This document shows, one piece after another, positions 1 to 64,000 of a DNA stretch of 64,000 nt. The notes under the pieces were generated by a model. It made no database searches. It was not told the origin of the DNA and saw only the letters and a list, made by a program, of their open reading frames with translations. Source of the DNA: Maribacter vaceletii (GTDB lineage Bacteria; Bacteroidota; Bacteroidia; Flavobacteriales; Flavobacteriaceae). Each line of letters begins with the position of its first letter. Positions within the stretch are counted from its first letter, which is position 1. Location of the stretch: contig NZ_RBIQ01000010.1 of the NCBI RefSeq assembly GCF_003634105.1, forward strand, positions 1-64,000, read 5' to 3'. The position numbers and the translations under genes were made by a program.

Positions 1-75
1 CCGTGTATAGTAACCTTAATTCTCTCTTTTGTTCTTTCTAGTTATATCAACAATTTAATGAGAATCAAACTTAAG

Positions 76-199
76 ACGTGTATAATTCATTGCTAGTTCT
101 AGCTTACTTACGAATATTCCTGCGGAATATTCTATTCGGTTTTTATTTGCTAAATTAGTTACTTAAGCACACAACTAATCTTATACAAACACGTTAGGC
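76..199. repeat. Multi-hairpin palindromic element, attC-like
   Basis: Outer arms ACGTGTATAA (76-85) and TTATAC-aaa-CACGT (181-194) pair with a 3-nt bulge. They enclose GCTAG-tt-CTAGC (92-103), a perfect 9-bp hairpin GAATATTCC-tgc-GGAATATTC (112-132) and TTAGTT/AACTAA (155-160, 173-178). The right edge contains GTTAGGC (193-199), which fits the integron core-site pattern GTTRRRY. No integrase is present. Similar sequences recur beside accessory genes in flavobacterial genomes, as far as I recall. It could be a mobile-cassette recombination site, a structured RNA or a decayed insertion site. Bases 1-75 hold nothing I can name. Confidence 0.5.
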
Positions 200-206
200 A
201 CAATTT

Positions 207-300
207 TGACCCGTCCTGAAATAGGTTGACTAAAAAAACAAACATTTTTAGCAATCTATGGAAAAACAAGACAAACTCTCCTGCTGAAAAAACTATAAAA
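207..300 (+). mobile_element. Left-end remnant of an IS3-type insertion sequence
   Basis: TGACCCGTCCTGAAATAGG (207-225) resembles the left terminus of Bacteroidota IS3-group elements. It is followed at 258 by ATG and a start that reads MEKQ, then, after a +1 shift, NKTNSPAEKTIKK, the usual N-terminus of the IS3 OrfA transposase in this phylum. The reading breaks off at a TGA (285-287) in the ATG frame and the homology ends near 300. No orfB, right end or target duplication is visible, so this is a dead fragment. The match is from memory, not from a search. Confidence 0.5.
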
Positions 301-305
301 AAAAA

Positions 306-899
306 TTGGACTCTTCTAAAATACAACCTTTATTAAATTATTTTGATAATTATTGGGCTGTTGAAAATTCAGCAGTCAAAATATTAGATGACTGTGTAAC
401 TGAAAGAAAACTTAAGAGAAAAGAAAATATCTTAAAAGAAGGAGAGAATTGTAATCACTTAACTTTTGTGGTAAAAGGAATCTTAAAGACTTATCACATT
501 GATAAAAAAGGGAACCAACACAACCTTCAGTTTACCTCCGAAAGTAAATGGGTAACAGATTTTAGTAGTTTATATAATAATGTTCCTAGTGAACTTTACA
601 TTGAGTCTATAGAGCCTTCTATTGTTCTACAAATAAAGAAAGAAGACCTTTTTAAATTATATGATAACTCTCCCCTTTTTGATAGGAATATGAGAATTAT
701 TACAGAAAATGCTTTTATTGAACAACAAAAGAGGGTTCTACAACATATAAGTTCAACTGCTTATGAAAGATACTGCTACTTTCTTGAAAGATACCCAAGT
801 ATATCCAACCGTGTCTCAAGTGTTCAAATTGCTTCATATATTGGTGTTACTCCTGAATTCTTAAGTACTATTCGAAAAAAAACAGTTCTTAAAAGGTAA
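306..899 (+). CDS. Crp/Fnr-family transcriptional regulator
   Basis: A 197-residue cytoplasmic regulator. Residues about 25-115 form a cyclic-nucleotide-binding-type beta barrel (the KEGENCNHLTFVVKGILKTY region is the usual first half), followed by a long helix and a C-terminal HTH at about 165-192 (VQIASYIGVTPEFLSTIRKK). The length is typical for Bacteroidota proteins of this class, which usually lack the residues for true cAMP sensing, so the ligand is unknown. The only start is TTG at 306, since a stop at 285-287 closes the frame upstream. The start lies directly at the edge of an IS3 remnant, so the native start and promoter may have been replaced. The target genes are unknown; the neighbouring small lipoprotein is one candidate. 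Confidence 0.85.
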   Translation: MDSSKIQPLLNYFDNYWAVENSAVKILDDCVTERKLKRKENILKEGENCNHLTFVVKGILKTYHIDKKGNQHNLQFTSESKWVTDFSSLYNNVPSELYIESIEPSIVLQIKKEDLFKLYDNSPLFDRNMRIITENAFIEQQKRVLQHISSTAYERYCYFLERYPSISNRVSSVQIASYIGVTPEFLSTIRKKTVLKR

Positions 900-978
900 T
901 TTTCTTAAACTATCTTATTGTTCTAAACAAAAATGCATAAGTAATTTTGTCATTAATAATTCTTAATTAAAAGGCTAA

Positions 979-1362
979 ATGAATAGCTCTAGATTAACTA
1001 TAATAATCCTTTTTATATTTATTAGCTCCTGTACAATTAAAACAAGAAAATCAAAAATGATAGTAGAAATTACAACTTACAAAACAGCAAAAAATGTAAC
1101 TCACGAAGAACTTTTATTAGCTTCAAAGGCATTTAACAAAGACTATTGCTCTAAATGCAAAGGTCTAATTAGTAGACAATTTTTAAAAACTGAAGACGGT
1201 TACATGGATATCTTTGTTTGGAAAAGTAAAGAAGACGTTGAGAAAGTTCAGAAAACATTTATGGAAAACGAAGACGCTATGAAGTTTGCAAGATTGACTG
1301 ATACAACCAGTTTAACAATGGAAAACTATGAGGTTCTTGAAGCTTATGACTTCAATAATTAA
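979..1362 (+). CDS. Putative lipoprotein with dimeric alpha/beta-barrel (ABM-like) domain
   Basis: This encodes 127 residues. The first 18 look like a lipoprotein signal (hydrophobic IIILFIFISSC, Cys18), followed by a domain starting at Met27 (MIVEITTYK). Its pattern of two beta-alpha-beta halves, with a FARLTD...MENYEVLEAYD tail, resembles small dimeric ferredoxin-like-fold proteins of the antibiotic-biosynthesis-monooxygenase/stress-barrel type. The second Met (1057) is where cytosolic homologues would begin, so either a lipoprotein or a cytosolic form is possible. The two Cys of YCSKCKG (residues 57-60) could bind metal or form a disulfide. No substrate can be named. Confidence 0.6.
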   Translation: MNSSRLTIIILFIFISSCTIKTRKSKMIVEITTYKTAKNVTHEELLLASKAFNKDYCSKCKGLISRQFLKTEDGYMDIFVWKSKEDVEKVQKTFMENEDAMKFARLTDTTSLTMENYEVLEAYDFNN

Positions 1363-1396
1363 ACTCAATAATCATTACCAAAAAAACTTTCCTTAA

Positions 1397-1436
1397 AAAA
1401 CGTGACATTTTAATAAATTAAAATGTCACGTTTTCT
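1397..1436 (+). terminator. Hairpin terminator overlapping an ECF promoter
   Basis: An inverted repeat AAAACGTGACATTTTAAT / ATTAAAATGTCACGTTTT (1397-1414, 1417-1434), trailed by TTCTT, ends the lipoprotein gene. The right arm contains TGTCACG (1424-1430), which is also the presumed -35 of the ECF sigma gene. Confidence 0.6.
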
Positions 1437-1450
1437 TAAATTGAATTGTC
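1424..1450 (+). promoter_or_regulatory. ECF41-type promoter of the sigma-factor gene
   Basis: TGTCACG (1424-1430) and TGTC (1447-1450) are separated by exactly 16 bases, 27 bases before the TTG start. The same two blocks with the same spacing occur at 2312-2338 before azoR. The pattern matches the promoter described for ECF41 sigma factors (TGTCACA-N16-CGTC, from memory), which suggests autoregulation. Confidence 0.65.
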
Positions 1451-1476
1451 TTAGTTATAAATCATAATTCTTCGCA

Positions 1477-2307
1477 TTGAAAAACTATAGCGACATATTA
1501 TTTCCATACGCCTATAACATTCTTGGCTCATCTGAAGATGCTAAGGATACTATTCAAGATATTTTAATGAAATATCTATTAATTGACAAAAAACATATTG
1601 AAAATGAAATTGGCTATTTAATTAAATCTGTAATCAATCAATCGATTAATGTAAAAAAGAAGAAAGACAAAACAACAACGAATACAATATGGCTACCAGA
1701 ACCTATTTCTACTGAAAATGCCGACGATAAAATCAATAATGAAGAAATTTTATCGTATTCAATGCTCACACTTCTTGAAAAATTAACGCCAAAAGAACGA
1801 GCTGTTTTTATTCTAAAGGAGGCTTTTGACTATTCGCACAAAGAAATTGCTGAAACTATCGATTTTACTATAGAAAACTCCCGAAAGATTTTAAGTAGAG
1901 CTAAAATCAAACTAAATAACTACAAAACAATTAACAATAAAATTCAGAAAAATGAAACTATACTGTTGAAACCATATATTGAGGCCATACAAAATGGAGA
2001 CATCACTACTATAGAAAAACTATTATCTAAAGACATATTATTGGCTGCCGATGGAGGAAAAAACATCAAAGTTGTTAAAGAACAAACAACAGGAATAACA
2101 AATACATCTAAATTATTATTGTATGTTTACCGAGCATTTTTAACTGGCTTAAAAACTAAATTTAGCTACATAAATCATCAGCCTGCAATTTTATTTTATA
2201 AAAATGGAGTCTTATACAATTGCCAAGTTTTTGAATTTAAAAACACAAAGATTAATGGCATTTATTCCATAGTGGATCCAGATAAGTTAAAATCACTTTC
2301 TATATAA
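1477..2307 (+). CDS. ECF41-family RNA polymerase sigma factor with C-terminal SnoaL-like domain
   Basis: A 276-residue sigma factor. Sigma-2 region is at about 1-60 and sigma-4 at about 100-148 (LTPKERAVFILKEAFDYSHKEIAETI). A C-terminal extension from about 160 has the SnoaL/NTF2 fold of this family. All three ECF41 signatures are visible: WLPEP (72-76) in the inter-domain linker, DGGK (192-195, family DGGGK) and DPDKL (267-271, family NPDKL). In ECF41 the C-terminal domain takes the place of an anti-sigma factor and tunes activity. The start is TTG at 1477, and the N-terminus is slightly shorter than usual. The downstream azoR-cupin pair carries the same promoter and is the likely target. 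Confidence 0.9.
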   Translation: MKNYSDILFPYAYNILGSSEDAKDTIQDILMKYLLIDKKHIENEIGYLIKSVINQSINVKKKKDKTTTNTIWLPEPISTENADDKINNEEILSYSMLTLLEKLTPKERAVFILKEAFDYSHKEIAETIDFTIENSRKILSRAKIKLNNYKTINNKIQKNETILLKPYIEAIQNGDITTIEKLLSKDILLAADGGKNIKVVKEQTTGITNTSKLLLYVYRAFLTGLKTKFSYINHQPAILFYKNGVLYNCQVFEFKNTKINGIYSIVDPDKLKSLSI

Positions 2308-2311
2308 ACTT

Positions 2312-2338
2312 TGTCACGTTTTTTCGTTCCATTTTGTC
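2312..2338 (+). promoter_or_regulatory. ECF41-type promoter of the azoR-cupin operon
   Basis: TGTCACG (2312-2318) is followed after 16 bases by TGTC (2335-2338), 27 bases before the azoR ATG. Block sequence, spacing and distance to the start codon equal those of the promoter at 1424-1450. Confidence 0.65.
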
Positions 2339-2365
2339 ATTCTATTGATCATAAAATATCAATAG

Positions 2366-2977
2366 ATGAAAACATTATTACGAATAGATTGTAGCTCTAG
2401 AATTATTGGCTCACATTCAAGGGAATTGGCAGATTTTTTTGAAGGAAAATGGATAGCAGAAAATCCTGATGGAATGGTTATTCGAAGAGATTTAGTAAAA
2501 CAACCATTACCACACATTCAAAACAACACCATTGAAGGTTTCTATACGCCAATTCAATTCGCAACTTCAGAAATCAAAGAAGCTACTGCACTGTCTGATG
2601 AATTAATTTCAGAGTTAAAGTCTGCTCATGAAGTGTTGATTAGCAGCCCATTATACAATTTAAATATCCCTTCCAATCTCAAGGCTTATTTTGACCAAGT
2701 AGTGAGAATAGGACATACTTTCGATATTTATGAAAACGGATATAATGGACTTTTAGAAAACAAGAAAGCTTTTATAATTACAGCGAAAGGTGGTGTTTAC
2801 AAAGGCACATCAATGGAGAAATTTGATTTTCAAGAATCATATCTAAAAGCCATTTTAGGGCACATGGGAATAAAAACTCAAGAAATATTTTCATTAGAGG
2901 GAACAAGTGAAAGTAAAATAGTAGAAAAAAATAAACTTGCTCTACATAAAGAAATAAACCAATCATTAAAAAAATAA
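2366..2977 (+). CDS. azoR: FMN-dependent NADH-azoreductase / quinone reductase (AcpD family)
   Basis: A 203-residue flavodoxin-like enzyme that would reduce quinones or azo compounds using NADH and FMN in the cytosol. The FMN-binding N-terminus (LLRIDCSSRIIGSHSRELA) and the active-site loop SSPLYNLNIPSNLKAYFDQV (about 93-112) are clear, and the length is normal for AzoR. It lies behind an ECF41-type promoter, downstream of the sigma gene, and 3 bases before a cupin gene. ECF41 regulons usually contain oxidoreductases, so a quinone or electrophile stress role fits. The physiological substrate cannot be read from sequence. Confidence 0.88.
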   Translation: MKTLLRIDCSSRIIGSHSRELADFFEGKWIAENPDGMVIRRDLVKQPLPHIQNNTIEGFYTPIQFATSEIKEATALSDELISELKSAHEVLISSPLYNLNIPSNLKAYFDQVVRIGHTFDIYENGYNGLLENKKAFIITAKGGVYKGTSMEKFDFQESYLKAILGHMGIKTQEIFSLEGTSESKIVEKNKLALHKEINQSLKK

Positions 2978-2980
2978 ACA

Positions 2981-3496
2981 ATGAAACCTAGTAAAGAAAA
3001 TTATTTTGTAGATAAATTAGAAAGTAATGCATCAATAATCAACCCAAATGAAGGTGAAAAATTAGAGTTAACTACTATTTCTATAACTTTTAAGGTTACT
3101 AGCGAGATGTCTAATGACCAATTAGGTGTGTATGAAATTTCTCTTCCTCCAATGGCTATTGGCGCAAAATTACATTATCACAGATTTATGGATGAAACTT
3201 TCATTGTAAATGAAGGACAACTAACCATGCAAGTTGGAAACAAAGAATATAAAGCCAAGCCAGGAACAGTGGCTTATGTTCCAAGATTTACGCCACATGG
3301 TTTTAAAAATGACACTGATAAAACTGTAAAATTGACCTTGATTTTTAACCCATCTCAAAAGCGTGAAGGCTTTTTTAAAGGTTTATACGAAACACTAAAA
3401 GAGGTTCCTGTAGATTCTGAAAAATACTTGAAACTTTATAACAAATATGATAGTTTTCCTATAGATACCTCTAATATGATACCCATACGAAAATAA
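2981..3496 (+). CDS. Cupin-domain protein
   Basis: A 171-residue single-domain cupin. Motif 1 has H65, H67 and E72 (HYHRFMDETFIVNEG) and motif 2 has H106 (VPRFTPHGF), giving a complete 3-His/1-Glu metal site. It follows azoR by 3 bases and is probably translated with it from the ECF41-type promoter. Small cupins of this kind may be dioxygenases, isomerases or quercetinase-like enzymes; which one applies here is not known. No signal peptide is present. A hairpin terminator follows at 3511. Confidence 0.82.
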   Translation: MKPSKENYFVDKLESNASIINPNEGEKLELTTISITFKVTSEMSNDQLGVYEISLPPMAIGAKLHYHRFMDETFIVNEGQLTMQVGNKEYKAKPGTVAYVPRFTPHGFKNDTDKTVKLTLIFNPSQKREGFFKGLYETLKEVPVDSEKYLKLYNKYDSFPIDTSNMIPIRK

Positions 3497-3510
3497 ATCA
3501 TTTTAATAAT

Positions 3511-3545
3511 AAAGCAACTTTTACAAATTGCTAAAGTTGCTTTTT
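3511..3545 (+). terminator. Rho-independent terminator after the cupin gene
   Basis: AAAGCAACTTT (3511-3521) pairs with AAAGTTGCTTT (3533-3543), followed by a T-run. Confidence 0.75.
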
Positions 3546-3567
3546 ATATTTTAGTTATAACTTTGAA

Positions 3568-4317
3568 GTGTTGAGTTATAAAGAATACATACCATCTAAA
3601 AATTTAAATTCAATTGTTGATTCTATTTGGATAGCAACAAATAATGGAAATAAAATAGAATCTAGAATTCTACCAGATGGATATGTCGACATCATTTTTG
3701 ACCTTGACAAACAAATGCACCTGAACTCTGGAAATGAAATTAGAGTTTCTGGTATGATGACAAAGTTTAAAAAAGTAGTGTCTAGAGAAAATTCAGAGAC
3801 TTTAGGGGTTCGATTTAAAACAGGTCAGTTCAACGCTATCTCGAGTATTCCGCTTTCAGAGATAAAAAATACAACTATAAATGCCTCAAACCTTTTTCCT
3901 CAGCTTAACAAATCACTTTTAAATGAGCTTATTGAAAAAAATAATCATTTAGAAAAAGTACAATTAATCAATAGTTTTTTAACCACTGAAATAAATTGGT
4001 CAAATTTAGACGAAAAAAAATTAGAACATTCAGTTTGCAAATCTATTCAGTCCAATTATAGAGAGTTAGACTTGAGTAAAATAGCTAAAAATCATTACAT
4101 AAGTTTAAGACAATTGGAAAGACGTTTTAAAACGATAGTTGGGGTAACTATGAAAGAGTATCATTCTATAATTCGCTTTAACAAAGCCAAAAAAAACATT
4201 CTGGAAAATCCGAAATTGAGTTTACTAAACATAGCCTTTGACAACGGGTATTTTGACCATTCGCATCTTGCCAAAGAGATAAATAAAATGTCTGGACTAA
4301 ATCCTTCCCAACTATAA
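3568..4317 (+). CDS. AraC-family transcriptional regulator with DUF6597-type N-terminal domain
   Basis: A 249-residue regulator. Residues 1-110 match the DUF6597 input domain (YKEYIPSKNLNSIVDSIW, then RILPDGYVDIIFDL and LGVRFKTGQF). The C-terminal 85 residues form the double-HTH AraC domain (RQLERRFKTIVGVTMKEY, then LNIAFDNGYFDHSHLAKE and SGLNPSQL). The start is GTG at 3568; MLSYKEY matches the family N-terminus. The next gene encodes a VOC protein, a common partner of this class, so it may control the 4381-5521 genes. The ligand is unknown. Confidence 0.85.
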   Translation: MLSYKEYIPSKNLNSIVDSIWIATNNGNKIESRILPDGYVDIIFDLDKQMHLNSGNEIRVSGMMTKFKKVVSRENSETLGVRFKTGQFNAISSIPLSEIKNTTINASNLFPQLNKSLLNELIEKNNHLEKVQLINSFLTTEINWSNLDEKKLEHSVCKSIQSNYRELDLSKIAKNHYISLRQLERRFKTIVGVTMKEYHSIIRFNKAKKNILENPKLSLLNIAFDNGYFDHSHLAKEINKMSGLNPSQL

Positions 4318-4358
4318 CTTTGTCGTTTTTTTACAAAACACACCCCTTTCTTAACTTT

Positions 4359-4366
4359 TACATTTG
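4359..4366 (+). promoter_or_regulatory. Bacteroidota -7 element before the VOC gene
   Basis: TACATTTG fits TAnnTTTG, 14 bases before the ATG at 4381. No clear TTTG -33 box lies at the usual distance. Confidence 0.4.
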
Positions 4367-4380
4367 CCATAAAAACAGTT

Positions 4381-4845
4381 ATGAAATATTTTTTAATGGC
4401 AGTTCTTGTTAGTTTCTCTATTACATCTTATTCTCAAACTAAAACCAACAATATGACAAAATTAGAATCTCTTACACCAAACATAATGGTTAAAGACGTA
4501 AACGCAACATTGGATTATTATACAAACAATTTAGGATTTAAATTGATAGATACAAACCCAGAATCTGGTAAATACGAATGGGGCTATGTAATGTTAGATA
4601 ATGTAGGAATGATGTTCCAAGAGGAAAAATCATTAAAAACTGAGTATAAAGAAATAGAACCATTAAAAGTTGGAGGCGCATTAACTTTTTACATTAGAAT
4701 AAAAGATATAAATAGTTATTATAATCAAATTATAAAAAAGACTAACATCATAAAACCCATAAACAAAACCTTTTACGGTACAAATGAATTTGCTATAATG
4801 GATAAAAATGGATTTATTTTAACTTTTTCTGAAACTATTGAGTAG
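4381..4845 (+). CDS. VOC-family protein with signal peptide
   Basis: This encodes 154 residues, with a hydrophobic signal peptide to about residue 18 (ending in SYSQ) and a glyoxalase/bleomycin-resistance (VOC) fold from about 30. The domain has PNIMVKDVNATLDYYTNNLGF, a central GYVMLDNVGMMFQEE strand and a C-terminal EFAIMDKNGFILTFSE. An exported VOC protein is somewhat unusual. Met25 (MTKLESL) would give a cytosolic product, so the start may have to be re-read. It follows an AraC gene, and the next methyltransferase gene starts 7 bases after its stop. Confidence 0.78.
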   Translation: MKYFLMAVLVSFSITSYSQTKTNNMTKLESLTPNIMVKDVNATLDYYTNNLGFKLIDTNPESGKYEWGYVMLDNVGMMFQEEKSLKTEYKEIEPLKVGGALTFYIRIKDINSYYNQIIKKTNIIKPINKTFYGTNEFAIMDKNGFILTFSETIE

Positions 4846-4852
4846 GTCTAAA

Positions 4853-5521
4853 ATGAAATTTGAAGAGATTGCAAAACAGTTAGCCAATCCTTCAGGGAAA
4901 TTTGGAATTGATGTTGCTTTAGGCATGAATACCATGAATGAATTTATAAGTAAAACAACTTATGAATTGTTAAAAATAAGAGATACTGAAAGTGTTTTAG
5001 AAATTGGTCTTGGTAATGGAAAGTTTATAAAAGATATTCTTAATTCTGGAAATAAAATTTCTTATACAGGTATAGATCTTTCTAGAACTATGATAATTGA
5101 AGCAAAAAAAAATAATTCTGAAATTATTAAAAGTTCTTTTTTAGATTTAATTGTTGCAGATATAGAACAAATGCCTTTTTGGGAAGATACTTTTAATAAA
5201 ATATGTACTATTAATACCATTTACTTTTGGAAAAACCCTGCTCTAGCATTAAAAGAAGTATATAGAGTACTAGCTAATAATGGTGTTTTTATTATTGCTT
5301 ATAGACCATATATAGAAGGGCAAACACTTAATTTTACAGAGTATGGATTTAAAGAATATAAGACCAAAGATTTAGAGTCTTTAATTATGCACTCTAATTT
5401 TAAAATAATTAAGAAAACAGAACAAATAGAGCCTCCTATTAAGTTTAATGGGAAAACACATAATTTATTATCGCAATATTTTATATTACAAAAGAAAACA
5501 AACCCCTATGATTATATGTAG
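4853..5521 (+). CDS. Class I SAM-dependent methyltransferase
   Basis: A cytosolic methyltransferase of about 222 residues with the Rossmann motif I VLEIGLGNGKF, motif II TGIDLS, motif IV-like CTINTIYFWKNPALALKEVYRVL (UbiE/Methyltransf_11 type). I chose the ATG at 4853 rather than TTG 4838, because the ATG leaves the VOC stop clear and KFEEIAKQLANPSG is a usual beginning. The proximity to the VOC gene suggests cotranscription. The methyl acceptor is unknown; the Methyltransf_11 group covers small molecules and lipids. Confidence 0.82.
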   Translation: MKFEEIAKQLANPSGKFGIDVALGMNTMNEFISKTTYELLKIRDTESVLEIGLGNGKFIKDILNSGNKISYTGIDLSRTMIIEAKKNNSEIIKSSFLDLIVADIEQMPFWEDTFNKICTINTIYFWKNPALALKEVYRVLANNGVFIIAYRPYIEGQTLNFTEYGFKEYKTKDLESLIMHSNFKIIKKTEQIEPPIKFNGKTHNLLSQYFILQKKTNPYDYM

Positions 5522-5705
5522 TAGAACCTAATACTACATCAATTATTATTTTTTAAAAAAAAATGGCTTGTTATTAAACAAAAAGCCTCTATAAGAAAAT
5601 GTTTAATTTAGCATATAAGAAAGGTGGCAAGTATTTTATTAAACTAATAACATACTAATAAAAATATATAATAAATTCAATTTCTTTTTTACTAAAAATT
5701 AATTA

Positions 5706-6326
5706 ATGGATAATTTAATTACATTCTCTGTAACTGTATTTACTGCCTTTTTTGCTATAACAAATCCTATATCTAACATGACAGTATTTTTATCTTTAAC
5801 CCAAGGTGCAGATAAAAAAACTAAACATGATATAAATAGACGATCAAATATTATAGCGTTTATTATTGTTGCAGTTTTTGTGCTTTTAGGAAAATATATA
5901 TTCGAATTATTTAATATTAGTATTCCTGCTTTTAAAATTACTGGAGGTATTTTAATCTTTTTTATAGGTTTTGATATGCTTCAATCCAAACAATCTAATG
6001 TAAAAACTCTTGACAATGTTCATGTTGATGAAAACATTGCTGTTTCTCCTTTAGCTATACCCATTTTAGCAGGACCAGGTACTATTGTTACCGCTATGAA
6101 TTTTGTTGCTAACGTAGAAACTATTCATATTATCCTAGTCATTCTTATTTTTGGTTCAATGAGTTTGCTAACATACATTACTTTTAGATTAAGTGATTTA
6201 ATAGTTAGAATAGTGGGTAATAATGTTATTTCTGTAATAGGAAAAATAATGGGATTAATTATTGCAATTATTGGAACAGGTATGATTATACAAGGGATTA
6301 AGTTATCTTTTGACTTAATAAAGTAA
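5706..6326 (+). CDS. marC: MarC-family integral membrane protein
   Basis: A 206-residue inner-membrane protein with six predicted hydrophobic segments. It has the family hallmarks FFAITNPISNMTVFLSLT near the N-terminus and SPLAIPILAGPGTIVTAMN in the middle (the two Asn/Pro-rich re-entrant repeats). MarC proteins were once thought to be drug-resistance factors, and their transport substrate is not established. The next gene begins 6 bases after this stop, and the molybdate genes follow closely, so it may belong to the same transcript. Confidence 0.88.
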   Translation: MDNLITFSVTVFTAFFAITNPISNMTVFLSLTQGADKKTKHDINRRSNIIAFIIVAVFVLLGKYIFELFNISIPAFKITGGILIFFIGFDMLQSKQSNVKTLDNVHVDENIAVSPLAIPILAGPGTIVTAMNFVANVETIHIILVILIFGSMSLLTYITFRLSDLIVRIVGNNVISVIGKIMGLIIAIIGTGMIIQGIKLSFDLIK

Positions 6327-6332
6327 ATAGTA

Positions 6333-7019
6333 ATGAATTTAAAAGAACATTATAATAAACTATACTGTGACGCGATAGAAAAAACAAAAGCTAACAAATA
6401 CCAAATAGACAATTTAATAGATTCTCCTTTAGATTCTAGATACGGTATAACACTTTTAACAAGACCAGACACCCCTGTTAAAAATAAAATCCAAGAATTT
6501 TTAACAAAACTTAGAACACTAGAACCTAATCAATATTTTTACCCAAATACAGATTTACATATTACTATAATGTCTATAATTTCTTGTTATTCTGGTTTTA
6601 ATTTATCTAAAATAGACACGGAAAACTATAAAAAAATTGTTTTGCAAAGTATTGCTGCTAACTCTCAAAAATTTACAATTCATTTTAAAGGTTTAACTGC
6701 TTCCCCATCCTGTATAATGGTTCAAGGTTTTATAGAAGATAATTCTTTAGCATCTTTAAGAGAATCTTTACGGTTAAATTTTAATACCAGTAATTTAGAA
6801 CAATCTATAGATAAACGGTATGCTATACAAACTGCTCATTCTACTATTTTTAGAATACGAAAACCATTACTAAATACGAATACCTACATTAGTTTATTAG
6901 AGGAATATAAAGAGCATACTTTTGGAAGCTTTACGGTAAACACTTTAGAACTTGTGTATAATGATTGGTACCAAAGAGATAAAAAGGTTCAAAAACTTTA
7001 TACCTTTCCGCTTTACTAA
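6333..7019 (+). CDS. 2H-phosphoesterase / 2'-5' RNA-ligase-like protein
   Basis: A 228-residue soluble protein with the two HxT/S catalytic motifs of 2H phosphoesterases: H76-I-T78 (DLHITIMS) and H169-S-T171 (AHSTIFRIR). They lie about 93 residues apart, as expected for the two lobes. The enzymes of this superfamily act on 2'-5' or cyclic phosphate bonds; some homologues are labelled mutarotase in databases without good reason. It lies between marC (6 bases) and modA (21 bases), an odd place for an RNA-end enzyme. The substrate is unknown. Confidence 0.72.
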   Translation: MNLKEHYNKLYCDAIEKTKANKYQIDNLIDSPLDSRYGITLLTRPDTPVKNKIQEFLTKLRTLEPNQYFYPNTDLHITIMSIISCYSGFNLSKIDTENYKKIVLQSIAANSQKFTIHFKGLTASPSCIMVQGFIEDNSLASLRESLRLNFNTSNLEQSIDKRYAIQTAHSTIFRIRKPLLNTNTYISLLEEYKEHTFGSFTVNTLELVYNDWYQRDKKVQKLYTFPLY

Positions 7020-7040
7020 AAATTAGTACTAAAAAATCTT

Positions 7041-7817
7041 ATGTTATCTATAAAAAACATTTGTATTCTTTTTAAAAGTGGGTTATTGTTTATTTTAATT
7101 TCTTCTTGTAATTCTAATACATCTAGTAATGGAATTATAATAGCTACTGCAGCAAATATGCAACCTGCTATTACTGAAATTTCTAGTTCATTTTCTAAAA
7201 AAACTGGAATAAACTGTAAGATAGTTGTTAGCTCATCAGGTAAATTAACTGCTCAAATTAAAGAAGGTGCTCCTTATAATGTATTTGTGTCTGCCAACAT
7301 GAAGTATCCCAGAGAAATATATAGCCAAAAATTAGGGCTTACTAGCCCTAAAATATATGGGTATGGCAAACTTGTTCTTTGGTCTGCAATAGATAGTATA
7401 ACGCCATCAACTTCTCTTTTAACAAATTCTAAAATAAAGCATATTGCAATAGCCAATCCTAAAACAGCTCCTTATGGAACAGCAGCTATAGAAGTTTTAG
7501 AACATTATAATTTATATGATAGTATAGCATCTAAGTTAGTCTATGGAGAAAGTATTTCTCAGACCAATCAATTTATTCTATCAAAATCTGCATCTATTGG
7601 TTTTACTGCTATGTCTGTTGTTTTAGATGAAAAAATAAAAAAAATTGGTAAATGGGTTGCTTTAGATTCTACGGCCTACTCCCCTATTGCACAAGGTGTT
7701 ATTATTATAAATCAAAATATTGTTAAAAATAAAAATGCAACTGCTTTTTATGAGTACCTTTTTTCTAAAGAAGGGCAAGAAATAGTAAAGAAATACGGAT
7801 ATTCGATAAATGAATAA
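7041..7817 (+). CDS. modA: Molybdate ABC transporter substrate-binding lipoprotein
   Basis: A 258-residue periplasmic-facing lipoprotein: signal with lipobox ILISSC (Cys23), then a ModA fold. The fold shows IATAANMQPAITEISSSF, the SSSGKLTAQIKEGAPYNVFVSAN ligand-loop region and PKTAPYGTAAIEVLEHYNLYD. It binds molybdate or tungstate and delivers it to ModBC. The stop overlaps the start of the Mop-protein gene by 8 bases, and modB and modC follow, so this is a classic operon. It is anchored as a lipoprotein although the cell is Gram-negative, which is common in Bacteroidota. Confidence 0.92.
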   Translation: MLSIKNICILFKSGLLFILISSCNSNTSSNGIIIATAANMQPAITEISSSFSKKTGINCKIVVSSSGKLTAQIKEGAPYNVFVSANMKYPREIYSQKLGLTSPKIYGYGKLVLWSAIDSITPSTSLLTNSKIKHIAIANPKTAPYGTAAIEVLEHYNLYDSIASKLVYGESISQTNQFILSKSASIGFTAMSVVLDEKIKKIGKWVALDSTAYSPIAQGVIIINQNIVKNKNATAFYEYLFSKEGQEIVKKYGYSINE

Positions 7818-8214
7818 CTTTAAAGGACATATAAGTAAGGTTCAAGTAAGCGGAACCATGTCTATTGTATCTGTTACAATACAGGAAAACCTTGTATGGA
7901 AAGTTATTGTTATAGAAACGCCAGACACTGCTCCTTACCTAAAAGTTGGTGAAAAAATTACATTGTTATTTAAAGAAACGGAAGTAATTTTAGGGACAGG
8001 AGACACCGCTAATTTAAGTATTCAAAATAGAATTTCTGGTACTGTTACTCAAATAAAAAAAGGTACTTTATTAAGCAATGTAGTTGTAAATACCACTCTT
8101 GAAGAAGTCTCTGCTACACTAAGTACAGAAGCTATGCAACAATTACAACTTAAAGAAGGTTTAAACGTAACCATAATGGTTAAACTAAATGAAATAATGC
8201 TTTCTGAAGTATGA
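7810..8214 (+). CDS. Free-standing di-Mop (TOBE) molybdate-binding protein
   Basis: This encodes 134 residues made of two tandem Mop/TOBE domains. The second (about 68-134: IQNRISGTVTQIKKGTLLSN...LKEGLNVTIMVKLNEIML) is canonical. The first (1-66) has the same length and strand pattern but a weaker motif. Such molbindins store or buffer molybdate or tungstate in the cytosol. The gene is wedged between modA (8-base overlap) and modB (4-base overlap), so its supply is tied to the importer. ModC carries only a short C-terminal region, so this protein may supply the missing TOBE function. Confidence 0.8.
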   Translation: MNNFKGHISKVQVSGTMSIVSVTIQENLVWKVIVIETPDTAPYLKVGEKITLLFKETEVILGTGDTANLSIQNRISGTVTQIKKGTLLSNVVVNTTLEEVSATLSTEAMQQLQLKEGLNVTIMVKLNEIMLSEV

Positions 8215-8882
8215 CTTGGGAACCGCTACTACTAACATTTAAATTAGCATTGGTAACAACAATTTTGTTATTCGTTGTGGCTATTCCTTTGGCCTATTGG
8301 CTGGCTTTTTCTAAATCCAGAATAAAACCTGTGATAGAGACTTTAGTTAGTATGCCTTTAGTATTACCGCCAACTGTTTTAGGGTTTTATTTTTTAATAG
8401 CTTTTAGTCCCAATAATAGTTTTGGAAATTGGTTAGATTCTTTTTTAGGAATTAAACTTGTTTTTTCTTTTACAGGATTAGTAATAGCCTCTATTATTTA
8501 CAGTTTACCATTTATGGTACATCCCATACAATCTGGTTTTTCTAGTATTTCTTCAACTCTAAAAGATGCTTCTTACGTCATGGGAAAATCTAAATTTAAT
8601 ACTTTAATTAATATTTTACTTCCTAATATAAAACCTTCTTTACTAACAGGAATTATACTCGCTTTTGCACATACTGTAGGCGAATTTGGTGTTGTTTTAA
8701 TGATTGGTGGTAGTATACCCGGAAGCACAAAAGTAGCATCTATAGCTATTTATGATGAAGTAGAAGCTTTAAATTACGGTGCTGCTAACTTTTACTCTTT
8801 AGTCCTATTTGGTGTAACCTTTTCTATTCTATTATTGGTTTACTTAATTAATGGTGGCTATTTAAAACGTTTTTGGAAATGA
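8211..8882 (+). CDS. modB: Molybdate ABC transporter permease
   Basis: A 223-residue inner-membrane permease with about five transmembrane segments. The EAA-type coupling loop is recognisable: LKDASYVMGKSKFNTLINIL followed by LPNIKPSLLTG. The second half carries AFAHTVGEFGVVLMIGGSIPG, a diagnostic ModB/CysW motif. It overlaps the upstream Mop gene by 4 bases, and its TGA overlaps the modC ATG (ATGA). It forms the membrane channel of the molybdate importer with ModA and ModC. Confidence 0.93.
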   Translation: MTWEPLLLTFKLALVTTILLFVVAIPLAYWLAFSKSRIKPVIETLVSMPLVLPPTVLGFYFLIAFSPNNSFGNWLDSFLGIKLVFSFTGLVIASIIYSLPFMVHPIQSGFSSISSTLKDASYVMGKSKFNTLINILLPNIKPSLLTGIILAFAHTVGEFGVVLMIGGSIPGSTKVASIAIYDEVEALNYGAANFYSLVLFGVTFSILLLVYLINGGYLKRFWK

Positions 8883-9754
8883 TACATATAAACATTGAAA
8901 AAAAACTAAAAGCAGCACAAGGAGATATGCTTCTTAATGTAGATATAAAAATTAAGAAAGGGCAATTAGTAACGCTATATGGAGAATCTGGAGCTGGAAA
9001 AACATCAACCCTTAAAATTCTTTCGGGTTTATTAAAGGCAGACAAAGGAAATATTACTGTTGGGAATAAATCTTGGTTTAATAGTGATACTAAAATAAAT
9101 AGCGCTCCACAAAAAAGAAATATAGGATATGTTTTTCAAGATTATGCTTTGTTTCCGCATATGACTGTTTTACAAAATTTAGAATATGCATTGGTAAAAA
9201 ACCAATCAAAAGATATTATTTCGGAAGTATTAGAAATCATGGAATTAGGTTCTTTAAAAGACCGGAAACCGGAAACCCTTTCTGGCGGACAAAAACAGCG
9301 TGTTGCCCTTGCAAGAGCATTAGTACAAAAACCAGAAATATTATTATTAGACGAGCCTTTATCGGCCTTAGATATAAAAATTAGACTAAAGCTACAGGAT
9401 TACTTATTAAAAGTTCATAAAAAATACAATTTAACCACTATTTTAATTAGTCATGATATTGGCGAGATTCATAAACTGTCCGATTGGGTTTTTGTTCTTA
9501 AAAATGGTGTAATTGAAAAAATGGGAACGCCAACTGAAATATTTATTAATAAAAAACTCAGTGGTAAGTTTAAATTTAAGGGTGAAGTATTAAAAATTGA
9601 AAAAGAAGAAATTGTATATGTTGTTAGTGTTCTTATTTTTAATGATGTAGTAAAAATAATAGCGCAAGAATCCGAGGTAAAAAACCTAAATCCAGGAGAT
9701 AACGTTATTGTAGCTTCAAAAGCCTTTAATCCTATTATTTACAAAATAGAATAA
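8879..9754 (+). CDS. modC: Molybdate ABC transporter ATPase
   Basis: A 291-residue ABC ATPase: Walker A GESGAGKT (35-42), Q-loop VFQDYALFPH, signature LSGGQKQRVALARAL and Walker B ILLLDEPLSALD. About 75 residues follow the nucleotide-binding domain, shorter than a full ModC with two TOBE units. I chose the ATG at 8879, which overlaps the modB stop, rather than the upstream TTG at 8873. It is the last gene of the mod operon and converges on meaB with a 1-base gap, so no terminator fits between them. Confidence 0.92.
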   Translation: MIHINIEKKLKAAQGDMLLNVDIKIKKGQLVTLYGESGAGKTSTLKILSGLLKADKGNITVGNKSWFNSDTKINSAPQKRNIGYVFQDYALFPHMTVLQNLEYALVKNQSKDIISEVLEIMELGSLKDRKPETLSGGQKQRVALARALVQKPEILLLDEPLSALDIKIRLKLQDYLLKVHKKYNLTTILISHDIGEIHKLSDWVFVLKNGVIEKMGTPTEIFINKKLSGKFKFKGEVLKIEKEEIVYVVSVLIFNDVVKIIAQESEVKNLNPGDNVIVASKAFNPIIYKIE

Positions 9755-9755
9755 C

Positions 9756-10760
9756 CTAAAATCCTTTTTTATATTCCTCTACTATACGCTGTGCTGCATT
9801 TACAGGAGATATTTTTGAATTTAAAATAGCCGTTTCTAATTCTTTTATCTGATTAGCAATTTTATCAGAACCATAGAATAGCTGTTTTAATTCTTCATTT
9901 ATAGTTGTATACATCCACTGTATTTGTTGCTCTTTTCTATTCTTTACAAAATAACCGTTAGTATCTACTAATTTTTTAAATTCCTGAATTCTCTCCCAAA
10001 CTGTATTTATTCCTATATTTTTTATAGATGATGCAGTACTAACAATAGGACTCCATCCAGAATTTGGCATCGGAAAAATATGCAATGCATTTTGGTACTG
10101 TCTTTTTGCTATTTTACTTAAAGCAACATTATCGCCATCGGCTTTATTTATAACTACCATATCTGCCATTTCCATAATCCCTTTTTTTATTCCTTGTAAC
10201 TCATCTCCTGCACCAGCCAACATTAACAAAAGAAAAAAATCGGTCATTCCATGTACAGCAGTTTCCGATTGCCCTACTCCTACAGTTTCAATTAAAATAA
10301 CATTATAACCAGCTGCCTCGCAAAGCAACATAGTTTCTCCAGTTTTATTAGCTACACCTCCTAAAGTTGCACCAGATGCAGATGGTCTAATATAGGCTTC
10401 CTTTAAATTTGCAAGCTCTTCCATTCTTGTTTTATCACCAAGAATACTTCCTCTAGAGCGTTGGCTACTTGGGTCTATAGATAATATGGCAACTTTATTC
10501 CCCTCTGCCACTAAATGCTTTCCAAAGGTTTCTATAAAAGTACTCTTACCCACTCCTGGAACTCCTGTAATTCCAATACGAATAGAATTCCCTGATTTTG
10601 GCAAAATAGCTTGTATTATAGCTCTTGCAATGCTTTTATCGCTCTCTAAATTACTTTCTATTATTGTAATTGCTCTTGATAAAATAACACGATCTCCTGC
10701 TAAAACACCTTCTATATAAGCTTCGGGTGTTAATCTATTCTTCAATTTAAAATTCCCCAT
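9756..10760 (-). CDS. meaB: Methylmalonyl-CoA mutase-associated GTPase MeaB
   Basis: A 334-residue G3E-type GTPase that protects and reloads B12 on methylmalonyl-CoA mutase. Walker A is GVPGVGKS (66-73). Also visible are LSIDPSSQRSRGSILGDKTRM, the switch region VILIETVGVGQSE and the NKADGDN base-recognition motif. The length and motifs are standard. The mutase subunits are not in this window, so MeaB is an orphan here. It converges on modC; a B12-binding radical SAM gene lies 1.2 kb away on the other strand, perhaps by chance. Confidence 0.93.
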   Translation of the reverse strand: MGNFKLKNRLTPEAYIEGVLAGDRVILSRAITIIESNLESDKSIARAIIQAILPKSGNSIRIGITGVPGVGKSTFIETFGKHLVAEGNKVAILSIDPSSQRSRGSILGDKTRMEELANLKEAYIRPSASGATLGGVANKTGETMLLCEAAGYNVILIETVGVGQSETAVHGMTDFFLLLMLAGAGDELQGIKKGIMEMADMVVINKADGDNVALSKIAKRQYQNALHIFPMPNSGWSPIVSTASSIKNIGINTVWERIQEFKKLVDTNGYFVKNRKEQQIQWMYTTINEELKQLFYGSDKIANQIKELETAILNSKISPVNAAQRIVEEYKKGF

Positions 10761-10947
10761 ACTTTTTATTCTATAGAATAAAAATAAGCAATAACAATTG
10801 GTTATTATATTACTTTGTCATTAGATAAGACCATATGATATGTTAATAAACCTAAATGTTATATTTTTTAAAACTCAAAATTATAAGTTTCCTTCTTAAA
10901 ATTTATATATTTAAATACACTTAAAATCTTACATTAAAATATAAAAT

Positions 10948-11826
10948 ATGAAAACCAAATTCCTTTTTTTATTCACTTTATTACTTACCATAAGTTTTAT
11001 AAGCAATGCGCAAAAAAAACAGAAAGATTGGGAGCATTTATTAGACAAAGACCTTACTAAATGGGATGTTTTTATAGGGGTACCACATACAACAGTAGAT
11101 TTAGAAGGGTATGAAAAAGGAGACGGTATGCATGGTACACCTGTAGGTTTAAATAAAGACCCTTTACATGTTTTTACGGTTACTAAAACAAAAAAAGATA
11201 TTCCTGTATTAAATGTTTCTGGCGAAATATATGGAGGATTAAGTACTAAAAAAGAATACGAAAATTACCACCTTACTTTTAACATAAAATGGGGAACAAA
11301 ACAATGGGAACCACGTTTAAAAGATAAAAGAGATAGTGGCGTTTTATACCATGCACAAGAACCTCATGGTCAATTCTGGAATGTTTGGATGAAAGCTCCA
11401 GAAATGCAAGTACAAGAAACAGACTCTGGAGATTTTTTCCCATTAGCAGGTGTTAGTATGGATATTAAAGCTACCAAGCGCGAAGAAAATGGTAAAGAAT
11501 TTTGGTTTTATGACCCTAAAGGAGAATTAAGAACTTTTAAAACTGGTGCTAATGGTCGATGCAGAAGAATAGATAATTTTGAAAAACCTCATGGAGAGTG
11601 GAATAAATTAGAGTTAATTTGTCTTGGCAACAAAGCATACCATATTGTAAATGGTAAGGTTGTTATGGTTCTTGAAAACTCCTTAGAGTATGACAAAGAA
11701 GGGAATGCTACACCTTTAACAAAAGGAAAAATTCAGTTTCAGTCAGAAGCTGCTGAAGTGTTCTACAAAAACATAAAAATTAGAAGTATTACTAAACTAC
11801 CTAAGAAAATAGCAGCACAATTATAA
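10948..11826 (+). CDS. DUF1080 (3-keto-disaccharide hydrolase-like) secreted protein
   Basis: A 292-residue exported protein with a signal peptide (1-21, ending ISNAQ) and one DUF1080 concanavalin-like domain. Typical pieces are LDKDLTKWDVFIG, YGGLSTKKEYENYHLTFNIKWG, RDSGVLYHAQEPHGQFWNVW and the C-terminal KGKIQFQSEAAEVFYKNIKI. Some members hydrolyse 3-keto-glucosides; many act on glycans that are not known. The gene stands alone with its own terminator, so there is no context to narrow the substrate. Confidence 0.85.
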   Translation: MKTKFLFLFTLLLTISFISNAQKKQKDWEHLLDKDLTKWDVFIGVPHTTVDLEGYEKGDGMHGTPVGLNKDPLHVFTVTKTKKDIPVLNVSGEIYGGLSTKKEYENYHLTFNIKWGTKQWEPRLKDKRDSGVLYHAQEPHGQFWNVWMKAPEMQVQETDSGDFFPLAGVSMDIKATKREENGKEFWFYDPKGELRTFKTGANGRCRRIDNFEKPHGEWNKLELICLGNKAYHIVNGKVVMVLENSLEYDKEGNATPLTKGKIQFQSEAAEVFYKNIKIRSITKLPKKIAAQL

Positions 11827-11835
11827 TTACAATAT

Positions 11836-11866
11836 AAAAGAGGAGCTCCTTTGCTCCTCTTTTATA
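11836..11866 (+). terminator. Rho-independent terminator after the DUF1080 gene
   Basis: AAAAGAGGAGC (11836-11846) pairs with GCTCCTCTTTT (11853-11863) around a 6-base loop. Confidence 0.85.
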
Positions 11867-11884
11867 TTACCTCTTATTTTCTAT

Positions 11885-11892
11885 TACCTTTG
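11885..11892 (+). promoter_or_regulatory. Bacteroidota -7 element before the radical SAM gene
   Basis: TACCTTTG fits TAnnTTTG and lies 34 bases before the TTG start at 11927. No convincing TTTG -33 box is seen. Confidence 0.4.
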
Positions 11893-11926
11893 CACCTTAC
11901 ATTAATTGCTTAATTAAATAGGTCCT

Positions 11927-14119
11927 TTGGAAAACGTATTACTTATTACCCCTCCTTTTACGCAACTAAATACTCCCTACCCTGCAACGGCTTATTTAAA
12001 AGGTTTTTTAAACACCAAAAACATTAATGCCTACCAATCCGATTTAGGAATAGAGGTTATTCTTAAACTTTTTTCAAAAGAATATTTACAACTAGTTTTT
12101 ACTACAGTGCAGGATAATAAGACAATAGTTTCTGAAAATGCAGAACGTATATATGCCTTAAGAGTATCTTACCTAAAAAATATTGAAGATGTAATTCTTT
12201 TTCTACAAGGAAAAAATCAAACTTTTGCAAGACAGGTATGTACACAAGGGTTTCTTCCAAGAGCATCTAGGTTTCAACAATTAGACGACTTAGATTGGGC
12301 TTTTGGTTCTATGGGCCTACAAGACAAAGCAAAACATTTATGCACTTTATTTTTAGAAGATTTATCAGACTTTATAATTGAATGTATAGATGCTAATTTT
12401 GGATTTAGTAGATACGCAGAACGCCTTGGCCGTAGTGCTAACGATTTTAACGAAATATATAATGAATTACAGCAAGATATAACCTTTATAGATAGTATTA
12501 CTTTAGATCTCCTGGAAGATTTATTACAAAAAACAAACCCAAAATTGGTATGTTTTTCCGTTCCTTTTCCTGGAAATTTATATAGTGCTTTTCGTTGCTC
12601 TCAATATATAAAAACACATTTCCCTACTATAAAAATTGCTATGGGAGGTGGTTTCCCTAATACCGAATTAAGGCAACTTACCGATGTTCGTGTTTTTGAA
12701 TTCTTTGATTATATAACCTTAGATGATGGCGAGTTACCAATAGAGTTACTTTACCATAATCTAAATAATACAGATATCACTAAAGGAGAATACAAGCGTA
12801 CTTTTCTATTAGAAAATAATACGGTAACCTACAAAAACAACACAAAAAAACAAGACTACAAACAAAACCAATTAGGAACTCCAGACTATTCTAATTTACT
12901 ATTAGACCAATACGTTTCTGTAATAGAAATTGCAAACCCAATGCATAGCCTTTGGAGCGATGGCCGATGGAACAAACTTACCATGGCACATGGCTGTTAT
13001 TGGGGAAAATGTACTTTCTGCGATATATCCTTAGACTACATAAAGCTTTACGAACCTATTACGGCTACAATTTTAGTAGATCGTATGGAAGAAATTATAG
13101 CACAAACTGGAGAAACAGGTTTTCATTTTGTAGATGAAGCTGCACCACCTTCTTTAATGAAAAGTCTTGCTTTAGAAATACTAAAAAGAGAACTAACCGT
13201 TACTTGGTGGACAAATATACGTTTTGAGAAAAATTTTACTAAAGATTTATGCCTCTTATTACAAGCATCTGGCTGTATTGCTGTTTCTGGCGGATTAGAA
13301 GTAGCATCGGACCGTTTATTACAATTAATAGACAAAGGGGTAACTGTAGAACAAGTGGCAAGAGTAACACGTTATTTTACTGAAGCCAATATTATGGTAC
13401 ACTCCTACTTAATGTATGGTTACCCAACACAAACCGTACAAGAAACTATAGATAGTTTAGAAATGGTACGCCAACTTTTTGAAATAGGCGTTCTACAATC
13501 TGGGTTTTGGCATCAGTTTGCATTAACAGCGCATAGTCCTGTAGGCATAAACCCTAAAGATTATGCAATTACTCCAAAATATAACGCTATTACGTTTGCG
13601 AATAACGATATAGATTTTACAGACCATACCGGAATAGATCATTCTAAATTTAGCTACGGATTAAAAAAATCTTTATTCAATTATATGCATGGGGTTAGTT
13701 TTGAGCTAGCCCTGCAAGATTGGTTCAATTTTAAAATACCAAGCACCACAGTACACCCCGATTTTATTTATAATTGCATAGAAAATGAGCTACCAAGGAT
13801 TCCAAAACCACAACACAAAATATGTTGGTTAGGAAACTCGCCCACCATAGAATATAGCGCTAAAACAAAAAGGGGGCAAAGTTGGGAATTAGCTACACTA
13901 AATTTCCATAACCACGACGAATCTTTTGCCATAACCCTAAATAAACAAGAAGGAGATTGGCTTGCTAAGCAATTTAAAAACTTAAGCCCTAGTACTAATA
14001 AGATTATTTCTTTTAAAGAATTAAAAACTAATTATGAATCTACTTTTACCGATTTTGAACTGTTTTGGTCATCTAAGCCAATAAAAACATTAAGAGATAA
14101 AGGTTTATTATTACTTTAG
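11927..14119 (+). CDS. B12-binding-domain radical SAM protein, CX4CX2C cluster motif
   Basis: A 730-residue cytosolic enzyme. It begins with a cobalamin-binding-like Rossmann region (VLLITPPFTQLNTPYPATAY; GGGFPNTELR near 239). The radical SAM core follows at about 350-560, with MAHGCYWGKCTFCDI near 352, FHFVDEAAPP, and VSGGLEVASDRLL. The three cluster cysteines are spaced CX4CX2C, not the usual CX3CX2C. The last 180 residues are of unknown fold. The start is TTG at 11927 with no earlier in-frame ATG nearby. Members of this group methylate or rearrange unactivated carbons; the substrate is not known and no biosynthetic partner genes lie alongside. Confidence 0.85.
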   Translation: MENVLLITPPFTQLNTPYPATAYLKGFLNTKNINAYQSDLGIEVILKLFSKEYLQLVFTTVQDNKTIVSENAERIYALRVSYLKNIEDVILFLQGKNQTFARQVCTQGFLPRASRFQQLDDLDWAFGSMGLQDKAKHLCTLFLEDLSDFIIECIDANFGFSRYAERLGRSANDFNEIYNELQQDITFIDSITLDLLEDLLQKTNPKLVCFSVPFPGNLYSAFRCSQYIKTHFPTIKIAMGGGFPNTELRQLTDVRVFEFFDYITLDDGELPIELLYHNLNNTDITKGEYKRTFLLENNTVTYKNNTKKQDYKQNQLGTPDYSNLLLDQYVSVIEIANPMHSLWSDGRWNKLTMAHGCYWGKCTFCDISLDYIKLYEPITATILVDRMEEIIAQTGETGFHFVDEAAPPSLMKSLALEILKRELTVTWWTNIRFEKNFTKDLCLLLQASGCIAVSGGLEVASDRLLQLIDKGVTVEQVARVTRYFTEANIMVHSYLMYGYPTQTVQETIDSLEMVRQLFEIGVLQSGFWHQFALTAHSPVGINPKDYAITPKYNAITFANNDIDFTDHTGIDHSKFSYGLKKSLFNYMHGVSFELALQDWFNFKIPSTTVHPDFIYNCIENELPRIPKPQHKICWLGNSPTIEYSAKTKRGQSWELATLNFHNHDESFAITLNKQEGDWLAKQFKNLSPSTNKIISFKELKTNYESTFTDFELFWSSKPIKTLRDKGLLLL

Positions 14120-14278
14120 TAGTATTCTATTTTAAATGGCATGTAGTTAAAATTATCTGTTTATAGGGGTGTTATGAGTAATACGGAAAATTGTTTTGAA
14201 CAGTAACATTTGAACTAAAAAAAGCCAACCGCACAAACAGCTCAAAAACGGAACACAAAACAAAATAAGAATAGACTT

Positions 14279-14296
14279 TGCAACACCATTGCATTG
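14279..14296. promoter_or_regulatory. Candidate Fur/Zur-family operator before the DUF6660-TonB genes
   Basis: TGCAACACCATTGCATTG contains the dyad TGCAA-cacca-TTGCA. It matches the motif at 17295-17312 in 15 of 18 positions. It lies just upstream of the -7 element TATCTTTG, where a repressor would block polymerase. Confidence 0.5.
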
Positions 14297-14305
14297 AAAT
14301 TTATT

Positions 14306-14313
14306 TATCTTTG
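14306..14313 (+). promoter_or_regulatory. Bacteroidota -7 element, possibly giving a leaderless mRNA
   Basis: TATCTTTG fits TAnnTTTG and ends 5 bases before the ATG at 14319, so transcription would begin at or next to the start codon. This argues against the alternative GTG start at 14313. Confidence 0.5.
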
Positions 14314-14318
14314 TGCCA

Positions 14319-14636
14319 ATGAAATTTATAACTATCATACTATCATTATTAATTCTTGGTTTGTCAATCAAACCTTGTTCTGACGGAAATAATGCCGAAG
14401 ACCAACACCAAGAAGAAATAACTGCTGAACATAATCATCAAAATGATAGTGATGATACTTGTCCTATAACTTGTATTTGTAATTGTTGTGGAATCGCAAT
14501 TACATATCAACCAATTCAAACTTTTGAATTAGGTGTAAATAATCAAATTTCTACAGAAATAATATCTGATTATCAATCAATCTACAGATTTAATTTTCAT
14601 TCCAATATCTGGCAACCGCCACAATTGATTAGCTAA
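14319..14636 (+). CDS. DUF6660-family exported Cys/His-rich small protein
   Basis: A 105-residue protein with an N-terminal hydrophobic signal (KFITIILSLLILGLSIKPCSD) and a short mature part. The mature part is rich in potential metal ligands: HQEE...HNHQN, then a C-x3-C-x-C-x-CC cluster (CPITCICNCCG). DUF6660 proteins usually lie before metal-efflux or TonB genes in Flavobacteriia. Here it opens a cassette with a TonB receptor, a Fur-family regulator and an ICMT-like enzyme. A periplasmic metal-binding or metal-sensing role is likely but is inference. Cys20 could be a lipidated residue, although the lipobox is poor. Confidence 0.7.
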   Translation: MKFITIILSLLILGLSIKPCSDGNNAEDQHQEEITAEHNHQNDSDDTCPITCICNCCGIAITYQPIQTFELGVNNQISTEIISDYQSIYRFNFHSNIWQPPQLIS

Positions 14637-14687
14637 ATTATCGACAAAAAGTCAAAAAAATTTAGTTAATTAATTTTTACCTTTTCA

Positions 14688-16874
14688 ATGAATAAATACA
14701 TATTGAGCGTAATGCTCGCAATTATAATGTGCTTTTTTGCCAAAGCACAAACATCTGACATACAAATAAAAGTAGTTTCAGAAACCGAAAACGAGCCATT
14801 ATTAGGTGCAACAGTCTATTTTGAAGAATTAGAAAAAGGAGCAGTAACCGATTTTGACGGAATTGCAACTTTTACTGAAATTCCAAACGGAAATCAGACT
14901 CTAAAAATTTCATACGTTGGTTTTAAAACTATTGAAACCACTATTGAAATTGGTACAAAAAAAATCTTTTCGTTCAAACTTGAATCGGGTGGAAATGAAT
15001 TGGATGAAGTTGTTATCCAATCTTCAAGAAGTACAAGAACCGTAAAGAAAATCCCAACAAGAATAGAATTTATTGGAGTTGAGGAATTGGGAGAAAAAGC
15101 GATAATGAATCCAACGAATATTTCTATGGTGCTTCGTGAAAGTACAGGAATTCAAATGCAACAAACATCTTTAAGTAGTGGAAGTACAAACATTAGAATT
15201 CAAGGTCTTGATGGTCGTTATACACAACTTTTGAGAGATGGATTTCCACTTTATGGAGGCTTTTCAAGTGGTTTGAGTATTTTACAAATTCCGCCTTTAG
15301 ACTTACAACAATTTGAAATCATAAAAGGAAGTTCATCTACACTTTATGGTGGTGGAGCAATTGCAGGTTTAATAAATATGGTGTCAAAAACACCAGACGA
15401 AGAACCAGCTTTAGACATTATGCTTACGCAAACACAAGCATTGGGAAGTACTGCAAATATATTTTACAGCAAACGGAATGAAAAATTTGGTATTTCGCTT
15501 TACGGTTCTGGACATTACCAAAAAGCGTTTGACCCAGAAGATGATGGTTTTAGTAATTTGCCAAAAACTACTTCTATTTCATTCAACCCAAAATTCTTTT
15601 ATTATCCATCAAACAAAACAACATTTTGGTTTGGTTTAAATGGAACGTATGACAATAGAATTGGTGGAGATATTACAAAAATAGAAAGTGGCGAAAACGG
15701 AATTCATCAATACACAGAGGAGAACATTTCAAAAAGATTAAGTAGTCAAGCAGTTTACAAGACTCAAATAGATTCTATAAGTTCTTTCAACATTAAAAAT
15801 AGCGTGTCATTTTTTGATAGAAATTTAACGATACCAGATTTTAGTTTTGATGGTAAGCAAACCAACACATTTACCGAAGTTACATATCAAAGAGAAAACT
15901 TAAAAACAGATTGGATTTTTGGAGCAAATTTATATACTTCAAACTTTAATGAAAATGATAATGCGACATTACAACGTGACCAAAAAGACATCACTTACGG
16001 AATGTTTGCTAACAATATTTATGACCTTTCCGAAAATTGGATTTTAGAAACTGGATTGCGAGCAGATTACAATACTGATTTTGGCTTTTTTCCGCTTCCA
16101 AAAATTTCTGTACTTTATAAAAATGATAGCGGATTTTCGAGTAGAATTGGTGGTGGTTTAGGCTATAAAATTCCAGATATATTTACAGAAGAGGCTGAAT
16201 TTATCAATTTTGAAAATGTACTCGGCATTGATAAATCTTCATTAAAAGCAGAACGTTCTTATGGTGTAAATTTAGATTTCAATTATCAAACACGTTTATT
16301 TGAAACCATAAGTTTTTCTATTAATCAACTTTTTTACGTTACTGCTATAAACAACGGATTGTTGTTAAATAGCACAAACAACGGATTTTTTGAGTTTGAA
16401 AATGCAACTGACGAAATTTTGAGTAAAGGAGCAGAAACCAATATAAAGTTTACTTATAAAGATTTTAGATGGTTTTTAAATTACGCTTTTATAGATACAA
16501 AACTGAACTATTTAGCTGGAAATCCACAAAAACCATTAACTGCAAAACATAATGCAGGGAGTGTTTTAATGTACGAATCTGATAAATGGCGAATAGGTTA
16601 TGAAACGTTTTATACTGGGAAACAATTTTTATCAAACGGAACAGAAACAACAGATTTTGTAACGATGGGTTTACTTTTAATGAGAAACTTTAAATTTGGT
16701 AGTGCATTCGTGAATTTTGAAAATTTCACAGACAGAAGACAAAGTAGGTTTTCACCTTTGGTTTTACCACCACACGAAAATCCAGAATTTCCCGAAATCT
16801 ATGCGCCAACTGATGGTTTTATTTTTAGCGTTGGAATTATTATTAAACCATTTGGAAACAAAGACCACGATTAA
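14688..16874 (+). CDS. TonB-dependent outer-membrane receptor, probably for metal uptake
   Basis: This encodes 728 residues: signal peptide (1-20, ending KAQ), CarboxypepD_reg-like beta domain (about 24-105: LLGATVYFEELEKGAVTDFDGIA... split pattern), plug (about 120-235, with SGSTNIRIQGLDGRYTQLL and YGGGAIAGLINMVSK) and a 22-strand-type barrel ending in aromatic residues. It resembles siderophore/cobalamin-type receptors and has no SusD partner. It lies 51 bases after DUF6660 and 2 bases before a Fur-family regulator, so metal or metallophore import is the simplest reading. The substrate (zinc, iron, copper or a complex) is not readable. Confidence 0.85.
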   Translation: MNKYILSVMLAIIMCFFAKAQTSDIQIKVVSETENEPLLGATVYFEELEKGAVTDFDGIATFTEIPNGNQTLKISYVGFKTIETTIEIGTKKIFSFKLESGGNELDEVVIQSSRSTRTVKKIPTRIEFIGVEELGEKAIMNPTNISMVLRESTGIQMQQTSLSSGSTNIRIQGLDGRYTQLLRDGFPLYGGFSSGLSILQIPPLDLQQFEIIKGSSSTLYGGGAIAGLINMVSKTPDEEPALDIMLTQTQALGSTANIFYSKRNEKFGISLYGSGHYQKAFDPEDDGFSNLPKTTSISFNPKFFYYPSNKTTFWFGLNGTYDNRIGGDITKIESGENGIHQYTEENISKRLSSQAVYKTQIDSISSFNIKNSVSFFDRNLTIPDFSFDGKQTNTFTEVTYQRENLKTDWIFGANLYTSNFNENDNATLQRDQKDITYGMFANNIYDLSENWILETGLRADYNTDFGFFPLPKISVLYKNDSGFSSRIGGGLGYKIPDIFTEEAEFINFENVLGIDKSSLKAERSYGVNLDFNYQTRLFETISFSINQLFYVTAINNGLLLNSTNNGFFEFENATDEILSKGAETNIKFTYKDFRWFLNYAFIDTKLNYLAGNPQKPLTAKHNAGSVLMYESDKWRIGYETFYTGKQFLSNGTETTDFVTMGLLLMRNFKFGSAFVNFENFTDRRQSRFSPLVLPPHENPEFPEIYAPTDGFIFSVGIIIKPFGNKDHD

Positions 16875-16876
16875 TT

Positions 16877-17293
16877 ATGAAAATAATTGAAGAATTTTTA
16901 GAATCAAAAGATATTAGAGTAACTGCAATGCGTTTATTAATTTATAAATTCCTTGCCGAAAAACAAGTTGCAGTTACATTAAGCGATATAGAAAATGCTT
17001 TTGAGAAAGCAGATAGGACAACATTATACAGAACTATTAAAACATTTGAAGAAAAAGATATTGTGCATCAAATAGGCGATGGCACAGGAATTACGAAATA
17101 TGCTTTGTGTGAAAAAGGTTGTAATTGTGAGATTGAAACCGATTTGCATTTACATTTTCATTGTAATAACTGTAACGAAACCATTTGTTTAACAGAACAT
17201 AAAATTCCTCAAATAAAAGTGCCTGATGGATTTGTTTCAGAAAACGTAAACTTGGTTGTAAAAGGAATTTGCGATAAATGTAGCGGACAATAA
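16877..17293 (+). CDS. Fur-family metal-responsive regulator (Zur/PerR-like)
   Basis: A 138-residue repressor: winged HTH (VTAMRLLIYKFLAEKQVAVTLSD...DRTTLYRTIKTFEEKDIVHQI) and a C-terminal dimer domain with HLHFHCNNCNETICL and the final CDKC. These are the two CxxC pairs of the structural zinc site. There is also an unusual CEKGCNCE run near 78. It follows the TonB receptor by 2 bases and is very likely cotranscribed. Operator-like motifs at 14279 and 17295 flank it. Zur is my first choice from the operator shape; other Fur subfamilies are possible. Confidence 0.88.
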   Translation: MKIIEEFLESKDIRVTAMRLLIYKFLAEKQVAVTLSDIENAFEKADRTTLYRTIKTFEEKDIVHQIGDGTGITKYALCEKGCNCEIETDLHLHFHCNNCNETICLTEHKIPQIKVPDGFVSENVNLVVKGICDKCSGQ

Positions 17294-17294
17294 A

Positions 17295-17312
17295 TGCACT
17301 TCCATTGCATTG
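17295..17312. promoter_or_regulatory. Candidate Fur/Zur-family operator before the ICMT-like gene
   Basis: TGCACTTCCATTGCATTG matches the motif at 14279-14296 in 15 of 18 positions and begins 2 bases after the Fur-family stop codon. It precedes the methyltransferase start by 34 bases. Confidence 0.5.
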
Positions 17313-17346
17313 GTTATTATAGCATTTTTACATAAAATTAGAAACT

Positions 17347-17931
17347 ATGTTATTATTCGCTTATCTCATATTGTATTTTTTATTGGTCTTTGTTTTAAGG
17401 TCTGTATTACTTTGGAAAAAAACTGGAATAAATCCATTCACATTTGAAAAAACAGATAATGCACACGACTATAATGGTAAGGTTTTTACATTTATCACAG
17501 TTCTTGAGCTAATTGTTGTAGGAATTTATGCTTTTAAAGAAGAATGGTATGAATATTTACTTCCTTTTTGGTATTTGGAAAATCAAACTTTACAGAAAAT
17601 TGGTTGGGTACTTTTGTTGGTATCACTGATTTTTGTTTGGTTTTCTCAAAGCCAAATGGCAAATTCTTGGAGAATAGGAATTGATGAAAACAACAAAACC
17701 AAATTGGTAACAAAAGGAGTATTTTCAATTTCAAGAAATCCTATATTTTTAGGAATAATGATTACGAATATCGGGTTGTCCCTTGTAATTCCTAATGCAT
17801 TTACATTACTAATAATTTCATTATCTACTTTAAGCGTAAATACACAAATTCGATTAGAAGAAGAATTTTTAAAACTTGAATTCGGAAATGAATATAAAGA
17901 ATACGCAAAAAAAGTAAGACGATGGATTTAA
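17347..17931 (+). CDS. Isoprenylcysteine carboxyl-methyltransferase-like membrane protein
   Basis: A 194-residue inner-membrane protein with four to five hydrophobic segments and the ICMT/PEMT SAM-binding C-terminus: GVFSISRNPIFLGIMITNIG followed by RLEEEFLKLEFGNEYKEYAKKVRRW. Homologues occur in cobalt/zinc/cadmium resistance clusters (CzcN/NccN type), which fits this cassette. The native substrate in bacteria is not known. It has its own copy of the candidate operator. It is the last gene before a long spacer with a structured repeat. Confidence 0.82.
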   Translation: MLLFAYLILYFLLVFVLRSVLLWKKTGINPFTFEKTDNAHDYNGKVFTFITVLELIVVGIYAFKEEWYEYLLPFWYLENQTLQKIGWVLLLVSLIFVWFSQSQMANSWRIGIDENNKTKLVTKGVFSISRNPIFLGIMITNIGLSLVIPNAFTLLIISLSTLSVNTQIRLEEEFLKLEFGNEYKEYAKKVRRWI

Positions 17932-17944
17932 TAATTAACGTAAA

Positions 17945-18117
17945 ATTGCCAACGCTTAAAGCCATACACATTTACAGTCGCATCATCCAAGCTTCGCCAA
18001 AACTGTAAAAGAGTATGTCTTGCCAACGCTCACTTTGGAACTAAATAACAAACATCGGAAAACCAAGTTGAACGTGAAAAGCACTATGTATAAGAACGTA
18101 CATAACACATAGCTGTC
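17945..18117. repeat. Structured accessory-region repeat with direct TTGCCAACGCT copies
   Basis: The 350-base gap 17932-18281 holds no gene. TTGCCAACGCT occurs at 17946-17956 and 18020-18030. Between them CATAC...TACAGT pairs with ACTGTA...GTATG around the AGCTTCGCC region, forming a long hairpin. A further pair CTATGT/ACATAG lies at about 18084-18112. Such sequences are common beside transferred genes in flavobacteria, from memory. A separate hairpin CCAAATT/AATTTGG (18158-18176) follows. Confidence 0.5.
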
Positions 18118-18281
18118 ATTGGATTTTCCAAAGGTTTTTGTCTATCTACAAAGTACGCCAAATTTTTTTAATTTGGTATATTTAAAAAGTAATAATAAAT
18201 CGTAAAAATTTAAAAAATCGGATGGTGTTATTTCGAAAAGTTAACGCATATTTTTAGCACTACTTTTCATATAAGGAGCCA

Positions 18282-18767
18282 TTGACATTAATAAAGAAAA
18301 CTAAATTGAAAATTAGAGAAACACATAGAAATGATTATACCATTTCAACTGACAAGGATAAATTAGATATTTTGAGCATTCACAAATTCCTTACAAAAGA
18401 AACTGATTGGGCTAACGGAATTCCAATCAACACTTTAAAAACATCAATTGAAAATTCTTTGAATTTTGGGCTTTATTACAAAAGCAAACAAATTGGCTTT
18501 GCTAGAATAATTTCAGACTATTCTACTATTGCATATTTAGGAGATGTTTATGTTCTAAAGGAATATAGGGGAAAAGGATTAAGTAAATGGCTGATAAATG
18601 AAATAATGGAACACCCTAATCTTCAAGGATTAAGACGCTGGATTTTATTAACTGATACAGCTGAGTGGCTTTATAAAAAGTTTGGATTTACAGGAATACC
18701 TAATCCAGAATTTTATATGGAAAAGCATAACCCGAAGGTATATAATAAAAGCCCAAAAAAAGGTTAA
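18282..18767 (+). CDS. GNAT-family N-acetyltransferase
   Basis: A 161-residue acetyltransferase: YYKSKQIGFARIISDYSTIAYLGDVYVLKEYRGKGLSKWL holds strands 2-4 and the acetyl-CoA loop (Q/R-x-x-G-x-G/A as YRGKGLS), and WLYKKFGF is the usual C-terminal motif. The start is TTG at 18282 behind an AAGGAG, a stronger Shine-Dalgarno than its neighbours, which hints at foreign origin. It sits after a structured accessory repeat. The acceptor is unknown. An in-frame coding remnant follows its stop. Confidence 0.85.
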   Translation: MTLIKKTKLKIRETHRNDYTISTDKDKLDILSIHKFLTKETDWANGIPINTLKTSIENSLNFGLYYKSKQIGFARIISDYSTIAYLGDVYVLKEYRGKGLSKWLINEIMEHPNLQGLRRWILLTDTAEWLYKKFGFTGIPNPEFYMEKHNPKVYNKSPKKG

Positions 18768-18842
18768 CCAGATGAAGTAGTTAAAGAGGCAATTGCTATA
18801 TCAAAAGAGCTAGATAAAATCAGTAAGCCACCAAAAGAATAA
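18768..18842 (+). pseudogene. In-frame coding remnant after the GNAT stop
   Basis: Directly after the GNAT TAA the same frame stays open for 24 codons and reads like real protein (DEVVKEAIAISKELDKIS, then KPPKE and TAA). It has no start codon. It may be the tail of a second gene lost by deletion, or an old extension of the GNAT protein cut by a stop mutation. Confidence 0.35.
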
Positions 18843-18872
18843 GTCGGTGTTAAAAAGAAAAAATGATAAAAT

Positions 18873-18937
18873 ATTTTGCTTAGTACAGATTTAGAAATGT
18901 ACCGATTCTCTGAGTTGTACTAAGCAAAATTTATTTT
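18873..18937. terminator. Bidirectional terminator, perfect 15-bp inverted repeat
   Basis: ATTTTGCTTAGTACA (18873-18887) and TGTACTAAGCAAAAT (18916-18930) are perfect complements around a 28-base loop. A T-run follows on the plus strand. It separates the GNAT gene from the convergent ThuA gene. Confidence 0.7.
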
Positions 18938-18941
18938 TTTC

Positions 18942-21900
18942 TTAATTAAAAGTTACCCCCATAGTTGCCATAAAACCATCTGCTTTATTTCCATTAGTTT
19001 TTCTTTTGCAAACTATATATAGCTTTTTTATAACTTCACTTTTCTTAGTTAAAGGAATAGGAACACTGCCATAAGATTGTGCTTTATTAGGTTGTGCCAT
19101 TACCGCTTCACCCAATAGTTCTCCGTCTGGTTCATTTGCATGAACTTCAAAAGTATACGCATTCTTTGGTATTGCTCTCCAAGCAGTAGATATTACTATA
19201 TTTTTTATGTTTTTTAGGTCTATATTTTCTAACATAAACCAACCTTCATTTTTTTCTAATCTTATTCCTTCATCCCCTTTAAATTTTACATCTCTATAAT
19301 CTTTCTTCACAAAAGACTTTTGTACTAACTTATTATTATTTTCTAATACTATAGTCTTTGTTCCTGTTAAAGGTATTGCTCCATTTTTACCAGCATCGGT
19401 ATAACTAGCGGTTAAAACTAGCATGTTTCCTGGTTTTCTATTTTCTGCTTTTATTACTCCTTTTGACGGTAAGGACTGTTTTTTTACAGCATCATTAGCT
19501 AAGGATAAAATGTATTGTGCTATTTGGCTAGTTTCATCACTAGTAATATTAGGATGTGCAGGCATGGTTACTTCTCCCCAAACTCCGGTACCACCACTTT
19601 TCATTTTTCCTTGTAAATATGTCATTGCATTTTTATTATCCTTATACTTCTTGGCAACATCTATATACATTGGTCCTATAGAAGCTTCTGCCTCTTTATG
19701 GCAAGCTTTACAATCCATAGACTGCGTTAACGCTTTTCCTGTAACTGCAGCAGATACTTGCTGGTGCCCTAAGGACATTGCTACCTTATCTAAACCTTCT
19801 AAATAGTCTACAGAAACAAATATGTTATCTGGATTTATATCTTCATTCCCATCCGCATCGGTCACTGTAACATTATATGCCACTTTTTTTCCTGGTGTAT
19901 AAAAAGTAGAATTGCTATCCAATAAATCTATCGTAACTTCTGGTCTTGTGTTTCCTGCTACTATAGTAATTTCTTCACTATTTGTAGTTTCATCCTTAGT
20001 GTCTTTTACTTGTACAGAAATTTTATAATCGCCAACATTAGGATAGATATACGTAACCTCAGGGTCTTTTGTTTCTTTTGTTTTTCCGTCTCCAAAAGTC
20101 CATAAATAGGTTAAGGCATCTTTTTCTAAATCTTTCGCATCTACCGTAGCTGTTATTTGCAATGGTGTTTTTCCAGATGTTTTATCTATGTGTAAGCCTT
20201 CTACTAATGGCGGTCTGTTTCCTCCATTATAATTTATATATCCTAAAGAAGAATTTTTATTTTGAGAAAACCATCCACTACCGTACTCCAATAAATACAG
20301 TCTTCCGTTTGGTCCTACTTCCATATCTATTAAGCTATTAACTTCCACATCAGAAGCAAAAGGCTCCATTTTATTAAAATCTCCGTTATCAAATAAGGTA
20401 ACTGCTTTCATCCATCCACGCATCCAATCGTAAATTATTACTTTACCATCATAGTAGCTTGGAAGTTCGTTTTCCCCTTCATACATATCAGAGTAATAGG
20501 TAGGTCCTGCCATAGCATTACGTCCGCCGCTGCCAACCTGCGGAAAATCATTAGATTCTACATAAGGATAGTATACAAAAGCTGGCATTGCTTCTGGCAA
20601 CTCTTTTAAACCAGTATTATTTATAGAATTGTTTATAGGCTTTTTAGTATCAAAGAAATTTCCAGATTCTCCCGTAGTATAATCATATTCTCTATACGCT
20701 TGATTATCTGCTACAAAAAATGGCCATCCAAAATTACCTGCTTTTTTTGCTTGGTTTACTTCATCATATCCTCGCGGACCTCTGGTTGCAAACTGATTTT
20801 TTCCTGCATCTGGTCCTACTTCTCCCCAATATAAATATTTTCTTTTTTGGTCTACAGATATTCTATAAGGGTTTCTATGCCCCATAGTATAAATCTCTGG
20901 TCTTGTTTTAGCGGTTCCTTCGGCAAATAAATTTCCCTCCGGAATAGAGTAACTACCATCTTCTTTTACCTTTATTCTTAAAATTTTTCCTCTAAGGTCA
21001 TTTGTATTACCAGAAGAACGGCGAGCATCATACTGTTGTTTACCTTCTATATTATTTAAAGGCGCAAAACCATTATTAGTATATTTTACTCCTTTTTCAT
21101 TAAAAGGGGTAGAATTATCTCCGGTTGATAAATACAATAGCTTATCTGGCCCAAATGTTATAGAACCTCCCGTATGACAGCATATTTCTCTTTGGCTATC
21201 TACATCTAGAATAACTTGTTCGGACTCTAAATCAAAGACATCATCCTTAAATTTAAATCTAGACAAACGGTTAATCCATTTATCTCCTGTAGGACTATAA
21301 AAAACATACACCCAATTATTGGTAGCAAAATCGGGATCTTTTTGTAACCCCATAACTCCTTCTTCGGCATTTACACCAGGTGTGTGTAATGCTTTGTAAT
21401 AAACATCTAAGAAAGCTACTTGTTTAAGCTCTTTTGTTTCTTCTTTAAAAAGCATTATTTCTCCTCTACGTTGTGCAATTAAAACATCATTATTAGGAAG
21501 AATTGTCATCTCAGTAGGCTCAAAAAACTTTCCTAAACTTAAGGTTTCTTTAGAAAAACGGTTTATCTCTGGCGGGATTTGGCTAGTTACTTTACTATAA
21601 TCTAAAACTTCATTATCTCCTATTGCATATTGTATACCTCCTAAAACATGTTTTAAAAACATTTCTTCTTCAAAACTTTCGTTGGTATGCCCACCTGCTG
21701 TGTAAAAAGCTCTACCACCATCATACTCATGGTACCATGCCATTGGGTGATTCTTTCCGTTTATTCCTCCTTCATACGTGCTTTCATCTACAGTTAAAAT
21801 AACATTAACATCAGGATTAATTTTTCTATAATTATATAGCTCATCTTTTCTATGCCATATAGAATCTGTAAAAAAACTTGTTGCTATAAAATTTGGGTCT

Positions 21901-22343
21901 TTTATTATAAAATCTGCTTCTGGAGTTCCTTTTGGGTGACTATGAAAATAAGCCCCAGCTAATTTATTATACCAACCCCAATCATACTCCGTATCTGTTG
22001 CTGCATGTATACCTACATACCCGCCACCAGCTTGTATATACCTTTCAAAAGCTGCTTCTTGGTAATGGTCTAAAACATTGCCAGTTGTACTTAAAAATAC
22101 AACAGCTGCATATTGCTTTAAATTTTCTTCGGTAAATAATTCTGCATTTTTTGTAGTATCTACCTCAATACCATTTTCTAATCCTAATTTTTGAAGTGCC
22201 GCAGCTCCTGCTGGTATAGAAGCATGCTTAAACCCCATTGTTTTAGAAAAAACTAAAATTTTTGGCGCCCCTTCTCGTTTCTTAGAACAAGAAGTTATTA
22301 AAAGCCCTAAAACCATAAAAAAGGTAAATACTATTTTTTTCAT
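18942..22343 (-). CDS. ThuA / sugar dehydrogenase / PKD / cytochrome c fusion lipoprotein
   Basis: A 1133-residue lipoprotein (LLITSC, Cys19). Order of domains: ThuA-like trehalose-utilisation domain (about 28-240, YVGIHAATDTEYDWGWY), PQQ-type glucose/sorbosone dehydrogenase beta-propeller (about 260-700, with CCHTGGSITFGPDKLLYLS and MGHRNPYRISVD), PKD domain (about 720-800, YLWTFGDGKTKETKDPEVTY), then a class I cytochrome c with CKACH (878-882) and MPAHPNIT as a likely Met ligand, and a C-terminal carbohydrate-binding-like beta domain (about 990-1133). Such fusions occur in Bacteroidota polysaccharide users. It probably oxidises sugars at the cell surface and passes electrons through its own heme; the substrate is unknown. 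Confidence 0.9.
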   Translation of the reverse strand: MKKIVFTFFMVLGLLITSCSKKREGAPKILVFSKTMGFKHASIPAGAAALQKLGLENGIEVDTTKNAELFTEENLKQYAAVVFLSTTGNVLDHYQEAAFERYIQAGGGYVGIHAATDTEYDWGWYNKLAGAYFHSHPKGTPEADFIIKDPNFIATSFFTDSIWHRKDELYNYRKINPDVNVILTVDESTYEGGINGKNHPMAWYHEYDGGRAFYTAGGHTNESFEEEMFLKHVLGGIQYAIGDNEVLDYSKVTSQIPPEINRFSKETLSLGKFFEPTEMTILPNNDVLIAQRRGEIMLFKEETKELKQVAFLDVYYKALHTPGVNAEEGVMGLQKDPDFATNNWVYVFYSPTGDKWINRLSRFKFKDDVFDLESEQVILDVDSQREICCHTGGSITFGPDKLLYLSTGDNSTPFNEKGVKYTNNGFAPLNNIEGKQQYDARRSSGNTNDLRGKILRIKVKEDGSYSIPEGNLFAEGTAKTRPEIYTMGHRNPYRISVDQKRKYLYWGEVGPDAGKNQFATRGPRGYDEVNQAKKAGNFGWPFFVADNQAYREYDYTTGESGNFFDTKKPINNSINNTGLKELPEAMPAFVYYPYVESNDFPQVGSGGRNAMAGPTYYSDMYEGENELPSYYDGKVIIYDWMRGWMKAVTLFDNGDFNKMEPFASDVEVNSLIDMEVGPNGRLYLLEYGSGWFSQNKNSSLGYINYNGGNRPPLVEGLHIDKTSGKTPLQITATVDAKDLEKDALTYLWTFGDGKTKETKDPEVTYIYPNVGDYKISVQVKDTKDETTNSEEITIVAGNTRPEVTIDLLDSNSTFYTPGKKVAYNVTVTDADGNEDINPDNIFVSVDYLEGLDKVAMSLGHQQVSAAVTGKALTQSMDCKACHKEAEASIGPMYIDVAKKYKDNKNAMTYLQGKMKSGGTGVWGEVTMPAHPNITSDETSQIAQYILSLANDAVKKQSLPSKGVIKAENRKPGNMLVLTASYTDAGKNGAIPLTGTKTIVLENNNKLVQKSFVKKDYRDVKFKGDEGIRLEKNEGWFMLENIDLKNIKNIVISTAWRAIPKNAYTFEVHANEPDGELLGEAVMAQPNKAQSYGSVPIPLTKKSEVIKKLYIVCKRKTNGNKADGFMATMGVTFN

Positions 22344-22455
22344 ATCTTAATAAATTATTGAATCACTCAAAATAAATCTAATACTTTAAACATAGCGTAT
22401 AAAAAGGTGCATTTACGTGATTTTTTACGAAAAACTACTACAATCGCGAAAAATT

Positions 22456-23031
22456 ATGTCCGAGAAAATAATTCTTTATTTTAAAAATGATGTGGAATGG
22501 CGTAACTGGCTCCAACAAAATCACACAAGAACAGAAGGCGTTTATTTAATTTTTTATAAAGTAGACCATACTATGGAAAGCATGCGCTGGGAAGAAGCTG
22601 TAAAAGTGGCTTTATGTTATGGTTGGATAGATAGTACCGTAAAGAGTCTTGGTGACGGCAAAAGACAGCAATATTTTTCCCCTAGAAAACAAAAAAGTGT
22701 CTGGAGTAAACTTAATAAAACCTATATAAAATTGCTTATTAAAAATGAGTTAATGCATGATAGTGGCTTAGTAAAAATTAAACAAGCTAAAAAAGATGGA
22801 TCCTGGAATGTTTTAGATAATGTGGAAAACGGAATTATCCCTAAAGATTTACGCATTGCTTTTAACCAAAATGAAATTGCTTTTAAAAACTACACCGCTT
22901 TTAGTAAAAGTTATAGAAAAAACTATTTATACTGGCTACATCAAGCAAAAAGAGAAACTACTAGACTTAAAAGAATAGCTGAAATTATTAATCTTTGTGA
23001 GAACAATATAAAATCTAGAGAAAATAGGTGA
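22456..23031 (+). CDS. YdeI/OmpD-associated-family protein
   Basis: A 191-residue cytosolic protein from the ATG at 22456; an upstream in-frame GTG at 22417 would add 13 residues not typical of the family. The core has VEWRNWLQQNHTRTEGVYLI, the VALCYGWIDSTVKSLGDGK motif and the YFSPRKQKSVWSKLNK stretch of YdeI-like proteins, and the C-terminus is basic (KRETTRLKRIAEII). YdeI is linked to polymyxin and acid tolerance in enterics, but the biochemical role is unknown. It stands alone. Confidence 0.82.
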   Translation: MSEKIILYFKNDVEWRNWLQQNHTRTEGVYLIFYKVDHTMESMRWEEAVKVALCYGWIDSTVKSLGDGKRQQYFSPRKQKSVWSKLNKTYIKLLIKNELMHDSGLVKIKQAKKDGSWNVLDNVENGIIPKDLRIAFNQNEIAFKNYTAFSKSYRKNYLYWLHQAKRETTRLKRIAEIINLCENNIKSRENR

Positions 23032-23120
23032 CTTTTTTTTCAACTTTATCTTAGAGAATAGCTGTTCTCTTATTGTTAAGTGCACAAATAATATGTATTT
23101 TTATGGTCAAAATTAGGACC

Positions 23121-23747
23121 ATGAAAAAAATAGCTCTTATTACATTAAGTTTATTGGTATTTGCAGGATTTAGTTGCAAAGATGCTAAGAAAGAAAAAGA
23201 ACAAACTGAAGAAGCCCAAGTAGACCAATATAGCTTGGTAACAGATTCTACTAAAGTAAGTTTTACAGCATATAAGACAACAGAAAAAAAGCCTGTAGGT
23301 GGCAAATTTACTACTATTAACATAACTAATGCTACCACTGGTGAAACTGCATTAGAAGCCTTAAATGGCACTAAATTTAGCATTCCCGTAAGTAGTTTAT
23401 TTACCAATGATGCTTCTGGAACAAGAGACCCTAAATTATTAGAATTCTTTTTTGGAGTAATGAAAGATACAGAACTTATTTCTGGAGAATTCAAAGCTTC
23501 TACAGATAATACTTGTGCTATAGCGGTTACATTAAATGGAGAAACAGCTAGCATTCCTTTAACCTATGAAAATGCAGGTAACTTATATACTTTTAAAGGA
23601 GTAATGAATTTAGAAAACTGGAATGCATTAGATGCCGTTGCTTCTATTAACAAAGCTTGTGAAATTTTACATACAGGTGCAGATGGTGTTAGCAAAACTT
23701 GGAACGATGTTGCTGTACAAGCGCAAGTTCTTTTAGAAAAAAAATAA
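23121..23747 (+). CDS. YceI-like lipoprotein
   Basis: A 208-residue lipoprotein from the ATG at 23121: signal KKIALITLSLLVFAGFSC with Cys19, a charged KKEKEQTEEAQ linker, then a lipocalin-like YceI domain (VSFTAYKTTEKKPVGGKF...MNLENWNALDAVASINK). YceI domains bind long polyprenoid chains such as ubiquinone precursors; the ligand here is not known. In-frame codons back to 23073 have no start of quality. A terminator follows at 23769. Confidence 0.82.
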   Translation: MKKIALITLSLLVFAGFSCKDAKKEKEQTEEAQVDQYSLVTDSTKVSFTAYKTTEKKPVGGKFTTINITNATTGETALEALNGTKFSIPVSSLFTNDASGTRDPKLLEFFFGVMKDTELISGEFKASTDNTCAIAVTLNGETASIPLTYENAGNLYTFKGVMNLENWNALDAVASINKACEILHTGADGVSKTWNDVAVQAQVLLEKK

Positions 23748-23768
23748 ATAAATTATTTATCCTATAAA

Positions 23769-23799
23769 CAAAAGGCTGCTTTACTAAAGTAGCCTTTTG
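23769..23799 (+). terminator. Rho-independent terminator after the YceI-like gene
   Basis: CAAAAGGCTGCTTT (23769-23782) pairs with AAAGTAGCCTTTTG (23786-23799), with one G-T pair. Confidence 0.8.
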
Positions 23800-23814
23800 T
23801 TGTAATTAGAAACT

Positions 23815-26061
23815 ATGCATACCTTAATTGCTGCAAAAAAAAGTATTGTTACTGTATTTATTGCTTTAGCGGCAATTTCAGCCTTTTTACTTGGCAACCT
23901 TAAGTTTACGTTTGATTTTGACCAGTTTTTTCCCATAGGAGATCCAGATTTATTATTCTATCAGGAATTTATGGAAGAGTTTGGTACCGATGACAATTTT
24001 TTACTAATTGCAGTGGAGAATGATGACACTGTATTTAAAAAAGAATTCTTAGAACGTTTTCATCAATTTTCATTAGATGCTGAGAAGTTTAGCTATACCA
24101 AAAATAGTTCTTCTTTAACTACATTATTCTATCCCTTAAAAACTTCTTTTGGATATACAAAAATACCCGTAATACATATTAAGGATAGTACAAAATATGC
24201 TAAAGATTGGAAAAAAATACAAACCGATAGTATTTTCACCAATAGTCTTATAGACACTAAAGGAACATCTTTAGTAGTTGCTATAGAAACCGAAGACAAT
24301 TTAGACTATGAGAACTGTTTATTGTTTTTAGAAGAAGTTCGTAAATCTCTTAAAAACAACAATATAGAAGAATATCATTTTTTAGGGAGAGCTTACTTTT
24401 ATGAGGCCTTTGTTGCCATGCAGAAAAGAGAATTACTAGTAACAAGTGCCCTATCTGCTTTATTAGTACTACTAGTTTTATTAATTGTTTACAGAAAAAT
24501 AGCGGTAGTTGCTATTGCTTTTTCTTCTATAGTAATGGCGCTTCTTTTATTTTTAGGACTACTATCTATCTTAGGGAAAGAACTAAATACATTATCCTCT
24601 TTTTTTCCAATTCTACTTTTAATTGTAGGTTCTGCAGATGTTATTCATATAATGGATAGTTATCTAGAAAAATTACACCAAAACATAGAGAAAAATACTG
24701 CTATAATTACTACGCTAAAAGAAGTAGGACTTACAACATTACTAACTTCTGTGACCACAGCCATTGGTTTTTTATCGCTTGTAACCTCTAAACTAATGCC
24801 TATTAAAGATTTTGGTTTAAACTCTGCTATTGGAGTAATGGTTGCCTACATAACCGTTATTTTCTTTACAAGCGCACTACTCTTAATCATTAATAAAAAG
24901 CACTTACTATCTAAAAAGAATTCTACAGATCAATGGGGTTTTTATTTGCAAAAAATTAATGTGTTTACTCGTAAAAAGCCAAAAACTATTTTATATAGCG
25001 CGTCTCTGTTTGGTATTATCTGTTTTTGGGGCGTATCTATCATAAATACAAACTATGAGTTCCAAGCTAGTTTTCCAAAAAATAGCAAACTTGCCGATGA
25101 TTTTTCTTTTTACCAAGAAAAATACTCTGGTTTTAGACCACTAGAAGTTGCAGTAATTACAAAGGGAAATAATAAAATAACAGATTTTAAAGTACTACAA
25201 GAAATAGATAAGATGGAAGCGCAATTAAATTCTTTTAAAGATATAGGTGAAGTAACCTCTGTAAATATTTTATTTAAAGGAATTAACAAAGCTCATAATC
25301 TAAATAAAAAAGAATTTTTTTCCTTACCTAAAGACCAAAAAACATACCTGGCTTATAAAAAAGATATTAAAAAAATTGCTCGTAAACAGCTTCAAAAATT
25401 CGTAAACAAAAGCGAAACTAAAGGCCGTATTTCTGCCAAAGTATTAGATATTGGTACCGATAGCCTTATACAAGTATATAACAGTTTAAACAATTTTATA
25501 GCTACAAAAACAGATACCTCTTTAGTAAAATTTAGACTCACAGGAAAAGGCATGCTTCTAGACAAAAACTCGGTTTACATAAGAAAGAGTTTACTACAAG
25601 GGTTAGGTATTGGCCTACTACTAGTGGGTATTATTATGGTAATACTGTTTAAAGATTTAAAATTGCTACTTATTTCTTTAATTCCAAATATATTACCACT
25701 ACTATTTGCTGGTGCACTTTTAGGGTTCTTAGGAATACCGTTAGAGGCTACTATTTCTATAATATTCGCAATTGTTTTTGGCATAGCGGTAGATGATACC
25801 ATTCATTTTTTAGGACGCTATAAATTAAGCAGACATAATGGTCTAAATAAGGAACAGGCTATAGAAAAAACATTTAAAGAAACAGGTAGAGCTCTAGTAA
25901 TAACTACTCTACTCCTATTTTTTGGGTTTATGGTTTTAGTTTTTTCTGTGCATTTACCAAGCATTACCATAGGTCTTCTGCTAAGTGCAACGTTGCTTAC
26001 GGCACTAATTTTAGATTTATTACTACTTCCTGTGTTAATTAGAAAATGGATTAAGAATTAA
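23815..26061 (+). CDS. RND/MMPL-superfamily exporter
   Basis: A 748-residue inner-membrane protein with about 12 transmembrane helices in two RND halves. Each half has one helix, a large periplasmic loop (about 35-200 and 405-590) and five helices. The motif IVGSADVIHIMDSYLEKLH in the first half and FGIAVDDTIHFLGRYKL in the second are the conserved GxxxDD-type helix-4 motifs of the MMPL/SSD class. These transporters move lipids, hopanoids or sterol-like molecules rather than drugs. No membrane-fusion or outer-membrane partner is adjacent. The start ATG lies 16 bases after the previous terminator. Confidence 0.88.
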   Translation: MHTLIAAKKSIVTVFIALAAISAFLLGNLKFTFDFDQFFPIGDPDLLFYQEFMEEFGTDDNFLLIAVENDDTVFKKEFLERFHQFSLDAEKFSYTKNSSSLTTLFYPLKTSFGYTKIPVIHIKDSTKYAKDWKKIQTDSIFTNSLIDTKGTSLVVAIETEDNLDYENCLLFLEEVRKSLKNNNIEEYHFLGRAYFYEAFVAMQKRELLVTSALSALLVLLVLLIVYRKIAVVAIAFSSIVMALLLFLGLLSILGKELNTLSSFFPILLLIVGSADVIHIMDSYLEKLHQNIEKNTAIITTLKEVGLTTLLTSVTTAIGFLSLVTSKLMPIKDFGLNSAIGVMVAYITVIFFTSALLLIINKKHLLSKKNSTDQWGFYLQKINVFTRKKPKTILYSASLFGIICFWGVSIINTNYEFQASFPKNSKLADDFSFYQEKYSGFRPLEVAVITKGNNKITDFKVLQEIDKMEAQLNSFKDIGEVTSVNILFKGINKAHNLNKKEFFSLPKDQKTYLAYKKDIKKIARKQLQKFVNKSETKGRISAKVLDIGTDSLIQVYNSLNNFIATKTDTSLVKFRLTGKGMLLDKNSVYIRKSLLQGLGIGLLLVGIIMVILFKDLKLLLISLIPNILPLLFAGALLGFLGIPLEATISIIFAIVFGIAVDDTIHFLGRYKLSRHNGLNKEQAIEKTFKETGRALVITTLLLFFGFMVLVFSVHLPSITIGLLLSATLLTALILDLLLLPVLIRKWIKN

Positions 26062-26189
26062 ATCCTAATAGTTTTAATAATAATAAAATATACATGTTAA
26101 TCTATTCATATATATTTAAAACTACTATTAAAAATAAGAAAAGTCTTATAAAATATAGTACTTTGGCTTTTTAATTCCAATACAATCTA

Positions 26190-27374
26190 ATGAACCCTTC
26201 TTCAGTTGGCTGGATAGACAAGTATTTTCATCTTATAAAAGATGATGTTGTGCCGTTCACTACTTTCAGAGATTTATATGGTGTTCTTAAAAAAACAGGC
26301 TTTGTATATGGTATTAATATTCGAATACCTAGAAAAATAGAGGCTGAACACAAATTAACAGAAGACGAAAGTGCTAAAATTAACTTATTAAATGCCTTGT
26401 ATTATACTTATGTATTAGAAAGAGAAGAAACTTCTACTAACGAATTTATTACTATTATTAATGCCTTTTATAAAGCATTAGAGATTAATCATATTTCCTT
26501 TTTTGGTAAAATACTAAACTCTAATAAAGGTTCTAATAATTTGGAAAAAATAATAGATTCTAGAGTTTATATAGAGGATAACCTTATTAGTAAAACCTTT
26601 AACAGCATTATTACCAACTCTTTTTTATATATTGATGTATTAACTTTTAAAAGGTATTTAACCAATACAAACAGCATAAGAGTACATGCCCAGAAAATAG
26701 AATATATTGCAATAAACATTATTTACCATGCATTAAATTCTAAAGAGAAAAACAAATCTGACGAAAAATTAGCCTTATTATTTAAAAACTCTCTAACATT
26801 TATTGACGGCGAACAACATAATTTTGATGGTTCTTATAGAGAACAAATTCTTAATAATTTTGTAGAATGGGAAAATAGGTACTACTTAGAAATGGCTTGC
26901 TTAACGGTTTGGGAAGACAAATCTTTAGAGTATAAAGAATCTGTTTTTATCTACGGAATTGGTAAAGATTTAGGTTTTACTGACAAACAAATTTCTAGAT
27001 CTATAGAAGAAATTACCTCATTTTTTGATAAAAATGCAAGTACAATTCCTTTCTTAAAAGACAATAATTTAGCGGTACAGTTTTACGATAGCATGTCTAA
27101 AATTGTAAATAAATTAATTATAAGAAACAGTAAAAGGCTCCAAAAAGAGCTTTCTGAAAGTAAAGAATTAGTTGCTTTATTATCTAAATCTACTATTAAA
27201 GATTTAAGTCCAGAGGAGAAAAAAAAGGTACAAAATCAGCTATTAGACATTTGCAAAAGCGTACCTTCTTTAGCTATTTTTATGCTTCCTGGGGGAGCTG
27301 TATTATTACCAATTTTTATTAAATTAATTCCCAAATTATTGCCTTCTTCCTTTGATGAAAACAGAGTAGATTAG
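26190..27374 (+). CDS. LETM1-related biofilm-associated protein
   Basis: A 394-residue protein, mainly helical, with no signal peptide. The last 60 residues (DLSPEEKKKVQNQLLDICKS, VPSLAIFMLPGGAVLLPIFI, KLIPKLLPSSF) match the LETM1-like ribosome-binding/transmembrane segment known from the mitochondrial ion exchanger. The rest is Flavobacteriia-specific. The family carries a biofilm-associated label in databases, but I know of no direct biochemistry. Its position after an RND exporter looks incidental: 128 bases separate them. The 240 bases after it hold no gene. Confidence 0.8.
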   Translation: MNPSSVGWIDKYFHLIKDDVVPFTTFRDLYGVLKKTGFVYGINIRIPRKIEAEHKLTEDESAKINLLNALYYTYVLEREETSTNEFITIINAFYKALEINHISFFGKILNSNKGSNNLEKIIDSRVYIEDNLISKTFNSIITNSFLYIDVLTFKRYLTNTNSIRVHAQKIEYIAINIIYHALNSKEKNKSDEKLALLFKNSLTFIDGEQHNFDGSYREQILNNFVEWENRYYLEMACLTVWEDKSLEYKESVFIYGIGKDLGFTDKQISRSIEEITSFFDKNASTIPFLKDNNLAVQFYDSMSKIVNKLIIRNSKRLQKELSESKELVALLSKSTIKDLSPEEKKKVQNQLLDICKSVPSLAIFMLPGGAVLLPIFIKLIPKLLPSSFDENRVD

Positions 27375-27615
27375 CTCTTTTTTTTCTTCAAAATATCTTT
27401 ATTCATCATTTCATATTCTAATAGAAAATTGAATTTTATCACTAAAAAAAGCAGAAAAAAAGGCCTTAAAAATATTTATTTTTTATACCATAATTAATTG
27501 TATATTTAAACTTCTTAAAAAGTTGATTTTTTAACCTTAAAATAGTAAAAAAGGGCACTATAAGAAAAAACTATAGTTGTTATTAAAAATCACATTACCA
27601 ATACATTAACGCAAC

Positions 27616-28371
27616 TTACTCCAACCAAAGCTTAAAGTTTTTAACTTTTTCTCTACTTACAATAATTTCTTGCTCATTATAGCCATTTACCTTTACTTGT
27701 AGCCTTGAATTAGTATAAGAAATAATATCTTTTATGTGGTTAATGTTTACATAAAATTTTCTACTTACTCTAAAAAACACTTTTGGTTCTAACTCATTTT
27801 CAAGATTTTCTAAAGTAACATCTAAGAGGTAATTTCTACCTTCTGTAGTAGCTGCATACGTTCCTTTATTTTCGCTATAAAAACAGGCTACCTCATCGGC
27901 ATTAATAATCTTTAAATGCTGCCCTACTCTAGCAGTAAATCTTTTTTTATATTCCCGCTCTAACGGGTTTACCAAAAGCTTTTTAATATCTTCAAAATCT
28001 AATGCTAATTTTTCGGGCTCTGGCTTAAGGTTCTTATATTTTTTAACAGCAACTTCTAATTCTTCATCATCAATTGGTTTTAGTAAATAATCTATACTGT
28101 TTAACTTAAAAGCTTGTAGTGCATACTCATCATAAGCTGTTGTAAAAATTATAGCACTCTTAATTTCTATAGTTTCAAAAATCTCAAAAGACAATCCGTC
28201 CGATAATTGAATATCTAAAAAAATTAAATCTGGATGCTCATTTTCGTTAAACCATAAAATAGATTCTTCTACAGAATGTAACATGGTAGAAACTTCTACA
28301 CCTAAATCACTTAATAACCTAGACAATCTTCTTGCAGCTGGTTTTTCGTCTTCTATTATAATTACATTCAT
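27616..28371 (-). CDS. LytTR-family response regulator
   Basis: A 251-residue two-component regulator. The receiver domain (1-120) has E7/D8, the phospho-acceptor D53 (LIFLDIQLSDG), the switch TTAYDEYALQAF and K98-type KPID; the C-terminal LytTR DNA-binding domain spans about 145-250 (FYSENKGTYAATTEGRNYLL...VSRKFYVNINHI). It ends the operon that starts with DUF2141 and includes the 2TM-fused histidine kinase, its likely partner. Its ATG is 4 bases after the last 2TM stop. The target promoters are unknown. Confidence 0.92.
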   Translation of the reverse strand: MNVIIIEDEKPAARRLSRLLSDLGVEVSTMLHSVEESILWFNENEHPDLIFLDIQLSDGLSFEIFETIEIKSAIIFTTAYDEYALQAFKLNSIDYLLKPIDDEELEVAVKKYKNLKPEPEKLALDFEDIKKLLVNPLEREYKKRFTARVGQHLKIINADEVACFYSENKGTYAATTEGRNYLLDVTLENLENELEPKVFFRVSRKFYVNINHIKDIISYTNSRLQVKVNGYNEQEIIVSREKVKNFKLWLE

Positions 28372-28375
28372 TTTT

Positions 28376-28723
28376 CTAATCCAATTTTTTAAAAGAATCT
28401 TCTTCTCTCATTATTTTTTTAATTCTACGTTCTTCCCACTTTCTTGGAGATTTATTTTTAAAACCAAATAACCATATTCCTTTTATAAATAAAATAATAG
28501 CAATGATAACAGGTGTACACCATAAACTCCAATTTACCCAATACACAATATGCTCATTATCTAAACCTCTGTCTATAAATAATTGCAAAATACTGTCATT
28601 TAAGAAAAATAAAAGAATCGAAAAAATGAACAAACGAACTATAGCAAGGTAAAACTTTCGCTCGGTTTTAACCCTATCCATAGCTTTCTCATATTTTTCT
28701 GCTTTTATATTTCTACGTTCCAT
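28376..28723 (-). CDS. 2TM-domain protein (copy 6 in operon)
   Basis: A 115-residue protein with a charged N-terminal helix (YEKAMDRVKTERKFY), two transmembrane helices (about 27-47 and 67-87) and the cytoplasmic tail RKWEERRIKKIMREED. It is the most divergent copy: the loop between helices is longer and the sequence is less aromatic. Its start ATG shares one base with the stop of the copy upstream (TAATG), a sign of translational coupling. The function is unknown; the family is confined mostly to Bacteroidota and lies beside LytTR systems. Confidence 0.8.
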   Translation of the reverse strand: MERRNIKAEKYEKAMDRVKTERKFYLAIVRLFIFSILLFFLNDSILQLFIDRGLDNEHIVYWVNWSLWCTPVIIAIILFIKGIWLFGFKNKSPRKWEERRIKKIMREEDSFKKLD

Positions 28724-29031
28724 TATCTATATTTTTGGGATGGTATGTCTTCCTCCTTTATAAATTTTCTAATCTGGCGTTCTTCCCAGCTTTTAAAAGG
28801 CCAAGGAAGGCTAGTTCTTATTCCTAACCCTTGCAAAACAATAAGTATCAACCATACTACTGGAATTAATCTATAGATCCAACTAACAAATTCCGGAGCC
28901 CCATAATCTTGCATTTTAAAAGAAAACCACAACATAACTATGCTACCAACAGTAGAAATAGCAATAAAAAAATACCAATTTTTAAGCTTCTTTACTTTCT
29001 CCTTTGCTCTATTAATTTTAGTGTTTTTCAT
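28723..29031 (-). CDS. 2TM-domain protein (copy 5 in operon)
   Basis: This encodes 102 residues: basic amphipathic start (INRAKEKVKKLKNWYFFIAI), two transmembrane helices and the tail KSWEERQIRKFIKEED. It is closest to the next copy upstream (copy 4) in spacing and in both helices, which suggests recent duplication. Both ends overlap its neighbours by one base. Confidence 0.8.
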   Translation of the reverse strand: MKNTKINRAKEKVKKLKNWYFFIAISTVGSIVMLWFSFKMQDYGAPEFVSWIYRLIPVVWLILIVLQGLGIRTSLPWPFKSWEERQIRKFIKEEDIPSQKYR

Positions 29032-29339
29032 TATCTAAATTTTTTGGATTTTATCTCTTCTTCTTCCATGAATTTTTTTATTTGGCGTTCTTCCCAAGTT
29101 TTAAAAAATTTAGGAAATTTATCATGAATAATTAGCCCTTTAAAAAGTACAATTGACCACCAAATTACTGGCCCAATCATTACCAACCAGCTCCACATTC
29201 CTGGCGTTCCGATAGTCACTAAATATCTTTTAAAAAAAATCATACATATGGTACCTACTATTGAAAATGCAATAAAAATATACCAATGCTTAACAGCCTT
29301 TACCTTTTTTTTAGCTAATTGTAGTTTTTGATTTTCCAT
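29031..29339 (-). CDS. 2TM-domain protein (copy 4 in operon)
   Basis: This encodes 102 residues: N-terminal LAKKKVKAVKHWYIFIAFSI, helices at about 20-40 and 52-72, tail KTWEERQIKKFMEEEE. It has the same length as the following copy and a one-base overlap on both sides. No enzymatic residues are visible, so a structural or signalling membrane module is most likely. Confidence 0.8.
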   Translation of the reverse strand: MENQKLQLAKKKVKAVKHWYIFIAFSIVGTICMIFFKRYLVTIGTPGMWSWLVMIGPVIWWSIVLFKGLIIHDKFPKFFKTWEERQIKKFMEEEEIKSKKFR

Positions 29340-29677
29340 TACCTAAATTTTTCAGATTGCCTACGGTCTTCGTCCATAAACTTTTTAATTTGTTTTTCTT
29401 CCCAGTCTTTACCAAACAAAGGGTTTAAAGAAAATACTTTTATGGTATGAAATAGCATCCCTATTCCCCAAAATATCCATGTTGCAAAAGTTCCAAAGTC
29501 AAAGAAAGCCTCACTAAAAGATTCTCCGTTATTTATGCCTCCTATTACCTTAGCTACCGTTATAAAGATGTTTACTGCCAGATAAACCGTTAAGTGACTG
29601 TAATATCCTTTTAACTGTGCCAATCGCTTCTTAGCTCTTCTTAGTTTTTCTCTTTGTGATATTTGTTTTACTTCCAT
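29339..29677 (-). CDS. 2TM-domain protein (copy 3 in operon)
   Basis: This encodes 112 residues: QREKLRRAKKRLAQLKGYYS, then two helices separated by a polar loop (GGINNGESFSEAFFDFG), tail KDWEEKQIKKFMDEDRR. It matches the standard 2TM Pfam pattern best, with the HLTVY...NP(L)FGKDWEE signature. Its start overlaps the upstream copy by 10 bases, the longest overlap in the array. Confidence 0.83.
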   Translation of the reverse strand: MEVKQISQREKLRRAKKRLAQLKGYYSHLTVYLAVNIFITVAKVIGGINNGESFSEAFFDFGTFATWIFWGIGMLFHTIKVFSLNPLFGKDWEEKQIKKFMDEDRRQSEKFR

Positions 29678-29970
29678 CGTTCTTCTTTTTTATCCTCATT
29701 CATGTATTCTTTTATTTTTCGGTCTTCCCACCCTTTTCCTAAAAAAGGTATTACTCCAAAAACTTTTACTCCTTGAAAAACAAGGCCTATTCCCCATCCG
29801 AAGGCTGCCCATAAAAACCATGGGTATCTCCACTCATCTGTCCAATAATTTACAGCTCCTAAAAAAAGGATGAATGCAACATAAGATATTAGACTTGTAT
29901 AAAATTTTCTTTGTTCTTCTACTTTTTCTTTTGCTCTTAAATATTTATTTTCTTTTTCTAAATTATTCAT
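29668..29970 (-). CDS. 2TM-domain protein (copy 2 in operon)
   Basis: This encodes 100 residues: KYLRAKEKVEEQRKFYTSLI, two helices (VAFILFLGAVNYW; FLWAAFGWGIGLVFQGVKVF) and the tail KGWEDRKIKEYMNEDKK. The GWGIGLVFQGVKVFG stretch is nearly the same as in copy 1 and in the kinase-fused module, so copies 1, 2 and the kinase domain form one subgroup. Confidence 0.83.
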   Translation of the reverse strand: MNNLEKENKYLRAKEKVEEQRKFYTSLISYVAFILFLGAVNYWTDEWRYPWFLWAAFGWGIGLVFQGVKVFGVIPFLGKGWEDRKIKEYMNEDKKEERWK

Positions 29971-30070
29971 AAGGTTGGTTTTTAATTACATCTAAATTCT
30001 AAAAAAAGGGATTAAATTTTAAATATAAATTACTGAATTGTTGTTGTTTGTCTCTGAATTGCAAAACATA

Positions 30071-30349
30071 TTAAATAGCATCTTTCATATATTCCGCAAT
30101 TTTTCTCTCTTCCCAATTTTTACCTAAAAAAAGGTTGAATCCAAAAACCTTCATTGCATGTAAAACAAGACCTAAACCCCAACCCAATGCCGGAAAAACA
30201 ATCCAATAAAACCCTGTTGTATAATAATTTACTAACCCCAACATTGGTATAACCATACAATATGCTGTTAGGTTAGAATAAAAACTTTTCTCTTCCTGTA
30301 CTCTTTCTTTTGCTCTTAAATACCTACCTTCTTGATGTAATGTTTTCAT
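30071..30349 (-). CDS. 2TM-domain protein (copy 1 in operon)
   Basis: A 92-residue protein, the shortest copy: RYLRAKERVQEEKSFYSNLT, two helices and the tail KNWEERKIAEYMKDAI. It strongly resembles the C-terminal module of the histidine kinase upstream (AYCMVIPMLGLVNYYTTGFY against AYCIVIPMLIVLNYRTTSFP). A 102-base gap separates it from the kinase and a 100-base gap from copy 2; both gaps are AT-rich without visible promoter consensus. Confidence 0.82.
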   Translation of the reverse strand: MKTLHQEGRYLRAKERVQEEKSFYSNLTAYCMVIPMLGLVNYYTTGFYWIVFPALGWGLGLVLHAMKVFGFNLFLGKNWEERKIAEYMKDAI

Positions 30350-30451
30350 AATATTTGTTTTTTATTTACATCAAATTTCTATAAAAACAGCTTGTTATTT
30401 AAAAAGGTTTTACCCAGTTGTTATGTTTTTAGGATGAACTGTAAAATTACA

Positions 30452-31786
30452 TTATTCCTCTTCTCCCATGTACTCTTTAAGCTTTCGCTCTTCCCAACTT
30501 TTACCCCATAAAGGGTTATAACCAAAAGCCTCCATACCATGTACTGCTAAGCCAAAGCCCCAACCTAATGTTGGAAAAATAGCCCAAGGAAAACTAGTAG
30601 TCCTATAATTTAAAACTATAAGCATGGGAATTACAATACAATACGCTATTAAATTACCGTAAAATCCTTTTATAGATTCTACTCTTTCTTTTGCTTTTTG
30701 GTAACGTTTATCCTCTAGGTAAGATTCTTGAACTTCCATGGTTGTAACCTTTTTAGTTAACATAGGAAGCCTTACTGTAAATTCCATAGTTTCTTTGGAG
30801 ATTTCTACATTTCTATCGGTTAAAATAGCATAGCGTTCTTGAATGTTTTTTAAACCAACACCGCTACTTTTCTTAACTACTCTTTTCTCCTGTATATTAT
30901 TGGTAACACATAAATCTCCATCTTCCTCAAAAACTCTTATATTTAAAGGCCTATCCGAAGTAACTACATTATGTTTTACGGCATTTTCTAGTAGTAATTG
31001 TAGAGATAAAGGCACAATTTTAGCCTCTGTGTCGGTACAGTTATCAGGAATATCCAAAACAATACTATCCTCAAAACGCATTTTTAGCAACTTTATATAG
31101 GTTTTTGCAAATTGCAATTCTTCATCTACATACACTAAATCTTTATTCTTTTGCTCTAAAACATACCTATAAACTTTAGACAAAGATGTTGTAAACTTCT
31201 GCGCTTGGTATGGGTCTTCTTCTATTAAACTGGTTAGTACATTTAAACTATTAAATAAAAAGTGAGGATCTAACTGGTTTTTTAACGCATCAAATTTTGC
31301 AGAAGCCGTTCCTGCAATTATTTTTTGCTCTTTTACTTTATTTTCTTGTCTATTCTTATAATACCAAATAGCATAAAAAACCAATGAAATAACTATAGAA
31401 ATTAACATAGACATTCTATACTCTTCTATACGCTGTGCTCCAAAAAAGTTCCAAAAAGACAACTTATAAATACCAACTTCTATAATTAATTCAGAAACAA
31501 ACACTCCCAATAAAGAAAATATAACGTTTCCTAAAATAGCTATCAGAAATCTTTTTATAGTAAAAAGGTTATTTTTAAAAGCTTTAATATGATATTCTAC
31601 CCAATAGGCGTTCACAAAATAGAGTACAAGGGAAAAAATCATATTCTGCCAATATTCAGCCCAAGCTCTATCTATATTAAATTCGGAATCAATATTGCCG
31701 GAAACATAATATATACCAATAAAAACTATATATATTATAGTACCAATAAGAATAGCTCTTCCAAGGTGTTTTAAAAAATTCTGCAT
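30452..31786 (-). CDS. LytS-type sensor histidine kinase with C-terminal 2TM domain
   Basis: A 444-residue inner-membrane kinase. Four transmembrane helices lie in residues 8-145, followed by the His_kinase domain with LDPHFLFNSLNVLTSL (phospho-acceptor H175), and an ATPase region with LQLLLENAVKH (N box) and GVGLKNIQERYAILT (G box). From about 350 a complete 2TM domain is appended: RYQKAKERVESIKGFYGNLI, two helices, and KSWEERKLKEYMGEEE. LytS-like kinases normally end after the ATPase domain, so the fusion ties the six free 2TM proteins to this signalling pair. The signal is unknown. Confidence 0.88.
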   Translation of the reverse strand: MQNFLKHLGRAILIGTIIYIVFIGIYYVSGNIDSEFNIDRAWAEYWQNMIFSLVLYFVNAYWVEYHIKAFKNNLFTIKRFLIAILGNVIFSLLGVFVSELIIEVGIYKLSFWNFFGAQRIEEYRMSMLISIVISLVFYAIWYYKNRQENKVKEQKIIAGTASAKFDALKNQLDPHFLFNSLNVLTSLIEEDPYQAQKFTTSLSKVYRYVLEQKNKDLVYVDEELQFAKTYIKLLKMRFEDSIVLDIPDNCTDTEAKIVPLSLQLLLENAVKHNVVTSDRPLNIRVFEEDGDLCVTNNIQEKRVVKKSSGVGLKNIQERYAILTDRNVEISKETMEFTVRLPMLTKKVTTMEVQESYLEDKRYQKAKERVESIKGFYGNLIAYCIVIPMLIVLNYRTTSFPWAIFPTLGWGFGLAVHGMEAFGYNPLWGKSWEERKLKEYMGEEE

Positions 31787-31796
31787 CTATTTTTCT

Positions 31797-32420
31797 TTAT
31801 TTCCCACAATCTTTAGCTACTATTTCTGCTCTGTCTTTTCCCCAATTTGGATGAAACTCGGACTCTGGCTTAAAGTTAGCAAAAAGTTCCAAAGCACGTT
31901 CTACTTCTTTACAGTAAGGTGCGGTATCTTGTCCAAAATATTTTGCAGACCCCATATCCCATTCTGCTTTAGAAAAAACTACTCTTGGATTATCCGGAGC
32001 AATTGCTAATGCTTTTTGGTATAAAGCAACTATTTCTGGAGACAATGTCATTCCATAACTAGCGCCATCAAAAACAACATATGCCGTATGTATCATAGCT
32101 TGTTGTATTAAAATTTCTGGATTATTTGGTGATATAGCTTTCGCAATATCTACAAACTCTTGCGCTTTTTCTAATTGCTTTACTAGCTTTTCTTTATCTT
32201 TTTCTCCAAAAGATGCTACAGTATTTACTTGTGCTGCATAATAAGCTGGTAACCAGTTATCCATTTCTGCAGTAGAAATTCTTTCAAAAAGATTAGAAGC
32301 TTCAGCTGTTTTTCCTTCTCCCCATAAACCGAATGCTTTTTGCATACCTTTTGTATACTGGTCTTGTGCAAAAGTTAGTGTCGAAATAAATACTGCTAAA
32401 ATTGTGATTACTTTTTTCAT
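31797..32420 (-). CDS. Exported TPR-like protein
   Basis: This encodes 207 residues with a signal peptide (1-18, TLTFAQ). Helical repeat-like segments follow: GLWGEGKTAEASNLFERIS, YYAAQVNTVASFGEKDKEKL, AKAISPNNPEILIQQAMIHT and YQKALAIAPDNPRVVFSKAE, with the A-P-(D/N)-N-P turns typical of TPRs. It lies in the signalling operon, 33 bases after DUF2141 and 10 bases before the histidine kinase. A periplasmic partner of the kinase or of the 2TM proteins is possible, but this is inference. Confidence 0.75.
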   Translation of the reverse strand: MKKVITILAVFISTLTFAQDQYTKGMQKAFGLWGEGKTAEASNLFERISTAEMDNWLPAYYAAQVNTVASFGEKDKEKLVKQLEKAQEFVDIAKAISPNNPEILIQQAMIHTAYVVFDGASYGMTLSPEIVALYQKALAIAPDNPRVVFSKAEWDMGSAKYFGQDTAPYCKEVERALELFANFKPESEFHPNWGKDRAEIVAKDCGK

Positions 32421-32453
32421 GATTGTTCGTTTTTTAATTGTGATTTTTAATAA

Positions 32454-32870
32454 TTATAAATTGATGATTTGCTTAACTGTATTCTTTTTTACTTCAAATT
32501 TGGCATCTTCCCATTTTGGAGGGCCAAACATAGCAGGGGCATTATTAGAACTACCTGTATCTTCGGAAGGAATTCCTAAAAAATTAGTCTTTAATTTTCC
32601 ATCCTTATCTTCATCATGAAAAACCGATATAGCATATATTCCTTCAGGAACATCTACAAAAGTTGCAATACTCTTCCCTTCCAAAATTTTTCCAACAGCA
32701 CCTTTGTATGTTTTTTTTAGCCACAACTCTTCCGAATTGTATAACCCAATAAGTACTTGACCGTTAGAACTATCAATATCATGTATCTCTACTTCAATTG
32801 TAGTAAGCTTTTCTTGAGCAAAAACTATTGTTGCTATTAATACGAATACGATGGTAATAATTTTTTTCAT
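32454..32870 (-). CDS. DUF2141-domain exported protein
   Basis: A 138-residue protein with a signal peptide (1-18, TIVFAQ) and one DUF2141 domain (beta-rich; IEVEIHDIDSSNGQVLIGLY, VDVPEGIYAISVFHDEDKDG, KLKTNFLGIPSEDTGSSNN). The DEDKDGKLKTNFLGIPSEG motif is diagnostic and may bind Ca2+. It is the first gene of the 2TM signalling operon. On the minus strand, CATCTTTG, near the TAnnTTTG -7 consensus, lies about 20 bases upstream. The function is unknown. Confidence 0.85.
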   Translation of the reverse strand: MKKIITIVFVLIATIVFAQEKLTTIEVEIHDIDSSNGQVLIGLYNSEELWLKKTYKGAVGKILEGKSIATFVDVPEGIYAISVFHDEDKDGKLKTNFLGIPSEDTGSSNNAPAMFGPPKWEDAKFEVKKNTVKQIINL

Positions 32871-32990
32871 GATGCATATTTTTTATGGAACACTTCAAAG
32901 ATGAAATAATCCTACACCATAAATAAAAAAGAAAGACTGAACTGTTATATTACAGTACCCAATTGTATAACTTAAAGAATTACTAGAAAT

Positions 32991-33974
32991 TTATAGCTTA
33001 TGGTATGCCTGTAGTATGTTTTCTATTTTTTGTTCTTCTTCTGGACTAATTACTTTATGCTCTGGATTAGCATTAAACCAATTAATAGTTTTTACAATAC
33101 CCTCAGAAAAAGGAATGGTAGCTTTAAAACCAGGAACAAACACTTTTATCTTACTATTGTCAAATAATACACTTTCTGCTTTATCTGCTAACAAAGTTCC
33201 TGTAAAAGAAGGCTCTATTTTACAAATATAGTCCGATGCTATATGAACTACATTAGCTTCTTTCCCTAATGCATTTGCTAGAATCTTATAAATCATATTC
33301 CAACTTAATACCTCATCCGATGTAATATGAAAAGCGTGCCCTATAGCTGGCAATAACCCTAAAAGACCTACAAAACCTTTTGCAAAATCACTAGCATGGG
33401 TTACGGTCCACAAAGATGTACCATCACCATGTACAATAATTTCTTTTCCTTTTAAAATTCTGTCCACGGTATTATAATGCCTAAAACCTCCTATAGCAAT
33501 AGGAAATACAGTGTCATATGTTAAAGAAGGACGCACTATCGTTATCGGAAAACCTTCTTCTCTATAGGCTTTTTGCAAGCGGTCTTCGCACAATATTTTA
33601 TTATGAGAATACTCCCAAGAACTATTAGAAAGCGGTGTAGATTCGGTTATAACAGGATAATTTAAGGGCGTTTGGTAACAAGATGCAGAGCTTATAAAAA
33701 TATATTGTTTTGTCTTGCCTTTAAAAAGAGCTATATCTCTTTCTATATCTTCTGGAGTAAAGGCTATCCAATTAACAACAACATCCCATTTGTGTTTTTG
33801 TAATTCTGATAATTCTTCTAGTTTATTTATATCACCAATAATAGATGTAACTCCTGCAATGTCCACTTTAGAATTCCCTCTATTCAAAACATACAAATCT
33901 ACACCTCTGCTTATAGCTAGTTTACTAGATTCTTTACTAATATTTCCAGTTCCTCCAATAAACAATACTTTCAT
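32991..33974 (-). CDS. NAD-dependent epimerase/dehydratase (extended SDR)
   Basis: A 327-residue Rossmann enzyme: dinucleotide motif FIGGTGNIS (5-13), active-site pair Y-x3-K in YSHNKILCE, and IVRPSLTYD as the substrate-binding loop. It resembles isoflavone-reductase/NAD-epimerase proteins of the RmlD/atypical SDR set. The gene stands before an Lrp-type regulator in the same orientation (37-base gap), and the two may be cotranscribed. The sugar or other substrate cannot be deduced. Confidence 0.82.
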   Translation of the reverse strand: MKVLFIGGTGNISKESSKLAISRGVDLYVLNRGNSKVDIAGVTSIIGDINKLEELSELQKHKWDVVVNWIAFTPEDIERDIALFKGKTKQYIFISSASCYQTPLNYPVITESTPLSNSSWEYSHNKILCEDRLQKAYREEGFPITIVRPSLTYDTVFPIAIGGFRHYNTVDRILKGKEIIVHGDGTSLWTVTHASDFAKGFVGLLGLLPAIGHAFHITSDEVLSWNMIYKILANALGKEANVVHIASDYICKIEPSFTGTLLADKAESVLFDNSKIKVFVPGFKATIPFSEGIVKTINWFNANPEHKVISPEEEQKIENILQAYHKL

Positions 33975-34011
33975 ATGCTACTTACTTTTATTTTATAATT
34001 CTATCTTATTA

Positions 34012-34473
34012 TTAAATAGGAACGGCGTAGGATTGCTTTATAACCCCAATAACAAAGGTACTGTGAGCACTTCCTATATTTTCTATGCCGCCCAAACTAT
34101 TAATGACAAAGTCCTGATAATCTTTCATATCCCTCACCATTATCTTTAACTTAAAATCATAATCGCCAGAAATATTATAACACTCTGTCACTTCTTTTAA
34201 AGCCACTATATCTTCCACAAATTTATTTCCAATCGCTTTAGTATGTTGCTTTAGTGTAATATTACAAAAAACTATAAGTTCTCTGTCTAATTTATCCGCA
34301 TTTAACAAAGCTATATACTGCTTTATATAGCCCTCTTTTTCTAATTTCCTAATACGCTCATAAACTGGTGTAGGAGATAAATTTACCAAAGCTGCCAGCT
34401 CTTTTGTGGTAACATTAGAGTTCTCCTGAAGGTGTTTTAACAATTGAATATCGGTAACATCTAAATTTTCCAT
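34012..34473 (-). CDS. Lrp/AsnC-family transcriptional regulator
   Basis: A 153-residue regulator: N-terminal HTH (DIQLLKHLQENSNVTTKELAALVNLSPTPVYERIRKLEKEGYI) and an AsnC_trans_reg effector domain (about 65-150, with YNISGDYDFKLKIMVRDMKDYQDF). It is divergent from metE with 154 bases between starts, so methionine- or other amino-acid-dependent control of metE is the natural hypothesis. The spacer has an AT-rich dyad but no recognised consensus. Confidence 0.92.
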   Translation of the reverse strand: MENLDVTDIQLLKHLQENSNVTTKELAALVNLSPTPVYERIRKLEKEGYIKQYIALLNADKLDRELIVFCNITLKQHTKAIGNKFVEDIVALKEVTECYNISGDYDFKLKIMVRDMKDYQDFVINSLGGIENIGSAHSTFVIGVIKQSYAVPI

Positions 34474-34590
34474 AGATAAATTTTCTTTACAGGTTCGTAT
34501 TTTATTTAATTAAAATAAATTACATCTTCAAAAATACCATTTTATAGTTAAATACTCTTATTTAAAAATCAATTAGAAGATAAATAATCC

Positions 34591-34625
34591 TTACATGTAA
34601 TTTTGTAAAGAAAATAAATCTTTAC
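34591..34625 (+). promoter_or_regulatory. metE promoter and operator-like dyads
   Basis: TAATTTTG (34598-34605) fits the -7 consensus. TTACATGTAA (34591-34600) is a palindrome on its upstream edge. GTAAAG (34605-34610) and CTTTAC (34620-34625) form a second dyad over the expected transcription start and leader, next to the ATG at 34628. Confidence 0.45.
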
Positions 34626-34627
34626 CC

Positions 34628-36952
34628 ATGAAAACTACAATTTTAGGATACCCAAGAATTGGCAGCAAAAGAGAGCTTAAAAAATCTTTAGAAAAATACT
34701 GGTCTGGTACAGTTTCTCTAGACACACTTTTACAAACTGCAAAAACTATTAGGCAAAAAAATTGGCTTTTACAGAAAGAAAAAGGAATAGACATTATCCC
34801 ATCTAACGACTTCTATTTGTACGATCAAGTATTAGACCTAAGTTTTACTTTAGGCTGTATACCAGAAAGATACGCAGCTATTAAAAACAACTCGAACTTT
34901 GCAAAACAAGACCTCTATTTTGCAATGGCAAGAGGGCTCCAAAAAGATACTATAGATGTTACTGCATTAGAAATGACCAAATGGTTTGATACTAACTATC
35001 ATTATCTAGTACCTGAGTTTACAAAAGACCAATCTTTTTTGGTTGCTGACTCTAAAATTATTGAGGAGTATAAAGAAGCTTTAGAATTGGGTATAAAAAC
35101 AAAACCTGTTATTCTTAGCCCTGTATCTTTTCTTCTTTCAGGAAAGGAAAAAGAAGAAGGTTTTCATAGGGTAGATTTATTAGAAAAATTACTTCCTGTT
35201 TATGAGACTATTATACAACAATTAATAGATCTAGAAGTAGAATATCTTCAGTTTGATGAACCTTTCTTAGCCACCAACTTATCTAACAAAGAACAAGAAG
35301 CTATACAAACCACCTACCAAAGGTTTGCAAACAAGTTTCCAGGTTTAAAAATAATCCTTGCCAATTACTTTGATTGTTATGGTGAAAATTTAGAAGTAGC
35401 ATTGTCTTTACCTGTACATACACTCCAGTTAGATTTAGTGCGCTGCCCTTTACAGCTTGATGATATTTTAAACTCCAAAAAACTACAAGCACACACACAC
35501 TTATCATTAGGAGTTGTGGATGGCCGAAATATTTGGAAAAACAATTTTGATGCTTCTTTAAACCTCATTCAAAAAGCAATAGGTGCTATTGGCAAGGAAC
35601 GTATTATTATTTCTCCTTCTTGTTCCCTACTCCATTCTCCTTGCGATTTAGATTTGGAAACCAATCCTAAAATTTTAAGTAAAGAGGTAAAACAATGGTT
35701 AGCTTTTTCTAAACAAAAACTAGAAGAAGTTACCACACTAAAACAACTTGCAAACCAAGAAAATTTAGAAATATCTTTAGTAAAATTACATGAAAACACT
35801 AAAATTCATGAATTAAAAAAAACCACTCCTTTAATACACAATTCTAAAGTAAAAGAACGAGTAAAAGCTCTTACAAAAGAAGATTCGCAAAGGGCTAATC
35901 CATTTTCTGTTCGTCAAAAACTTCAAAAAACAGCATTAAATTTACCTTTATTCCCAACAACAACTATTGGTTCTTTTCCGCAAACAAAAGAAGTTCGTAG
36001 CTGGAGAGCAAAGCATAAAAAAGGAATTCTTAGCGCTAAAGAATACCAAGATTTATTAGAAAAAGAAACTAAAGAAACCATACAGTTTCAAGAAGAAGCA
36101 GGCTTAGACGTTTTAGTACATGGCGAATTTGAACGTAATGATATGGTCGAGTATTTTGGAGAACAACTTCAAGGTTTCGCCTTTACACAATTTGGCTGGG
36201 TACAAAGTTATGGTAGCAGATGCGTAAAACCTCCTATTATTTATGGAGATGTTTCTAGAGAAAACTCAATGACTGTAAAATGGTCTTCTTACGCACAATC
36301 TTTAACCAACAAACCTGTAAAAGGAATGCTTACTGGGCCCGTAACTATATTACAATGGTCTTTTGTTCGTAATGACCAATCGCACTCTAAAACATGTACA
36401 CAAATTGCTTTAGCTATTAGAGATGAAGTGGTAGATTTAGAAAAAGCAGGATTACAGATTATTCAGATAGATGAACCTGCTATTCGTGAAGGCTTACCAC
36501 TTAGAAAAGAAGACTGGAAAGCATATTTAAACTGGGCCATTAAAGCCTTTAGAATTTCCGCCAGTGGTGTTGCAGATGAAACTCAAATTCACACCCATAT
36601 GTGTTATTCTGAGTTTAATGATATTATTTCTGATATAGCAAATATGGATGCTGATGTAATTACAATTGAATGTTCTAGATCGCAAATGGAACTTCTAGAT
36701 GTATTTGCAGCCTTTAAATACCCAAATGAAATTGGCCCTGGAGTATATGATATTCATTCTCCTAGAGTGCCAGAAAGAGAAGAAATGATTACACTGATAG
36801 AAAAAGCTGTAAAATATATTCCTGTAGAACAATTATGGATTAATCCAGATTGTGGCCTTAAAACAAGACATTGGGAAGAAACTAAAAAAGCTTTATTAGA
36901 AATGGTGGGTGCTGCACAAAAATGCAGAGAAGAGTTTTCTGTTTTAGCATAA
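34628..36952 (+). CDS. metE: Cobalamin-independent methionine synthase
   Basis: A 774-residue cytosolic enzyme that transfers methyl from 5-methyltetrahydropteroyl-triglutamate to homocysteine. The N-terminal half (YPRIGSKRELKKSLEKYWSG, QFDEPFL) and the catalytic C-terminal half (FPTTTIGSFPQTKEVRSWR, VHGEFERNDMVEYFGEQL, QIDEPAIREGLP) are complete. The zinc ligands are visible in HTHMCYSEF, the ITIECSRS region and NPDCGLKTR. Full length is as expected. It stands alone with its own terminator, divergent from an Lrp-type gene. The B12-free enzyme coexists with a MeaB gene in the same window. Confidence 0.97.
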   Translation: MKTTILGYPRIGSKRELKKSLEKYWSGTVSLDTLLQTAKTIRQKNWLLQKEKGIDIIPSNDFYLYDQVLDLSFTLGCIPERYAAIKNNSNFAKQDLYFAMARGLQKDTIDVTALEMTKWFDTNYHYLVPEFTKDQSFLVADSKIIEEYKEALELGIKTKPVILSPVSFLLSGKEKEEGFHRVDLLEKLLPVYETIIQQLIDLEVEYLQFDEPFLATNLSNKEQEAIQTTYQRFANKFPGLKIILANYFDCYGENLEVALSLPVHTLQLDLVRCPLQLDDILNSKKLQAHTHLSLGVVDGRNIWKNNFDASLNLIQKAIGAIGKERIIISPSCSLLHSPCDLDLETNPKILSKEVKQWLAFSKQKLEEVTTLKQLANQENLEISLVKLHENTKIHELKKTTPLIHNSKVKERVKALTKEDSQRANPFSVRQKLQKTALNLPLFPTTTIGSFPQTKEVRSWRAKHKKGILSAKEYQDLLEKETKETIQFQEEAGLDVLVHGEFERNDMVEYFGEQLQGFAFTQFGWVQSYGSRCVKPPIIYGDVSRENSMTVKWSSYAQSLTNKPVKGMLTGPVTILQWSFVRNDQSHSKTCTQIALAIRDEVVDLEKAGLQIIQIDEPAIREGLPLRKEDWKAYLNWAIKAFRISASGVADETQIHTHMCYSEFNDIISDIANMDADVITIECSRSQMELLDVFAAFKYPNEIGPGVYDIHSPRVPEREEMITLIEKAVKYIPVEQLWINPDCGLKTRHWEETKKALLEMVGAAQKCREEFSVLA

Positions 36953-36969
36953 AACTAACCTTTAACCTA

Positions 36970-37006
36970 AAAATGCATCTTACTAATTGTAAGATGCATT
37001 TTTTTA
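36970..37006 (+). terminator. Rho-independent terminator after metE
   Basis: AAAATGCATCTTAC (36970-36983) pairs with GTAAGATGCATTTT (36989-37002) around 5 bases, then a T-run. Confidence 0.88.
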
Positions 37007-37021
37007 TATCTCAAAGTAGCT

Positions 37022-37029
37022 TAGCTTTG
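37022..37029 (+). promoter_or_regulatory. -7 element four bases before the flavoprotein ATG
   Basis: TAGCTTTG fits TAnnTTTG and ends 4 bases before the ATG at 37034, implying a leaderless or nearly leaderless mRNA. Confidence 0.4.
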
Positions 37030-37033
37030 CGGC

Positions 37034-38587
37034 ATGGTTAGGAATATACAATTACGAATATCTTTAAAAGAAGAAGGGCAAGAAGGAATGCTGCTAAAAA
37101 AAGTAGCAAGATACCTTAGTGAAGACGAAAAAGATATTACTATAAAAGTTCTTAGAAAGTCTATAGATGCTCGTAAACCCTCTATCTATTTTAATTATAA
37201 GATGGAAGTTTATATTCGACAAAAACCATCAGATAAACCAGATTACATTTTCGATTACAAAGATGTTTCTAAAGCCAAAGAAGTACATATTATTGGTTTT
37301 GGCCCTGCGGGAATGTGGGCTGCTCTACGTTGCTTAGAACTAGGTTTTAAGCCTGTAGTTTTAGAACGCGGTAATAAAGTGCAAGAACGTAGGCGAGATT
37401 TAAAAGCTATAAACCAAGACCATTTAGTAAATGAAGACAGTAACTACTGTTTTGGAGAAGGTGGTGCCGGAACCTATTCTGACGGAAAATTATACACCCG
37501 AAGCCTAAAAAGAGGAGATGTTCGTAGGGTGTTCGAAAGCTTAGTTTATCATGGTGCTACAGAACAAATTTTAATAGATGCACATCCCCATATAGGCACT
37601 AATAAATTACCAAAAATTGTTCAAAATGTCCGTGAGAAAATAATAGAACACGGAGGGGAAATTCATTTTAACACCCGAGTAACCGATTTTAGCCTTAAAA
37701 ACAACAAAATAACAGCCATTCAATTACAAAATGGTGACGAAATGAAGGCTAATAGAGTAATTTTAGCCACAGGCCATTCTGCTCGTGATATTTACTATTT
37801 ACTGAACGATAAGAAAATAGCATTAAAAGCAAAATCTTTTGCTATGGGCGTACGTGTAGAACATCCACAACAAATAATAGACTCTATTCAATACCATTGT
37901 AGAGGGGAACGTAATGAACTTTTACCTGCGGCATCGTATAGCTTGGTGCAACAAGTAAAAAATAGAGGGGTTTATTCTTTTTGTATGTGCCCTGGCGGAT
38001 TTATTGTTCCTGCAGCAACTGCTCCAGGAGAAGTTGTTGTAAATGGTATGTCTCCTTCCAAAAGAAATAATTTATATGCAAACTCTGGAATGGTGGTAGA
38101 AATTAATGCAGACGAAGACCTGCGTAAGTTCGAAAAATTCGGGGTTTTAAAAGGACTTGAGTACCAAAAGAGTTTAGAGCGTTTAGCTTTTACGGCAGGT
38201 GGTCGTAGCCAAGTTGCTCCTGCTCAACGATTAACAGACTTTGTAGAAGGAAATCTATCAGTAGACTTAAACCCAACTTCCTACCAACCAGGATTAAAAT
38301 CTTCGCCATTACACTCTTTATTACCAAAAGCTATAGGAAGTAGATTACGTGGTGGTTTTAAATATTTTGGAGAAAAAATGAGGGGATATTATACTTCTGA
38401 AGCAAATATTGTTGGTGTAGAATCTAGAACCTCATCACCCGTAAATATTCCTAGAAACGAAAAATTAGAACACCCAGAAATTGAAGGTTTATTTCCTTGT
38501 GGGGAAGGTGGTGGTTATGCTGGTGGTATAGTCTCTGCTGCTATGGATGGTGAACGTTGTGCAGAAGCTGCTATTGTTGGTTTATAA
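37034..38587 (+). CDS. COG2509-type FAD-dependent oxidoreductase
   Basis: This encodes 517 residues. An N-terminal ferredoxin-like segment (about 1-80) is followed by the FAD motif HIIGFGPAGMWAALRCLELG (about 91-110), ERGNKVQERRRDLKAIN, the conserved NYCFGEGGAGTYSDGKLYTR, a second nucleotide motif ILATGHSARDIYYLL and the C-terminal FPCGEGGGYAGGIVSAAMDG. This is the uncharacterised flavoprotein family COG2509. Its reaction is not known. The start is fixed by the family N-terminus and by a -7 element directly upstream. Confidence 0.88.
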   Translation: MVRNIQLRISLKEEGQEGMLLKKVARYLSEDEKDITIKVLRKSIDARKPSIYFNYKMEVYIRQKPSDKPDYIFDYKDVSKAKEVHIIGFGPAGMWAALRCLELGFKPVVLERGNKVQERRRDLKAINQDHLVNEDSNYCFGEGGAGTYSDGKLYTRSLKRGDVRRVFESLVYHGATEQILIDAHPHIGTNKLPKIVQNVREKIIEHGGEIHFNTRVTDFSLKNNKITAIQLQNGDEMKANRVILATGHSARDIYYLLNDKKIALKAKSFAMGVRVEHPQQIIDSIQYHCRGERNELLPAASYSLVQQVKNRGVYSFCMCPGGFIVPAATAPGEVVVNGMSPSKRNNLYANSGMVVEINADEDLRKFEKFGVLKGLEYQKSLERLAFTAGGRSQVAPAQRLTDFVEGNLSVDLNPTSYQPGLKSSPLHSLLPKAIGSRLRGGFKYFGEKMRGYYTSEANIVGVESRTSSPVNIPRNEKLEHPEIEGLFPCGEGGGYAGGIVSAAMDGERCAEAAIVGL

Positions 38588-38641
38588 CCACACGCTTTTT
38601 ATCCAAACATTAAATGTATCTTCGCAGCTTATTTAATTTAC

Positions 38642-39922
38642 ATGACATTTAAAGATCTAGGTCTGGCTTTACCTATTTTAAAAGCTATAGACGAACAAGG
38701 ATATACTAACCCTACCCCAATACAAGAACAAGCAATTCCTATTTTACTTACTAAAAAAGACCTTTTAGGCGTTGCGCAAACTGGAACAGGAAAAACAGCC
38801 GCTTTTAGTATTCCTATTATTCACCATTTACATTCTAACCAAGAACAAGTTAAAGGAAAAAGGCGCGTAAAAGCCCTTATAGTTACCCCTACAAGAGAAC
38901 TTGCTATACAAATTGGAGAAAATTTTACGGCATACAGCAAACATACTACTGTTAGGAATACGGTTATTTTTGGAGGTGTAAAACAACAAAGGCAAGTAAA
39001 TGCTTTACGCCCAGGTGTAGATGCTTTAATTGCTACTCCAGGAAGGTTGTTAGATTTAATGAATCAGAATATTATATCTCTAAGAGATATTGAATATGTG
39101 GTTTTAGATGAAGCAGACCAGATGTTAGATATGGGTTTTATTCATGACATTAAAAAAATAATAGCAAAACTCCCTAAACAAAGACAGTCCTTATTTTTCT
39201 CTGCTACTATGCCTAAAGACATTGTAGAATTGTCTAAAAAATTACTAGGAAATTTTGAGCGTGTAACCATAAAACCAAAACAAGCAACAGCAGAAAAAGT
39301 AGAACAAGGTATTTATTTTGTAAGCAAGCCTAATAAAGTAAAATTACTGGTACATCTAATACAAGAGAAACCTACGGCATCTGTATTAGTATTTTCTAGA
39401 ACAAAACATGGTGCTAATAAAATTGTGAAAAAATTAGCACAAGCAGATATTAATTCTGCTGCTATACACGGCAACAAATCACAGACGGCAAGGCAAAAAG
39501 CTCTTGGGGCTTTTAAAGAAGGAAAACTAAATGTATTAGTAGCCACAGATATTGCTGCTCGTGGTATAGATGTTGATGACCTTTCTTTGGTTATTAATTA
39601 TGATTTACCAAACATACCCGAAACCTACGTACACCGTATTGGTAGAACCGGGCGTGCTAGTGCTAGCGGTATTGCATTATCTTTTTGCGATAAAGAGGAA
39701 CGTGCTTACTTAAGAGATATAGAAAAATTAATTAAGCAAGAAGTTCCAAGAATGCCCGAGCATCAGTTTGTAGATGATCCAAACGAAAAGGAAGAAGCTA
39801 ATAGACCACAACAAAGGCCACAAAACCATAATAGACCTAAGAAAAAGAAACATGGAAATTCTAATTTCCGGGGAAAAAACAATAGAAATACGAGTAGAAA
39901 TACCCCAAAGAAAAGAGATTAA
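38642..39922 (+). CDS. rhlE: DEAD-box RNA helicase, RhlE type
   Basis: A 426-residue ATP-dependent RNA helicase: Q motif region YTNPTPIQEQAIP, motif I AQTGTGKTAAF, Ia PTRELA, GG in IFGGVKQQ, motif II DEAD (VVLDEADQML), motif III SAT, motif V VATDIAARGID and motif VI HRIGRTGRA. The C-terminus is short, basic and rich in Asn/Arg/Lys (HGNSNFRGKNNRNTSR), an RNA-binding tail. It may act in ribosome assembly or cold adaptation. TATCTTCG at 38617 resembles a weak -7 element. Confidence 0.92.
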   Translation: MTFKDLGLALPILKAIDEQGYTNPTPIQEQAIPILLTKKDLLGVAQTGTGKTAAFSIPIIHHLHSNQEQVKGKRRVKALIVTPTRELAIQIGENFTAYSKHTTVRNTVIFGGVKQQRQVNALRPGVDALIATPGRLLDLMNQNIISLRDIEYVVLDEADQMLDMGFIHDIKKIIAKLPKQRQSLFFSATMPKDIVELSKKLLGNFERVTIKPKQATAEKVEQGIYFVSKPNKVKLLVHLIQEKPTASVLVFSRTKHGANKIVKKLAQADINSAAIHGNKSQTARQKALGAFKEGKLNVLVATDIAARGIDVDDLSLVINYDLPNIPETYVHRIGRTGRASASGIALSFCDKEERAYLRDIEKLIKQEVPRMPEHQFVDDPNEKEEANRPQQRPQNHNRPKKKKHGNSNFRGKNNRNTSRNTPKKRD

Positions 39923-39940
39923 CAAAATTTAAAACATTTA

Positions 39941-39978
39941 AAAAAAGCCTGTTCTAATATACATGAACAGGCTTTTTT
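39941..39978 (+). terminator. Rho-independent terminator after the helicase gene
   Basis: AAAAAAGCCTGTTC (39941-39954) pairs with GAACAGGCTTTTTT (39965-39978), a strong stem with T-run. Confidence 0.9.
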
Positions 39979-40114
39979 TATGCCTCAATAGTAACTTTAA
40001 AAAATATTTTATCTTTTTTTTAGGACAATATGCAACCTATTCTATTTTCTTTTGTCTTTACTAAACATACATTAAAAAACAACAGTTAAAAAAACATCAA
40101 TCAAAAATCAAAAA

Positions 40115-42481
40115 ATGAAGAAATTAGGATTACTATTTTTATTTTTCACTTCGCTCCTAAGTGCGCAGGAAAATTTTACAGTCAGCGGCTCTATTACAGA
40201 TGCCAGTAATGGAGAAACACTCTTTGGAGCCTCCGTGTTTTTAGAAGGTACTACTATTGGTGCTATAACTAACGAGTATGGATTTTACTCTATAACTGCT
40301 CCTAGCGGAGATTATAATTTAATAATCTCTTATGTAGGCTTTTTAGATGTAAAGAAAGAAATTACTCTAAATCAAAATCAAAAAGTAAATTTTGAAATAC
40401 AAGAGTATGCTACACAACTAGAAGAAGTTATTTTAACAGCAGATGAAAAAGAACATGTAAATATTCGCAAACCAGAAATGAGTGTTAACAAGCTTAACAT
40501 TAAAACGGTAAAGCGTATGCCGGTAGTTTTAGGTGAGGTAGATATTATAAAATCTTTACAAATGCTTCCAGGAGTTACTAACAACGGAGAAGGTTCTGGC
40601 GGCTTTAATGTTCGTGGAGGAGCCGCAGACCAGAATTTAGTTTTATTAGATGAAGCTATTATTTACAACACCTCACATATGCTAGGTTTCTTTTCTGTAT
40701 TTAATGCAGACGCTATTAAAGACATTAAATTACATAAAGGTGGTATACCTGCTAAATTTGGTGGTAGAACTTCCTCTGTATTAGATGTAAGACAAAAAGA
40801 CGGTAATAATAAAAGATTTGCAGCATCTGGAGGAATTGGACTTATTTCTAGTAGATTGGCATTAGAAGGCCCTATGTTTAACAAAAAAGGTTCTTTTCTT
40901 GTTGCTGGTAGAACCTCTTATGCAAACTTATTTTTAGCTATCACGAATAACAAGAACAGAGTTGGTTTTTATGACTTAAACTTAAAAACACATTACAACT
41001 TTAATGAAAACAACAAGCTTTTTCTTTCTGGGTATTTTGGAAGAGATACGTTTAAATTAGGGACTAGTTTTGAAACCACTTATGGTAATGCTTCTGCTAA
41101 TTTACGTTGGAATCATATTTTTAATGAACGTCTTTTTTCTAATTTATCTTTAATTTATAGTAGATATGATTATGATATTGGAATAAAAATAGCGGAGTTT
41201 AATTGGATTTCTGCTATAGATAACTATAATGCTAAGTACGATTTAAAATACTACTTCAATGATAAATTTAAATTAGACTTTGGTGCTAGTGCAATTTACT
41301 ACGATTTTAATCCTGGTGCAATAGAGCCAACATCTACAGAGTCTTCTGTGAACGCTATGCAGTTAGATAAAAAGAAAGCATTAGAAACTGGTGTTTATAT
41401 TAATGCAGAACACAAATTAACAGATAAATTAACGGCACAATATGGACTACGTTATAGCTACTTTAATCGTTTAGGAGGACAGGCTTTAAACAATTATGCC
41501 AACAACCAACCAGTTGCTTACAACTCTGTTTTAGGAATATACGAACGTGGAGAGGTTATTGGAGAAACTAATTATGACAAAGGAGAATCTATTGCAAATT
41601 ATGGTAATTTAGAACCTAGAGTTTCTATGGCCTATGAGCTAAATGATAATTCTTCTGTAAAATTAGGATATTCTCGCGCAGCACAATACATACATTTATT
41701 ATCTAACACATCATCTGTAACTCCTTTAGATGTTTGGACACCGAGTGGTAAATATGTAAAACCACAATTATCTGACCAATTTGCTTTAGGGTATTTTAGA
41801 AACTTTAAGGATGAAGCCTATTCTCTAGAATTAGAGACATATTATAAAACAACAGACAATCGCATAGATTATATAGATGGCTCCGATTTAATAGGAAATA
41901 ACACTATAGAACAAGAAATATTGAATAGCGAAGCTAGAGCATATGGTTTAGAAATTCTTTTCCGAAAAAACACTGGAAAATTTACAGGCTGGGTAGCCTA
42001 TACTCTTGCAAAGTCTGAGCAAAGAACAGATGATGCCAATGCTGGTGGCCTCGGAATTAGTAATGGAGAATGGTACAAAACGCCATATGACCGTTTGCAT
42101 GATTTATCTATTACAGGCTCCTACAAGGCATCAGATAAATGGACCTTTAGTTCTAACTTTGCTTTACAATCCGGAAGGCCAGTTACCTATCCTAACGGAC
42201 AATACCAATACGAAGGTCTTTCTATTGCAAGTTATTCTAACAGAAACTCGGATAGATTACCATTGTACCACCGTTTAGATATATCGGCTACATATACGCC
42301 AAACAAAAAACCAAACAGAAGATGGAAAGGCGAATGGGTTTTTGGAATCTATAATGTCTACAACAAGAAAAATGCAGCATCTATCTCTTTTGGACAAAAT
42401 TCAGAAACAGGAGTAAATGAGGCAACAAGAACAGCCATCTTTGGCATGGTACCATCTGCAACTTATAACTTTAAATTTTAA
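40115..42481 (+). CDS. TonB-dependent receptor paired with DUF4249
   Basis: A 788-residue outer-membrane protein: signal (1-17, LLSAQ), CarboxypepD_reg-like domain (about 20-105: GASVFLEGTTIGAITNEYGF), plug (about 120-235: MLPGVTNNGEGSGGFNVRG, ADQNLVLLDEAIIYNTSHML) and a beta-barrel ending YNFKF. The pair TonB receptor plus DUF4249 lipoprotein is common in Flavobacteriia, and the DUF4249 gene begins 4 bases after this stop. No SusD is present, so this is not a standard glycan-uptake pair. The ligand is unknown. Confidence 0.88.
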   Translation: MKKLGLLFLFFTSLLSAQENFTVSGSITDASNGETLFGASVFLEGTTIGAITNEYGFYSITAPSGDYNLIISYVGFLDVKKEITLNQNQKVNFEIQEYATQLEEVILTADEKEHVNIRKPEMSVNKLNIKTVKRMPVVLGEVDIIKSLQMLPGVTNNGEGSGGFNVRGGAADQNLVLLDEAIIYNTSHMLGFFSVFNADAIKDIKLHKGGIPAKFGGRTSSVLDVRQKDGNNKRFAASGGIGLISSRLALEGPMFNKKGSFLVAGRTSYANLFLAITNNKNRVGFYDLNLKTHYNFNENNKLFLSGYFGRDTFKLGTSFETTYGNASANLRWNHIFNERLFSNLSLIYSRYDYDIGIKIAEFNWISAIDNYNAKYDLKYYFNDKFKLDFGASAIYYDFNPGAIEPTSTESSVNAMQLDKKKALETGVYINAEHKLTDKLTAQYGLRYSYFNRLGGQALNNYANNQPVAYNSVLGIYERGEVIGETNYDKGESIANYGNLEPRVSMAYELNDNSSVKLGYSRAAQYIHLLSNTSSVTPLDVWTPSGKYVKPQLSDQFALGYFRNFKDEAYSLELETYYKTTDNRIDYIDGSDLIGNNTIEQEILNSEARAYGLEILFRKNTGKFTGWVAYTLAKSEQRTDDANAGGLGISNGEWYKTPYDRLHDLSITGSYKASDKWTFSSNFALQSGRPVTYPNGQYQYEGLSIASYSNRNSDRLPLYHRLDISATYTPNKKPNRRWKGEWVFGIYNVYNKKNAASISFGQNSETGVNEATRTAIFGMVPSATYNFKF

Positions 42482-42485
42482 TACG

Positions 42486-43322
42486 ATGAAATTATATATA
42501 AAACTATTAACCCTACTTACTATATCTATCTTTTTCTCTTGTGAAGATGTTATTGATGTAGAGCTACAAAAAGCACCAGAAAGATTAGTTATAGAAGCTT
42601 CTCTAGACTGGGAAAAAGGCACAACAGGAAATAATCAAACTATAAAATTATCTACCTCATCTGCCTATTTTGCAGAAGACCAGAATACGCCTGTAACCAA
42701 TGCTGCGGTAAAAGTTACCAATACAAATAGTTCGGAAGAGTTTATTTTTGCGTCGCAAAATAATGGTTCTTATACCACCACAACTTTTAATCCTATTGTT
42801 GGTAACACTTATGACTTAGAGGTTATTTATAATTCAGAAACCTACATAGCCACAGAAACACTGCAACCCGTAACAGACATTACAAGAGTAGAACAGTCTA
42901 CAGAAAAAGGGTTCGATGATGAAATCTTAGAAGTTTCTGTTTATTTTAATGACCCTGAAGACGAAAAAAACTTTTATCTATTTAGATTTAAAGAAGATGG
43001 CGATTTGTTTTTTGAATTAGAAGATGGCGATGATGAATTTATTAACGGAAATGAAGTAGACTGGTGGTATGAAAAAGATGAAGAGGATAACCAAGGTGAA
43101 TTTACTAGTGGAGACCGTGTTGAATTAGAAATGTATGGTATTTCTGAAGCGTATCATAACTATATTAGAACCTTAATAGAGCAGTCTGAAGGTGTTGGTT
43201 TATTTGGCTCTACTCCTGTTGCTTTAAAAGGGAACTGTTTAAACCAAACAAATGCCGATAACTATGCGTATGGTTATTTTAGATTAACCCAAGTTGTAAA
43301 AACCAATTACACATTTGAATAA
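42486..43322 (+). CDS. DUF4249-family lipoprotein
   Basis: A 278-residue lipoprotein from the ATG at 42486, with lipobox TISIFFSC (Cys18) and a beta-rich DUF4249 domain: VIDVELQKAPERLVIEASLD at the start, then GNTYDLEVIYNSETYIATET and a C-terminal ANDYAYGYFRL-like end. The central part is very acidic (FELEDGDDEFINGNEVDWWY, EKDEEDNQGEFTSGD). The upstream in-frame codons run inside the TonB gene and are not part of it. It probably acts as a surface accessory of the TonB receptor. Confidence 0.85.
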   Translation: MKLYIKLLTLLTISIFFSCEDVIDVELQKAPERLVIEASLDWEKGTTGNNQTIKLSTSSAYFAEDQNTPVTNAAVKVTNTNSSEEFIFASQNNGSYTTTTFNPIVGNTYDLEVIYNSETYIATETLQPVTDITRVEQSTEKGFDDEILEVSVYFNDPEDEKNFYLFRFKEDGDLFFELEDGDDEFINGNEVDWWYEKDEEDNQGEFTSGDRVELEMYGISEAYHNYIRTLIEQSEGVGLFGSTPVALKGNCLNQTNADNYAYGYFRLTQVVKTNYTFE

Positions 43323-43347
43323 TATTTTTTTGGTTTTTTTTAATGGT

Positions 43348-43377
43348 AAGGGAGTAGCCTAGTTGCTACTCCCTTTT
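43348..43377. terminator. Bidirectional terminator between two TonB loci
   Basis: AAGGGAGTAGC (43348-43358) pairs with GCTACTCCCTT (43365-43375). T-runs on both sides serve the convergent DUF4249 and TonB genes. Confidence 0.8.
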
Positions 43378-43383
43378 AAAGTT

Positions 43384-45546
43384 CTATAAATTATCTAATT
43401 GATTACTATTTTTGTCTTTACTAATAGTCCAAAAGAAACCTACAAAAAAGAAAGTATCTGCCGTTGGTCTTATAGAACGCCTATTAAATGTTCCGTTTAC
43501 ATCTGGGGTATTAGCATATTGATAACCACTTACATTATTAAATCCTAAAGCATTGTTTACAGATAGATATAAGATTTTTTGTGGGGATATTAAATACGCC
43601 CAATTAACACTTAAATTATTATAACTTTTTGTTTTTTCTGCTAAAAAATTAGAAGAATTAGGATTATCATAAGGTCTACCAGAACCATAGGTATAAGAAG
43701 CACCAATTTGTGAACGCCAATCTTCTACCCAATATTTAGTTACCAAAGAAAAGTTATGAGTGGGTGCAAAATTAGGAGTTGCTTTTTCTTTAAAATTTAA
43801 ATAATTTCTTTCCGTATTTAAATAGGAATAAGAAACCCAGTAGTCTAAATTTTTAATACTCTTGTTATCTCTCCAAAACACATCTACACCAGACGCATAT
43901 CCGCTACCTAAATTGTTAAACTCACTATTAAACACTGGCATATCTGTATCATACTTTACTAAATTTTTATACTCTTTATAATATGCTTCTGCTCTAAACG
44001 TTTTGCCATCATTTAAATATTGGTAATTAAATATGTAATGTGCGGTTTTTTCTGATTTTAAAGTATTGTCAAACTTTAAAAAATTAGTTTGTGGGTTTTG
44101 ATAAAAGTCGCCATAGGCCAAAGAAAATTGCCCTTTTTCACTACTCTTATACGCTAATGATATTCTTGGAGAAAAGGTAAAATCTTTCAGCGTTTTAGAA
44201 TACTCTCCCCTTACCCCTACTTTCATTGCTAATTTATTACTAAAAAAAATATCGCTCTCTGAAAACACACCAGACAAATTCTCTTTTAAACCACTTGTAA
44301 AAGTAGTCCCATTTTCTTCTGTAAAAGTATCTTCATAATCTGTACTAAAATGCTCTGCTCCAAAATGTAACTGAAACCTACTACTAAAACTCTTTTTTAC
44401 TTTTACTTTTAAGTGCGATGCAGTTTCCTCTGTATCTATCTTATCGGTTAAAATTCCTATTTTATTTTTATCTGATGAAATACTAGCCCCAGAAGTAAGG
44501 GTCCATTCGTTCTCCAAAAAATGCTTGTAAGATGCATTTACGTATAAATTGTTATTCTTTAACTGAAAAGGAACATAGTTTTCATAATTTACATCCTCTT
44601 GCTCTATATCTAAATTACTATGGTTAAATCCTGTATATAATTTAAACATACTTTTTTCTGCTTTACTTCTAAAAACTGCTTCGCCAGCAATAGATTCATA
44701 AGGTTTATTCCAACGAGCCCCTTGATTATTAGGAATTATACTTTGGTATGGAGCCAAATTAATATAAGACGTATTAAAACTTAGAGATTGGTTGCCCCAA
44801 ATCTCGGTATGCCCCAAACCTCCTCCAACAGACATTAATGATATATCGGTCTTTTCTTGCTTTGGCATATCTTCTGTATTTAATAACAAAACACTAGACA
44901 ATGCTTGCCCATATTCTGCAGAATATCCTCCTGTACTAAACGTTATTCCTTTAAATAAGAAAGGAGAAAACCTTCCTCTTGTAGGAATGTTATTTGCTGT
45001 AGCATTAAAAGGCTGAAATACTCGTAAACCATCTATAAAAACTTGTGTTTCTCCTGCTGCGCCACCACGCACAAATAAGCGCCCATCTTCACTAACTGTA
45101 CTGGTTCCTGGTAAGGTTTGTAGTGCGGCAACAAAATCTCCTAAAGCCCCTGCTGTTGTAACCACATCTAATGGTTTTAATACTGCTACTTTAGAATTGT
45201 CGCCTGCCTTAAAAGTCCCTGCGGTTAAAGTAACTCCGGTAAGTTCATTAATGGCTTCTCGCATTTTAATACTCCTATTTTTAAAATAAGAAACTTCTCC
45301 CATTTCATAATGCGTTTCGTAAGAAAGCGCAGAAACAATAAGTGTTTGGGAACCCTCTTCTATAGTCTCAAAAGAAAATACTCCATCTGCTCCGCTAGAA
45401 GCACCATCATAGGTGCCTTCTAAATATACATTGGCACCTATAATAGGATTGCCTTTTTCATTTACTACTTTCCCAGAAATTTTAGTCTGGGAGAAAGCAA
45501 CTGTAGTTGCAAAAAATAAAATAAGATTAGTTACTAGTTTTAACAT
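43384..45546 (-). CDS. TonB-dependent receptor
   Basis: A 720-residue outer-membrane protein: signal (1-19, VAFSQ), CarboxypepD_reg-like domain (about 20-100, GNPIIGANVYLEGTYDGASS), plug with LQTLPGTSTVSEDGRLFVRG, GETQVFIDGLRVFQPF and STGGYSAEYGQALSSVLLL, then a barrel that ends FFFVGFFWTISK before a short polar tail. The plug lacks a SusC-like long extension and no SusD is adjacent. It is transcribed alone, convergent to the DUF4249 operon. The ligand is unknown. Confidence 0.87.
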   Translation of the reverse strand: MLKLVTNLILFFATTVAFSQTKISGKVVNEKGNPIIGANVYLEGTYDGASSGADGVFSFETIEEGSQTLIVSALSYETHYEMGEVSYFKNRSIKMREAINELTGVTLTAGTFKAGDNSKVAVLKPLDVVTTAGALGDFVAALQTLPGTSTVSEDGRLFVRGGAAGETQVFIDGLRVFQPFNATANNIPTRGRFSPFLFKGITFSTGGYSAEYGQALSSVLLLNTEDMPKQEKTDISLMSVGGGLGHTEIWGNQSLSFNTSYINLAPYQSIIPNNQGARWNKPYESIAGEAVFRSKAEKSMFKLYTGFNHSNLDIEQEDVNYENYVPFQLKNNNLYVNASYKHFLENEWTLTSGASISSDKNKIGILTDKIDTEETASHLKVKVKKSFSSRFQLHFGAEHFSTDYEDTFTEENGTTFTSGLKENLSGVFSESDIFFSNKLAMKVGVRGEYSKTLKDFTFSPRISLAYKSSEKGQFSLAYGDFYQNPQTNFLKFDNTLKSEKTAHYIFNYQYLNDGKTFRAEAYYKEYKNLVKYDTDMPVFNSEFNNLGSGYASGVDVFWRDNKSIKNLDYWVSYSYLNTERNYLNFKEKATPNFAPTHNFSLVTKYWVEDWRSQIGASYTYGSGRPYDNPNSSNFLAEKTKSYNNLSVNWAYLISPQKILYLSVNNALGFNNVSGYQYANTPDVNGTFNRRSIRPTADTFFFVGFFWTISKDKNSNQLDNL

Positions 45547-45668
45547 GACTGTTCGATTTTTTTTGATTTTGATACTCCAAAAATGCGAACAGTATAGTTC
45601 TATTACTAAATAGATTTACCGAGTTGGTAATTTTTACAACCGAAATGTAAAATACTTTCTATAAACAA

Positions 45669-45698
45669 TAAACGCTCTACTAAAAAGTAGAGCGTTTA
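45669..45698 (-). terminator. Rho-independent terminator after dps
   Basis: TAAACGCTCTAC (45669-45680) and GTAGAGCGTTTA (45687-45698) are perfect complements around 6 bases, in the 23 bases before the dps stop on the minus strand. Confidence 0.8.
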
Positions 45699-45720
45699 TT
45701 TACTAGTTTTAGTGTTATTA

Positions 45721-46200
45721 TTAAATCTCTTCGGTTAACCAAGCTTTCATCATCCAAACTGTTTTTTCTTGTTCAGAAATAAAATCGCTCATCATAGCAC
45801 TTGTTCCTTCGTCACTAGCATCTGCAGCATGGTCTAATATTTGTCTTTCTAGCAATAATAACTTTGATAAAGACTCTACTATTAAACGAATAGCTTCTTC
45901 GTCTTTTGTAATATTTTTACCAACTGGAACGGTTGCTTTAGCCATATAATCTTCAAAAGTGTGTAATGGCACTCCTCCTAAAGTTAAAATACGTTCTGCA
46001 ATTTCATCTACCTTTAAATTAGCATCATTATATAACTCTTCAAATTTTACGTGCAAATCAAAAAAACGTTTTCCTTTAATATTCCAATGAATACCTCTTA
46101 AATTTTGGTAATATCTTTGAAAATTAGCTAAAAGAACATTCAAATTCTTACTTAAATTTTCTGATTTTTTTGCGTCTAATCCTATACTATTTAGTTTCAT
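45721..46200 (-). CDS. dps: Dps-type ferritin-like DNA-protection protein
   Basis: A 159-residue four-helix protein. The Dps ferroxidase site residues are in HWNIKGKRFFDLHVKFEELYND (H, H, D and E across the dimer interface), and the C-terminal helix has EQEKTVWMMKAWL. It oxidises Fe(II) with peroxide and stores it in a dodecamer, protecting DNA. It is divergent from oxyR, with a 119-base spacer that holds a perfect inverted repeat, so OxyR control is likely. Confidence 0.93.
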   Translation of the reverse strand: MKLNSIGLDAKKSENLSKNLNVLLANFQRYYQNLRGIHWNIKGKRFFDLHVKFEELYNDANLKVDEIAERILTLGGVPLHTFEDYMAKATVPVGKNITKDEEAIRLIVESLSKLLLLERQILDHAADASDEGTSAMMSDFISEQEKTVWMMKAWLTEEI

Positions 46201-46237
46201 AATTTTATCTTTTAAAAAATTTATTTTCTTTTGATAG

Positions 46238-46302
46238 TATAAAGGTATTACATAAAAAATCGTTTTATGATAAGTTTTATTGATAGTTTTAATACCTTTA
46301 TA
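46238..46302. promoter_or_regulatory. dps/oxyR divergent control region with 13-bp inverted repeat
   Basis: TATAAAGGTATTA (46238-46250) and TAATACCTTTATA (46290-46302) are exact complements separated by 39 bases. Each copy, read outward, contains TACCTTTA, one base off the TAnnTTTG -7 element, so they look like paired divergent promoters. GATAG occurs beside each copy (46233, 46282). OxyR sites may lie between them. Confidence 0.55.
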
Positions 46303-46319
46303 GCTTAAAATTATAATGC

Positions 46320-47258
46320 ATGACTATTACACAATTACAATACGTTTTAGCAGTTGCTGAGCACCAAAACTTTACGCTTGCCGCACAAAAAAGTTTTGTT
46401 ACCCAACCCACTTTAAGTATGCAAGTGCAAAAACTTGAAGATGAGTTAGATATACTTATTTTTGACCGAAGTAAAAAACCAATTACAATAACCGAAGTTG
46501 GTAAAAAAATTGTGGAACAAGCTAAAAATATTGTAAACGAAGCAGAACGTATTAAAGATATTGTAGATCAAGAAAAGGGGTTTATTGGTGGCGATTATAC
46601 CTTAGGAATAATACCTACTATTATGCCAACCTTATTACCAATGTTTTTAAAAACCTTTATTAATAAGTATCCTAAAGTAAACCTTATAATAAAAGAACAA
46701 AGTACGGAGAACTTAATACGAAACATAGAAGATGGTCATATAGATGCTGCTATTGCAGCAACGCCTTTAGAGGTTGAATTTATAAAAGAACGCCCTCTGT
46801 ATTATGAACCTTTTGTTGGTTATGTTCCTAATAACCATAGGCTTAAAAACTTAGATAATTTAAAGCCAGAGGATTTAAGTATAAATGACATTCTTTTATT
46901 ACAAGACGGTCATTGTTTTAGAGAAGGAGTTATTAACTTATGTAAGGCTTCTAAAAATTATGATGATGAACATTTTCAATTACAGAGCGGTAGTTTTGAA
47001 ACCCTTGTAAACCTTTCTGATGAAGGATTAGGAATGACGCTCCTACCCTATTTAAATACGTTAAGCCTAGATGATACTAAAAAAGTAAATTTAAAATACT
47101 TTAACGCCCCTTCTCCAGCAAGAGAAGTAAGTCTTATTTATCATAAGAGCGAACTCAAAATACAAATAACTGAGGCATTAAGAGATGTAATTTCTGGAAT
47201 TGTAAGAGGAGCTATTGCTTTTCAAGATGTAAAGATAATTAGCCCAATTTCCAAATAA
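46320..47258 (+). CDS. oxyR: OxyR-type LysR-family peroxide sensor
   Basis: A 312-residue LysR regulator with N-terminal HTH (LQYVLAVAEHQNFTLAAQKS, TLSMQVQKLEDELDILIFDR) and a substrate-like domain. C199 and C208 (LLLQDGHCFREGVINLC) have the same numbers as the redox pair of E. coli OxyR, so peroxide-driven disulfide formation is expected. The gene is divergent from dps and ends in a shared terminator with a small minus-strand gene. It probably activates dps and represses itself. Confidence 0.94.
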   Translation: MTITQLQYVLAVAEHQNFTLAAQKSFVTQPTLSMQVQKLEDELDILIFDRSKKPITITEVGKKIVEQAKNIVNEAERIKDIVDQEKGFIGGDYTLGIIPTIMPTLLPMFLKTFINKYPKVNLIIKEQSTENLIRNIEDGHIDAAIAATPLEVEFIKERPLYYEPFVGYVPNNHRLKNLDNLKPEDLSINDILLLQDGHCFREGVINLCKASKNYDDEHFQLQSGSFETLVNLSDEGLGMTLLPYLNTLSLDDTKKVNLKYFNAPSPAREVSLIYHKSELKIQITEALRDVISGIVRGAIAFQDVKIISPISK

Positions 47259-47292
47259 AGTATAGGGCTAAAAACGTAATATAAATTATAAT

Positions 47293-47322
47293 AAAAACGG
47301 TCACTAAATAGTGACCGTTTTT
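47293..47322. terminator. Bidirectional terminator after oxyR
   Basis: AAAAACGGTCACTA (47293-47306) and TAGTGACCGTTTTT (47309-47322) are perfect 14-bp complements with a tiny loop, with A/T runs on both sides. Confidence 0.85.
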
Positions 47323-47325
47323 ATA

Positions 47326-47523
47326 TTATGCAGTTAAAAAAACCATACTAGTTTGTAATTCTGGTTTATCATTAATAAACTGTTGCAACCATTTTTTTAA
47401 CTCTTCTATTTCTTCTGGTAATAGTATTCTTAAACTTTTTTTTAATTCTTTACAAAAAAGAACACTATCAAAACTAACTTTTTTTAAAACTGTTTTTGTG
47501 TATTCTAACATTGCCTTTGGCAT
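47326..47523 (-). CDS. Small conserved flavobacterial protein
   Basis: A 65-residue acidic/basic mixed protein: MLEYTKTVLKKVSFDSVLFC, KELKKSLRILLPEEIEELKK, WLQQFINDKPEL. I recall near-identical short proteins in many Flavobacteriaceae, and the ordered helix pattern argues for a real gene. It has no signal peptide and no known domain. It begins 5 bases or less from the end of the oxyR terminator. The 286 bases upstream (47524-47809) hold nothing recognisable. Confidence 0.68.
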   Translation of the reverse strand: MPKAMLEYTKTVLKKVSFDSVLFCKELKKSLRILLPEEIEELKKWLQQFINDKPELQTSMVFLTA

Positions 47524-47809
47524 ATTTCTTAAGTATTTAAATTAAATAATATTCTCTAGTAAAATTAACCATATTACCTTTTATTTATTGTGCCTGTTAA
47601 GTTAAATATTCGATAATTTCTTGTTAAAAAAAAGGATTTTCTTACTTTTCTCACAATATTTTAAATAAATACAAAAAAAACAACATTAAAACCAAGAAAC
47701 TAATAATCAAAAAGTTATACATAAAATTACTAATTCGCATTGGTTTTATTTCGTCTTTCGTAAGAATTTTATTTAAATTTATCTTCAACCTAAAACACTT
47801 TATTCTTAG

Positions 47810-49048
47810 ATGAAATTTTTTTTGCTAATTTTTGGAACATTATTATTTTTTACTAGTTGTAAAAATTCTAAATATAGCTTAGACTCTAACCTTTATAAAA
47901 ATAGCTTTAAAGGGGTTTTAGTAATAGACCCAATTAAAAAAGATACATTATATAACCATAACAGTACAAAATATTTTACGCCTGCTAGTAACACCAAAAT
48001 ATTTACTCTTTACTCCTCTTTACATATACTACCTAATAAAATACCTGCTTTAAAATATAGTATTCAAAAAGATACTCTTTACATACAAGGAACTGGAGAC
48101 CCAACCCTTTTGCATCCTTATTTTAAAGATAGTATAGCTATATCGTTCTTAAAAAAGCATTCTAATATAGCTTTAAACACTTCTAATTTTAAAGACAATA
48201 AATACGGGCCTGGTTGGGCTTGGGAAGATTATGACACCTATTATTCGCCCGAAAAAAATGGTTTGCCTATATATGGAAATGTTCTTACTATACATAAAGG
48301 AAATAATTTAATTGCTACACCTAATTATTTTAAAGACAGTATAACATTTTCTAATTTGCCAAAAAGAAGAGAAGAACATACAAATATGTTTTATTATAAC
48401 AGCGCTTCTACAGACACTATTACAACTCCTTTTATTACCAACAACAATGTAATCAAAGACCTTCTAGAAGACATACTCCAAAAGAATATCACAATTTCTT
48501 CTAGATTACCAGAGGGGGATAAAAATATTTTATATAGCGTTGCATCAGATTCTGTTTATAAAAGAATGATGCATAAGAGCGATAATTTTTTAGCAGAACA
48601 ACTAATGCTTGTAAGTTCTGGTGTACTTACAGATACTTTAAAGTTTAAAATTGCTAAAGAGTATATTCTAGAAACAAAGTTATCTAACTTAAAACAAAAA
48701 CCAAGATGGGTAGATGGTTCTGGTTTATCTAGGTATAATCTTTTTACACCAGAATCTATGGTATATGTACTTCATGAACTATATAAAAACTTACCTAAAG
48801 AAAGGTTATATACTTTATTTCCTGTAGTTAACGCTCCTAAAATAAAAAAAGAAGATACCATGCAAAAACCATATTTATATGCTAAATCTGGTAGTTTGGG
48901 CAACAATTATTGTTTAAGTGGTTACCTTATTACCAACTCTGGCAAAACAGTTATTTTTAGCTTTATGAATAACCATTTTGTTAGGTCTTCATCTGATATT
49001 AAAAAAGAAATGCATCAATTTTTTGAACACATAAGAGATACTTATTAA
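47810..49048 (+). CDS. dacB: D-alanyl-D-alanine carboxypeptidase, S13 (PBP4) type, lipoprotein
   Basis: A 412-residue serine peptidase with lipobox LLFFTSC (Cys17). Active-site motifs: S60-N-T-K63 (TPASNTKIF), S257-D-N259 (KSDNFLAEQL) and K359-S-G361 (AKSGSLGNNYCLSGYL). It would cleave the terminal D-Ala or cross-links of peptidoglycan in the periplasm. It is shorter than E. coli PBP4 (477), because the domain II/III insert between SxxK and SxN is smaller. It is convergent with the Nudix gene (2-base gap). Confidence 0.88.
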   Translation: MKFFLLIFGTLLFFTSCKNSKYSLDSNLYKNSFKGVLVIDPIKKDTLYNHNSTKYFTPASNTKIFTLYSSLHILPNKIPALKYSIQKDTLYIQGTGDPTLLHPYFKDSIAISFLKKHSNIALNTSNFKDNKYGPGWAWEDYDTYYSPEKNGLPIYGNVLTIHKGNNLIATPNYFKDSITFSNLPKRREEHTNMFYYNSASTDTITTPFITNNNVIKDLLEDILQKNITISSRLPEGDKNILYSVASDSVYKRMMHKSDNFLAEQLMLVSSGVLTDTLKFKIAKEYILETKLSNLKQKPRWVDGSGLSRYNLFTPESMVYVLHELYKNLPKERLYTLFPVVNAPKIKKEDTMQKPYLYAKSGSLGNNYCLSGYLITNSGKTVIFSFMNNHFVRSSSDIKKEMHQFFEHIRDTY

Positions 49049-49050
49049 AA

Positions 49051-49635
49051 CTATACAAGATTTTGTATTTGCGCGTGCTGTAAAAGCATTATCGTTTTTC
49101 CGTCTTTAATTTTACCATTTTGCACCCAACTAATTGCTTCCTTTAAAGAAACTTCTAAAACCTCTATATTCTCCGTTTCATAATCTGCTCCTCCACCCGC
49201 ACTTATTCTATCCTTCTCTTTATATTCACCAACAAAAAAATGTACTTTTTGCATTACAGTGCCTGGTACCATAAAACTCTCGAAAACTTTAGAAACCAAA
49301 TCTATTTTATAACCTGTTTCTTCAATAGCTTCTTTTTTAATACAAACCTCTGGAGTATCACCATCTAAAAGACCTGCGCAAACTTCTATCATCATTCCAT
49401 CTCCTGGTTCCGTTTCATTCTGATAAACAGGCATTCTAAACTGTTTTGTTAAAATTACAGTTTGTTTTTGCTTATTATATAAGAGTATTGCTGCTGCATC
49501 TCCACAATCATAAACTTCACGTTCTTGCTTTTCCCAGATTCCGTCTTCCCTTAAATATTCAAAACTAAATTTGTTTAACGTATACCAATTATCTGAGAGA
49601 AGTACTTTTTTTATATTCTTTAAAAATGTATGCAA
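49051..49635 (-). CDS. nudK: Nudix hydrolase, GDP-mannose pyrophosphatase (NudK) type
   Basis: A 194-residue Nudix enzyme: the box runs AGLLDGDTPEVCIKKEAIEE followed by TGY, as in E. coli NudK (a Lys replaces the Arg of REUxEExGU). MVPGTVMQKVHFFVGEY follows, matching the NudK loop that precedes the substrate-binding part. It would hydrolyse nucleoside-diphosphate sugars such as GDP-mannose. The gene is single and convergent with dacB. ADP-ribose pyrophosphatase is the main alternative. Confidence 0.85.
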   Translation of the reverse strand: MHTFLKNIKKVLLSDNWYTLNKFSFEYLREDGIWEKQEREVYDCGDAAAILLYNKQKQTVILTKQFRMPVYQNETEPGDGMMIEVCAGLLDGDTPEVCIKKEAIEETGYKIDLVSKVFESFMVPGTVMQKVHFFVGEYKEKDRISAGGGADYETENIEVLEVSLKEAISWVQNGKIKDGKTIMLLQHAQIQNLV

Positions 49636-49716
49636 TGAAAATATTTTTAATTTATGTTATTATTATAACTCTTTACGGTTGATAAAATTACTAATTTTAA
49701 ACACTAAGAGATTCTC

Positions 49717-50895
49717 ATGAAAAAATATTTCTCCTTTTTATTTCTCCTTGGCATCAGTTATTGTAATTCTCAAACATCAGAAAATTATAACACCGTACTA
49801 TCGCAATTAAAAGAATATACTACTGTTATTGAGCTTAGTACTAATAACGGTAAATCTAGGCTTATAATAACTCCAGAACTTCAAGGTAGGATAATTACTA
49901 GCTCCTACGACGGCTTACTAGGAGATGCTAATGGATGGTTTAATAAAAATAGTATTACCACTAAACTTAAGGGTGGTATTGGTGGTGAAGACAGACTTTG
50001 GATTGGCCCCTTGGGAAGTCAATATTCTTTTTATTACCAACAAATAAAACCACTTAACGAAACTAATTGGTTAGTACCAAACACTATGGAAAATGAAGCT
50101 TACCAATTAATAAACCAAAGCAATACAGAAGTTAGTATGCTGAAAAAAATGACGCTTACAAACCATATTGGCACTAATTTTATTTTAGATATTTCTAGAA
50201 AAATCACAATTTTAGATGCGGCACAGATAACTAATAACCTTCAAATTTCAATCCCAGAGAGCCTAAACTATATTGCTTATGAGAGCGCTAATAGTTTAGT
50301 AAATATAGGAACCAAAAAAATAACAAAGGAAAAAGGGTTAGTTTCTTTATGGAGTGCTGGTATGTTTAATGGTTCTACAGAAAGCATTGTTATTATACCA
50401 TTAACCAAAAAAGGAAAACTAGAAGATTTATATTCCTATATGGGGTCTTTAGGGAAAGACCGTTTACAAATAAAAAAAAATGTTGTTTTGTATAAAGCAG
50501 ATGGTCAATACAGGTCTAAAATAGGAGTGCCACCACACTTAGCTCCTTCTATTTATGGTTGTTATTCTGCAAAAAAAGAAAGACTAACTATTGTTCAATA
50601 CAAAAAAACAAGAGATAGTCTTTATTTTAATTCTAATGTTAGTGTTCAAAAAGAACCTTATAAAGGAGAAGTTATTCCTATTTATAATAATGGAACCATG
50701 GATTATTCCGTAACTACTATTCCAAGTTTTTTTGAATTAGAGTCTACTTCTGCAATGCGAGAATTAGAAGTTAACGATACATTAAACCATTACCACAGAG
50801 TATACCACTTTTCTGGAAATAAAAAAGTACTAGATGCTATTGCTAAAAAGTTATTGGATATTTCTTTAAAGGATGTTACTCTAAGCAACAATTAA
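49717..50895 (+). CDS. DUF6786-family exported protein
   Basis: A 392-residue protein with a signal peptide (1-18, GISYCNSQ; Cys16 could be lipidated). The body is beta-rich with LIITPELQGRIITSSYDGLL, GEDRLWIGPLGSQYSFYYQQ, a mutarotase-like layout, and the C-terminal YSVTTIPSFFELESTSAMR. I recognise it as DUF6786, which looks like a galactose-mutarotase fold. No catalytic function is known. It is convergent with the AIM24 gene (4-base overlap of the ends). Confidence 0.7.
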   Translation: MKKYFSFLFLLGISYCNSQTSENYNTVLSQLKEYTTVIELSTNNGKSRLIITPELQGRIITSSYDGLLGDANGWFNKNSITTKLKGGIGGEDRLWIGPLGSQYSFYYQQIKPLNETNWLVPNTMENEAYQLINQSNTEVSMLKKMTLTNHIGTNFILDISRKITILDAAQITNNLQISIPESLNYIAYESANSLVNIGTKKITKEKGLVSLWSAGMFNGSTESIVIIPLTKKGKLEDLYSYMGSLGKDRLQIKKNVVLYKADGQYRSKIGVPPHLAPSIYGCYSAKKERLTIVQYKKTRDSLYFNSNVSVQKEPYKGEVIPIYNNGTMDYSVTTIPSFFELESTSAMRELEVNDTLNHYHRVYHFSGNKKVLDAIAKKLLDISLKDVTLSNN

Positions 50896-51689
50896 AATCT
50901 ATTATCGCCATCTAGTAAGTCTCCAATACCTCCTAAAAGGCTACCTTCTCCTTTACTATTTCCGTTTCTAGGCAGTGCAGATAAAACTCTACCAGCTAAT
51001 CTACTAAATGGCAAGGATTGTACATATACTGTCCCAGGGCCTCTTAGAGTAGCAAAAAATAAGCCTTCGCCTCCAAAAACAGTATTCTTAATACCACCAA
51101 TAAACTCTATATCATAATCTACGGTTTGGCTAAAACCAACAATACAACCGGTATCTACTTTTAAAACTTCACCCGCGGTCAATTCTTTTTTAGCTAAAGT
51201 ACCTCCAGCATGTACAAATGCCATACCGTCTCCTTCTAACTTTTGCATAATAAAGCCTTCGCCTCCAAAAAGTCCACGCCCTAATTTTTTAGAAAATTCA
51301 ACCCCTACAGAAACTCCTTTCGCTGCACATAAAAAAGCATCTTTCTGGCAAATAAATTTTCCTTGCTTTTCGGATAAATCTATTGGCACAATTTTTCCAG
51401 GATATGGCGATGCAAAACTCACTTGCTTTTTTCCTTGTCCAATATTTAAAAAGGCTGTCATAAAAAGACTTTCGCCTGTTAGCATCCTTTTCCCTGCGGA
51501 AAATAATTTCCCTAAAACTCCCTTTTCTTGGTTAGAGCCATCCCCAAAAATAGTATCCATTTTAATATCAGAATCCATCATCATAAAACTACCAGCTTCA
51601 GCTACTACAGCTTCTTGCGGGTCTAGTTCTATTTCTACATATTGCATTTCTTCTCCAAAAATCTGGTAATCTATTTCGTGTGCGTTCAT
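50892..51689 (-). CDS. AIM24/TIGR00266-family protein
   Basis: A 265-residue cytosolic beta-rich protein with the AIM24 pattern: YVEIELDPQEAVVAEAGSFM, ESLFMTAFLNIGQGKKQVSF, RGLFGGEGFIMQKLEGDGMA, FVHAGGTLAKKELTAGEVLK and the Gly-rich C-terminus. The three repeats of G-x-x-G-G-E-G are typical. A mitochondrial homologue affects inner-membrane organisation, but the bacterial role is unknown. A 75-base gap separates it from the DUF4442 gene upstream, in the same orientation. Confidence 0.85.
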   Translation of the reverse strand: MNAHEIDYQIFGEEMQYVEIELDPQEAVVAEAGSFMMMDSDIKMDTIFGDGSNQEKGVLGKLFSAGKRMLTGESLFMTAFLNIGQGKKQVSFASPYPGKIVPIDLSEKQGKFICQKDAFLCAAKGVSVGVEFSKKLGRGLFGGEGFIMQKLEGDGMAFVHAGGTLAKKELTAGEVLKVDTGCIVGFSQTVDYDIEFIGGIKNTVFGGEGLFFATLRGPGTVYVQSLPFSRLAGRVLSALPRNGNSKGEGSLLGGIGDLLDGDNRF

Positions 51690-51764
51690 ATATTATTTTT
51701 TATGATTGATACCTATATGTAGATAAACAAAGGTGTTTTGTTACAATTAAAAAGAGATTTTTTA

Positions 51765-52220
51765 CTATTTCTTTAACCTAACGGTCCACTCAAAATTAAA
51801 AGTAGATACTACTACCCCACCTTCATTAGTTCCTATAGATTGCATCCAAAGGGTTTGCCCCTCTCCTGTAGCAATGGCTTTATCTAAAGCTTCTTTAATT
51901 TTATCCCCATCTTCACAAACAAAGGTAATTTTACCTGTAGCTTTTTTAGAAAAATTTGCATTATTATTAGCTACTAGCATAGATATTTTCTTTCCACTAT
52001 CTTCAATTTGGTCTATCATCATAGCTCCTGTTGTGAGTTCAGCTGCCATCCCTTGTACTGCCCAAAACATAGATCTAAATGGGTTTTGATTAAACCATTT
52101 ATACTTTACAGTAACTACTGCCCTCTTTTTATCTATAGATTGTAAACGAACACCACACCACCATGCAGACGGAAGTTTAAAAAAAGTGAACGTGTTGAAT
52201 TTACTGGTTGAAACAGGCAT
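51765..52220 (-). CDS. DUF4442-family hotdog-fold protein
   Basis: A 151-residue hotdog protein: RLQSIDKKRAVVTVKYKWFN, then QNPFRSMFWAVQGMAAELTT (the PaaI-like helix, family motif N-P-F-x-S-x-x-G/A) and KKATGKITFVCEDGDKIKE. It would be a thioesterase-like enzyme or a non-catalytic member. It lies before AIM24 on the same strand and is divergent from DUF4870. The substrate is unknown. Confidence 0.85.
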   Translation of the reverse strand: MPVSTSKFNTFTFFKLPSAWWCGVRLQSIDKKRAVVTVKYKWFNQNPFRSMFWAVQGMAAELTTGAMMIDQIEDSGKKISMLVANNNANFSKKATGKITFVCEDGDKIKEALDKAIATGEGQTLWMQSIGTNEGGVVVSTFNFEWTVRLKK

Positions 52221-52301
52221 ATATCTTTATTTTTCTATAAATATACTTGATATATTACGAATCTTAAAATGTTAATTTTATGTTAAATTACAGTACTTTG
52301 T

Positions 52302-52334
52302 TTTGCATAGTACCTTTTTTTAGACATATATTTG
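52302..52334 (+). promoter_or_regulatory. Complete Bacteroidota promoter of the DUF4870 gene
   Basis: TTTG (52302-52305) and TATATTTG (52327-52334) are separated by 21 bases, a full match to the TTTG/TAnnTTTG consensus. The ATG at 52354 lies 19 bases downstream. Confidence 0.65.
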
Positions 52335-52353
52335 CATAAGAAACTAATAGGTC

Positions 52354-52836
52354 ATGACAGAAACCATAACAAAACACGAGAAAAATTTGTCTGCATTAAT
52401 ACATGCATCTACCTTTTCTAAATTCTTTATTCCTTTTGGAAATTTTATTATTCCATTAGTATTATGGACCGCAAATAAAAAAGAATATAGTTTTGTAGAT
52501 TATAATGGAAAACAGGCCATTAACTTTCAAATAAGTCTGCTGCTCTATTCTATTCTTTTAGGAATAATAAGTGTTCCTTTTATTATTGGAATGCTCCCTA
52601 ATATTATGGATTTTAATCTTTTTGGATTATCAGACTTAAGTAATTATAACAATTTAAACCTGCATTTTGACTTAGATAATTTTTTATTTAGCAAGTGGAT
52701 GATTCCTTTAGGAATTACTGGTTTGGCACAAGCAGCACTTTTTATTATTAATGTAGTATATACTATAATGGCAACTTTAAAAACTAACGAAGGGGAAACT
52801 TTTAGCTACCCTATTACTATAAAATTTATAAAATAA
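52354..52836 (+). CDS. DUF4870-domain membrane protein
   Basis: A 160-residue membrane protein with three or four helices: LIHASTFSKFFIPFGNFIIP, then LVLWTANKKEYSFVDYNGKQ, AINFQISLLLYSILLGIISV and the last helix before KTNEGETFSYPITIKFIK. The KK-x-Y-x-F-V-D-x-x-G-K-Q-A-I-N-F-Q motif is diagnostic. This Tic20-like family has no established function. It has its own perfect promoter and precedes the PadR/PspC genes by 134 bases. Confidence 0.88.
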   Translation: MTETITKHEKNLSALIHASTFSKFFIPFGNFIIPLVLWTANKKEYSFVDYNGKQAINFQISLLLYSILLGIISVPFIIGMLPNIMDFNLFGLSDLSNYNNLNLHFDLDNFLFSKWMIPLGITGLAQAALFIINVVYTIMATLKTNEGETFSYPITIKFIK

Positions 52837-52876
52837 AAATCAATCAAGAGTTTATTCATCAATCAACCCACATATT

Positions 52877-52930
52877 CCGTACCTAGAGCTATAGTCTCTT
52901 AATCACAGACATAAAAAACTTTAGGTACGG
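52877..52930. promoter_or_regulatory. 9-bp inverted repeat before padR
   Basis: CCGTACCTA (52877-52885) and TAGGTACGG (52922-52930) are exact complements with 36 bases between. AGAG/CTCT forms a smaller nested dyad (52885-52899). It lies 41 bases before the padR ATG and may be the operator of PadR or a structured leader. Confidence 0.4.
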
Positions 52931-52970
52931 CTTATGAAAACGAACAGTTAATTAAATAGATTATGAAATT

Positions 52971-53309
52971 ATGAATGTAGAAAATACAAAAGCACAAATG
53001 CGTAAAGGTGTGCTAGAATATTGCATTTTATCTATCCTAAATGGTAAAGATAAATATGCTTCTGAAATTCTAGCTACTCTAAAAGACGCTAAGATGCTTG
53101 TGGTAGAGGGTACTATATACCCTTTATTAACAAGACTTAAGAATGCTGGCTTACTAAATTATAGATGGGAAGAATCTACCTCTGGACCGCCACGAAAATA
53201 TTATACACTTACCGAAACCGGAAAAGTATTTTTAAAAGAATTAGATAGTACTTGGGACGAATTAAGAAATGCTACTAATGTAGTAACCAACACAAAAAAT
53301 AACGCATAA
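52971..53309 (+). CDS. PadR-family transcriptional regulator
   Basis: A 112-residue winged-helix regulator: MRKGVLEYCILSILNGKDKY, ASEILATLKDAKMLVVEGTI, YPLLTRLKNAGLLNYRWEES and TSGPPRKYYTLTETGKVFL are the full PadR pattern. Its ATG-stop region overlaps the PspC gene start by one base, so both are translated together. In Flavobacteriia this PadR-PspC pair is constant. A dyad at 52877 may be its operator. Confidence 0.93.
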   Translation: MNVENTKAQMRKGVLEYCILSILNGKDKYASEILATLKDAKMLVVEGTIYPLLTRLKNAGLLNYRWEESTSGPPRKYYTLTETGKVFLKELDSTWDELRNATNVVTNTKNNA

Positions 53310-55081
53310 TGAACAAGACCGTAAACATAAACTTAGCTAATGTTCTTTTTCATATAGATGAAGAAGCTTACAATAAAATGCGACGCTATTTAGAAGCTAT
53401 AAAACGATCTTTTGCAAATACCGCTGGTAGCGATGAAATTCTTGCAGATATTGAAGCTCGTATTGCAGAACTCTTTCATGAAAAATTAGAAAATGAAAGA
53501 CAAGTAATTACAAATAAAGAAGTAGATGAGGTAATTACCATTATGGGGCAGCCAGAGGACTACATGGTAGATGAAGATATTTTTGAGGATGAACCAGCTC
53601 CAAAGAAAGAGAAAAAGAAAGTAAAAAAATTATATAGAGATACAGAACTTAAATATGTTGCTGGTGTTTCCTCTGGGTTAGCACATTACGTAGGTATAGA
53701 CCCATTATGGATTCGTTTATTATGGGTTTTCTTTACCATTGGTTCTGGCGGAGGTTTTATTCTTATTTATGGCTTATTATGGATTCTTATACCGGAAGCT
53801 TCTAGTACGTCTCAAAAATTAGATATGCGCGGCGAAGCCGTAAATATTAGTAATATAGAACGTAAAGTTAAAGAGGGTTTTGATGAGGTAGCTGAAAAAG
53901 TTAAAAGTGTGGACTATGAAAAAGTAGGAAACCAAGTTAAAAGCAGTGGTAAAACCTTTTTTGATGTTATTGGCGAAATTATAATGTTCTTTTTTAAGAT
54001 ATTTGGAAAATTTATAGGCATTATTCTTATAATAATTGGTGCTAGTACTATTTTAGGACTCTTTATTGGTTTTATAGCTGTTGGCACTTTAGACTGGGTA
54101 CATTTACCTGGGTTTAATAATTTTATAACCAATTCTTCACAAGCTCCAGTTTGGTTACTTTCTTTACTAGTATTCTTTGCTATAGGAATTCCATTTTTCT
54201 TTTTACTGTATTTAGGATTAAAGATTTTAGTAAAAAACTTAAAATCTATAGGAAACATAGCTAAATTCTCTTTATTAGGACTTTGGATTATTTCTATAAT
54301 AAGCTTAATAATTATTGGCGTTAGAGAAGCTGCAGCGCATGCATATTCTGGTAACGTTACTACAGAACATGAGTTATATATAGATACTCCTAGAGACACT
54401 GTATTTATTTCATCTGTATCTTCTAAATTACACGAGAATAGAGGAAACATTCATATGGACGGATTAATTATGAGTTATGATGACAATGGCGAAGAAGTAA
54501 TATTATCAGAAGACGTTCGTATAAACATTAAAAGATCTAAAGATTCTATTATTAGGTTAGAGGTTAGGAAAGAAGCAAACGGAGCCTCTTTCAACGCAGC
54601 ACGGGAAACTGCAGACCAAATAAATTATAGCTATAAAGTAGAAGGTAATACTATAATTTTAGATAACTTTTTAACCTTAAAAGGAACTAATAAATTTAAC
54701 GACCTAGAAGTAAAAGCTACGCTTTATCTACCAGAAAACACTATTCTAAATTACAGTAAAAGTAATAATCGATGCTGGAGTACGCACACCAATAACGATC
54801 ATGATATGAATGGTTGTGAACTTACTAAATACTCTTGGAAAATTGCTAAAGACAATCAATTGGTATGTTTAGATTGCCCAAAAGAAAAAGAACGTGAAGA
54901 AGAAAACAAGGTTATTATTAATGAAAATGGCATTAAAATCAATGTTAATGAAAACGGCGAAAACAACAAAATTCTAATTAATGAAGATGGGATAGATATT
55001 GATGTTAAAGACAATGGCGAAACTTTTAAAATGAAAATAGACGAAAACGGTATAGATATAAACACGAACGAAGACAATTAA
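53309..55081 (+). CDS. PspC-domain membrane protein
   Basis: This encodes 590 residues. An N-terminal HAAS-like helical domain (1-100) and the PspC domain (about 105-170: YRDTELKYVAGVSSGLAHYV, RLLWVFFTIGSGGGFILIYG) are followed by further transmembrane helices (about 220-350) and a periplasmic beta-rich region. The last 70 residues hold degenerate repeats such as INENGIKINVNENGE, INEDGIDIDVKDNGE and IDENGIDINTNED. In enterics PspC senses envelope damage. The gene is coupled to padR and followed by head-GIN. Confidence 0.9.
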   Translation: MNKTVNINLANVLFHIDEEAYNKMRRYLEAIKRSFANTAGSDEILADIEARIAELFHEKLENERQVITNKEVDEVITIMGQPEDYMVDEDIFEDEPAPKKEKKKVKKLYRDTELKYVAGVSSGLAHYVGIDPLWIRLLWVFFTIGSGGGFILIYGLLWILIPEASSTSQKLDMRGEAVNISNIERKVKEGFDEVAEKVKSVDYEKVGNQVKSSGKTFFDVIGEIIMFFFKIFGKFIGIILIIIGASTILGLFIGFIAVGTLDWVHLPGFNNFITNSSQAPVWLLSLLVFFAIGIPFFFLLYLGLKILVKNLKSIGNIAKFSLLGLWIISIISLIIIGVREAAAHAYSGNVTTEHELYIDTPRDTVFISSVSSKLHENRGNIHMDGLIMSYDDNGEEVILSEDVRINIKRSKDSIIRLEVRKEANGASFNAARETADQINYSYKVEGNTIILDNFLTLKGTNKFNDLEVKATLYLPENTILNYSKSNNRCWSTHTNNDHDMNGCELTKYSWKIAKDNQLVCLDCPKEKEREEENKVIINENGIKINVNENGENNKILINEDGIDIDVKDNGETFKMKIDENGIDINTNEDN

Positions 55082-55180
55082 TAAGCAACTCGGTTAACAA
55101 ATCTAACAACTGAGTATTAAAAACTAGTAACGCACAAACAAATACATCAATTTTACATTAATCAAAAAAAAACAACAATC

Positions 55181-55912
55181 ATGACAACCCTAGTAAAAAT
55201 TACCATCGCAATTATTATAACGCTCTTCCTATCTTCCTGTGGGTTCGATATTAATCTTGGAGACATGGGCTCTGGTATTAAAGGAAATAACATTATAGTA
55301 GATGAAAACAGAAACGTTAATGAAGACTTTACTATAGTATCTGTATCAGAAGGCATACAAGTATATGTAACACAAGCCGAGGGCTATAAAATATCTGTAA
55401 AAGGAGACGAAAATATTATTGACCTTATTGGTACAGATGTTAAAAACGGAAAACTGCATATTCATGCTATTAAAAATATTGGTAGAGCAACTAAAAAAGT
55501 TTTTGTTTCCTTACCTAATATTGATGGCCTAAAAAGTTCTAGCGGTTCTCATTTGGTAACAGAAAATACTATTAAGAGTAATAATTTAGAAATTGATGCC
55601 AGTAGCGGTTCTATTTTAAATGCAGAAATTTCTTGTAATGATTTAGAGGTAGATGCTAGTAGTGGTGCTAATATTTCTATCTCTGGCAAAGCAAAAAATT
55701 CTGATATAGATGGTAGTAGTGGTGCCAACATAAAAGCTAAAGACCTTGCTACAGCAATTTGTTCTGCAGAGGCTAGTAGTGGCTCTAATATAAAAATTCA
55801 TGTTTCCGAGTCTTTACATGCAGATGCTAGTAGTGGCGGTAATATTTCTTATTCAGGTGACGCCAGCGTTCAAAAAAAGAAGTCGGTTTCTGGTAGTGTA
55901 CATAAATACTAA
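55181..55912 (+). CDS. Head-GIN (DUF2807) lipoprotein
   Basis: A 243-residue lipoprotein with LFLSSC (Cys20) and one DUF2807 beta-helix. Five to six turns are marked by the repeat (D/E)ASSG(S/A/G): SSSGSHL, DASSGSI, DASSGANI, DGSSGANI, EASSGSNI and DASSGGNI. Such proteins face the periplasm, and the family is often found with PspC. The function is unknown. A terminator follows at 55951. Confidence 0.88.
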   Translation: MTTLVKITIAIIITLFLSSCGFDINLGDMGSGIKGNNIIVDENRNVNEDFTIVSVSEGIQVYVTQAEGYKISVKGDENIIDLIGTDVKNGKLHIHAIKNIGRATKKVFVSLPNIDGLKSSSGSHLVTENTIKSNNLEIDASSGSILNAEISCNDLEVDASSGANISISGKAKNSDIDGSSGANIKAKDLATAICSAEASSGSNIKIHVSESLHADASSGGNISYSGDASVQKKKSVSGSVHKY

Positions 55913-55950
55913 AAAATTAAATTAGCCCGTAGTTAACCAATAGTTAACTA

Positions 55951-55980
55951 AAAATCCGTTGAATTTCAGCGGATTTTCTT
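55951..55980 (+). terminator. Rho-independent terminator after head-GIN
   Basis: AAAATCCG (55951-55958) pairs with CGGATTTT (55970-55977), then CTTTG. Confidence 0.7.
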
Positions 55981-56015
55981 TGTTGTAGTAGGTACATAAT
56001 TTCTATATTAGTATC

Positions 56016-57026
56016 ATGCAAATACAATTAAAAAAATACACCCTTAGTTTAAAACATACGTTTAGCATTTCTAGAGAATCGCACGATTTTCAAGACTCTC
56101 TAGTTACTTGTTTGTCTTTAAATGGAGAAACAGGTTTTGGTGAAGCTACTGCAAACCCTTACTACAAAATTACTGTAGAAAGCATGATGCAAGAAATTAA
56201 AAAAATTGAAAAAGAAATAATCTCTTTTAATTTTACTACGCCAGAACTATTTTATCAATTTCTTGTAGATAAGGGACTTACTAATTTTGCAATTTGTGCT
56301 TTAGATTTAGCTGCACACGATTTATATGGCAAATTACAAGGAAAAACCCTGTATAGTTTATGGAATACAAATATTGAAAAATATCCTACAACCAACTACA
56401 CTATAGGTATTGCAAGTATTGATGAAATGGTTGCTAAAATGAAAGAAAAGCCATGGCCTATTTATAAAATAAAGCTAGGAACAGATAAGGATGTTGCTAT
56501 TGTTAAAGAGCTTAGAAAACATACAAATGCTATTTTTAGGATTGATGCTAATTGTGCCTGGAGTCCTGAAGAAACTATACATAATGCACCAATACTAAAA
56601 GATTTAGGGGTAGAGTTTTTAGAGCAGCCTTTAAAAGCTGATAATTGGGAAGGTATGGAAAAAGTAATGCATCATAGCATTTTACCCATTATTGCTGATG
56701 AAAGTTGTATCGTAGAATCTGATGTAGAAAAATGTGGTTTGCATTTTTCCGGAATAAATATAAAACTTACCAAATGTGGCGGGTTAACCCCTGCCCTACG
56801 TATGATTAAAAAAGGAAAAGAATTGGGCCTTAAAGTTATGGTTGGTTGTATGACAGAGTCTTCTGTTGGTATTTCAGCAATAGCACAGTTATTACCGCAG
56901 CTAGATTATGTAGATATGGATGGCGCCATGCTTTTAAAAGAAGATATAGCTCAAGGAGTACAAATAACAGATAATGGCTCTGTAGTATTTTCTAATCTAA
57001 ATGGAAGCGGTATTACTCTTTTGTAA
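56016..57026 (+). CDS. Dipeptide epimerase (L-Ala-D/L-Glu epimerase type, enolase superfamily)
   Basis: A 336-residue muconate-lactonising-group enzyme: KIKLGTDKD (first catalytic Lys), RIDANCAW, FLEQPL, IADESC for the metal ligands D/E/D and INIKLTKCGG (second Lys), ending MVGCMTESSVG. It epimerises L-Ala-D-Glu or similar dipeptides, a step of murein-peptide recycling. Its last base overlaps the ATG of the PLP-enzyme gene, indicating coupled translation. The true dipeptide specificity cannot be read from sequence. Confidence 0.88.
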   Translation: MQIQLKKYTLSLKHTFSISRESHDFQDSLVTCLSLNGETGFGEATANPYYKITVESMMQEIKKIEKEIISFNFTTPELFYQFLVDKGLTNFAICALDLAAHDLYGKLQGKTLYSLWNTNIEKYPTTNYTIGIASIDEMVAKMKEKPWPIYKIKLGTDKDVAIVKELRKHTNAIFRIDANCAWSPEETIHNAPILKDLGVEFLEQPLKADNWEGMEKVMHHSILPIIADESCIVESDVEKCGLHFSGINIKLTKCGGLTPALRMIKKGKELGLKVMVGCMTESSVGISAIAQLLPQLDYVDMDGAMLLKEDIAQGVQITDNGSVVFSNLNGSGITLL

Positions 57027-58081
57027 TGGAACATTATATAGACAGTTATCCAGGAAGAGAAATTAGTATTGATAGCGTTTCTCATTTATATTTTGGTGGC
57101 ACCTCTTACCTAGGATTGCAAACTAATAAGGATTTTCAGGAAATTTTTATTTCTAACGTAAAAAAGTATGGCACTAACTATGGAGCTTCCAGAAAATCTA
57201 ATGTGCGTTTTTCAGTATATGATGAAACCGAAAAGTATTTAGCTACTACTGTAGATTCCGAAGCCTGTATTACAATGTCATCCGGGTATTTAGCAGGGCA
57301 GCTAGTAGCCGATTATTATAATTCACCTAAGCACAAACTGTTTTATACCCCAAACACACATTGCGCTGTAAAACAAAACAATACAGCCACCTACAAAAGC
57401 TACGGACAACTGCAACAGGATGTTTATGAGCATATACAAGATAACTCTAAAAAAACACCAGTTATTCTTTTAGACTCTATAGATTTTTCTGGTCATAACT
57501 ACCCCAATTTTGAATCCTTAAAAAAGTTACCCATAAAAGAATGTATTTTAGTGGTTGACGATTCTCATGGCATTGGCATTCTTGGAGAAAATGGCGGCGG
57601 TGTTTTTCAATTTTTAAAAAAGCTAAAACCAAAAGAATTAATTGTTTGCTCTTCTTTAGGCAAAGGTTTTGCCATACAAGCAGGAGCTATTTTTGGAAAT
57701 AAAAAAACAATTTTTAATTTAATAAATACTCCATTTTTTGGTGGCGCTAGTCCAGCAACACCTGCAAACATAGCTACGCTTAAAGACGCTAAAGCTATCT
57801 ATGCAATAAGTAGAGAAAAATTACATGCAAATACTACGTATTTTACCTCTAAAATAAAAAGATTAAGCTATTTTAACTTTATGAAAGGTCACCCGTCCTT
57901 TACATTTACAAATGAAAAACTTACCAACTATTTAATGCAAAACAAAGTTATAGTTACAAATTTTAACTACCCAAATAAAAACTCTCCTTTAATGAGTAGA
58001 ATAGTAATAAACGCTTTACACTTAAAAAACGATATAGACTTTTTAATAAAATGCTTATATAAATTTTCTGAAGAAAATTAA
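57026..58081 (+). CDS. Fold-type I PLP enzyme, aminotransferase/KBL-like
   Basis: A 351-residue PLP enzyme of the 2-amino-3-ketobutyrate-ligase/AOS family. It has YFGGTSYLGLQTNKDF at the start, YGTNYGASRKSNVRFSVYDE, VDDSHGIGILGENGGGVF (Asp and His contacting PLP) and the Schiff-base Lys in SSLGKGFAIQAGAIFG. It is about 45 residues shorter than classical KBL, mostly at the N-terminus. It is coupled to the dipeptide epimerase by a 1-base overlap, so it may act on the amino acid released from the peptide. The reaction is not known. Confidence 0.82.
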   Translation: MEHYIDSYPGREISIDSVSHLYFGGTSYLGLQTNKDFQEIFISNVKKYGTNYGASRKSNVRFSVYDETEKYLATTVDSEACITMSSGYLAGQLVADYYNSPKHKLFYTPNTHCAVKQNNTATYKSYGQLQQDVYEHIQDNSKKTPVILLDSIDFSGHNYPNFESLKKLPIKECILVVDDSHGIGILGENGGGVFQFLKKLKPKELIVCSSLGKGFAIQAGAIFGNKKTIFNLINTPFFGGASPATPANIATLKDAKAIYAISREKLHANTTYFTSKIKRLSYFNFMKGHPSFTFTNEKLTNYLMQNKVIVTNFNYPNKNSPLMSRIVINALHLKNDIDFLIKCLYKFSEEN

Positions 58082-58181
58082 ACTACCCTTTTATCTATTT
58101 AAAGAAAACTATTTTTTATTGTTATTATCTCAAAAAAATAACGTAACTTATTAGTAATTAACATCTTAAAAATAGATAACC

Positions 58182-58628
58182 ATGAAAAAATTATTAGGAT
58201 TGGTTTTCTTGATGCTTCTTTTGGTTTCTGTAACCAATTTTACATCATCAAAATCGCATGTTAAACCTTCTATGGAAGGAACTTGGGAACTCGTAAATCG
58301 GTATCATTATGATGGGATAAACGTATCAGACACTCTTCTGAATATTAACGGATATAGACAGGTAAAAATTTACAGTAAAGGCAAAGTTATGTGGACAAGA
58401 TACTCACCAGATGACCAGAATGAATGGTATGGGTATGGCACCTATAGCAAAACCGATACTAGTTTATCTGAAAAGTTAGAATACGGCTCTAAATCTATGA
58501 TGAAAATTATAGATACTGTTCAAGTGTTTAAATTTGAATTGCATTTAGAAAAAAACTTCTTCAGTCAAATTACATTAGATGCGCAAGGGCATCCAACTTT
58601 TTCAGAAAATTATAAACGTATAGACTAA
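58182..58628 (+). CDS. Exported lipocalin-like protein (DUF4488-like)
   Basis: A 148-residue protein with a signal peptide (1-22) and a small beta-barrel: MEGTWELVNRYHYDGINVSD, YRQVKIYSKGKVMWTRYSPD, WYGYGTYSKTDTSLSEKLEY and VQVFKFELHLEKNFFSQITL. The GTWE start and the following strand order recall DUF4488/lipocalin-like families. No ligand is known. A shared bidirectional terminator follows at 58640. Confidence 0.68.
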   Translation: MKKLLGLVFLMLLLVSVTNFTSSKSHVKPSMEGTWELVNRYHYDGINVSDTLLNINGYRQVKIYSKGKVMWTRYSPDDQNEWYGYGTYSKTDTSLSEKLEYGSKSMMKIIDTVQVFKFELHLEKNFFSQITLDAQGHPTFSENYKRID

Positions 58629-58639
58629 AAAATTAACAA

Positions 58640-58668
58640 AAAAGCCAGCATTAAAAATGCTGGCTTTT
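58640..58668. terminator. Bidirectional terminator between the lipocalin-like gene and trxB
   Basis: AAAAGCCAGCATT (58640-58652) and AATGCTGGCTTTT (58656-58668) are perfect 13-bp complements with a 3-base loop. Confidence 0.88.
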
Positions 58669-58686
58669 ACTATATTGAAAAAGAAC

Positions 58687-59652
58687 CTAAGCTACTTCTT
58701 CTGGTGTCTCTATAGCTGCTAAATAGCGTTCTGCATCTAAGGCTGCCATACAACCAGTACCTGCTGCTGTTACAGCCTGTCTATAATCTTTATCTTGTGC
58801 ATCTCCACAAGCAAAAACTCCTGGTAAATTAGTTTTAGTTGTTTTTCCTTCTGTTAGTAAATACCCAGTTTCATCCATATCTAATTGCCCTTTAAATATG
58901 TCTGTATTTGGCTTATGACCAATTGCAATAAACAACCCAGTAATAGCAATATCTTCTTTTTCTTGAGTTTGGTTATTTACCATACGTAAACCTTCTACTA
59001 CTTGGTCTCCCAATACCTCATCAACTTCCGTATTGTATTTAATTTCAATATTTGGAATACTCTCTACACGGTGCTGCATGGCTTTAGAAGCACGCATATA
59101 GTCCTTGCGTACTAACATAGTAACTTTATTACAAATATTAGATAAGTAAGAAGCTTCTTCTGCCGCAGTATCTCCTGCACCAACTATAGCAACATCTTGT
59201 TTTTTATAAAAGAAACCGTCACAAACCGCACAAGCAGATACTCCGCCTCCACGTAATTTTTGCTCACTAGGTAAGCCTAAATATTTTGCTGTTGCTCCTG
59301 TAGAAATAATAATAGTTTCTGCTTCTATAACTTTATCGTTATCTACAGTTACTTTATGTATTCCACCAACTTTATCACTTAATTCAGTTGCAGTTATCAT
59401 CCCAATACGAACTTCTGTACCAAAACGCTCTGCTTGTTGCTGTAATTGCACCATCATTGTTGGGCCATCAATACCTTCTGGATATCCCGGAAAATTATCC
59501 ACTTCTGTAGTAGTAGTTAATTGCCCGCCTGGTTCCATACCTGTATAAAGTACAGGTTTTAAATCTGCTCTAGAAGCATAAATTGCAGCAGTATATCCTG
59601 CTGGTCCAGAACCTATGATTAATGTTTTTATTCTTTCTATACTATCAGACAT
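58687..59652 (-). CDS. trxB: Thioredoxin-disulfide reductase
   Basis: A 321-residue flavoenzyme: FAD motif GSGPAG (14-19), EPGGQLTTTTEVDNFPGYPE, the redox-active CAVC (141-144), the NADPH motif VGAGDTAAEEA and the C-terminal FACGDAQDKDYRQAVTAAGTG. It keeps thioredoxin reduced with NADPH. The length is standard. It is single with a promoter-like TACTTTTG on the minus strand at 59678-59685. Confidence 0.97.
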   Translation of the reverse strand: MSDSIERIKTLIIGSGPAGYTAAIYASRADLKPVLYTGMEPGGQLTTTTEVDNFPGYPEGIDGPTMMVQLQQQAERFGTEVRIGMITATELSDKVGGIHKVTVDNDKVIEAETIIISTGATAKYLGLPSEQKLRGGGVSACAVCDGFFYKKQDVAIVGAGDTAAEEASYLSNICNKVTMLVRKDYMRASKAMQHRVESIPNIEIKYNTEVDEVLGDQVVEGLRMVNNQTQEKEDIAITGLFIAIGHKPNTDIFKGQLDMDETGYLLTEGKTTKTNLPGVFACGDAQDKDYRQAVTAAGTGCMAALDAERYLAAIETPEEVA

Positions 59653-59677
59653 AGTTTATAAATTTATTTGAGTTATA

Positions 59678-59709
59678 CAAAAGTAGGTTTTTGGCTCTAA
59701 TCCTTACAA
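59678..59709 (-). promoter_or_regulatory. trxB promoter
   Basis: Read on the minus strand, TACTTTTG (59685-59678) fits TAnnTTTG and a TTG -33 box (59709-59707) lies 21 bases upstream. Confidence 0.5.
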
Positions 59710-59771
59710 TTAAAGTATTAAAACTTTAGTAATAAGAATGTAAAACTATACCTCTACCTCAACTTTTAATC

Positions 59772-60905
59772 TTATTTAATATCTTTTACAGTTCTAAATC
59801 CTAAGTGTTCTAAAGAGGAATCTGGACTAGATCCCATTCTTGAAGAAACCCTATAGCTTGCGCAGTAAGAATCGCTACATAAAAAAGAACCACCTTTCAT
59901 TACTTTTTCTTTTGCGTATGGATTGTTTTCTGTAAAGGGGTTACTTGCTCCTGTTGGGTTATACGTTACTTGATTTAATGCTCCCTGCTCTTTATAGTAA
60001 TTTGTGTTATACCAATCTGTTGTCCATTCCCAAACATTACCAGCCATATCAAAAAGACCATTACTATTAGCAGGATAACTTTTTACTGGTGCTCTTCTTT
60101 CATAACCATCCATTTTTGTATTAACAACTGGAAACTCTCCTTCCCAAGTATTTGCTCTTTTATTTAAATCTGCAACATCATCTCCCCAGAAGTATATAGC
60201 CTCTAAATTTTCTCCTCTAGCCGCTAACTCCCACTCTGCTTCGGTTGGTAATCGGCTTCCATCCCAATTACAATAGGCAACGGCATCTTCATAGGAAACT
60301 TGTACAACAGGGTAATTACCTTTCCCTTTTATAGAACTCCCTGGGCCATTAGGATGTTTCCAACTAGCTCCAATTGTCCATCTCCACCATTGCGAAAAAT
60401 CATATAAATTAGGTAGTGAACTTTTTGCTCTTTTAAATGTTAAAGAGCCTGGCTGTAAAATAGAATCATGAGGTTTTTGTGTGCCTTCTGGAAGTTGTTT
60501 TTTCATGTCTTCCCAATCTATTTCTCTTTCTGCAACAGTAATGTAACCTGTTTCTTTTACAAATTTTGCAAACTGGTCATTTGTAACTTCTGTTGTAGAC
60601 ATAAAAAAACCATCTACAGCAACTTTATGCGCAGGTTTTTCATGTTTCATAGCTATTTTATCTTGCGGTACTGCTCCTTGTAAAAATTCTGCTCCGCTAA
60701 TCCAAACCATTCCTTCTGGTATAGAAGTTCCTTTTGGCATTTTTGTTCTAATAGAATCTGGTAGCACTACTTTATCTTCTTTTAAAGCTATAATTTCTTC
60801 CTTATTCGTTTTATCTGCTTTTTTAGGGTCTACATTTTTACATTGCACACAGAGCGTTATTACTGCTAGACTTAAAACAACTATCTTCTTGTTAATCATT
60901 TTCAT
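59772..60905 (-). CDS. FGE/SUMF1-family lipoprotein with intact Cys pair
   Basis: A 377-residue lipoprotein (signal VVLSLAVITLCVQC, Cys22) with one FGE-sulfatase domain from about 65: GMVWISGAEFLQGAVPQDKI, HKVAVDGFFMSTTEVTNDQF, RLPTEAEWELAARGENLEAI and the C-terminal MKGGSFLCSDSYCASYRVSS with NLGFR-like LEHLGFR. C343 and C348 stand where human SUMF1 carries its catalytic cysteines, which most bacterial relatives lack. No sulfatase is nearby. Gliding-motility proteins GldJ/GldK belong to the same fold but lack this pair; this could be a real formylglycine-generating enzyme. TAAATTTG (60926-60919, minus) is its likely -7 element. Confidence 0.85.
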   Translation of the reverse strand: MKMINKKIVVLSLAVITLCVQCKNVDPKKADKTNKEEIIALKEDKVVLPDSIRTKMPKGTSIPEGMVWISGAEFLQGAVPQDKIAMKHEKPAHKVAVDGFFMSTTEVTNDQFAKFVKETGYITVAEREIDWEDMKKQLPEGTQKPHDSILQPGSLTFKRAKSSLPNLYDFSQWWRWTIGASWKHPNGPGSSIKGKGNYPVVQVSYEDAVAYCNWDGSRLPTEAEWELAARGENLEAIYFWGDDVADLNKRANTWEGEFPVVNTKMDGYERRAPVKSYPANSNGLFDMAGNVWEWTTDWYNTNYYKEQGALNQVTYNPTGASNPFTENNPYAKEKVMKGGSFLCSDSYCASYRVSSRMGSSPDSSLEHLGFRTVKDIK

Positions 60906-60940
60906 TAAATTATATCTTCAAATTTAATTCTATTATTTTA

Positions 60941-61050
60941 TTTTTTACTCGATAATCGAGATTTATATGCTCCGAGGCTTGCCTCGAAATGAAAATTAGT
61001 TTCCCAAGAAATGCCTCGTAGGCCTGCCCAGATGAGGTTTACTGTTATTA
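60941..61050. repeat. Intergenic repeat TTTTTACTCGATAATC with nested hairpins
   Basis: TTTTTACTCGATAATC (60942-60957) recurs exactly at 63985-64000, the end of the window. Inside are CTCGAT-a-ATCGAG (60948-60960), CGAGGC-tt-GCCTCG (60973-60986) and GCCTCG... near 61013. The block lies between the FGE-like gene and the transaldolase terminator. I recall similar blocks in many flavobacterial genomes. It may be a REP-like or mobile hairpin element. Confidence 0.5.
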
Positions 61051-61091
61051 AACACCAGAGATGTTAAAATTCAGAATTTTTTCTAATCAAA

Positions 61092-61121
61092 AAAGCCTTC
61101 TATCCTAAGATAGAAGGCTTT
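61092..61121 (-). terminator. Terminator of the transketolase-transaldolase operon
   Basis: AAAGCCTTCTATC (61092-61104) and GATAGAAGGCTTT (61109-61121) are perfect 13-bp complements around 4 bases, just beyond the minus-strand stop. Confidence 0.88.
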
Positions 61122-61141
61122 AAAATAAAATTTAACCGGAA

Positions 61142-61795
61142 TTAATTTCCTTTTTTATAATCTTCTAAAAATTTAGCTAATCCACTATCTGTAAGTGGGT
61201 GCTTTAATAATCCTTTTATAGAACTTAAAGGCCCTGTCATAACATCGGAACCAATTTTAGCACAATCTAATACGTGCATTGTATGGCGTACAGATGCTGC
61301 TAATATTTGTGTATCAAAACCATAATTATCATATATAAGACGAATATCTGCAATAAGACCTAAACCATCTGTAGAAATATCATCTAAACGACCAATAAAA
61401 GGAGATACATATGTTGCGCCTGCTTTAGCTGCTAATAATGCTTGTCCTGCAGAGAAAACTAAAGTAACATTAGTTCTTATTCCTTTATCAGAAAAATACT
61501 TACATGCTTTTACACCATCAGCAATCATTGGTAATTTTACAACAATTTGAGGGTTAAGAGCTGCTAAAGCTTCTCCTTCTTTAACCATTCCGTCAAAATC
61601 TGTAGAAATTACCTCAGCACTTACATCACCATCTACTAACTCACATATTTTCTTATAATGTGCCAAAATGTTATCTGCACCGGTAATTCCTTCTTTAGCC
61701 ATTAAAGAAGGGTTTGTAGTAACACCGTCTAAAACACCTAAATCTTGTGCTTCTTTAATATCTGCTAAATTAGCTGTATCTATAAAAAATTTCAT
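61142..61795 (-). CDS. fsa: Fructose-6-phosphate aldolase / small transaldolase
   Basis: A 217-residue TIM-barrel enzyme of the FSA/TalC subfamily: [34 protein letters not shown], the Schiff-base Lys87 in QIVVKLPM and [13 protein letters not shown]. Size and motif fit the short, decameric transaldolases. It is 18 bases from transketolase and transcribed with it, so transfer of dihydroxyacetone units in the pentose phosphate pathway (TalC) is more likely than FSA activity. Confidence 0.93.
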
Positions 61796-61813
61796 AATTC
61801 TTTTTTTTTCGTA

Positions 61814-63844
61814 TTAATTTAAAAAATTTACTACTTCTTGATATACTTTCTCTCCTGTAAATCCGAATTTATCGTCTAGTACTTTTGCTGGTGCTGAGTA
61901 TCCAAAATGGTCTAAACCAAATACTTTTCCATTAGGTCCTGCTAAACCTTCTAAGTTTACTGGAAGACCCGCAGTAAGACCAAAAATTGGTTTGTTAGCA
62001 GGAATTATACTTTCTTGATATTCCTCATCTTGTTGTCTAAAAATACCTTCTGAAGGAATGGAAGCTATACTAACTTTTAACCCTTCTTTTTCTTCTAATA
62101 AAACAGCCGCTTCTAGTAAAGTTGCAACTTCAGAACCGTTAGCGATTAAAACTACATCTGCATTTGCAGTTTCTTTTACTAAGTACCCTCCTTTTTCGGC
62201 ACCTAAAGCTTCGTTATATCTAGAATTCCCCTGAGGTGTAATATCTTTAATTCCTTGTCTAGAAAGAATTAAACCTGTTGGTGTTTTTGTGTTTTCTATT
62301 GCCATTTTCCAAGCAACACTAGTTTCTTGAGAATCCGCAGGACGTAATGCAACAAAACTTTGTTCGTGGCTATGGTTCTTTAATTTCTCTAATAAACGTA
62401 TTTGAGCTTCTTGCTCTACTGGCTGGTGTGTTGGCCCATCTTCCCCTACTCTAAAAGCATCATGTGTCCAAACAAACTTCACAGGTAATTCTTGAATACA
62501 GCTTAAACGTATTGCTGGTTTCATATAATCCGAGAATACAAAGAATGTTGCAACTACAGGAATAATACCGCCATGTAATGCTATACCATTGGCCATTGTT
62601 GCCATAGTTAACTCAGCAACACCTGCTTGTAAAAATGCTCCTGAAAAATCTCCTTTTTGTAATACAGATGATTTTTTTAAGAATCCGTCTGTTTTATCAC
62701 TATTAGATAAATCTGCAGAAGAAACTATCATGTTTTCTACATTCTCTGCCATATATGCTAACACATTAGAAGATGCTGCTCTTGTTGCAAGACCATCTTT
62801 ATGTGTAATAGATTCAAAATCTAATTTTGGCATTTCTCCAGATAAGAAGAAATCTAATTTTGTAGCAAGAGCCTCATTTTCTTTTCTCCAGTTTGCTATT
62901 ACTTCTTTTTTAGAAGCTGCATCCTTTGTTTTAGATGCAACAATAGTTTTATAATACTCTTGTACATCTCCATAAATATCAAAAGGATTTTCTGGGTCTG
63001 CTTTTAAATTTAAAAGTGTCTTTGTATAATCTGCACCAGTAGCTCCAATTGGCTTTCCGTGTAACTCACAATGTCCTTCATACATGCTACCATCCTCTGT
63101 AACAGAACCTTTACCCATTATAGTTTTACCTATAATTAAAGTTGGTTTTTCTGTTTCTGCATTAGCATCTTTTAATGCTTTTCTTATTTGCTCATGATCA
63201 TGCCCATCTATAGTAACTACTTTCCAACCCCAAGCTTCATATTTCATTGCTGTATCTTCAGAGGTAACCTCATCTGTCATAGAAGATAGTTGCACATCAT
63301 TAGCATCATAAAACATAATAAAGTTATTTAACCCTAAATGTCCTGCTATTCTACCTGCTCCTTGCGAAATTTCTTCTTGTACACCACCATCAGATATAAA
63401 ACCATAAATTTTATGATCCATCCAATTTCCAAAACGTGCTGCCAAAAATTTTGCTGCAACTGCAGCTCCAACTCCCATAGTATGTCCTTGTCCTAATGGT
63501 CCAGATGTATTTTCTATACCTCTTGCTACATCTACTTCAGGGTGTCCTGGAGTTACAGAACCCCATTGTCTAAAATTAGCAACATCTTCTTTCTTATAGT
63601 TTCCTAATAAATAGTATTGTGCATACATTAATGTAGATAAATGCCCAGCATCCATAAAAAAACGGTCTCTAAAAGGCCAAGACATATCGGTAGGGTCATA
63701 ATTAAAAAACTCTGCGTACAAAATGTGCATAAAGTCTGCTCCTCCCATTGGTCCACCTGGGTGACCTGATTGCGCTTTCTCAACCATAGCAATTGCCAAT
63801 GCTCTAATATTGTCTGCCGATAACTGATCTAATTCTTTGTTCAT
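61814..63844 (-). CDS. tkt: Transketolase
   Basis: A 676-residue thiamine-diphosphate enzyme: GHPGGPMGGADFMHILY at the N-terminus, GHLSTLMYAQYYLLG, the TPP motif GDG-like SDGGVQEEISQGAGRI with the ...NFIMFYDAND end, ATRAASSNVLAYMAENV for the second domain and VWTHDAFRVGEDGPTHQPVE with the catalytic Glu/His neighbourhood. Complete length. It interconverts pentose and hexose phosphates with the adjacent transaldolase. An AGAGGAA lies right before the ATG, and TATATTTG (63899-63892, minus) is a -7 element. Confidence 0.96.
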   Translation of the reverse strand: MNKELDQLSADNIRALAIAMVEKAQSGHPGGPMGGADFMHILYAEFFNYDPTDMSWPFRDRFFMDAGHLSTLMYAQYYLLGNYKKEDVANFRQWGSVTPGHPEVDVARGIENTSGPLGQGHTMGVGAAVAAKFLAARFGNWMDHKIYGFISDGGVQEEISQGAGRIAGHLGLNNFIMFYDANDVQLSSMTDEVTSEDTAMKYEAWGWKVVTIDGHDHEQIRKALKDANAETEKPTLIIGKTIMGKGSVTEDGSMYEGHCELHGKPIGATGADYTKTLLNLKADPENPFDIYGDVQEYYKTIVASKTKDAASKKEVIANWRKENEALATKLDFFLSGEMPKLDFESITHKDGLATRAASSNVLAYMAENVENMIVSSADLSNSDKTDGFLKKSSVLQKGDFSGAFLQAGVAELTMATMANGIALHGGIIPVVATFFVFSDYMKPAIRLSCIQELPVKFVWTHDAFRVGEDGPTHQPVEQEAQIRLLEKLKNHSHEQSFVALRPADSQETSVAWKMAIENTKTPTGLILSRQGIKDITPQGNSRYNEALGAEKGGYLVKETANADVVLIANGSEVATLLEAAVLLEEKEGLKVSIASIPSEGIFRQQDEEYQESIIPANKPIFGLTAGLPVNLEGLAGPNGKVFGLDHFGYSAPAKVLDDKFGFTGEKVYQEVVNFLN

Positions 63845-63891
63845 TTCCTCTTTTAAGATTAATTTTTATAGATACTAAATACTAATTTCCG

Positions 63892-63899
63892 CAAATATA
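63892..63899 (-). promoter_or_regulatory. -7 element of the tkt-fsa operon
   Basis: Read on the minus strand, TATATTTG fits TAnnTTTG and lies 47 bases before the tkt ATG. No clear -33 TTTG is seen. Confidence 0.45.
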
Positions 63900-63984
63900 C
63901 CTGATTTGAAGTTCTTTAAAAATAAAAATAAGCACGGAATTAACTTAATTAACGAAAATTATAGATTGTAATTAAAAACCTAAC

Positions 63985-64000
63985 TTTTTACTCGATAATC
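63985..64000. repeat. Second copy of TTTTTACTCGATAATC, cut by the window end
   Basis: These 16 bases equal 60942-60957 exactly. The copy starts here and its remainder lies outside the window. Confidence 0.5.

Follow-up and report, generated by a model that had tools for sequence, protein, structure and literature searches.

A decayed gene cassette in Maribacter vaceletii with a putative self-regulated metal operon and Fur-coupled operators

Two nearly identical 18-bp sequences stand ahead of two transcripts in a compact gene set of Maribacter vaceletii (contig NZ_RBIQ01000010.1), and one of these transcripts includes a Fur-family regulator gene. The locus raises the question of whether this regulator controls both transcripts, whether the set serves the uptake or the export of metal, and how far the unit extends. 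We analyzed the window, by which we mean the whole stretch of 64,000 nucleotides (positions 1 to 64,000 of the contig), together with related loci in other genomes. The gene calls of the initial annotation (DUF6660, TonB receptor, FUR family and PEMT/ICMT-like) were upheld by domain and family model searches, and the four-gene set is indeed without a pump of its own (Table 1). It had been placed at 14279-17931; the set is real, but the mobile cassette that carries it has its ends outside those limits, at 14171 and 18275.

Table 1. Features of the metal-operon cassette and its surroundings, in window coordinates
Feature	Position	Strand	Remarks
Metal-operon gene cassette	14171..18275	+	4105 bp, both ends decayed
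Decayed cassette start GTTATGAGTAATAC	14171..14184	+	intact relatives: GTTGTGCATAATGC
Operator 1 TGCAACACCATTGCA	14279..14293	+	dyad TGCAA-N5-TTGCA, over -33 region
-7-type promoter element TATCTTTG	14306..14313	+	12-bp gap to operator 1 fixed among relatives
DUF6660 protein	14319..14636	+	105 aa, signal sequence, Cys-rich
TonB-dependent outer-membrane receptor	14688..16874	+	728 aa
Fur-family regulator	16877..17293	+	138 aa
Operator 2 TGCACTTCCATTGCA	17295..17309	+	immediately 3' of Fur stop codon
-7-like element TAGCATTT	17320..17327	+	weak match
ICMT/PEMT-like integral membrane methyltransferase	17347..17931	+	194 aa
attC-like site, GCACTATGTATAAG ... AGCCATTG	18078..18275	+	decayed; relatives GCACTATGCACAAC ... 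GACCGTT
GNAT acetyltransferase gene	18282..18767	+	within same inserted segment
Segment missing from same-genus genome G251 (L176)	14120..18938	.	metal cassette and GNAT gene

The operators and their coupling to a Fur lineage

Both sequences were found where claimed, TGCAACACCATTGCATTG at 14279-14296 and TGCACTTCCATTGCATTG at 17295-17312, with 15 of their 18 positions identical. The first contains the TGCAA/TTGCA dyad that had been noted, and 12 bp downstream of the dyad lies TATCTTTG, the -7 type element of Bacteroidetes. When the window was searched with the union pattern of the two sites, allowing up to three mismatches, these were the only matches, with 0.20 expected, and 3 of 100 shuffled windows reached two. 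The significance of the pair from the window alone is modest, and it is the comparative evidence that makes it decisive.

A genome scan with TGCANNNCCATTGCATTG, suggested in the initial annotation, returned exact matches only at these two places in the host genome of ~3.89 Mb, and every remaining match there carries two mismatches. The operator is a 15-bp TGCAM-N5-TTGCA dyad, found just past the Fur stop and ahead of the DUF6660 promoter. By itself, TGCAA-N5-TTGCA is too loose for a genome-wide search, giving 180 matches at one mismatch. A perfect dyad, TGCAATGCCATTGCA at C5:27742, was rejected as an operator; it is within a pyruvate-dehydrogenase-type coding gene. A scan for sigma-70 promoters was uninformative, with counts lower than in shuffles.

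Searching with the Fur protein, we collected 80 relatives that are 88-97% identical to it and come from a wide range of Flavobacteriaceae genera. A TGCA-N7-TGCA site follows the Fur stop codon within 90 bp in 77 of them, and across 48 distinct post-Fur sequences the 15-mer TGCACTTCCATTGCA is nearly invariant while its flanks vary. Ahead of DUF6660 the relatives have TGCAACACCATTGCA or TGCACAACCATTGCA, always with the 12-bp gap to TATCTTTG, a geometry kept at only ~30% DUF6660 identity and even where a CzcA pump gene follows. Fur proteins as low as 56% identity (range 56-97%) retain TGCACTTCCATTGCA right past the stop codon, and on Bacteroidota plasmids TGCAATAGCATTGCA or TGCAATGCAGTTGCA, with the same half-sites, overlaps or follows the Fur stop in 3 of the 5 checked.

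We also surveyed the family at the level of 249 genomes, in which 150 TGCANNNCCATTGCA sites were listed and the Fur genes counted were those entered as queries. Listed sites lie within 9 kb of a Fur gene of the window's lineage in 42 of 44 cases when the core is CTT, 18 of 21 when it is CAA and 14 of 14 when it is ACA (74/79 for these three commonest cores together), against 6 of 71 for other cores. All but one of the 80 listed Fur-proximal sites are on the Fur strand. The idea that the cassette's own Fur-family regulator controls both transcripts agrees with this co-occurrence of motif and gene, the shared strand, the promoter geometry and the persistence of the sites beside divergent neighbors; because the operator is conserved and coupled to the lineage Fur gene in the 249 genomes, control through an operator common to the two transcripts is well supported. 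In G053:C14, G074:C22, G117:C9 and G172:C3 the lineage is represented by two or three Fur paralogues, arranged in tandem or near one another.

The placement of the operator over the -33 region, near the -7 element, is the usual one for a repressor and suggests repression. In the stretch 14306-14321 of the window, TATCTTTG ends 5 bp 5' of the DUF6660 start codon, and relatives are spaced much alike; given this spacing, the DUF6660 transcript probably has little or no leader.

The regulator matches the FUR domain PF01475 at 40.9 bits (gathering score 23.1), and none of the curated NCBIfam Fur, Zur and PerR models matched it above cut-off, the Zur model NF008646 scoring 26.1 bits against a cut-off of 167. 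In an alignment with 12 relatives, C78, C82, C84, H91, H93, H95, C96, C99, C132 and C135 are invariant, so that both halves of the Cys4 structural zinc site, C96xxC99 and C132xxC135, are in place. By eye, C78 falls on the FurB cysteine of the Zur-type site 2. The hinge CxC is missing from the distant homologues L126 and L127. The closest solved structures are distant, and the AlphaFold model (mean pLDDT 61) is too poor for placing the metal site.

Metal context and proposed regulation

The clusters around the 80 Fur genes hold a CusA/CzcA protein fused to an outer-membrane efflux domain, a CzcB-type adaptor and a ZntA-like P-type ATPase, and further MerTP, GDCCVxC, DUF3703 and HYC_CC_PP. The ZntA-like ATPases have CPC and DKTG in 64 of 64 cases. 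An export gene (RND CusA/CzcA with CzcB, and/or the ZntA-like ATPase) is near Fur in 66 of the 80 relatives, and the gene 5' of Fur encodes CzcB in 52 cases and TonB in 26. A comparative search for the gene set, which the initial annotation had proposed, recovered the window's order DUF6660-TonB-Fur in 14 relatives, but the other 66 have export genes; the pump-less relatives are exactly these 14, with L041 differing 3' of Fur, and they are the integron-type cassettes described below. TonB-type operons with an exporter also exist (DUF6660-TonB-Fur-operator-DUF3703-P-ATPase), so TonB occupies the place that CzcA-CzcB has elsewhere. Plasmids of Pontibacter, Adhaeribacter, Hymenobacter and Flavobacterium carry annotated DUF6660 and/or RND-adaptor-Fur-P-ATPase sets. 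For the substrate class of the RND pumps, the motif patterns that we used gave no match to HME1, and in open-licence papers we found nothing on point for DUF6660, HYC_CC_PP, or Fur with CzcA in Flavobacteria.

The explanation that we favor, and consider fairly likely as a whole, is a decayed integron-type cassette carrying a self-regulated metal module. The Fur-family protein would bind the 15-bp operator at the promoter of DUF6660-TonB-fur and at that of the ICMT-like gene, and when bound would cover the -33 region and repress both transcripts, its own gene included. The operators would most likely open under an excess of a toxic divalent or soft metal of the Zn/Cd/Pb/Hg class, a proposal based on the export operons that this regulator and its operators govern elsewhere. 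The TonB receptor, DUF6660 and ICMT-like proteins may form an envelope metal-handling set, and the IntI-like integrase described below would recombine the cassette. Several points weigh against this explanation. Classic Fur and Zur repressors bind DNA when metal-bound, so an export repressor that opens in metal excess would have to work by inverted logic or possess a second site that triggers release. The hinge cysteines are not found in some distant homologues, the Fur model is poor, and the pump-less cassette could act unlike its export relatives.

The set had initially been read as an uptake or envelope-modification module rather than one for efflux. As a Zur-like uptake module, metal-bound Fur would repress the TonB receptor, DUF6660 and the ICMT-like gene, and scarcity would induce them for scavenging. 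A TonB receptor normally imports, the cassette has no pump, and the YALC cysteine and HxHxHC motif of the regulator are like those of the solved Zur-type FurB. Known Zur proteins, moreover, bind over promoter elements to repress TonB receptors (PMC4176598). However, in 66 of the 80 relatives this Fur, at 88-97% identity, and these operators accompany exporter genes of the CzcA/CzcB and ZntA-like kinds, and even the TonB-type operons of relatives can include DUF3703 and a P-type ATPase. Annotated plasmids of other Bacteroidota have a like linkage. Though the cassette itself is pump-less, the export context of its relatives counts against a plain uptake module, and we think this reading unlikely.

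We give still less credence to Fur as a metal-dependent activator of both promoters. There is a precedent in Caulobacter, where Zur activates the RND and P-ATPase operon czrCBA-zntA from a site upstream of -35 (PMC4176598), and activation would reconcile a Zur-type metal logic with export genes, but the operator here covers the -33 region, at a constant distance of 12 bp from the -7 element. That the 18-bp match is a duplication leftover, or a promoter or recombination repeat that is no operator, is hardly credible, since the two matches reached by 3 of 100 shuffles are set against genome-wide uniqueness, co-occurrence with Fur and conservation beside different flanking genes.

Cassette boundaries and the recombinase arrays

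Nucleotide identity between the window and its relatives spans ~14240 to 18273, well beyond the last gene, and the 3' part of the cassette is a repeat that recurs in relatives behind other genes on the same strand. In the relatives the unit begins exactly at GTTGTGCATAATGC, mostly abutting another repeat that ends there; the repeat belonging to the unit itself opens with GCACTATGCACAAC, which is the reverse complement of the start with one fixed mismatch. The precise start is found in 14 relatives, and intact units are 4151-4188 bp long, with one of 4064 bp. The cassettes of L023 and L024 (Aquimarina and Winogradskyella) are 97.2% identical and those of L027 and L028 (Polaribacter and Patiriisocius) 98.8%, and in neither pair is there similarity in the left or the right flank, which documents transfer between genera.

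What defines the geometry of an integron cassette is that its start is complementary to its own repeat. Across 20 distinct cassettes, the start agreed with the complement of its own repeat at a mean of 6.05 of 7 free positions, whereas 10,000 shuffles gave a mean of 2.46 and a maximum of 4.0. The relatives have a start complementary to the R'' of their own attC, precise ends and unrelated flanks, as integron cassettes do. In matched pairs of cassette start and R'', the otherwise complementary arms repeatedly have an A/G mismatch at their position 11, and this is possibly the mismatch signal of a recombination site.

In the window, the start GTTATGAGTAATAC, the repeat start GCACTATGTATAAG and the repeat end AGCCATTG are all decayed, so this copy is probably no longer mobile by the integron-type route. 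The empty site is preserved in the same-genus genome G251, where the rSAM gene is followed by ~50 bp and then a PQQ/ThuA gene. No attC-like site was recognised after the GNAT gene, and the PLSDB plasmids hold no close copy of the metal cassette. The radical SAM protein just 5' of the insertion (11927-14119) has its best NCBIfam match, below cut-off, among RiPP C-methyltransferases. Short hairpins with the direct repeats TTGCCAACGCT / GCCAACGC occur near both cassette ends (17944-18030 in the window, and in the left flank of L023-L053); the left hairpin is mostly missing in the window.

Tyrosine recombinases in nearly all of the 249 genomes match the integrase model TIGR02249 below its cut-off, which was reached in none of the 249. 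Complete frames usually encode 369-398 aa, including an N-terminal extension of ~95 aa and, at the C terminus, an SPLD motif, and have no counterpart to residues 183-242 of IntI4 (2a3v), the IntI-specific additional domain (patch III region). The best matches to a structural model of the integrase (pLDDT 79) were XerA and IntI4, at low TM-scores.

In most genomes examined, the IntI-like gene is immediately 5' of an array that runs directly downstream on the same strand, with up to 27 attC-like sites in 19 kb. A cassette rule independent of any model found 209 pairs on the array strand and 0 on the opposite strand at 28 loci, and 1 match in 178 kb of neighboring control DNA. Arrays are weak at G131, G123 and G168, and none were found at the short recombinases of G034 and G016. 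The attC-like sites are mostly 126-131 bp, with a long form of ~190 bp, and are imperfect palindromes (R''=..YAAC, R'=GTTR..) without an Rfam match; they fold into imperfect hairpins in which the R boxes pair, and for the long form the energies of both strands are close. Array cassettes have a median length of 733 bp, with the 95th percentile at 2034 bp, which makes an outlier of the metal cassette. The recombinase of the host lies 129 bp from a contig end, and contig C9 (L135) of that genome is pure array. Contigs of the surveyed genomes often stop 60-200 bp beyond the integrase stop codon. Long same-strand arrays of small unrelated genes, set apart by attC-like sites and downstream of these recombinases, are seen across the family at L154, L155, L160-L173 and L135, and one small gene with its attC-like site is present twice in one L053 array (8286-8747 and 11651-12112), a cassette duplication.

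Significance and relation to known systems

As published, IntI is defined by the extra domain, and Salinibacter ruber is the one member of the Bacteroidetes for which IntegronFinder 2.0 reported complete integrons, so systems such as these may have entered such counts as arrays lacking an integrase, if at all. Open-licence papers gave nothing on point for integrons in Flavobacteriaceae, and an integron-like system in this family is apparently previously undescribed. More tentatively, we suggest a widespread Flavobacteriaceae integron-type system in which a domain-less IntI-like recombinase moves, besides small single genes, a complete self-repressing metal operon, with a Fur lineage of inverted logic that would open export and envelope genes when metal is in excess. 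If this is true, the arrays beside the domain-less recombinase would be a large overlooked platform for gene exchange across the family, and would test the need for the IntI extra domain in attC recombination. The metal cassette would mean that an integron-type platform can carry a whole regulated operon, and a Fur-family repressor on export genes would pose the question of how a metal-dependent DNA binder switches on metal export.

The regulator resembles the Fur family (Fur/Zur/Nur/PerR) in its FUR domain, its C96xxC99/C132xxC135 structural motif and a dyad of Fur-box length, 15 bp, but differs in being tied to export genes in relatives and in the extra CxC in the hinge. The half-sites and spacing of the operator are like those of the Nur box, tTGCaa-N5-ttGCAA (PMC3919588). 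As in Caulobacter, a Fur-family protein goes together with an RND pump and a ZntA-type ATPase (PMC4176598), although Caulobacter Zur is a global regulator and the Fur here is encoded within the operon. With the Bacteroidota CzcABC/ZntA operons that carry DUF6660, DUF3703 and HYC_CC_PP, the cassette shares the Fur, the operators, DUF6660 and the ICMT-like genes, but it has a TonB receptor for CzcA-CzcB and no ATPase. The arrays are like integrons in their same-strand order, palindromic attC-like sites, precise cassette ends and adjacent IntI-like tyrosine recombinase. Unlike in integrons, the integrase lacks the IntI-specific segment, has the ~95-aa N-terminal extension and is read in the direction of the array, and the metal cassette, at 4.1 kb, holds four genes with their own promoters and their own regulator.
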